A DNA stretch of 23,243 nt. Origin: a virus. The notes below the pieces were generated by a model. The model saw only the letters and a program-made list of their open reading frames with translations. It was not told where the DNA came from and ran no database searches. Positions 1 to 23,243 of this stretch are shown here, piece by piece. The translations under genes and the position numbers were made by a program. Each line of letters starts with the position of its first letter. Within the stretch, counting starts at the first letter, position 1. The stretch is taken from IMG/VR virus record IMGVR_UViG_3300048064_000279, positions 1 to 23,243 of that record, one strand, 5' to 3'.

Positions 1-162
1 CTTTTCTCTCTGTAAAAGTATGGCTTCATTCTCTGCAACCTGTGCATTATACTCCGCTACTTGCGTAGCCGCTCTGGCTGCTTGGTTAGCGCCCTTTGCA
101 CCCATTACACCGCCAAGAACTTGGCCGCCTATCGCTAATGCTGTTAAACCCCCATCTGGCAT
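1..162 (-). CDS. Internal virion protein, gp14-like (partial, N-terminus only)
   Basis: The first 54 codons of a gene that runs off the left edge. The start ATG (162-160) overlaps the stop TAA of the upstream gene by one base (TAATG), so the two are translationally coupled. The protein opens with a Gly/Ala-rich hydrophobic stretch (about residues 4-25, with GGQVLGGVMGAKGA) and then becomes an Ala/Gln/Glu-rich helix. This composition, and the place directly after the GNAT-like gp13 analogue and the tail nozzle gene, resemble T7 gp14, an internal core protein ejected into the cell envelope at infection. The identity rests on position and N-terminal character only. Confidence 0.55.
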   Translation of the reverse strand, partial: MPDGGLTALAIGGQVLGGVMGAKGANQAARAATQVAEYNAQVAENEAILLQREK

Positions 163-584
163 TACTGCACCCTAGCCATGCGATAGTAATCAGAACCGTC
201 TGGTCCGTAACTTCTCATTAGCCCTTCCATCTCAAAACCCATCCACTTACCAAACCTGATAGCCTTTGCATCACTTACCGCAATGCTCGCCTGTATTCTT
301 GCCAACTTATTCTTATGCACTATAACATCAAACATAAGGTCTGCATACTTAGCAACTGTTCTAGGCTTTGATTTTGCAAGTGTACCTAACATAACCCAAG
401 CCTCTCCAACTTTACCCCACAGCATATGTACACCGCCCATTGCCACAATCTTGTTATCCTCTAATAAAGTATAGCCGTGTATCGCATAGGGCGCTTTGAA
501 AGCATCTTTATGCTCTTGTAACATTTCGTAACCTAAATCTATATTGTCCATGTCTTCTCTTATAAATTCACGCAACTCAAGCAT
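162..584 (-). CDS. GNAT-like internal virion protein (T7 gp13 position)
   Basis: A 140-residue protein with the look of a GNAT acetyltransferase fold: an N-terminal helix, a strand pair around YTLLEDNKIVAMGGV, and a C-terminal part with AIRFGKWMGFEMEGLMRSYG, which resembles the last GNAT strands. Podoviruses often carry such a protein next to the tail nozzle gene, where T7 has gp13, an internal virion assembly protein. A catalytic acetyltransferase role is not shown; the usual acetyl-CoA loop (R/Q-x-x-G-x-G/A) is not obvious. Its start overlaps the 3' end of the nozzle gene by 8 bases and its stop overlaps the next start, so it belongs to the late structural operon. Confidence 0.65.
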   Translation of the reverse strand: MLELREFIREDMDNIDLGYEMLQEHKDAFKAPYAIHGYTLLEDNKIVAMGGVHMLWGKVGEAWVMLGTLAKSKPRTVAKYADLMFDVIVHKNKLARIQASIAVSDAKAIRFGKWMGFEMEGLMRSYGPDGSDYYRMARVQ

Positions 585-2766
585 CGAATGTATTTGACCT
601 TCTCATTATAGCCACAATCGTCATAGGCAGCGGCTGGCTTTGCCTAATAACAACCTGTGCATCATTCTCATAACCAGACGGAAAGAATATTTCTTTGTCT
701 CCGTTGAATAAAGGAACGGCTGTATCCATAGCCATGCTACTGTCTCTAAAAGGTAGCCTGTCTAGGTTGTTTGTGTCGGGCCCTAACTCAGCGCCAACTG
801 TGTCTAAGAACCTAGCAGTGATACCGTGAATACGTTTAATCTTACCTTGTGCAATACCATCGTCAGCACCAGCTTCTAAGCGTAGGGTTTCTACAAGCGA
901 GTTATAGGATAGACCCACATGTACTTTGCTTGCACTTCTGTCTAATGTAATAGCGCCACTTGAAACAGTTTTGTCTGGATGTGTCGAACCATCAGCAAGT
1001 ATTTGGACTGTCTCACCTTCTAGGTGGTCTAGTCCAGTTATAGATGTAGTGGCAGAACCGTCATATGTAATACCGCTATCAACATAAAACGCATCTTCTA
1101 CATCCTGATTAAAATAAATAGACTTCATATAAACAATATGTCGCACTGTCGAGCTGTCTATAGTTCTTTTAACAGACAGGTACACTTGGTCTTCTGTACC
1201 GCTTGGTATAGCTGTTATACTCTCTACGACACCGCTACCGCCTAAAGGATGTTGATGCCAGCCGATTGTGTTATTTGCTGGGTCATAACTAAGTCCTATT
1301 AATGTGCCATCGCCTCTTACAAACCACAAAACAAGTTCTGGCTCTTGCTGCCAAACCATGTCAGTTAAACCACCTCTTGCAAGATGTTCGCCTAATACAG
1401 TTAAGTCCCTTCCTACTAGGCCGTCTGTGTCCAAACTAAAGGTAACTTCCTTTACTTTCTCGCCACCTTTTTGAATCATAATCGTACTAGCGCCAGCTCT
1501 TAGCGGCCTTACATCACCAGAGCCAAATGTAGTTTCTCGCAATACGTTTACATTAGTTGGGGTAACAGCAGTAGTGCCTGTGCCACCAGACAAGGTAAAC
1601 TCTGCGCTGGTAGTCATAATCTGTAAGAAACGGCCTGGAATCATATGTTTTATAACATTAACTTGGTCAGATGCAATCGTTACATTTATAGCTGAATCAT
1701 CTTCTGTGCCAGGGGTATGGTTTTCAAAGTCTGCTGTAACTGAGCCAAAAATTGTCTGTGGCTGCCCTGTTGTTCCTGCTAAATATAAGCGTTCTTCATA
1801 AAATGCGATTGCTCTTGGGAATCCTTGGTCTCCACCAAATGCGCCTAATGACCATCTAGTTGTAGCATCTCCAGAGCCGATAACGTGGTCTGGTAAGGTA
1901 GCAACACCTTGGTCATCTGTTTGAACAACGGCAGTCACTTCTGTTGCAGATGTAAAGGCAGTTATCTTAACATAGCCAGTATCGTCATGCTGGTATGTCC
2001 AATCAATAGCCCCATAAGTTTCTGTGCCTGATAGATGGACTGGCGGTGTATTTCCCGATGTCTGCGTACTTCCTGTGTCTTGTAAGTAAACATGTCCATT
2101 GTAACGTACAGTTACACCGTCATTATAAGCTGTGGAGGCAGCCCATTCATCGTGATGTGTTTCTAATAACTCTCTAAAACGTATGTAACGTCCTACATCA
2201 TCGCTGGTGAACAAACTAGCAGAGGCAGTAATTGTAACTGTGCCTGTTTGTGCTGATGCATATAAAGTTGTGGTAGTTATATTCTCATCAAGATAAGGGC
2301 CATCGACAAAAGCTATATCAGTAAGAGTAAAAGATGTTGCTGTTGTTCTTGTTAGCTTTGCTGGTGCGTGGTCTTTATGCACCAAATATAAAACGTCAGC
2401 AGATTGAACAAAGTTAATTTCAAATATGTCTGTAACACTATAAGTTGTGACTACCTCTACAGGGCTACCCCCACTCTCTAGCGGAGCGCCATCTTGAAAG
2501 AAGCGTATATAGTTAGCGCCAAACTCAAGCACATAAGCCTGTTCATCACTAAACTCAAAGTTAATTAACCTTACTTTACCGCCACTCTTAGATGAGCCAG
2601 CATAGTAAGTACCTGGTCTTCTGGTTATCCCACCTTGCGGAAACACAAGCATGTTCTGTAATGTTTGAGCACCAGCGCTGTACTTCTGTAAATCAATCCT
2701 GCCTTCAAGGCGAGGCGATAACTCACCAGCTTGGAAGTTGGTAACAATGGAGGATACTCGCGCCAT
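577..2766 (-). CDS. Tail tubular protein B-like (tail nozzle / stabilisation protein)
   Basis: A 729-residue structural protein. The N-terminus has the signature of podovirus tail tubular protein B: FQAGELSPRLEGRIDLQKY (about residues 12-30), then a track like GAQTLQNMLVFPQGGITRRPGT (32-53). In T7 this protein (gp12, 794 residues) forms the hexameric nozzle at the end of the tail tube and joins the gatekeeper ring gp11. The middle is rich in Thr, Ser, Gly and short beta strands, as expected for a beta-propeller-type nozzle. It lies one base after the tail tubular A gene, in the normal T7-like order. The start ATG is the first codon of the frame and keeps the conserved N-terminus whole. Confidence 0.88.
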   Translation of the reverse strand: MARVSSIVTNFQAGELSPRLEGRIDLQKYSAGAQTLQNMLVFPQGGITRRPGTYYAGSSKSGGKVRLINFEFSDEQAYVLEFGANYIRFFQDGAPLESGGSPVEVVTTYSVTDIFEINFVQSADVLYLVHKDHAPAKLTRTTATSFTLTDIAFVDGPYLDENITTTTLYASAQTGTVTITASASLFTSDDVGRYIRFRELLETHHDEWAASTAYNDGVTVRYNGHVYLQDTGSTQTSGNTPPVHLSGTETYGAIDWTYQHDDTGYVKITAFTSATEVTAVVQTDDQGVATLPDHVIGSGDATTRWSLGAFGGDQGFPRAIAFYEERLYLAGTTGQPQTIFGSVTADFENHTPGTEDDSAINVTIASDQVNVIKHMIPGRFLQIMTTSAEFTLSGGTGTTAVTPTNVNVLRETTFGSGDVRPLRAGASTIMIQKGGEKVKEVTFSLDTDGLVGRDLTVLGEHLARGGLTDMVWQQEPELVLWFVRGDGTLIGLSYDPANNTIGWHQHPLGGSGVVESITAIPSGTEDQVYLSVKRTIDSSTVRHIVYMKSIYFNQDVEDAFYVDSGITYDGSATTSITGLDHLEGETVQILADGSTHPDKTVSSGAITLDRSASKVHVGLSYNSLVETLRLEAGADDGIAQGKIKRIHGITARFLDTVGAELGPDTNNLDRLPFRDSSMAMDTAVPLFNGDKEIFFPSGYENDAQVVIRQSQPLPMTIVAIMRRSNTFDA

Positions 2767-2767
2767 T

Positions 2768-3364
2768 TTAGAACCTTGAGTTTATAAATGAATCTGCAAT
2801 TATTTTGTCTGGCACACCTTCAGCAGCATCCATAGAGCGAGCCTCTGCTAATCTGGATTGATACAACTGGAACATTTGTTGTCCGATACTATTACTACCA
2901 GTGATTGCATAGGCTACTTCCGATGCTAACTTGTGGGCAATGGTGCTAGAAAGCAAGCTATCATACTGCTCTGTGTCTGTTACTCTGCCTATGTAAATAA
3001 TTTTGCAAGTAGATTCGTCCGTTAATATTTTGCGGCCTTCTACCTTAAACATATTCTGTGAGTCATATGCAGCAATCTCATTGTCTACATTTGCGTTCCA
3101 GAAAGATAGAACTCTTAGGCAGTAAGGGTTAGTTGGTAGAGTATATTGATAAGTAAAACCAAATGCAGGGGCTGCGCTGTCTTGAGGTAATGCTTTTCTT
3201 GTGATAGCTGCGTTCCAAGGATGCGCTCTTAACACTTGGTCACGGACAGTTTCAAACCGTCTATTGCATAATCTTGCTTCTTTTGAGTTTTCTGTTAGCG
3301 CTGTAATGGTTGCTGCACCGAGCAAATCCATAGCTTCATTACATATATCAACTACCGATGGCAT
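2768..3364 (-). CDS. Tail tubular protein A-like (gatekeeper/adaptor)
   Basis: A 198-residue protein that matches the T7 gp11 family (196 residues), the dodecameric adaptor between portal and nozzle. The N-terminal pattern of ICNEAMDLLGAATITALTEN, an Arg-rich helix (EARLCNRRFETVRDQVLRAHPWNAA) and a later TYQYTLPTNPYCLRVL segment are typical of this family in podoviruses. It overlaps the preceding small nuclease-like gene by 17 bases and is followed after one base by the nozzle gene. Size, motif and gene order agree, so the call is firm even without a profile search. Confidence 0.87.
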   Translation of the reverse strand: MPSVVDICNEAMDLLGAATITALTENSKEARLCNRRFETVRDQVLRAHPWNAAITRKALPQDSAAPAFGFTYQYTLPTNPYCLRVLSFWNANVDNEIAAYDSQNMFKVEGRKILTDESTCKIIYIGRVTDTEQYDSLLSSTIAHKLASEVAYAITGSNSIGQQMFQLYQSRLAEARSMDAAEGVPDKIIADSFINSRF

Positions 3365-3713
3365 GTTTAACTAACCTTTCAACCTTTACTAGCGCACCCT
3401 GGCTAACATTTCTATCACCGCCAGACATAACCCAGCCTTTTTCTTTGTGTAGCTCAACTATTTCTTTCAGGGCTTCTGTAGGCAATATTACCACATAACC
3501 AGTACCTATGACAAATGCCCAATAGTCTGCTTCTGTTCTATCTATACCAGATGGCTTACCTCTACAAAAAAACTCCACAAACACTTTTCCAGTGCGTGAA
3601 GCTCTAAAATCTCTTTTAACTTCTATTGTTTTTCCAGACAGTAATTCACTTAACCACTTCTCAGCTAACTGCCCTACTTTCAAATCATATTTAAAATCGT
3701 TGTTGTATTCCAC
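3348..3713 (-). CDS. PD-(D/E)XK nuclease-like protein between capsid and tail genes
   Basis: I place the start at a GTG (3713-3711), eight bases after a GGGGGAGAA ribosome binding site. The longer ATG frame to 3761 would translate through the terminator hairpin and is unlikely. The resulting 121-residue protein has an N-terminal helix (LKVGQLAEKWLSELL) with an acidic residue, a strand ending in an E-V-K triad (TIEVKRD, about residues 29-35) and a second strand, VFVEFFCRGKPSG, followed by ADYWAFVI. This resembles the restriction-endonuclease-like fold, where ExK binds metal. The upstream Asp of the motif is not clear, so activity is uncertain. It sits in the structural operon between the major capsid and tail adaptor genes, a common place for host-range or packaging accessory genes. 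Confidence 0.55.
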   Translation of the reverse strand: MEYNNDFKYDLKVGQLAEKWLSELLSGKTIEVKRDFRASRTGKVFVEFFCRGKPSGIDRTEADYWAFVIGTGYVVILPTEALKEIVELHKEKGWVMSGGDRNVSQGALVKVERLVKHAIGS

Positions 3714-3734
3714 GCCTTCTCCCCCGACAAGAAG

Positions 3735-3760
3735 TAGAAAGGGGCGGTATGACCGCCCCA
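3735..3760 (-). terminator. Intrinsic terminator after the major capsid gene
   Basis: On the minus strand, seven bases after the capsid stop codon, there is a perfect 8-bp stem GGGGCGGT / ACCGCCCC with a three-base loop (plus-strand arms 3741-3748 and 3752-3759), followed by TTTCTACTTCTT. The GC-rich stem and following T-rich stretch fit a rho-independent terminator. Its place would lower transcription of the tail genes relative to the capsid, as the T7 terminator T-phi does after gene 10. Confidence 0.85.
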
Positions 3761-3766
3761 ATCATC

Positions 3767-4642
3767 TTAGTCTGGAGACTCATCACAGTCGATTTGTACA
3801 ACCTTGGCTTCTTCCATACGGACAGCGCCAATGCTCATGCAGTAATAAACTTGAGTTGCGTAGCTCTTGTCAGCACGCTCATCAATTCTTGCAGAGATAT
3901 CTTTGCCAAGTCCTAATGTAAGGCCGTCTTCTGCCCAAGCAAAGCAGTTACGGATGTCATCAGTTTCAGAACCATCGCTGGTTGTTAGACGGTTAGTCAT
4001 TATGAAACGGAAGCCCATAAATGTGTCTAACTCACCCTGTACAAGTGCTTTAACAGTGTTGAAATCACTTGATGTTACAGTTGTGTCAGCAAGCAAAGAT
4101 TGAATCTGGCTTGGTCCAACAGCAATGTAGCGTGGGATTGATGGGTCAACATCACCTGAGTCTAATGTAAACTTAGCTTCGCGTAGCTTTGCTAGAGTCA
4201 AGTTAGTGTTACCATTAGCGATAGTGTTAGTTATCGCTTGTGTGCCAGAACCAGTTTCACCAGTTGCAGCAGTTCCAAGAGCAGCAGTAATGATTACATC
4301 ATCCATTGCACGTCCCATACCAGCAGCGGCTGCTTGGGCGTAAGAAGATGTTGGGTCAATCAACATGCGTACTTTGTCTTGGTCATCAATCAAATCGGCA
4401 TACTCATAGTCAGCCAAAGTAAGTCTGCGTCTGCTATGTGGTGTGTCGGTTTGTGGGGTGTCAGCGTGTCTGGTTGTTCTCACAGCAGCAGTAGCTGAAC
4501 CTATTTGGTCTATGAAAGCATTTTTGCCAACAACATTCTCAATACGCACCGCTTCACGTAGACGGGAACCCATCTGTTGTGAAAGCATCTGCACGTTTGC
4601 AGAATACTGTTGTACAAATGCTGTAGTTACTTGTGTAGACAT
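3767..4642 (-). CDS. Major capsid protein
   Basis: A 291-residue protein directly after the scaffold gene and before a strong terminator, with the best ribosome binding site of the operon (AAAGGAG then CTTTAAA before the ATG). Its sequence has the features of podovirus capsid proteins with the HK97 fold: an N-terminal helical arm (VTTAFVQQYSANVQMLSQQ), a central segment HSRRRLTLADYEYADLIDD, the Ala/Gly-rich helix SYAQAAAAGMGRAMDDVIIT, and the P-domain-like RYIAVGPSQIQSLLAD. It is shorter than T7 gp10A (345 residues) but in the range of marine podovirus capsid proteins. It would form the icosahedral shell. Confidence 0.88.
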   Translation of the reverse strand: MSTQVTTAFVQQYSANVQMLSQQMGSRLREAVRIENVVGKNAFIDQIGSATAAVRTTRHADTPQTDTPHSRRRLTLADYEYADLIDDQDKVRMLIDPTSSYAQAAAAGMGRAMDDVIITAALGTAATGETGSGTQAITNTIANGNTNLTLAKLREAKFTLDSGDVDPSIPRYIAVGPSQIQSLLADTTVTSSDFNTVKALVQGELDTFMGFRFIMTNRLTTSDGSETDDIRNCFAWAEDGLTLGLGKDISARIDERADKSYATQVYYCMSIGAVRMEEAKVVQIDCDESPD

Positions 4643-4674
4643 TTTAAAGCTCCTTTATAGTCACACTATTGCAT

Positions 4675-4914
4675 TTATACACTTTGCGATGCGCTACCCT
4701 TACGGACGCTTCTAGGCTTTTTAGCTGCCGTAAAGCTGTCGTCTGTCCGACTGTCTTTAGGACGGCAAGAGCATTGCTTGCCGCTACCCTGCATAACCAA
4801 CCCCCAGTATTTGTCGAAAAGTTGGTCTGGTTTTATTACGTCACGCTGAGTTCCAAACTCAAGTGCAACGCGCAAAACTTCAATTCTAAGTTGGCGATAA
4901 TCTAGTTCATCCAT
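4675..4914 (-). CDS. Small hypothetical protein between scaffold and capsid genes
   Basis: A 79-residue frame whose start overlaps the scaffold stop by 8 bases. Residues 1-45 look like a real folded helix pair (YRQLRIEVLRVALEFG then KPDQLFDKYWGLVM), a layout shared by many small podovirus proteins in this place. The last 35 residues are low complexity, rich in Ser, Lys and Arg. The DNA for that tail can form a 7-bp RNA stem, CGGCAAG / CTTGCCG. The function is unknown. The frame ends 32 bases before the capsid start. Confidence 0.6.
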   Translation of the reverse strand: MDELDYRQLRIEVLRVALEFGTQRDVIKPDQLFDKYWGLVMQGSGKQCSCRPKDSRTDDSFTAAKKPRSVRKGSASQSV

Positions 4915-5752
4915 TATAGACCATGCCGTATAGCTCGTTCATCCTATCAATAGCCTTCTGTCTTCCTACTACGTTGGCCCTATCCCAATAAGCATGAGAC
5001 TTGTCATTCATAATAACATCAATCTCATTCTGGGCTTCTGCTGGTGTCATAGCTCGGTTTACAGATGCTTCCGAAATGGTGTCTTCGCTGGTAACACTTT
5101 GCCTGAAATCCGCAATTTTTGCAAATGCTTTGATGAACTCAGGATGATTGCCCACCTTAGTCCCGTCTGCAAGTTGCATCTCAAGCATGTCTTTATTGCC
5201 AAACTCATTTATTATTTGAGCAGCGCCAGATACTTTTTGCTCATAGGCTTGGCCCCATTCTTTCTTGAGCGAGTCTTCTGCTTGCGCCCTAGACTGCTCT
5301 GACTCTTGAGCTAAACTTTCCTGACTGCCCTGCGCTACAGACTTATAATATTCTAAAACACCACTAGCTTGGTCTGGTGTTAGTCTAAGTTTGTGCGCTA
5401 TGTCTTTGTAATTACTTACTATTTCATCAGTAACTATATTGCCATCAGCAGCAATTTGATAACCATCTGCTGTCTCTGGCCTTCCTAAACGTCCATAAAT
5501 CCTATCTAAATCTTCGTCAGTTGGGTTAACTGGCATTGGAATTTTATCAGCGCCTATTAACTTTTGTGCGTTTACATATGACCTAGCTAAATTACCAACG
5601 TCCTTGATTGGTGATAGGCTAGGGTGTTCTCTTAACTCTTCTGGGATTAAATTTAAAAAATCGTTACCAGAACCGCCTTGGGCTGTTTCTGCTGGGGTTT
5701 CCAGCACAGTACCTTCAGACTGGTCTACCTGTTCGACAGTTTCTTCAGACAT
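4907..5752 (-). CDS. Capsid assembly scaffolding protein
   Basis: A 281-residue acidic, Gln/Glu/Ala-rich protein immediately upstream of the capsid gene, the normal site of the scaffold in T7-like phages (T7 gp9, 307 residues). The N-terminus is disordered and acidic. A segment LNLIPEELREHPSLSPIKDVGNLARSY (about 33-59) is the typical marker of this family in many podoviruses. A helical coiled-coil region follows (residues about 130-170, with SQESLAQESEQSRAQAED), and the C-terminus is likely the capsid-binding helix. The ATG overlaps the upstream stop (TAATG) behind an AAGGAG site. Confidence 0.87.
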   Translation of the reverse strand: MSEETVEQVDQSEGTVLETPAETAQGGSGNDFLNLIPEELREHPSLSPIKDVGNLARSYVNAQKLIGADKIPMPVNPTDEDLDRIYGRLGRPETADGYQIAADGNIVTDEIVSNYKDIAHKLRLTPDQASGVLEYYKSVAQGSQESLAQESEQSRAQAEDSLKKEWGQAYEQKVSGAAQIINEFGNKDMLEMQLADGTKVGNHPEFIKAFAKIADFRQSVTSEDTISEASVNRAMTPAEAQNEIDVIMNDKSHAYWDRANVVGRQKAIDRMNELYGMVYNG

Positions 5753-5967
5753 TATGTCTCCTTAATTATCATTTGATGGATGTGTAATATTGTGGCACGT
5801 TTGCCCTCTTCAAATGTAGTGGCATAAGCATCGCCAGCTACATAACTTGTCCAGTGGTAGTTACACCGCTTTTCAAGGTCTTCTAACACCTTCTTTCCAG
5901 ACTCGCTGGTAAATACATCGGTGTACATTTGCTTGAGTTTTTCTTGTTCTTTAATAGGGTCAATCAT
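5752..5967 (-). CDS. Small conserved phage protein (Bbp19-like)
   Basis: A 71-residue protein. The pattern VLEDLEKRCNYHW in the first half and TTFEEGKRATILHIHQMI in the second resembles the short phage proteins grouped as Bbp19-like, which often lie between portal and scaffold genes. They are found with the structural genes, but I know of no firm function. The stop codon overlaps the scaffold start by one base. Confidence 0.65.
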   Translation of the reverse strand: MIDPIKEQEKLKQMYTDVFTSESGKKVLEDLEKRCNYHWTSYVAGDAYATTFEEGKRATILHIHQMIIKET

Positions 5968-5968
5968 A

Positions 5969-6226
5969 TTAAAGTTCTACCATAAATCCGTTGCCTCTTC
6001 CCAAAGGCTCTACAAAAATTTTGTTTGAACTTCTGTTTGTTCTGAGGTCTGCTTTAAATCCGCCAGACCTTAACCTTCTCTGTGCTTGAGACCCAGATAA
6101 TTTACCTTTTGCGTAATCATCTAATATTCCCTCAGCAAAAAAATAATCTCTGTCTGAAACTTGTTGCATTATAGTTTTGCCTTTTGGCGCTTTCTTTTTA
6201 GCGGCGTCCGCCATTATTGTAGCCAT
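5969..6226 (-). CDS. Hypothetical protein, basic, between portal and scaffold genes
   Basis: An 85-residue protein with a Lys-rich N-terminus (DAAKKKAPKGKTI), a short helical middle (EGILDDYAKGKLSGSQAQRRL) and a C-terminus with GRGNGFMVEL. I do not recognise the family. Its start lies 10 bases after the portal stop, behind an AAGGAG site, and it is followed after one base by the Bbp19-like gene. A role in head assembly is suggested only by place. Confidence 0.65.
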   Translation of the reverse strand: MATIMADAAKKKAPKGKTIMQQVSDRDYFFAEGILDDYAKGKLSGSQAQRRLRSGGFKADLRTNRSSNKIFVEPLGRGNGFMVEL

Positions 6227-6236
6227 AAAATACTCC

Positions 6237-7826
6237 TTACTTTTGAACCATTCTAACTGCTTGTGCTGCTTGAGCTGTATCTGCTACGTCTTGCGATAAA
6301 GCCTCACGCTCTGCCATTTGTTGTTGCATTTGCTCACGCTGTTGTCTTACCTGATTAACTTCGCGCTGTGACTTTAACGTAGTCTTAGGAACGCCAAGCG
6401 CCTCAGTGATATGCCTTACTAAACCATCTGGGTCTATATGGTCCCCTACAGGTAATGCTTGCGATAATGGCATCAATACCTCAAGCGCTTTCAAGGTATT
6501 ATTAAGACTGCTAGATTTTTGCGCTCTTGCTAGTGGTGATACATATTCTATGTCCACATCTTGCCCCTGTAGTATTTCAGGAGCTGGAGCTAGTAAATTT
6601 TCTCTAATCATTAGCGCAAACACTCTGTCTATAAGTGGACGCAACATCTCATTCATCAACCTTCCAAGCACAGGGCCAATTACCCTCATTCGCTCTTCTT
6701 GTCTTTGAATAACCTCTGTTGCTGTCATATTAGGTGAGCCGCCAACAAGTAACTGGTCTACATAAAACGCAGAACGGATAGCCTGTCTTCTTTGGTCTTC
6801 CATAGAAAGGCCGATAGGTATGTTAGCGCCAGTATTTAGCGGTGTAATTGTGTCTCTTGAGCCAGCCCTATAGAAGTTTAGACCACCAGGTTGGGTTCTA
6901 ATAGGTAGTAAGAAACCGTCATCTGGCACTAGCAACGGTGGGTCAATCATTTTTTGCGCTGCCTGAATGATTGTCTTAGACATCAGATTCAGCATCTTAA
7001 CATCTGGTAGTGCAACCATTGCAGGGGAACGGCCCATAACCTCGCCTGTAGCCTTCAAGAAACGTGGCACAACGTATGGTAGCTCCTCAAAACCACCTTC
7101 TGCCATAACCATTTTACTCTTCATGCAAATGTAAACAGACATGAAAGGCATGTTCTTGTTGTCTACTTTACGTATATCGCGCTCTATCCTTGGTGTAACG
7201 CAATGTAGTATTTCTACAAAGTCATCAGGATTTTTCTTATATACCCTTTGGATATGCTCACTAACATTATCAATGCCAAATCTTTGTATAGCTGACACTG
7301 CTGTAATTTCATATTTTCTAAAAACGGTATTAACTATCCCATACTGGTCTTCTTGTACATAAAACTCAGAGATGTGTCTTGTGCTACAACGTAGCTGACC
7401 TTTGTCCATCTCAACAAACATACATCCAGTACCAAAGACAACTAAGTCTACGTACATCTCATGTACTTCTGTCTCAAAGTTAGACTGGTTAAAGGCTCTC
7501 ATCATACGCATACTGGTGTCTTGTAACCATTCGCGCACATCATCGTCACGGTTTAGCTCTGTGTCTTTAACATCTAGGTGAAACCAAGGAGAAGCCCCAC
7601 TTGTAAGCATGCCGTGTAGAGATGCTGATAAAAGGTCTACAGCTTGTAGCGCTGTGCCATCATAGATTTGCTCCATGCGCTTTTCACCGCGAGAGCGCTT
7701 CTTAACAATGTCTGCCTTTCTTGGCAGCATGTAATCGCCTAGCTCTTGATAATGCGTATCCCAATTATCTCTTTGCGTTTGAATACTCTCAAAACGCTTT
7801 ACGAGACCTTTAACATAGTCTTCCAT
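6237..7826 (-). CDS. Portal protein (head-tail connector)
   Basis: A 529-residue protein of the T7-type head-tail connector family (T7 gp8 has 536 residues). Clear family traits: the N-terminal RDNWDTHYQELGDYMLPRK (about 19-37), YDGTALQAVDLLSASLHGML (55-74), SPWFHL shortly after, a central crown and wing part, the TATEVIQRQEERMRVIGPVL helix region (about 370-390), and a Gln-rich C-terminal tail. The dodecamer sits at one vertex of the capsid, is the channel for DNA and binds terminase during packaging. It follows the large terminase and the polyproline gene, as in other podoviruses. Confidence 0.92.
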   Translation of the reverse strand: MEDYVKGLVKRFESIQTQRDNWDTHYQELGDYMLPRKADIVKKRSRGEKRMEQIYDGTALQAVDLLSASLHGMLTSGASPWFHLDVKDTELNRDDDVREWLQDTSMRMMRAFNQSNFETEVHEMYVDLVVFGTGCMFVEMDKGQLRCSTRHISEFYVQEDQYGIVNTVFRKYEITAVSAIQRFGIDNVSEHIQRVYKKNPDDFVEILHCVTPRIERDIRKVDNKNMPFMSVYICMKSKMVMAEGGFEELPYVVPRFLKATGEVMGRSPAMVALPDVKMLNLMSKTIIQAAQKMIDPPLLVPDDGFLLPIRTQPGGLNFYRAGSRDTITPLNTGANIPIGLSMEDQRRQAIRSAFYVDQLLVGGSPNMTATEVIQRQEERMRVIGPVLGRLMNEMLRPLIDRVFALMIRENLLAPAPEILQGQDVDIEYVSPLARAQKSSSLNNTLKALEVLMPLSQALPVGDHIDPDGLVRHITEALGVPKTTLKSQREVNQVRQQREQMQQQMAEREALSQDVADTAQAAQAVRMVQK

Positions 7827-7829
7827 ACT

Positions 7830-8039
7830 TTACCCCATTAAGGTGGGCTGTTGTCCAGGCGTTGCTGCTCCACCTTCTAATGCGCCAGCAACAATAGTAG
7901 AGCCTCTACCTTTTCTCATTCTGCGCTGACGTGTTACTGCCTCTTCACCTAGTGCAGCAGCTCTTGCCTCATCAACAGGCGGAGGAGGGGGTGGTGGTGG
8001 CGGTGGTGGTGGGGGTGCTTTAGGTGTTAAAAAACTCAT
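7830..8039 (-). CDS. Polyproline small protein between terminase and portal
   Basis: A 69-residue protein with a run of 13 prolines at residues 9-21 after a short N-terminus, then an Ala/Arg-rich helix (DEARAAALGEEAVTRQRRMRKG) and a C-terminal segment STIVAGALEGG. The helix-basic-turn pattern recurs in small phage proteins placed just before the portal gene. The run is coded by near-repeat CCN codons (plus-strand GGN repeats at about 7978-8015). It may be a virion or packaging accessory, but no function is established from the sequence. It starts 11 bases after the terminase stop. Confidence 0.72.
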   Translation of the reverse strand: MSFLTPKAPPPPPPPPPPPPPVDEARAAALGEEAVTRQRRMRKGRGSTIVAGALEGGAATPGQQPTLMG

Positions 8040-8050
8040 TTACTTGCTCC

Positions 8051-9340
8051 TTATAATGTAAATGGATTGTAATCATTCACCGCAACTTGTTGCGGAGGTC
8101 TTGTATAATTTGTTCTATTCTCCAGCCCAGTAGCGAGATACCGAAATGCATCTGCCGCATGTGATGTAAAATCATGCCTTGGGTGGTCTCTAAAAGTTTT
8201 CTTGCGTTCATCATATTCCTGCCTGTACTGCCTCAACATATCCAGACCCTCAGTACACCTGTCTCTGTCAAAGTAGCACTTAGGTAATAACATACGAGCC
8301 GCATTTATTCCATCAGCAACTTTCATCCGAGGAATAACTTTAAATCGTATGCCAAGGGAAAAGGCCGTTTCCAACCTCGACTTACCACTGCCAAGCTCCC
8401 TGACTTCGATGTCGTGTGGTGCAAGATGGTCCCCGTAAGTGTATTCCTTTCTGTTAAGAACATCGGCATAGTGCTGTAAGCCAACGCCACCATTCTCGTA
8501 ATAATCAATAACATTTACCGCACCACCTCTTAGTATCTGTGCAAACCAAATGGCTGTGCTATCGTTAATTCCTAAATCCCAGGCCGTATGCACTGGGTAC
8601 ATAGGGTCGTAAGGTACTTGCGTTATTCTACCATTATCGTCAGCATCTGCCAACAGCTTGCCATAATACGCTCCTATAATGGCGGCAGTAAAGGAACACT
8701 CATACTCTTGCTCATACTGCTCTGGTGTCATCTGAGCCTTGGCAGCATCAAGTTCTAATGGCTTTACAAGTTTACTCTCAGAAGCCTTTACTATCTTCCA
8801 GTACCACTGGTCAGAGCCTTCTTCTTCTTGCAGTTTAGCGGTTTCTAGTAAATCGTAAAAATGATTATGACCAGCAGGAGTTCCCAGAAAAACAGCCGCC
8901 CCCTCTCTGTCAGACAAGGCTGGTCGCACAACCTCCCCCCATACCCTTGGGTTTTGCATACCAAACTCATCAAAGATAGCTAAGTCTAAGTATATTCCTC
9001 TAAGTGCATCTGGGTTTTCAGCAGACAATAGCATTAACCTAGCGCCATTAGGAAAGTCTACACGCAACTCGGTTTCATTAAAGGAGACATTTGGTATAAC
9101 GCCAGCGTAATACTTAACATAATCCCATGCTATCCTTTTAGCTTGCGTAAAGGTAGGTGCTATAAAAGCAACTCTTGGTCTGGGTAGCTCACACGTTAAA
9201 GCATGTTTAATTAAATGGTTAATTGCAAAAACAGTCTTGCCAAAACGTCTGTGCATGACTAAAACATTCCAGCGCTTCAGGCTGTTATGCATCTCTGCCT
9301 GGAGCGCACGAGGCTTATATGGAATCGTTATATTACCCAT
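8051..9340 (-). CDS. terL: Terminase large subunit
   Basis: A 429-residue packaging motor with both domains. The ATPase part has a Walker A-type site, HRRFGKTV (residues 30-37), and a Walker B with the catalytic acid, LAIFDE (120-125). The nuclease part has an Asp-rich strand, AWDLGINDSTAIW (about 252-264), and near the end HDFTSHAADAFRYLATG, which supplies the last metal-binding acid of the RNase-H-like fold. It uses ATP to pump DNA through the portal and cuts the concatemer. The start is followed by a gene-specific N-terminus (YKPRALQAEMHNSLK) that matches the family. A GGGG site lies about 14 bases before the ATG, so initiation may be weak. Confidence 0.93.
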   Translation of the reverse strand: MGNITIPYKPRALQAEMHNSLKRWNVLVMHRRFGKTVFAINHLIKHALTCELPRPRVAFIAPTFTQAKRIAWDYVKYYAGVIPNVSFNETELRVDFPNGARLMLLSAENPDALRGIYLDLAIFDEFGMQNPRVWGEVVRPALSDREGAAVFLGTPAGHNHFYDLLETAKLQEEEGSDQWYWKIVKASESKLVKPLELDAAKAQMTPEQYEQEYECSFTAAIIGAYYGKLLADADDNGRITQVPYDPMYPVHTAWDLGINDSTAIWFAQILRGGAVNVIDYYENGGVGLQHYADVLNRKEYTYGDHLAPHDIEVRELGSGKSRLETAFSLGIRFKVIPRMKVADGINAARMLLPKCYFDRDRCTEGLDMLRQYRQEYDERKKTFRDHPRHDFTSHAADAFRYLATGLENRTNYTRPPQQVAVNDYNPFTL

Positions 9341-9410
9341 ATTTGTTTACATCGCCCCTTTAATAAATAAGATTTCATAAGATATATATAAGATATAGTC
9401 GGAAACTATG

Positions 9411-9815
9411 TCAGTAGGATTCGTCATCACTACCTGTCATCCAGCCAATATTAATCTCTTTATCGCCATCTTTAATCTGCATCATGGCTTTGCTCTCATC
9501 CTTATAGCCTTGTTCGGCCTTAGATGACAACCACCTAGAATGTGAGCCTGACTCTCTCAGATACTCTGGCGGTATCTTTCTCTGCCCTGTCATACAGCCA
9601 TGCAGTGCTGCCTCATAATACTCTCTGTACTCTGCGGCATGCGCAGCCTGTGCTGACTTGTACAATCTCTTTAGCTCATCATTACTATTAACAACCTCAT
9701 AGAACACTGTACGGCTAACACCGAGCTTCTTTGCTATGTCCTTAGTAGTGCTGCCCTCAGTGAGCATACGCTCTATGACATCAGCGCTTTTCAGGACTAG
9801 TTCTTTCTTGGTCAT
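9411..9815 (-). CDS. terS: Terminase small subunit-like DNA-binding protein
   Basis: I choose the ATG at 9815, seven bases after an AGGAG site, which gives 134 residues. The longer frame to 9869 lacks this. The N-terminal helix-turn-helix has KDIAKKLGVSRTVFYEVVN (about residues 25-43), a helical middle with AHAAEYREYYEAALHGCM follows, and the C-terminus is acidic (GSDDESY). This order of domains is typical of small terminases, which recognise the packaging site and regulate TerL. It is the first gene of the leftward morphogenesis block and precedes terL by 70 bases of AT-rich DNA that contains three ATCTTAT repeats on the minus strand. Confidence 0.72.
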   Translation of the reverse strand: MTKKELVLKSADVIERMLTEGSTTKDIAKKLGVSRTVFYEVVNSNDELKRLYKSAQAAHAAEYREYYEAALHGCMTGQRKIPPEYLRESGSHSRWLSSKAEQGYKDESKAMMQIKDGDKEINIGWMTGSDDESY

Positions 9816-10275
9816 GTTACTCCTGACTGTGAGTGTGGAAGGACTGTTTAACACACATAACGCGCGCACCCGATGTCTGGGGGTGGTCGGGTCTGAACAA
9901 GCCCCCGTGGGCTCGGATTGTGCTAGAATTGCCTGTATAGGTTGTCTGAGCTGATAGCATTGATTGCAATGTTGCGCGTGTATTGTTTTGCTTTGTCTGT
10001 GGTATCAAATACAATTCAACCACCATTCAATCACAGCTCATAACCCTACAACCCTTGATAGCATTACATCACAGCAACACAACCAACAATATGTGTCATG
10101 CACTAAACTATGTTTCAATACCATATATAGCATTGACTGGCAATAATATACACTGCATCTAGTGCTATTAAATTTATTTTGCAATTATTGCATTTTATTA
10201 TTGACAACCCCGAATCAGGCTCTATTCTTACATTATGCAAGGATTGCATTAAACAATAACAAAGGAGTTAATACA
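9816..10275. promoter_or_regulatory. Divergent control region between terS and the rightward early genes
   Basis: There are 460 bases without a convincing gene. The left part (about 9860-9925) is GC-rich and holds two small hairpins (ACCCGA / TCGGGT and AGCCC / GGGCT). The middle and right parts are AT-rich, with several CATTG/CAATG and GCAAT motifs (for example around 9958-9975, 10131-10145, 10181-10192 and 10237-10255) that also occur in the 13028-13210 region. The right edge carries the promoter listed separately and an AAAGGAG site for the first early gene. A leftward promoter for the structural genes must lie here or further inside, but I could not find a clear -35/-10 pair for it. A packaging or replication site is possible. 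Confidence 0.6.
10201..10228 (+). promoter_or_regulatory. Sigma70-type promoter for the rightward early block
   Basis: A perfect -35 box TTGACA at 10201-10206 is followed after 16 bases by TATTCT (10223-10228), which matches four of six consensus bases. The upstream DNA is AT-rich (ATTTATTTTGCAATTATTGC). Transcription would begin about 10235 and reach the first early ATG at 10276. Host RNA polymerase could therefore read this block at once after infection. Confidence 0.7.
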
Positions 10276-10656
10276 ATGAGAAAAGTAACAAAAAACGCGG
10301 TAAACGCATTCAAGGCAGATAATAAGTTTTCTGGAAGCAACACAAACGTACTTACATATAAAGCTGGTACACAAATGCTATTGCACAAGAACATAATAGC
10401 AGAAAAATATTTTAAAATGCCACACGACAAGATTTCTATAAGCCTGTCAGGTTGGAATACTGTAACAACACGCGAGCGCTTGAACGGTATATTAAAGGCA
10501 TATAACAGGCAATATGCAATAGCACAAAGAAATTACGAGCCTTATTTATATTGGATTGAAAAAATGTCTGGTGGAAAAAAGGTAGCAAACAAAATAAAGC
10601 TAGACGAATACAGGTTCTACACATTAGCAGAATTAGACGCAATGACGGGAGCTTAA
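10276..10656 (+). CDS. Conserved phage hypothetical protein, first early gene
   Basis: The ATG at 10276 follows an AAAGGAG site by eight bases. An upstream in-frame ATG at 10162 would translate across the promoter and is rejected. The 126-residue product is basic. The middle has a pattern (TYKAGTQMLLHKNIIAEKY, then ISLSGWNTVTTRERLNGIL) seen in small phage proteins where a GW.T.TTR.RLN core is conserved. I do not know its function. It is the first gene after the strongest early promoter, a usual place for host-takeover proteins. Confidence 0.75.
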   Translation: MRKVTKNAVNAFKADNKFSGSNTNVLTYKAGTQMLLHKNIIAEKYFKMPHDKISISLSGWNTVTTRERLNGILKAYNRQYAIAQRNYEPYLYWIEKMSGGKKVANKIKLDEYRFYTLAELDAMTGA

Positions 10657-10659
10657 AAA

Positions 10660-10872
10660 ATGGAAAAGCAAGTAATAGAATGTGTAGTAGATAGCTACAA
10701 AAGATTAAATAATTCTAGCATGGGGAACCCTGCCTATGAGTTCACCACAATAACAGGCTGTAAATATAAAACAAAACCTAACATATCAGACGCATATAAG
10801 GTTCATCATGGGATGATAGGAAAGCCAATTCAACTTATAGTAAGGAATAACAAAATAGAGGAGATAAACTAG
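10660..10872 (+). CDS. Small hypothetical early protein
   Basis: A 70-residue protein that starts three bases after the previous stop, so it is probably translated by coupling. It is mostly beta-like, with a possible strand pattern EFTTITGCKYKTKPN and PIQLIVRNNKIEEI. No family is recognised. The next feature is a hairpin in the gap after it. Confidence 0.65.
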   Translation: MEKQVIECVVDSYKRLNNSSMGNPAYEFTTITGCKYKTKPNISDAYKVHHGMIGKPIQLIVRNNKIEEIN

Positions 10873-10885
10873 CTAGTGTTTATGA

Positions 10886-10912
10886 TTGCCCTGCTATCAC
10901 ATGGCAGGGCAA
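10886..10912 (+). promoter_or_regulatory. Strong hairpin in the gap between early genes
   Basis: A perfect 9-bp inverted repeat, TTGCCCTGC (10886-10894) and GCAGGGCAA (10904-10912), encloses a nine-base loop. No T run follows on either strand, so it is not a standard intrinsic terminator. It could stabilise the 3' end of the mRNA, mark a processing site or slow the polymerase. The gap (10873-10975) holds nothing else I can identify. Confidence 0.55.
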
Positions 10913-10975
10913 CGATAAGCGACTAGAACACGCTTAAAACGCCAGTAATGGCATAATCAACAGAGAGGATAAACA

Positions 10976-11341
10976 ATGGAAAACAAAAACGATTATATTC
11001 ACTGGTACTATGACCCAGAGGCAACAATATTTTTTAAAGAGCTTATTAATGACATAAACCAACAAACATCAAACAAGTCTATAGATTGGGCAGATAGTTG
11101 CTATCATAACGATACATGCGGTTCTGTTTGTTTTGACTACAATAATAACGGTGAAAACTATGTCCAACTTTGGGCCTTTCATAACGAATACGAGGCAAAG
11201 CGTGAAGATATGGCGCGTTACCTTGTAGCCTCATACTTAGACGGGAAAGAGGTAACAGACGGATTTTATATTACCGACGATAGACAAGAAGCAATCAATC
11301 AGGCTATCGCATCCGCTGATAGATTATTAATCAATGGATAA
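10976..11341 (+). CDS. Hypothetical early protein
   Basis: A 121-residue acidic protein with an AGAGAGGAT ribosome binding site seven bases before the ATG. It is rich in Asn, Asp and Tyr (HWYYDPEATIFFKELIND near the start; CFDYNNNGENYVQLWAF in the middle). Cys42, Cys48 and Cys52 are seen but do not form a clear zinc motif. The C-terminal part is helical (DDRQEAINQAIASADRLL). The stop overlaps the next gene by 8 bases. I do not recognise the family. Confidence 0.7.
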   Translation: MENKNDYIHWYYDPEATIFFKELINDINQQTSNKSIDWADSCYHNDTCGSVCFDYNNNGENYVQLWAFHNEYEAKREDMARYLVASYLDGKEVTDGFYITDDRQEAINQAIASADRLLING

Positions 11342-11918
11342 TATTAAATACGTTTCATTATTTGTAAGAGCTGATAGTGCCTATAAAAAGCGCGCAGAAT
11401 GGGACGCATACGACCAAGACAGGGACGCATTGTCTTACAATGGCTCAACACCTGTAGTATGTCATCCACCTTGCAGGGCGTGGGGTAGGCTATCACATAT
11501 GGCTCATAATGTTAGAGAAGGTGAGGCCAATCTAGCGTTATGGTCGATAGAGAAAATCAGAGAGTTAGGAGGCATATTAGAGCATCCAAACGGCTCTAAG
11601 CTATTCGGCGGCTTTTTGCCGAATGTCGGAGAAACGGACGATTTCGGAGGGTTTACAATACTAATAGACCAGTATGACTTCGGGCACGTAGCTCACAAGA
11701 AAACAAAACTTTACATTAAGGGCATTGATAGAGAGGCATTGCCAAAACTACCAGATAAAGACGAGACATTACATTATTGCGAGAAGGGCAAATTACGCTC
11801 TATTTGTGGAAATGTAAAAGGCACGACTAGGTGTACTCAATATCAAAGAGAGTACACACCAGAGAAACTAATAGATTACTTTGAACAAGTAATAAACTTA
11901 ATTAAAAGAGGAGTGTAG
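11334..11918 (+). CDS. C5-cytosine-methyltransferase-like protein, reduced
   Basis: A 194-residue protein with parts that resemble C5 cytosine methyltransferases: VVCHPPCRAWGRL (about 41-53), like the catalytic PC loop (motif IV); GGILEHPNGSKLF (about 79-91), like motif VI; and DQYDFGHVAHKKTKLYIKG (about 112-130), like the motif VIII region. The first SAM-binding motif (FxGxGG) is not seen, the protein is about half the length of a normal enzyme, and no target-recognition domain is visible. It may be a reduced methyltransferase, or a protein of that fold with another role. Similar short proteins occur in many phages. It is in the early block with unknown genes. Confidence 0.5.
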   Translation: MDNIKYVSLFVRADSAYKKRAEWDAYDQDRDALSYNGSTPVVCHPPCRAWGRLSHMAHNVREGEANLALWSIEKIRELGGILEHPNGSKLFGGFLPNVGETDDFGGFTILIDQYDFGHVAHKKTKLYIKGIDREALPKLPDKDETLHYCEKGKLRSICGNVKGTTRCTQYQREYTPEKLIDYFEQVINLIKRGV

Positions 11919-11922
11919 CACA

Positions 11923-12021
11923 ATGAGCAATCTTCAAAAAATAGCGGAAGCAATAGCGACGATACTATTTATGATAACAATTTTTGGTGTAGCATGGTTC
12001 GTGCTAGTGATATGGGGTTAA
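11923..12021 (+). CDS. 32-residue single-pass membrane peptide
   Basis: A short frame with an AGAGGAG site 11 bases before the ATG. After a short N-terminus (MSNLQKIAEA), residues 11-31 form one hydrophobic segment (IATILFMITIFGVAWFVLVI). It fits tightly between two genes in the early operon. Its function is unknown; a small inner-membrane protein acting on host physiology is a guess. Confidence 0.5.
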   Translation: MSNLQKIAEAIATILFMITIFGVAWFVLVIWG

Positions 12022-12025
12022 TACA

Positions 12026-12196
12026 ATGGATAAGTTTAAAATATTAGATGAATTACAAACAAAAACTAGAGAGCTGATAGGGCAAGGTAATTTTGACGAT
12101 GCAGAGCCTTACAGGTTGCAAGCTCAAGCGTTAATGCAAGAGCTATACACAACCAAAAAAGTAACTGGATTAATGGCTAATAGAAAGAGAGGATAG
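12026..12196 (+). CDS. Small hypothetical protein, helical
   Basis: A 56-residue frame that begins four bases after the previous stop and ends three bases before the next start. The sequence is helical and amphipathic (FKILDELQTKTRELIGQG, then YRLQAQALMQELYTTKK), with a basic end. No family is recognised. The close spacing to both neighbours is the main support. Confidence 0.55.
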   Translation: MDKFKILDELQTKTRELIGQGNFDDAEPYRLQAQALMQELYTTKKVTGLMANRKRG

Positions 12197-12199
12197 ATT

Positions 12200-12409
12200 A
12201 TGTATGTAGCATTTTGGCAAAAGAAAGAGCCAGTTTCAGGTTACAGAACTGATTATTGGCAAGTAACTGATACAATGGATGGAGCCTTAAGCGTGTTAGC
12301 TGATATTAGCTGCATGGAAGATACCTATTGCTATGGCGTAGGAAAGATAGAGCACGCAAGCGAGCCACACTGGCTAGAAGTTAATGAGAATTGGGGTGTG
12401 GATAAATGA
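12200..12409 (+). CDS. Small hypothetical early protein
   Basis: A 69-residue protein rich in aromatic residues (MYVAFWQKKEPVSGYRTDYW at the start, HWLEVNENWG near the end). An AGAGAGGAT site lies close before the ATG. The stop overlaps the next start (ATGA), so the following helix-turn-helix gene is coupled to it. I do not recognise the family. Confidence 0.65.
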   Translation: MYVAFWQKKEPVSGYRTDYWQVTDTMDGALSVLADISCMEDTYCYGVGKIEHASEPHWLEVNENWGVDK

Positions 12410-12579
12410 CACCAGAATTATTCAGAGAGACACGGGTAAAGCTTGGTTACTCGATAGAGAAATGGGCTGATAGATTAGGTTTGTCGATTAGAACCATATA
12501 TTATTATGAATCAGGCGAGGTGCCTATACCTCGTACTGTATCGCTACTTATCAGCTCAATTAAACTAGAGGAGGAATAG
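12406..12579 (+). CDS. XRE-type helix-turn-helix protein (Cro/CI-like)
   Basis: A 57-residue protein. The fold is almost only a Cro/CI-type helix-turn-helix: ELFRETRVKLGYSIEKWADR (residues 4-23), the recognition part LGLSIRTIYYYESGEVPIP (24-42), and a last helix TVSLLISSIKLE. The motif Y-x-x-G (here YESGEV) is standard in this family. It is probably an early regulator of phage transcription. It starts in an ATGA overlap with the gene before it. Binding sites may be the palindromes at 13236-13246 or 14520-14551, but nothing in the sequence links them. Confidence 0.75.
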   Translation: MTPELFRETRVKLGYSIEKWADRLGLSIRTIYYYESGEVPIPRTVSLLISSIKLEEE

Positions 12580-12583
12580 AGAA

Positions 12584-12763
12584 ATGAATATCAATATAAA
12601 TACAATGACGTACTCAATGGAAAAAGCTAGAAAAGCATTTAATGACGGCCTTTCTGTTTTCGTAGCACACCCAGATGAACCTGATGCACCTATCAATTCA
12701 TTAGAAGAATTAGAAGGCGCAGAAGACCATCTTTTCATCATAACAGGTAAACATAATGACTGA
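12584..12763 (+). CDS. Small acidic hypothetical protein
   Basis: A 59-residue protein with a GAGGAGGAA site (the end of the preceding gene) before the ATG. The N-terminal half is basic (MEKARKAFNDGLSVFVA) and the rest is very acidic (EELEGAEDHLF). It overlaps the next small membrane peptide by 8 bases. The pattern could fit a small phage protein that mimics DNA or binds a host protein; there is no direct evidence. Confidence 0.55.
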   Translation: MNININTMTYSMEKARKAFNDGLSVFVAHPDEPDAPINSLEELEGAEDHLFIITGKHND

Positions 12764-12830
12764 CATATATATAATCAGCTTTTTATACTTTACCTTATTA
12801 GCAATCCTTTTGCTATGGAGAGCAAATTGA
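12756..12830 (+). CDS. 24-residue hydrophobic membrane peptide
   Basis: A tiny frame with ATG at 12756 inside the end of the previous gene. Residues 3-21 are a single hydrophobic segment (DIYIISFLYFTLLAILLLW) and the end is RAN. No clear ribosome binding site is seen, so it would rely on coupling with the upstream gene. It is the second short one-helix peptide of the early block. Support is limited to frame overlap and composition. Confidence 0.35.
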   Translation: MTDIYIISFLYFTLLAILLLWRAN

Positions 12831-12871
12831 GCAAGGTAATACAATTCCCACAGAGAAAGAGGGCAAAAAAA

Positions 12872-13027
12872 ATGAAGTCTTACAAGGTCTACATGACAGA
12901 GGAATATGTCATTCACATCCAAGCAGATGATGAACAAGAGGCAGCAGATGAAGCTGCTAAAATTATAGGCGATTGTCCAGGTGATTACTGCCTTGGCGGT
13001 AGCATACAGGTAGAAAGGATAGATTAG
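12872..13027 (+). CDS. Small protein with a DpnD/PcfM-like pattern
   Basis: The frame is open from an ATG at 12815, but that start has no ribosome binding site and lies in the preceding membrane peptide. I prefer the ATG at 12872 after AAAGAGGG. This gives 51 residues: a strand (YKVYMTEEYVIHIQADDEQ), then a helix (EAADEAAKIIG), as in small proteins of the DpnD/PcfM type found in plasmids and phages, whose role is unknown. Two Cys follow (GDCPGDYCLGG). Confidence 0.55.
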   Translation: MKSYKVYMTEEYVIHIQADDEQEAADEAAKIIGDCPGDYCLGGSIQVERID

Positions 13028-13210
13028 TCATTGCTTACAATGCCGCGCGGCAATCATTGCAGTGCATTGAACAGAGCCATGCTCAATGTACTGCATCAAT
13101 GCACCGCAATGAAAATGTTTTATATATAAATAACAATTAGGTTTGTAGTGCATTGAGCCGAGCAATGCTACATGGCAGAGCAATGATTGTTGCGCGACCA
13201 TGTGAACAAT
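13028..13210. repeat. Non-coding region dense in CAATG/CATTG motifs with direct and inverted repeats
   Basis: Between two plus-strand genes there is a stretch without an ORF that carries about eleven copies of CAATG or CATTG. Two 28-base imperfect direct repeats start with AGTGCATTGA (13061-13088 and 13147-13174; 23 of 28 bases agree). A perfect 9-bp inverted repeat, GTGCATTGA (13062-13070) and TCAATGCAC (13096-13104), overlaps the first copy. An AT-rich tract (TTTTATATATAAATAACAA) separates the two direct repeats. The motif TGTTGCGCG near 13188-13196 is also found near 9972-9980. The arrangement resembles an iteron-type replication origin or an array of regulator sites. Confidence 0.6.
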
Positions 13211-13235
13211 GAGAATTTAAATACAATATTTTTTA

Positions 13236-13246
13236 TTGACCGTCAA
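13236..13246. promoter_or_regulatory. Palindromic operator-like site before a small zinc protein gene
   Basis: An 11-base perfect palindrome, TTGACCGTCAA, lies 25 bases before the ATG at 13271. TTGAC is also the -35 element of a possible promoter, as at 10201 and 14520, but no good -10 is seen at the right distance. The same TTGAC half-site is in the inverted repeat at 14520-14551. It might be a repressor site. The following AAAGGAG plus AAAATACA leader closely matches the leader at 10261-10275. Confidence 0.4.
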
Positions 13247-13270
13247 TAGGGTCAGAAAGGAGAAAATACA

Positions 13271-13474
13271 ATGGAGATAATTAGTAAAAAAGAGGCAATG
13301 GAGAGGGGTTTAAAGTATTACTTTACAGGCAAGCCTTGCAAGCACGGTCATATATTTGAAAGACTAGTATCAAATAACGGTTGCGTATATTGCTTAAGAA
13401 AAAGAGCAAAAGCTTATGATAAAAAAATGAGGGTGAGACGTCTTTACAGATTGATGTTTAGATGTAAAGCCTAA
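13271..13474 (+). CDS. Zinc-ribbon protein, HNH-associated type
   Basis: A 67-residue protein with a clear AAAGGAG site. The sequence YYFTGKPCKHGHIFERLVSN (residues 16-35) followed by CVYCLRK is a zinc-binding motif (CxHGH-like plus CxxC) that often precedes HNH nuclease domains in phage proteins. Here the nuclease part is missing and the chain ends in a basic tail. It may bind DNA or RNA on its own. The reading frame has no other domain. Confidence 0.65.
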   Translation: MEIISKKEAMERGLKYYFTGKPCKHGHIFERLVSNNGCVYCLRKRAKAYDKKMRVRRLYRLMFRCKA

Positions 13475-13541
13475 TCATTTACCGCGAGATAGATTAGGCA
13501 TGTTAATGGGACAGCTAAACAACACAGCATTATCAGATAGG

Positions 13542-13934
13542 CTATAAACATTCTCTTACCAACATAAACCAAGTAGATAGAGAAATGGTAGCGGTGTTGT
13601 CCTTGCCTGCATAGTCAGGACTGATAGAGGACAGCAACACAACACATCTGATAGGCTGTCTGTCATACTTATAGATTAGGACAGGCTGATTATGTGCAGC
13701 ATTGGAAGCCTTGGTTGCCTGTTCCCACCATTCAGGTCTATAACCGCCATTAGAGCCACGTGTAGAGGCGTAACGCTTACACTCAATAGTCCAACCATCT
13801 AAGCCTATTAAATCACCCCTATCAGCCTTCCTATACTGCTCTAGGTCACGTTCAACTTTAATGCCGAGATGCTCATCGATTAGCTTTGCAACTTCTCTTT
13901 CAAAGGCCGCGCCTTTAGCTCTTCCGTTCGTCAT
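13542..13934 (-). CDS. PD-(D/E)XK Holliday-junction-resolvase-like nuclease
   Basis: A 130-residue protein with the full pattern of the fold: AAFEREVAKLIDEHLG (residues 9-24, conserved Glu in helix one), RGDLIGLDGWTIECKR (39-54, with the Asp and the E-C-K metal-binding triad), then WWEQATKASNAAHNQPVLIYKYDRQP. This is the layout of small phage Holliday-junction resolvases and related nucleases. It could resolve branched DNA in recombination or before packaging. It is coded against the surrounding plus-strand genes, last in a leftward operon with a Cro-like regulator. The start overlaps the preceding frame by 20 bases. Confidence 0.72.
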   Translation of the reverse strand: MTNGRAKGAAFEREVAKLIDEHLGIKVERDLEQYRKADRGDLIGLDGWTIECKRYASTRGSNGGYRPEWWEQATKASNAAHNQPVLIYKYDRQPIRCVVLLSSISPDYAGKDNTATISLSTWFMLVRECL

Positions 13935-14046
13935 GTTTTACCGCCATAGCATAACCGCCCTGGTCATGATGATAGCTGTGAACAAACTCACGCTCATACC
14001 ATTCACTGCCAGGCAGTTGCCCTTTTCTAATATAGATTACTTTAAT
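13915..14046 (-). CDS. 43-residue reading frame without a standard start codon
   Basis: The protein-like stretch (IKVIYIRKGQLPGSEWYERE then FVHSYHHDQGGYAMAVKHDE) runs from 14046 to a TAA at 13917-13915. It has no ATG, GTG or TTG start that excludes the upstream gene. The first possible codon, ATT at 14046-14044, overlaps the TAA of the zinc gene by three bases in the order ATTAA. It is either started at ATT by coupling or read as a +1 frameshift extension of the zinc protein. The composition is coherent and ends inside the nuclease start, which suggests real coding. No family is recognised. Confidence 0.4.
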   Translation of the reverse strand: MKVIYIRKGQLPGSEWYEREFVHSYHHDQGGYAMAVKHDERKS

Positions 14047-14251
14047 GGATTTTGACGAGCCGAATACGCTCGTTGTCGTTTCTTGATTGGATGTATCCGA
14101 GCGAGTCACACAGCTCACAATCCATGTCAAATTCTTTTTCAAGGATGATATCAGCGATGACAGCCGAGACAACATTAATGTACCAACCCTCACCATCACA
14201 CTTGGGACACGTCACTCTGTTGCTGGGCTTGCGCCTGTTTGTAAAAGTCAT
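14042..14251 (-). CDS. Small zinc protein with two CxxC motifs
   Basis: A 69-residue protein with two Cys pairs, CPKCDGEGW (residues 15-23) and CELCDSLGY (45-53). The CxxCxGxG-like first motif is DnaJ-type. It is common in small phage proteins. The ATG at 14251 lies inside the repressor gene (56-base overlap); a GTG at 14215 would shorten the overlap to 20 bases and keep both motifs. It probably binds zinc; partner unknown. Confidence 0.6.
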   Translation of the reverse strand: MTFTNRRKPSNRVTCPKCDGEGWYINVVSAVIADIILEKEFDMDCELCDSLGYIQSRNDNERIRLVKIH

Positions 14252-14420
14252 CGTGCGTCACTTGCCCTTGCGTCCAGAAATCAATAGCCAGTATTGTTTC
14301 GGGCCTTGGAAACCTATTACCTTTTATTATACGACAAACGCCAGCAGGTGACATCTTTATTTTGCGAGCAAACTTCGCTTGGGATATACCCTCTTTCTTT
14401 AAATAGTCTATTAACTGCAT
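14196..14420 (-). CDS. Cro-like repressor (YdaS/Cro family helix-turn-helix)
   Basis: A 74-residue protein with a compact helix-turn-helix: IDYLKKEGISQAKFARKIKM (residues 4-23), then SPAGVCRIIKGNRFPRPETI (24-43), and a helix followed by a polar tail rich in Gln. This is the pattern of YdaS/Cro-type phage regulators. A GAAGGTG site precedes the ATG. It faces the recombination genes across a 160-base gap that holds a perfect 13-bp palindrome, so it may repress that promoter and its own. The gene is first in the leftward island. Confidence 0.75.
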   Translation of the reverse strand: MQLIDYLKKEGISQAKFARKIKMSPAGVCRIIKGNRFPRPETILAIDFWTQGQVTHDDFYKQAQAQQQSDVSQV

Positions 14421-14467
14421 GTTTTCACCTTCTCGTCTATAGTTATCCCTAGATATGCCATTTCTGG

Positions 14468-14507
14468 GGGGGAATAAAAAAAAGTTTTTCCCCCTTGTAT
14501 TTTTTTT
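14468..14507 (+). terminator. Rightward intrinsic terminator
   Basis: On the plus strand GGGGGAA.AA (14468-14477) pairs with TTTTTCCCCC (14485-14494), with one T-T mismatch and a seven-base loop, and is followed by TTG TA and a run of eight T (14500-14507). On the minus strand no T run follows the stem. It would stop rightward transcripts just before the promoter of the recombination module, probably those coming from the 13271 gene that read antisense through the minus-strand island. Confidence 0.7.
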
Positions 14508-14519
14508 ACTAACATAGTG

Positions 14520-14551
14520 TTGACAGAACGTAAAGTAATCATTACTGTCAA
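14520..14551. promoter_or_regulatory. Palindromic operator/promoter of the recombination module
   Basis: Nested dyad symmetry is seen: TTGACAG (14520-14526) and CTGTCAA (14545-14551) form a 7-bp inverted repeat, and inside is a perfect 13-base palindrome AGTAATCATTACT (14534-14546). TTGACA occurs on both strands, so each arm can serve as a -35 box. On the plus strand a weak -10 such as TACTGT lies 17 bases on. The site fits an operator of the facing Cro-like protein that controls divergent transcription. The plus-strand gene follows after a GGAG site and ten bases. Confidence 0.65.
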
Positions 14552-14580
14552 AATTATAGACAGACTGGAGAAGTTATATA

Positions 14581-15468
14581 ATGCAGCATGATACACCAGA
14601 ATATAGAAAGTTTTTCGGGGCCACTCACAACAGTGCATCGGGCGCAACACAGCCACTTGATGAGCATGTGTTGAAACTTAAAATCAGAAAAGATTATGAC
14701 GTTTACTTTCCGTTTGCAGCCAAACCTAGAGCTGGACAGATAGTACAGATGGCATGTGATTGGCATTTAGGGCTCGATGAATACAGCCCGATACAAGGCC
14801 AGAAGAAAGGCATGGATATAGACTTAGCTATTAGAAAAGCTATGACTGAGTTTATGACATACCAACCGCGCCAGTTTGACGATGGCAAGGATGCAGAAGA
14901 CTACCAAGAAATCAAGACTCACATCCCAATGATGGTAAACTATGCTGTGTCAGGCTTGCAGGAATACTATGGCGATTGTGAAATGGAAGGCGAGTTTCAG
15001 AGATGGCTAGAGGTAGATGGCATAGACGTGCCGACTATGTTGTTTTTAGACTTTGCAGGAGATGGCAAACAGCTAGATTTAAAGTGCAGTTTTCCCACAC
15101 GTAATCCACCACGAAAGGACGGAACGAGGACATGGCGTATTCCTAAACCAAAGACTGAACCAACCAGACAGCAAGTGATGCAACAGGCTGTGTATTGGAA
15201 GGCAACTGGTTATGCGCCTGGCCTGCTTTTTGTCACAGCAGATGGCTATAACATAGTTACACAGGAAAACTGTCAGGCATTGTCATATGAAAATTTGGAG
15301 GTTGCGTATCAGGAAGTTGTTTCCCGATGGCGCATTATACAGAATTTGTTGAAGGCCGCTAACGGCTCATGGAAAAATCTTTTCGGGCTTGTGTACCCAG
15401 ACTTTCAGCAAATATCGCAGTGGCATGGCCCTGAGATACTTAAAATTGCAAAACATGAATGGAGTTAA
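14581..15468 (+). CDS. RecB/Cas4-like exonuclease of the recombination module
   Basis: A 295-residue protein of the PD-(D/E)XK type. Motifs: TMLFLDFAGDG (152-162, catalytic Asp), QLDLKCS (164-170, D-x-K), and QQAVYWKATGYAP (201-213), where Gln201 and Tyr205 form the QxxxY motif of Cas4/RecB nucleases. A possible N-terminal helix region precedes. The Cys pattern of an iron-sulfur Cas4 is not seen. It would degrade one DNA strand to give single strands for the annealing protein two genes on. It is the first gene after the operator at 14520. Both D-L-K in place of E-x-K and the Q-x3-Y are within family variation. Confidence 0.75.
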   Translation: MQHDTPEYRKFFGATHNSASGATQPLDEHVLKLKIRKDYDVYFPFAAKPRAGQIVQMACDWHLGLDEYSPIQGQKKGMDIDLAIRKAMTEFMTYQPRQFDDGKDAEDYQEIKTHIPMMVNYAVSGLQEYYGDCEMEGEFQRWLEVDGIDVPTMLFLDFAGDGKQLDLKCSFPTRNPPRKDGTRTWRIPKPKTEPTRQQVMQQAVYWKATGYAPGLLFVTADGYNIVTQENCQALSYENLEVAYQEVVSRWRIIQNLLKAANGSWKNLFGLVYPDFQQISQWHGPEILKIAKHEWS

Positions 15469-15472
15469 AGAG

Positions 15473-15880
15473 ATGCAAGAACAAGTTTATTCAGCGTTAG
15501 ACTTAGCAAAGGCGCTAAACATAAATAGGAACAGTGTTTATTACCAAGTAAAGAATGGCAGTCTGCCAAAACCTAGTATGAAAGTTAGGACTCGAAAACG
15601 AGGGCCACATACTTATGTATGGAAGCACTCTGACTTACAGAGCAATCCTTATTTTAGCAAAGCCATTGTCCCAACTATGGAAAGCTCGACATTTATGAGT
15701 AAAGCAAAAGAGATGCGCGAAGAGTTGGGCCTATCTGAAATAAAAGAAATGGTTACAGACAATGAGCTGCTCAGAGATGCTATTGAGATGCGACTCGATA
15801 AGTTGGAAGAGAACATGAAGCTAATAGAAAAGTTAGTAGATTTAATGAATGAAAGGAAAAAGAAGTGGTGGCAGATTTAA
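15473..15880 (+). CDS. Helix-turn-helix protein with C-terminal coiled coil
   Basis: I place the start at the ATG of 15473, eight bases after GGAG; in-frame ATGs at 15455 and 15389 lie within the exonuclease gene. The 135-residue product begins with a winged-helix-like or excisionase-like motif (YSALDLAKALNINRNSVYYQ, then VKNGSLPKPSMKV), then a strand with TYVWKHSDLQ. The C-terminal third is a long charged helix (LLRDAIEMRLDKLEENMKLI). It may bind DNA in the recombination module or regulate it. The end overlaps the annealing gene by 16 bases. Confidence 0.65.
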   Translation: MQEQVYSALDLAKALNINRNSVYYQVKNGSLPKPSMKVRTRKRGPHTYVWKHSDLQSNPYFSKAIVPTMESSTFMSKAKEMREELGLSEIKEMVTDNELLRDAIEMRLDKLEENMKLIEKLVDLMNERKKKWWQI

Positions 15881-16527
15881 AGGAAGCAATGGCAAAAGTT
15901 GCCGAGCTAAACAAATCGCATGGCGTTAAACAACGTGGCGGTAAAATGTACACGCAAGTTGTGCATAGAATGGAAGCCTTTAGACAGGTATTTGGTACTG
16001 ACTTTGGGGTTGACACAACTGTACTTGTTGATGATGGTAATAAAGTTGTTATTAAAGCTATCATTACAAACTCAGATGGCATGGTAATTGGCTCTGGAAT
16101 GGCAGAGGAAATACGAGGTCAAGGTCACGTTAATACTACATCTGCTTTAGAGAATGCAGAGACATCTGCAATCGGCAGGGCATTAGCATCAATCGGGTTA
16201 GCTGGCGGTGAGTATGCGTCTGCTAATGAAATGGAAGCTGTACCACGCAAGGCAGAGGTAATAGCTAAAAAGGAGGAGACAAAGCCAGTCAAATCAATGG
16301 CTGAAGAAATACAAAGCACCGATGGCTATGATGATGCTAAAGACAAAAGACTTTACGTTGAAATCAAAGCCAAGTTAGAGGCTTGTATAAATGTTGCAGA
16401 CGTTAATGCAATCTACATTAAGAACAAAGCATTTCTTGAATCGCTTGCTAAGAGACACCCGAACAGGGCAAAGCACTTTAAGGATATGTTTTTAAACTAC
16501 GAATCTAAATTTTATAAAGGAAATTAA
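15865..16527 (+). CDS. Single-strand annealing protein (Rad52/ERF-like)
   Basis: The frame starts at GTG 15865 (after AAAGGAAAAAGAA); an ATG at 15889 with its own AAAGGA site is an alternative that removes eight residues. The 220-residue protein contains the pattern YTQVVHRMEAFRQVFG (about 31-46), a strand pair with VVIKAIITNSDG, and TTSALENAETSAIGRALASI (91-110) followed by GLAGGEYASANE. This last segment is typical of phage annealing proteins of the Rad52/ERF-like groups, which bind single strands and anneal homologous DNA. The C-terminal half is a helical, Lys-rich tail. The neighbours, an exonuclease upstream and an SSB-like gene downstream, form the usual recombination set. Confidence 0.72.
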   Translation: MVADLKEAMAKVAELNKSHGVKQRGGKMYTQVVHRMEAFRQVFGTDFGVDTTVLVDDGNKVVIKAIITNSDGMVIGSGMAEEIRGQGHVNTTSALENAETSAIGRALASIGLAGGEYASANEMEAVPRKAEVIAKKEETKPVKSMAEEIQSTDGYDDAKDKRLYVEIKAKLEACINVADVNAIYIKNKAFLESLAKRHPNRAKHFKDMFLNYESKFYKGN

Positions 16528-16528
16528 A

Positions 16529-16834
16529 ATGTCAGCAAGAGAATGGACAAAGGTAGCAACAATTAAGCTATGGAAAAACGATGATGGTGGTAAAGCTCTA
16601 GCGAGTAACGCATCATTCAAACCTTACAAAGATGGCGCAAACCAAGACATTACATTATATGGTGATGTCAAATACTACGCACGTCTATATGAAAACGATG
16701 ATGGCACTTACTCTGTAGCACTTACAGCACCAGCAGATGCCCTGCCTTCAGGTGGTGGCAGTAGCGGTGGCTTTGACATGAAAAAAGAAATGGCAAAGTC
16801 AGATGCAGAGCTAGTCGACGAGATTCCTTTCTAA
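16529..16834 (+). CDS. Single-stranded DNA-binding-like protein with SSB tip
   Basis: A 101-residue protein that starts one base after the annealing gene behind an AAAGGAAAT site. The first 70 residues are beta-like (REWTKVATIKLWKNDD, ITLYGDVKYYARLYEND, TYSVALTAPAD), fitting a small OB fold. A Gly/Ser linker (PSGGGSSGG) leads to an acidic tail that ends in DEIPF, close to the DDIPF end that bacterial SSB uses to recruit repair and replication proteins. It would protect single strands made by the exonuclease. The OB-fold call rests on these features and context, not on close similarity. Confidence 0.72.
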   Translation: MSAREWTKVATIKLWKNDDGGKALASNASFKPYKDGANQDITLYGDVKYYARLYENDDGTYSVALTAPADALPSGGGSSGGFDMKKEMAKSDAELVDEIPF

Positions 16835-16841
16835 TTCAACA

Positions 16842-16926
16842 GGTAGGCTATCCTCCCATTGCTGCCCAGGGGTGTGGCAAATCGCGTCTTAATGCAGTAA
16901 GCGACACTGTTAAAGCCAAGCCTACC
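16842..16926 (+). ncRNA. Structured leader RNA candidate (riboswitch-like)
   Basis: A perfect 8-bp stem, GGTAGGCT (16842-16849) with AGCCTACC (16919-16926), closes a 69-base interior. Inside, TCG and CTTA (16882-16891, split by a three-base bulge) pair with TAAGCGA (16898-16904) around a six-base loop. GTGT (16872-16875) can pair with ACAC near 16904-16907, and TGCC (16862-16865) with GGCA (16876-16879). The two pairings compete in part. No protein frame fits. It lies between the SSB gene and a four-gene run leading to the transport/transglycosylase cassette. I do not recognise a known riboswitch class. Confidence 0.45.
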
Positions 16927-16927
16927 G

Positions 16928-16960
16928 AGCGCTTTTTCTCTCCGTTTTGAGCGCTTTTGT
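16928..16960 (+). terminator. Terminator-like hairpin after the leader stem
   Basis: AGCGCT at 16928-16933 can pair with the second AGCGCT at 16950-16955 (the hexamer is its own complement), with a 16-base T/C-rich loop, and is followed by TTTGTATT. It is a modest intrinsic terminator for the recombination genes, or the attenuator of the leader. The stem is short, so efficiency is uncertain. Confidence 0.45.
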
Positions 16961-16975
16961 ATTGGTAAATTAAGA

Positions 16976-16999
16976 CAACCCCTACTAACTATGAGGTTG
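16976..16999 (+). promoter_or_regulatory. Hairpin over the ribosome binding site of the 17002 gene
   Basis: CAACC (16976-16980) can pair with GGTTG (16995-16999), and the latter includes the last two G of the GAGG ribosome binding site (16993-16996) that lies five bases before the ATG. Folding would hide the site and lower translation. It could act with the leader structure upstream. Confidence 0.4.
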
Positions 17000-17001
17000 A
17001 T

Positions 17002-17304
17002 ATGAACAAAGAAGACTTACTAAAGGCAGCACTTGATGCTGTAACTGTACGAGGCTCTGCTTATGGCGATGCCTATACAAATCATAAACGCATAGCAGAC
17101 ATCTGGTCTGTGATACTGCAAGCAAAGGTACGCCCTGACCAGGTAGCGCCTATGATGATAGGTGTTAAATTAGCCAGACTTATAGAAACCCCTGACCATG
17201 AGGACTCATATGTTGACATGGCTGGGTATGCAGCGACTGGCTCACAGGTTAAGGATGATGAAAAGCTAGTAGAAGTAGGGAGTAAAAGAATTATAGATGA
17301 TTAA
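17002..17304 (+). CDS. Phage protein with DUF6378-like pattern
   Basis: A 100-residue helical protein. Its core has VRGSAYGDAYTNHKRIADIW (about 16-35), MMIGVKLARLIETPDHEDSY (50-69) and VDMAGYAAT (70-78). This YG..N...IA.W / K.aRl / D.VDmaGYAA pattern is that of the small phage family I know as DUF6378, sometimes compared with all-alpha nucleotide pyrophosphatases. Enzymatic activity is not shown, and the usual ExxE metal motif of MazG is absent or altered. It has a GAGG site before the ATG and is the first gene after the structured leader. Confidence 0.6.
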   Translation: MNKEDLLKAALDAVTVRGSAYGDAYTNHKRIADIWSVILQAKVRPDQVAPMMIGVKLARLIETPDHEDSYVDMAGYAATGSQVKDDEKLVEVGSKRIIDD

Positions 17305-17539
17305 AAAGAAGGGGCCTACTAGCCGTGAGTTAGCTATGCGTAAGATTACTTGCGACTATTGCGGCAAAAAACATTTCGTTAAAGACGGTGATTGGGTAAT
17401 CACGTCAAGCAATAAAGTTCTGTGCGATTACAGCAGGGATGATGATTGCTTTCATAAAAATAAGAGGGATGCAAATGAGCGCAGAAGAGTTCAAGAAACA
17501 ACTGGAACAACTAAACGAGACAGTAATAAACTTTCATAA
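17297..17539 (+). CDS. Small zinc-ribbon-like protein
   Basis: An 80-residue basic protein that overlaps the gene before it by 8 bases. It has CDYCGKKHF (residues 19-27) and, further on, CDYSRDDDCFH (43-53), which together could bind one zinc ion. The C-terminus is Arg/Lys-rich (KNKRDANERRRVQET). It may bind nucleic acid; no family is recognised. Confidence 0.6.
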   Translation: MIKKKGPTSRELAMRKITCDYCGKKHFVKDGDWVITSSNKVLCDYSRDDDCFHKNKRDANERRRVQETTGTTKRDSNKLS

Positions 17540-17636
17540 ATATGAAGAGAAAAAAAGAGGCGGCTATGTAGCTAGGTGGGTAGGCATATCCAACAAATAT
17601 AAGAACGAAGCAAGAAAAAAACAGGCTGGTGTGTAA
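17475..17636 (+). CDS. Small basic helical protein
   Basis: I choose the ATG at 17475, which is six bases after AAGAGGG; the frame is open from 17439 but that part lies within the preceding gene and looks out of frame. The 53-residue product is a charged helix (SAEEFKKQLEQLNETVINFH) and a basic tail (KNEARKKQAGV). The stop TAA overlaps the next ATG (TAATG). Function is unknown. Confidence 0.5.
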   Translation: MSAEEFKKQLEQLNETVINFHKYEEKKRGGYVARWVGISNKYKNEARKKQAGV

Positions 17637-17869
17637 TGGTAGTGAGAAACGGTATCCCTATCATGTTTAAGGATACGTCTACTATGAACCATGCAATGAA
17701 GACAACTCAGTACGGTGACTTGTATGAAACAGATGACGTTAAACAGTACAGGTATCTGTGTAAGCGTCTAGCGTTTGCTAAGTTCTACTATGTAAAGAAA
17801 AGATTCTCAGACGGTAAACATTACAAAATAAGAGTGTTGCCCGAAAATGTATTTACGATGAAGTTATAA
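17636..17869 (+). CDS. Hypothetical protein at the left edge of the modification cassette
   Basis: A 77-residue basic protein with many aromatic residues (YLCKRLAFAKFYYVKKRF in the middle). The last seven residues, NVFTMKL, are coded by the left copy of the 16-base direct repeat. A second copy beyond the cassette could encode NVFTMRLTT, so this 3' end appears to have been split or duplicated. The start overlaps the stop of the preceding gene. I do not recognise the family. Confidence 0.6.
   Translation: MVVRNGIPIMFKDTSTMNHAMKTTQYGDLYETDDVKQYRYLCKRLAFAKFYYVKKRFSDGKHYKIRVLPENVFTMKL
17846..17861 (+). repeat. Left direct repeat of the cassette
   Basis: AATGTATTTACGATGA, identical to 19027-19042. 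It codes residues 71-75 of the upstream protein (NVFTM) and is followed by AAGTTATAA (K, L, stop). The base triplet before it is GAA, the right copy has GAC. Confidence 0.85.
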
Positions 17870-17880
17870 AGGAAAACAAA

Positions 17881-18339
17881 ATGAAATACAGTATATATTA
17901 TTTAGCAGCCATTGTTATTGCTAATATTGGTTTTACATACATCCCTATGATTCCTTTGCCTGGTGGGGAAATGTTTGCCCCAATGTCACTACTGGTAGGT
18001 TTTGTTTTTGTTTTAAGAGATTTAGCTCAAAGACAAATAGGGGACAAAGTTATCTTAGCAATGGTTATTGGAATAGCCTTAAGTTACATTTTAGCAAATC
18101 CATTTGTTGCTTATGCTAGTGCAGTTGCTTTTGCTATAAGTGAATTTACAGATTGGTTTATCTACAACATAACAAAAAGGCCCCTTAAAGACAGAATACT
18201 ATTATCTTCAGCAGTAAGTACTCCAATGGATTCGGCAGTATTTATGTTAATGCTTGGATTTTTTAGTTGGTATGGGTTTGCTATTATGGTTGCAAGCAAA
18301 ATGCTTGGAGCGTTTATAGTTTGGTATAAACTTAAATGA
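17881..18339 (+). CDS. VUT-family (YhhQ-like) queuosine-precursor transporter
   Basis: A 152-residue integral membrane protein with about five or six hydrophobic segments (near 3-22, 33-50, 57-73, 75-95 and 112-148). It has the motif set of the VUT/YhhQ family: FVLRDLAQRQIGD (about 43-55), the Ser-Glu-Phe-Thr-Asp of AFAISEFTDWFIYNI (83-97), and STPMDSAVFMLMLGF (114-128). Members import 7-deazaguanine precursors such as preQ0 or preQ1 (E. coli YhhQ); phage copies are shorter than the E. coli protein (about 220 residues). An AAAGGA site precedes the ATG. The stop overlaps the start of the DpdA-like gene (ATGA), tying import to DNA modification. Confidence 0.75.
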   Translation: MKYSIYYLAAIVIANIGFTYIPMIPLPGGEMFAPMSLLVGFVFVLRDLAQRQIGDKVILAMVIGIALSYILANPFVAYASAVAFAISEFTDWFIYNITKRPLKDRILLSSAVSTPMDSAVFMLMLGFFSWYGFAIMVASKMLGAFIVWYKLK

Positions 18340-19025
18340 TTCATTACCATGGCACACCATTAACGCCAAGGGCAGAGTTATACAAGATGGCTGGAAAGCA
18401 TTTCTGTGTCAGCTTTGCCAATCCATCAGATGCGGCTGTTTGTTTGCAAATTGGGCAATCAGTCATGTGGGATAATGGAGCTTTCACAACATTTACTAAA
18501 GGTAAAAAATTCGATTACAACAAATTTTATGCTTGGCTAGAAGACAAACTCGGACATCCGCACTGGGCGGTGATACCTGATGTAATTGATGGTAATGAAG
18601 AGCAGCAAAAAAAGTTATTAACCACTTTCCCTTTTAATAAAGAATTAGCCGCACCTGTTTGGCATATGGGACTAAGTTTAAATTACTTAGAATTTTTATG
18701 TGATAATTATTCAAAGGTTTGTTTTGGCTCTTCTGGTCAGTATTGGGATGTAGGAAGCTCGATATGGAAAAGTAGATGCGATAAAGCATTTAATAGATTA
18801 TCTAAAAATAATTACATCCCTTGGGTTCATATGCTTCGAGGGTTAGCGCAGGCTGGAAAACATTATCCCTTCGCTTCGGCAGATAGTGTAAATGTTGCGC
18901 GCAATTTTAAAGACAAACCACAATGCCCTGAACTAATGGCGAGAAAAATAGACTCAGTCCAATGCCCTGTTCGTTGGGAAAAACAAGTTGAACAAACCGA
19001 AATGTTTTCTACTTATTCTTTTTGA
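18336..19025 (+). CDS. DpdA-like DNA guanine transglycosylase (TGT superfamily)
   Basis: A 229-residue protein with a TIM-barrel pattern like phage DpdA and tRNA-guanine transglycosylases: HFCVSFANP (22-30), MWDNGAFT (44-51, acid of the active site), AVIPDVIDGN (78-87), PVWHMGLSLNYL (107-118), VCFGSSGQY (128-136), and WVHMLRG with PFASADSVNVARN (178-190), which resembles the H.LG and S.DS region. DpdA exchanges guanine in DNA for a 7-deazaguanine base and thereby protects phage DNA from restriction. It is shorter than the best studied DpdA proteins and I cannot confirm every catalytic residue. The ATG overlaps the transporter stop. The gene ends next to the right repeat. A tRNA-modifying role is less likely. 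Confidence 0.68.
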   Translation: MIHYHGTPLTPRAELYKMAGKHFCVSFANPSDAAVCLQIGQSVMWDNGAFTTFTKGKKFDYNKFYAWLEDKLGHPHWAVIPDVIDGNEEQQKKLLTTFPFNKELAAPVWHMGLSLNYLEFLCDNYSKVCFGSSGQYWDVGSSIWKSRCDKAFNRLSKNNYIPWVHMLRGLAQAGKHYPFASADSVNVARNFKDKPQCPELMARKIDSVQCPVRWEKQVEQTEMFSTYSF

Positions 19026-19026
19026 C

Positions 19027-19042
19027 AATGTATTTACGATGA
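19027..19042 (+). repeat. Right direct repeat of the cassette
   Basis: AATGTATTTACGATGA, one base after the DpdA-like stop. In the frame that matches the left copy it reads D-N-V-F-T-M-R-L-T-T and then TAG at 19054-19056. The similarity at protein level (ENVFTMKL against DNVFTMRL) reaches beyond the identical bases, so it looks like the end of a related gene. Confidence 0.85.
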
Positions 19043-19045
19043 GAC

Positions 19046-19327
19046 TTACCACTTAGTTTTGTTAGCCCAGTAAGCTGCTGACATCTTCCCCTTCGCAATA
19101 TTCTTCGCATGTCTCGCCTTGAAACTCTTTCTTCGGGCTTTTTGGCTTGCAGTTTTTGGGTTCTTTCCAGCCCCTGATACGCCTTGCTGTCCAAAACGTA
19201 TGGTCTTTACTTTGTCCCCTACCTTTGCGACTACAACGTGACTTTTTGTTGGATGGCTTGGCGTTCTTTTTGGTTTGTTGTAACCAGACACTCCTGCACG
19301 TTTTAATCTTGAGTCTCCTTTAGCCAT
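19046..19327 (-). CDS. Small basic conserved phage protein
   Basis: A 93-residue, strongly basic protein. The sequence SRLKRAGVSGYNKPKRTPSH (6-25), TKSHVVVAKVGDKVKTIRFG (27-46) and KARRKSFKARHAKNIAKGKM (63-82) is a pattern I have seen in small proteins of marine phages and of some bacteria, without known function. It overlaps the endolysin stop by 8 bases and is the last gene of the leftward lysis operon, ending 20 bases from the DpdA-like stop. Nucleic-acid binding is plausible from charge alone. Confidence 0.65.
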   Translation of the reverse strand: MAKGDSRLKRAGVSGYNKPKRTPSHPTKSHVVVAKVGDKVKTIRFGQQGVSGAGKNPKTASQKARRKSFKARHAKNIAKGKMSAAYWANKTKW

Positions 19328-19766
19328 TTACTTGCCTCATTCTCTCTACTAATCTTTCAGCCCTGTTAGTTACCTGTCTGTACCATTGGCTATCAACCAT
19401 CTCATCAGCAGCGTCAGACCAGTTCTCGGCATCAACCCCAGCCTTCATGCCTTTGAATTTTGATAGTCTAGGATAGCCAAGATTAAACATCATATTAGCA
19501 ATGATTAACTGCACTTCTTCAGGTAACTCATAGAAATTGTCGTAGAGTCTTGTACAGTCCTCAAGCACTGTTTCGATGTCTGCCTCAAAGGCTTGCTTAA
19601 CTCTGTCTTCTGATACTGGTGTGCCGACAGGCTGTCCATTTTCAGGGTCTGATGCACGAATAAGATGCCCAATACCAAAAGTAGGATAGCCCAGATGGTC
19701 AAGGTATATTTCATAAACACACCCTTCATCCTCGGCTAACTCTTTTCGTAATTGGTCTATGTTCAT
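19320..19766 (-). CDS. Endolysin, T4-type lysozyme (GH24 muramidase)
   Basis: A 148-residue protein that matches the T4 lysozyme group (164 residues). The catalytic triad is visible with exact T4 spacing: Glu14 (DEG), Asp23 (YLDHLG) and Thr29 (PTFGIGH), as Glu11, Asp20 and Thr26 in T4. Further family traits are AFEADIETVLEDC (51-63) and ANMMFNLGYPRLSKF (90-104). It cuts the bonds between N-acetylmuramic acid and N-acetylglucosamine in the cell wall. No signal peptide is seen, so a holin should release it. The ATG overlaps the stop of a small basic gene (ATGA). Confidence 0.92.
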   Translation of the reverse strand: MNIDQLRKELAEDEGCVYEIYLDHLGYPTFGIGHLIRASDPENGQPVGTPVSEDRVKQAFEADIETVLEDCTRLYDNFYELPEEVQLIIANMMFNLGYPRLSKFKGMKAGVDAENWSDAADEMVDSQWYRQVTNRAERLVERMRQVNG

Positions 19767-19882
19767 TTCTTTTTCTTTTTCATTTTACTAGCCTTCTTTA
19801 AATCAGCGCCAGTAATTTTCTTGCGAGGAGCAGCCATAGCCGCTAGTTTCTTTTGCTTCGGAGAGTATTTAGAGTATGGCAT
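19763..19882 (-). CDS. 39-residue lysine-rich protein
   Basis: A frame of 39 codons with an AAAGGTAAC site before the ATG. Fifteen residues are Lys or Arg, and it ends in KMKKKKK. It overlaps the gene before it by three bases (TAATG type) and the endolysin start by four (ATGA), which supports coding. Its role is unknown. Confidence 0.6.
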   Translation of the reverse strand: MPYSKYSPKQKKLAAMAAPRKKITGADLKKASKMKKKKK

Positions 19883-20130
19883 TATGTTACCTTTCTGTAC
19901 TTACGTGTTTTCTTTGCTATTTTTTTGGGCTGGGATACAAACTGCTTACCTTTTTTAGTTCCTCTTCGCTTAGCTGCCGTGGTGGCTGCGTACTCCTTCG
20001 GCGAGAGGCTCTTGATAGCTGCTGACGGTAGATACCGTTCTCCAGTCTCACTGGATTTCTTGCCACTTTTAGTTCTCCACTTCTGTTTAGTCCACTGCTT
20101 CAGGCTTCTCTGTGATTTCTTTAGTGCCAT
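19882..20130 (-). CDS. Small basic phage protein, DUF5872-like pattern
   Basis: An 82-residue basic protein: LKQWTKQKWRTKSGKKSSET (10-29), GERYLPSAAIKSLSPKEYAA (30-49) and TTAAKRRGTKKGKQFVSQPK (50-69). The pattern of KWRTKSGK, GERYLP and KR.GTKKGKQF is widespread in phages and in some bacteria (DUF5872 to my knowledge), with no defined function. The stop and the next start share bases (TAATG). Confidence 0.65.
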   Translation of the reverse strand: MALKKSQRSLKQWTKQKWRTKSGKKSSETGERYLPSAAIKSLSPKEYAATTAAKRRGTKKGKQFVSQPKKIAKKTRKYRKVT

Positions 20131-20306
20131 TATCTGTACCCACCGCCCTTGGCCTTGTATTGCTTTGCAAGCATCTGAGCTTTACGAGCTGACCACTGAC
20201 CAGGCTTACCACCCTTGCCGCCAGACTTTATCTGCTGAAACAAACGCTTTCTCATAGTGGGTTTAGTATAGTTGCCAGCCTTGTTTACAGTAGACTTCTT
20301 TTTCAT
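20130..20306 (-). CDS. 58-residue basic conserved phage protein
   Basis: A short protein with sequence STVNKAGNYTKPTMRKRLF (5-23), then KSGGKGGKPGQWSARKAQML (27-46) and KAKGGGYR at the end. I recognise the pattern from small phage proteins near lysis or head genes. It begins in an ATGA overlap with the membrane gene before it and its stop is shared with the next start. It is the fourth small basic protein in this run. Confidence 0.6.
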   Translation of the reverse strand: MKKKSTVNKAGNYTKPTMRKRLFQQIKSGGKGGKPGQWSARKAQMLAKQYKAKGGGYR

Positions 20307-20509
20307 TTCTTGGCCTCGCTACCCAGCCAAAGACCAAAAGCCCCTGTCATTGCGCCTGTCACCGTAGCTGTAAGGGCCGTAGCTTCTGGTGTAACAATAT
20401 CCATCGGGATATTCATGAACCATTCGACTACTCGGATGTACATAACAGTCATAACGAGCATCATAAACCGTGGCAATATTTTCCATTCCAAGAACTTTGT
20501 CGCACTCAT
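20303..20509 (-). CDS. Small membrane protein, possibly holin-related
   Basis: A 68-residue protein with two hydrophobic segments (FMMLVMTVMYIRVVEWF at 15-31 and TALTATVTGAMTGAFGLWLG at 44-63) and the end SEAKK. The C-terminal pattern GAMTGAF..W.G is found in small membrane proteins of phage lysis regions. It could be a second holin-like component. It overlaps the 3TM holin-like gene by 4 bases and the following gene by 4. Confidence 0.6.
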   Translation of the reverse strand: MSATKFLEWKILPRFMMLVMTVMYIRVVEWFMNIPMDIVTPEATALTATVTGAMTGAFGLWLGSEAKK

Positions 20510-20886
20510 TTTTTACCTCTGAATTTGTCAAGCCCTTTAATACCAAGTGCAGCACTGCACACCAAAAAAACAAGGTACTGATACCAATCAGGTAACTCAC
20601 TAAGACGGTTGAAACCATTTTCTACTACTTTCTCCATGCCTGGGATGAACACTAATACAACGGGTATTAGCACAACTATTGTGACAAGTTCATCCTTCCA
20701 AGAGTTCTGTGTAGACTCAGCCATAATCAGCTCCCACTTGCTATCATGGGTTGCTGCTGTTTTCATTATTTCGGCTTTGGCTTCAGCTTCGGTCTGGGCT
20801 AATGTTGCCTTCGCTTTTTGCTTGGTAACTTGCCCCTCAAGGTATGAACTGCCGAGGCTGATTATAGGGCCTAATAGCTGAAACAT
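20506..20886 (-). CDS. 3TM holin-like protein (GTA-holin type)
   Basis: The start is the ATG at 20886, in a TGATG overlap with the preceding gene; a TTG three bases earlier is not needed. The 126-residue protein has a helical, charged N-terminal half (VTKQKAKATLAQTEAEAKAE) and then hydrophobic segments at about 67-83 (ELVTIVVLIPVVLVFIP) and 102-117 (YQYLVFLVCSAALGIKG). The pattern with SWKDE before the first segment is like the holin-of-3TMs family described for gene transfer agents. It probably opens the inner membrane for the lysozyme four genes on. Confidence 0.72.
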   Translation of the reverse strand: MFQLLGPIISLGSSYLEGQVTKQKAKATLAQTEAEAKAEIMKTAATHDSKWELIMAESTQNSWKDELVTIVVLIPVVLVFIPGMEKVVENGFNRLSELPDWYQYLVFLVCSAALGIKGLDKFRGKK

Positions 20887-21365
20887 CAATATGCGCCTTT
20901 GCTAGTAAACAAGAATAATAATAGGATACCAAATCCACAGGCAACAATCACTAAAAATATTATAGCTACAATCTCTGTGAACTTCTGACGAGCTTCGCGC
21001 TGTTTGTAGAGAGTTTCTTTGCGCTGCTTGCGTATGTCTGACTCCATCTTCACCAGCTCTTGCCATGCTTGAGGCCCACACACGGAGCTGATTAATTTAC
21101 GCAAATCATCTCTCTGTGATTCGAGCTGTTTCTTTTGAGTGAACAACTCCATTGCTTCTTGTTCGACAGACTTGCCAGAAAATAGTTTCTTAAATATAGG
21201 AGGGTTTTTAGCTTCGTGGTGAGCGCGGTCTACGTCAGATACAGCAGACATCCAGCGAGACAAGTCTTGTCCCATTGCCTCTATGTCACGCCCTATGCTG
21301 ACCCCCTTCTTTAAAGCATTAAATGCAGTACCAGCAATCGCCATGGCTGATACTGGGTCAACCAT
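20886..21365 (-). CDS. Coiled-coil protein with C-terminal membrane anchor
   Basis: A 159-residue protein. Residues 3-25 are Ala/Gly-rich and hydrophobic, then there is a long charged coiled-coil region (EQEAMELFTQKKQLESQRDD, KMESDIRKQRKETLYKQREA; about 67-130), and one clear membrane helix (IVAIIFLVIVACGFGILLLF, 132-151). Such proteins are common between tail fibre and holin genes in podoviruses, with no firm function. A spanin-like or injection role could be considered. It starts right after the preceding stop. Confidence 0.6.
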   Translation of the reverse strand: MVDPVSAMAIAGTAFNALKKGVSIGRDIEAMGQDLSRWMSAVSDVDRAHHEAKNPPIFKKLFSGKSVEQEAMELFTQKKQLESQRDDLRKLISSVCGPQAWQELVKMESDIRKQRKETLYKQREARQKFTEIVAIIFLVIVACGFGILLLFLFTSKGAY

Positions 21366-21596
21366 CTACCTACTCAGGGCTTTATCTAATTTGTCTTCTA
21401 CTCTATGTAATGCTTCCATCACTTCTCGCATACCATCTTTTAGCTCGACTCTTGTGGCGTAGTCTTCCCTAGTTTTATTGAGCAGTATTTGTAAACGCTT
21501 TACCTCCGCAAACATCTGACGGAATGCCCAGAACACTGGCGCAATCACCACTGTTAGGATTATATTCCAGAATAGCATTGCGTCTATTTCCATCAT
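21366..21596 (-). CDS. Small membrane-anchored coiled-coil protein
   Basis: A 76-residue protein with an N-terminal membrane segment (LFWNIILTVVIAPVFWAFRQ, 8-27), followed by a charged helix (VKRLQILLNKTREDYATRVE and MREVMEALHRVEDKLDKAL). The layout resembles small phage lysis-accessory proteins such as inner-membrane spanin parts, but no lipobox or periplasmic partner is seen in this window. It overlaps the upstream gene by 4 bases (ATGA). Confidence 0.6.
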   Translation of the reverse strand: MMEIDAMLFWNIILTVVIAPVFWAFRQMFAEVKRLQILLNKTREDYATRVELKDGMREVMEALHRVEDKLDKALSR

Positions 21597-21994
21597 GCAA
21601 ACTTTCTTGCTGGTGTTGCTGGTGGGTCAATTACAAGGTCAGCATCTTCTAATGTTTGTATAATACTATCTGCCTCATCTCGCATTTTACGCAAATTTAA
21701 ATGATAGCCATCGACCGCTGTTATTTCTGGATATTCGTTCCCCTCATCATCAACAAGCATATTCCCAGTAGGGGCGTAGATAGTGCCAACTTCATCAACT
21801 CCGATAGCTTTATTACCGCTTATAAACTGATTGCCATCTTCATCCGTATGCAAAATAGATGTGCCAGTTAATGCAGTTAGTAATGCGTTTCTATCATTCG
21901 CTTTTACGAAATAGTCGTTCAATATATCAATAGATTCTTCAGCTACATCAAATTGAACATCAGAAGAAAAACCGTTTAATAATTCATCAGTCAT
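21593..21994 (-). CDS. Acidic protein downstream of the tail fibre
   Basis: A 133-residue acidic protein beginning two bases after the tail-fibre stop. The middle (HTDEDGNQFISGNKAIGVDE, then GTIYAPTGNMLVDDEGNEYP) contains short repeated turns of the type found in tail-fibre or chaperone-like proteins, and the C-terminal helix is LRKMRDEADSIIQTLEDA. It may be a tail-fibre assembly factor or minor tail part. No known family is recognised. Confidence 0.55.
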   Translation of the reverse strand: MTDELLNGFSSDVQFDVAEESIDILNDYFVKANDRNALLTALTGTSILHTDEDGNQFISGNKAIGVDEVGTIYAPTGNMLVDDEGNEYPEITAVDGYHLNLRKMRDEADSIIQTLEDADLVIDPPATPARKFA

Positions 21995-21995
21995 T

Positions 21996-23243
21996 TTAAC
22001 CCCTTCTTATTGCAAACAATGTATCGTTTGATAATCTGCGTGGATAATATCTAAAGTATTTAAAAATGACGCTTGAAACTACGCTTGATGTATCTGTTCT
22101 AACACCAAACCCCAGTCTATCAATAGTGTCTGGTATTGTAACTGAACTATCTTCATGCCCAGTCAAAGTAACAGTCCCAGAAATATCTTTAGCCCTTCTA
22201 ACCGCCACGTCATCGGCTTTATAAGCTAGTAAGTGAGTGATTATTTCACCGACATTTGAATTTAAACTACTAAACTGTATCGTGTTGCCCGCAACAGAAT
22301 CCCTTATTTCTTCATAAATAGAATTACTGCTATTTAATTGCAGAACTCCTATCCTTTCAGTATGGTCACTATTTTGAAATTTATAAACAGAGCCAAAAAC
22401 AGACAAATATCCAACAAATTCAAACTTTGTCTCGATGGTTCCTTCAGATTGATTATAGCCAGTGAACGGCAGACTGCCAGTTGACATCGTAGCCAAGTCA
22501 GCAGAACGTGTTACGGTTGAGCCGCTAGTTGGTATGTAGGATGTAGCAAATGCTCCTACCTCATGCTGTGCGCCCCAGACGTAAACACCATCACTACCAT
22601 TACCTGTAAATACACTTGTAGGTGTATTGTCTAGCATCTGCACTCGAACAGATGTTGTTGTAAGAGTTCCTGTAACAGTAAACGTAATGATGCATCTGTA
22701 CCACCCATTCCCATAGCTTTCTATAGATGCGCTAGTACCAGCTCCTGCTCCAAGAGTAGCAGTGCCGTCTCCTGTTAACAAATAATCAGCTAATGATGTA
22801 TTGCCCTCACTAGCCCCAACATGAACAGGGCGTAATCTTATATAATTATATTCACCAGCCTTTGCAAAAACACTATGCGTATATGTTCCAGCAGAAAAAC
22901 TTATGCTATCCTCAGCGTAATGTTCACCACTAACTGCATCGGCCATCATCTTATCTGCTGTGATAGTTCCATCAGGAGCAAGTATGTCATTAGCTGTAAT
23001 GGTAACACCGCCAGCACCGCTTTTAATCCAAGCCGCATTGTCAAACTCTTCAGAATGTGTAACAGAATTCACCCGTTGCTCTTCAATCAGCAAACCATTC
23101 TGCGTAGCACCGCCACCGTAGTATGGCAGTCCTTCTGTTTTGACGTAAGTGCCAACGGATGAGCCTACTTCTACTTGAAGCCCCCAAATATAAAGGCTTG
23201 TTGATAAAGTGTTTGATGGGTATCTACCATCAGTTAAATTTTC
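21996..23243 (-). CDS. Tail fibre / receptor-binding protein (partial, C-terminal part)
   Basis: The frame is open from the right edge to the stop at 21996-21998, giving 415 residues; the true start lies beyond the window. The protein is rich in Thr, Ser and Gly and contains two copies of a module end: YIWGLQVEVGSSVGTYV near residue 19 and YVWGAQHEVGAFATSYIPTS near residue 222. Between them is the carbohydrate-binding-like part WIKSGAGGVTITANDILAPDG, TYTHSVFAKAGEYNYIRL and GNGWYRCIITFTVTG. Modules of this type occur in marine phage tail fibres and act in binding to cell-surface sugars. The last 190 residues have a LamG-like beta pattern. Confidence 0.72.
   Translation of the reverse strand, partial: ENLTDGRYPSNTLSTSLYIWGLQVEVGSSVGTYVKTEGLPYYGGGATQNGLLIEEQRVNSVTHSEEFDNAAWIKSGAGGVTITANDILAPDGTITADKMMADAVSGEHYAEDSISFSAGTYTHSVFAKAGEYNYIRLRPVHVGASEGNTSLADYLLTGDGTATLGAGAGTSASIESYGNGWYRCIITFTVTGTLTTTSVRVQMLDNTPTSVFTGNGSDGVYVWGAQHEVGAFATSYIPTSGSTVTRSADLATMSTGSLPFTGYNQSEGTIETKFEFVGYLSVFGSVYKFQNSDHTERIGVLQLNSSNSIYEEIRDSVAGNTIQFSSLNSNVGEIITHLLAYKADDVAVRRAKDISGTVTLTGHEDSSVTIPDTIDRLGFGVRTDTSSVVSSVIFKYFRYYPRRLSNDTLFAIRRG

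Follow-up and report, generated by a model that had tools for sequence, protein, structure and literature searches.

Phages that carry a DpdA transglycosylase and no genes for preQ0 synthesis have been described before. Virion DNA of Salmonella phage 7-11 contains dADG in the absence of phage synthesis genes (PMC6884629), and in MED16, which has no synthesis genes either, dADG was found at about 0.13% of G (PMC8306585). MED16 DNA is still cut by most of the enzymes tested and the inhibition was judged minimal by the authors (PMC8306585). Mycobacterium phage Orion, another DpdA-only phage, shows no modification (PMC6884629). Hutinet et al. (2019) assigned the DpdA-only phages to group 3 and suggested uptake as one possible source of the base; YhhQ homologs were present in their survey, without correlation with any group (PMC6884629). 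For Vid5 a putative preQ0/preQ1 transporter was reported in 2018, as the first in a phage; it is located in a synthesis cluster, and salvage was proposed (PMC6266253). In bacteria, YhhQ of E. coli is an experimentally tested preQ0 transporter known for its role in salvage of tRNA queuosine (Q) precursors (PMC5372724), and members of the QPTR family vary in substrate (PMC11130926). Publications already cover YhhQ-like genes of phages, phages with DpdA only and the idea of salvage. This report deals with the vut-dpdA pair as a stand-alone unit, with its exchange for queD-queE-queC and with a QueF-L-like companion, all three of which appear to be undescribed in the literature searched.

A two-gene insertion at the 3' end of an open reading frame

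The window, which is the whole stretch of DNA analysed, corresponds to a linear record of a virus with a length of 23,243 bases. It is a fragment, which probably covers roughly two thirds of a genome with a size near 35 kb, and gene absences given below refer to this fragment and not to the whole genome. The portal protein (6237-7826, minus strand) is closest to those of HTVC010P-type Pelagibacter phages, with 55-57% identity, which makes a marine alphaproteobacterial host plausible. A putative PDDEXK endonuclease is located at 13542-13934 on the minus strand (PF24608, E=1.2e-14).

The first-pass annotation had described two open reading frames joined by an ATGA overlap, and this arrangement was confirmed at the coordinates listed in Table 1. 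Upstream of the dpdA start codon no Shine-Dalgarno sequence is apparent by inspection, which is consistent with translational coupling to vut. Both genes are under purifying selection, as judged from comparison with the closest relative, L006 (Ka 0.095 and Ks 1.12 for vut, Ka 0.087 and Ks 1.13 for dpdA).

Table 1. Features of the vut-dpdA insertion and its flanks in the window.
Feature	Position	Strand	Description
vut	17881..18339	+	152-aa VUT/YhhQ (COG1738-like) membrane protein; ECF S-component-like fold predicted
dpdA-like	18336..19025	+	229-aa compact protein assigned to the TGT/DpdA family
Stop/start overlap of vut and dpdA	18336..18339	+	ATGA, read from the sequence
Shine-Dalgarno-like motif	17869..17873	+	AAGGA, 7 nt 5' of the vut ATG
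Flanking direct repeat, left copy	17843..17861	+	16 nt AATGTATTTACGATGA exact at 17846-17861; 19 nt at 95%
Flanking direct repeat, right copy	19024..19042	+	16 nt exact at 19027-19042
77-aa open reading frame	17636..17869	+	3' end serves as insertion site; protein end from joined flanks ..PENVFTMRLTT*

The pair forms a 1.18-kb insertion between direct repeats, for which 0.02 matches are expected in shuffled sequence, and lies within the 3' end of the 77-aa open reading frame. The protein end obtained by joining the flanks is also found in two sibling phages, L257 and L258, in which the corresponding sites (L257:1100-1339 and L258:889-1128) are empty and contain one copy of the repeat with neither gene between the flanks. 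These siblings are 91-92% identical to the window in the left flank and 93-94% in the right flank. The relative L006, in turn, holds the pair at a different genome position, and nucleotide homology to the window is confined there to 17871-18994. Taken together, the empty sites and the placement in L006 show that gain or loss at this position involved the two genes alone, as one unit. The pair is a mobile two-gene moron at the 3' end of a gene, which may have been inserted by recombination at short homology.

Sequence and fold of the transporter and the transglycosylase

With general profiles the transporter of the window gives borderline scores. The match to Pfam Vut_1 (E=1.2e-5, 26.1 bits) lies below the cut-off of 27.2, and the score for TIGR00697 of NCBIfam (19.1) is far under its cut-off of 50.95. 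The match to phrog_4899 has an E-value of 1.5e-32, and the homologs of N3_2, Pam5, X2_30 and AB3P2 exceed the Pfam Vut_1 cut-off. A profile built from 87 phage VUTs matched E. coli YhhQ with E=1.3e-6 and 22.2 bits, a score above those of all 200 shuffled sequences, which reached at most 5.8 bits (best E 0.15). Alignment of the phage VUTs with E. coli YhhQ by hhalign gave E=9.9e-6 over 107 columns. The AlphaFold model of the window protein (pLDDT 84) consists of long helices and resembles ECF S-components, the best of which superimposes with Z 9.8 over 142 residues at 3.9 Å. Five of the helices are long, as compared with the approximately six transmembrane segments typical of the family; the first long one comprises 19 residues and the second 36. 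Profile comparison thus bears out the VUT/YhhQ-type identity proposed in the first-pass annotation and places the protein as a divergent member of the YhhQ family.

The neighbouring 229-residue protein matches phrog_887, annotated as queuine tRNA-ribosyltransferase, with E=1.5e-43. A tblastn search with this protein retrieved 104 phage records, and identities range from 28 to 48% among the matches listed. DpdA of Salmonella phage 7-11 is 34% identical to it, and DpdA of Pantoea phage MED16 (gp38) 35% identical, with E=1e-38; among relatives with measured DNA, MED16 is the nearest. Moreover, the profile of its relatives also matches the longer DpdAs of phages 9g, Seurat and 83AMN. In a four-sequence profile search the E-values were 4.8e-11 for 9g DpdA and 1.7e-12 for Seurat DpdA, and at a database size of 200,000 a profile search gave 4e-8 for the latter. 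Asp46, His165 and Asp183 of the window protein align with Asp72, His196 and Asp215 of 9g DpdA, Asp46 in the context DNGAF (DSGAF in 9g) and Asp183 in the context ADSVN (CDSSS in 9g), and all three residues are invariant across 36 relatives.

Similarity to bacterial and archaeal TGTs is weak at the level of sequence. The single sequence has no match to Pfam TGT (PF01702) at E<=1, E. coli TGT scores E=0.26 against the profile of the DpdA relatives, and alignment of these relatives with the single E. coli TGT sequence by hhalign was not significant. The PDB was searched with the single sequence and with a profile of close relatives, in both cases with no matches, and the zinc motif CxCxxC of TGTs is absent from the 229 residues. 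The predicted structure (pLDDT 75, lower at the C-terminus) is a TIM barrel, and TGTs are among its top matches, with Z 12.5 over 207 residues for arcTGT (1j2b) and Z 12.1 for T. maritima TGT. However, these Z scores, calculated with VIA-align, are tied with those of pyruvate kinase and PdxJ, two unrelated TIM barrels, and the fold alone is therefore not accepted as proof. Among viral models, queuine tRNA-ribosyltransferases make up most of those significant matches that have a functional name. The first-pass assignment of a DpdA-like transglycosylase is borne out by phrog_887, by homology to the DpdAs of MED16, 7-11, 9g and Seurat and by the three aligned residues, all of which point to a compact member of the TGT/DpdA family homologous to phage DpdA.

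Gene neighbourhood of dpdA and replacement of vut by synthesis genes

Collections of viral and of bacterial sequences were searched for DpdA loci with DpdA queries, and named phages were added; loci found solely via the transporter were excluded from the co-occurrence count. In 78 of the 93 loci with distinct DpdA, vut adjoins dpdA, on the same strand throughout. The other loci contain que genes instead (5), neither (6) or are cut off (4). When the DpdAs are grouped at 80% identity, no gene adjoins dpdA more often than vut, which occurs in 37 of 46 groups; the next real neighbours are a gene of about 80 codons (20 of 46 groups) and one found in 11 groups. An antisense family of open reading frames, occurring in 35 groups as shadows of the coding strand, was left out of this ranking. 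The transporter gene precedes dpdA in some clades and follows it in others; in a divergent DpdA clade, retrieved with the AB3P2 query, it lies downstream in 60 of 80 loci, near-copies included. Relatives of the window VUT were found in just 88 of 50,697 phage records. SMF-like open reading frames of about 85 aa (phrog_9572) occur near DpdA in Pam5 and X2_30.

The absence of folE, queD, queE and queC noted earlier holds for the 23-kb fragment, in which Pfam models detected no QueC, QueD or FolE and a profile scan no QueE. QueC, QueD and FolE are also absent from the complete phages RHph_N3_2, Pam5, RHph_X2_30 and AB3P2, all of which carry the pair. In another phage, L020, queD-queE-queC are located 5' of dpdA with an ATGA-type overlap as in the window. 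Here QueD was identified with Pfam (E=3e-18), QueC by a Pfam match in the same contig and QueE by profile. The DpdA of L020 groups with those of L021 and L032, both of which have vut plus the 80-codon gene, and the DpdAs of L020 and L032 fall into a common clade (97*). These two genomes are collinear, with 84.8% nucleotide identity over the 6.3 kb preceding the segment (up to L020:8328), and the alignment resumes at dpdA (L020:10001) with 88.8% identity. The sole differing segments are L020:8329-10000, encoding queD-queE-queC, and L032:9279-10000, encoding vut and the 80-codon gene. This replacement of vut by queD-queE-queC at one and the same place argues more strongly than any other result for supply by VUT of the base which those genes make. 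In combination with the co-occurrence and with the two-gene insertion and its empty sites, it lends support to the minimal two-gene unit that the first-pass annotation had put forward.

Further operon variants include queD-dpdA-queE (L034 and L035) and queD-queE-dpdA (L163, L164 and L166). Five contigs (L144-L148, of which L148 is the contig of L080) display vut-queC-dpdA and have neither queD nor queE; here the two explanations are CDG as the cargo of the importer and a limiting amount of host QueC. A QueD-like gene adjoins compact dpdA in Caulobacter phage DMCA (L056:6705-7001) and in a Bradyrhizobium locus (L065:8627-9052), with no queC or vut found nearby.

The 80-codon gene lies between vut and dpdA or adjoins dpdA alone (L019:9768-10004, L010:9765-10004, L032 and many further loci). 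Its product belongs to phrog_37496, listed in PHROG as of unknown function, and has the invariant residues Cys12, Pro13, Tyr21, Glu34, Glu49 and His69. Searched against 177,635 PDB sequences, the family profile gave a single significant chain, the archaeosine synthase QueF-L (5jyx, E=1.3e-5), with Cys12 aligned on Cys21 of QueF-L. QueF-L acts on preQ0, with which Cys21 forms a thioimide (PMC5485725). The match and the position of the cysteine imply a nitrile substrate, that is preQ0, in those relatives, and the family probably represents a third module, which would convert preQ0 to G+. Comparison with the single sequences of E. coli QueF and the Dp-1 T-fold protein was not convincing, and a relationship to QueD was rejected, as QueD gave no score. 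The gene is absent from the window, where the product would accordingly be expected to end at dPreQ0 or, via the host, at dADG.

Among named bacterial genomes, those with the DpdA family belong mostly to Alphaproteobacteria. QueC is present in 9 of 10 bacterial genomes carrying the family and TGT in all. The idea that the host lacks the pathway is thus unsupported, and import would more likely boost the supply of the base than fill in for a missing pathway. In four bacterial genomes (G015, G018, G019 and G023) the distance between a VUT gene and a queC is no more than a few hundred bases, for example at G018:C2:1146482-1147703; G018 also has a weak match to TGT close by (1149323-1149673).

Proposed function and relation to known systems

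The pair probably represents a cassette of two genes that serves DNA modification by salvage, with import of preQ0 or a close precursor and its insertion into phage DNA by base exchange. VUT would increase the amount of a free 7-deazaguanine base that the cell takes up, with preQ0 or the compound directly preceding it as the most likely cargo. In a second step the coupled compact DpdA would put the imported base in the place of guanine in DNA, presumably in that of the phage, giving dPreQ0 or, after hydrolysis by the host, dADG, and protection from restriction would be the benefit to the phage. The cassette would thereby fill the role played by queD-queE-queC in sister phages, and it moves between genomes as a unit. 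Mere chance neighbourhood of two unlinked genes in a moron-rich region would agree with the location of both within a mobile insertion, but can hardly be reconciled with the co-occurrence, since VUT, despite its rarity among phage records, adjoins DpdA in most loci and in both gene orders and is exchanged for synthesis genes.

Other functional links were weighed against DNA modification by salvaged preQ0. The pair might feed the tRNA queuosine pathway, with import of a Q precursor, alteration of host tRNA and tuning of translation by the phage. The TGT superfamily acts on tRNA, tRNA Q salvage is the known role of YhhQ (PMC5372724), and TGT folds align with the model over about 207 residues. 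Such a function is nevertheless improbable. The window protein is devoid of CxCxxC and falls short of E. coli TGT in length by about 150 residues; by sequence it is related to phage DpdAs, among them those of two phages whose DNA contains dADG; and bacterial genomes with the family already possess TGT. There is a similarly small chance that VUT carries another member of the pathway, for example CDG (with QueC finishing the synthesis in the vut-queC-dpdA operons), preQ1 or queuine. The five vut-queC-dpdA contigs and the differing substrates of QPTR members (PMC11130926) would fit this, whereas the window contains no QueC that could use CDG, transport of CDG is not known for the VUT/YhhQ family, and a nitrile, preQ0, is implied by the QueF-L-like protein that accompanies the pair in about half of the relatives. 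A deazaguanine might also be conjugated to protein, as by Cap10 of type IV CBASS. Protein deazaguanylation is published (PMC11996544), the operon vut-queC-dpdA resembles a QueC/TGT pair, and the Cap10 structure 9ntn belongs to the top-scoring folds (Z 12.4, 210 residues at 3.9 Å). However, this match is tied with TGTs and unrelated barrels, neither protein matches PADLOC models and in relatives the partner genes are queD-queE-queC, which supply a free base; conjugation to protein is very unlikely.

The source of the base in DpdA-only phages has been a puzzle, and here a coupled transporter replaces synthesis genes in otherwise similar phages. The swap offers a natural comparison, and import could be tested by knockout of a single transporter. 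If the pair acts in salvage of preQ0 for DNA, salvage of nutrients would be extended to phage DNA modification, phrog_4899 and phrog_37496 would gain a probable function, and it could be predicted which phages carry dPreQ0, dADG or dG+. A broader and tentative view is that phage DNA modification can be outsourced to a mobile cassette interchangeable with de novo genes, so that the epigenome would depend on a base from the surroundings of the host, and modification, together with any protection, would vary with what neighbouring cells release. Those variants that include QueC, where CDG may be imported, or the QueF-L-like protein (dG+) would then form a modular family around one DpdA.

Comparison with known systems reveals E. 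coli YhhQ (COG1738/QPTR), which functions in Q-precursor salvage, as a member of the same transporter family by profile. It comprises 221 residues as compared with 152 in the window VUT, and bacterial YhhQ salvage serves a tRNA-type transglycosylase, whereas the window VUT is paired with a DNA-type enzyme. In Streptococcus phage Dp-1, queT lies directly 5' of tgt, the same order of transporter and transglycosylase as in the window; however, QueT belongs to a transporter family other than VUT and Dp-1 also has folE, queC, queD and queE. Vid5 and the Seurat/CAjan-type phages (Queuovirinae) resemble the window in having a VUT/YhhQ homolog in a cluster for 7-deazaguanine modification of DNA, but differ from it by a full or near-full synthesis pathway and a longer DpdA of 306-317 aa. 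The DpdA-only phages 7-11 and MED16 share with the window a compact DpdA of the same family and the lack of preQ0 synthesis genes. While no transporter is annotated adjoining MED16 dpdA, a YhhQ-type transporter is translationally coupled to DpdA in the window.
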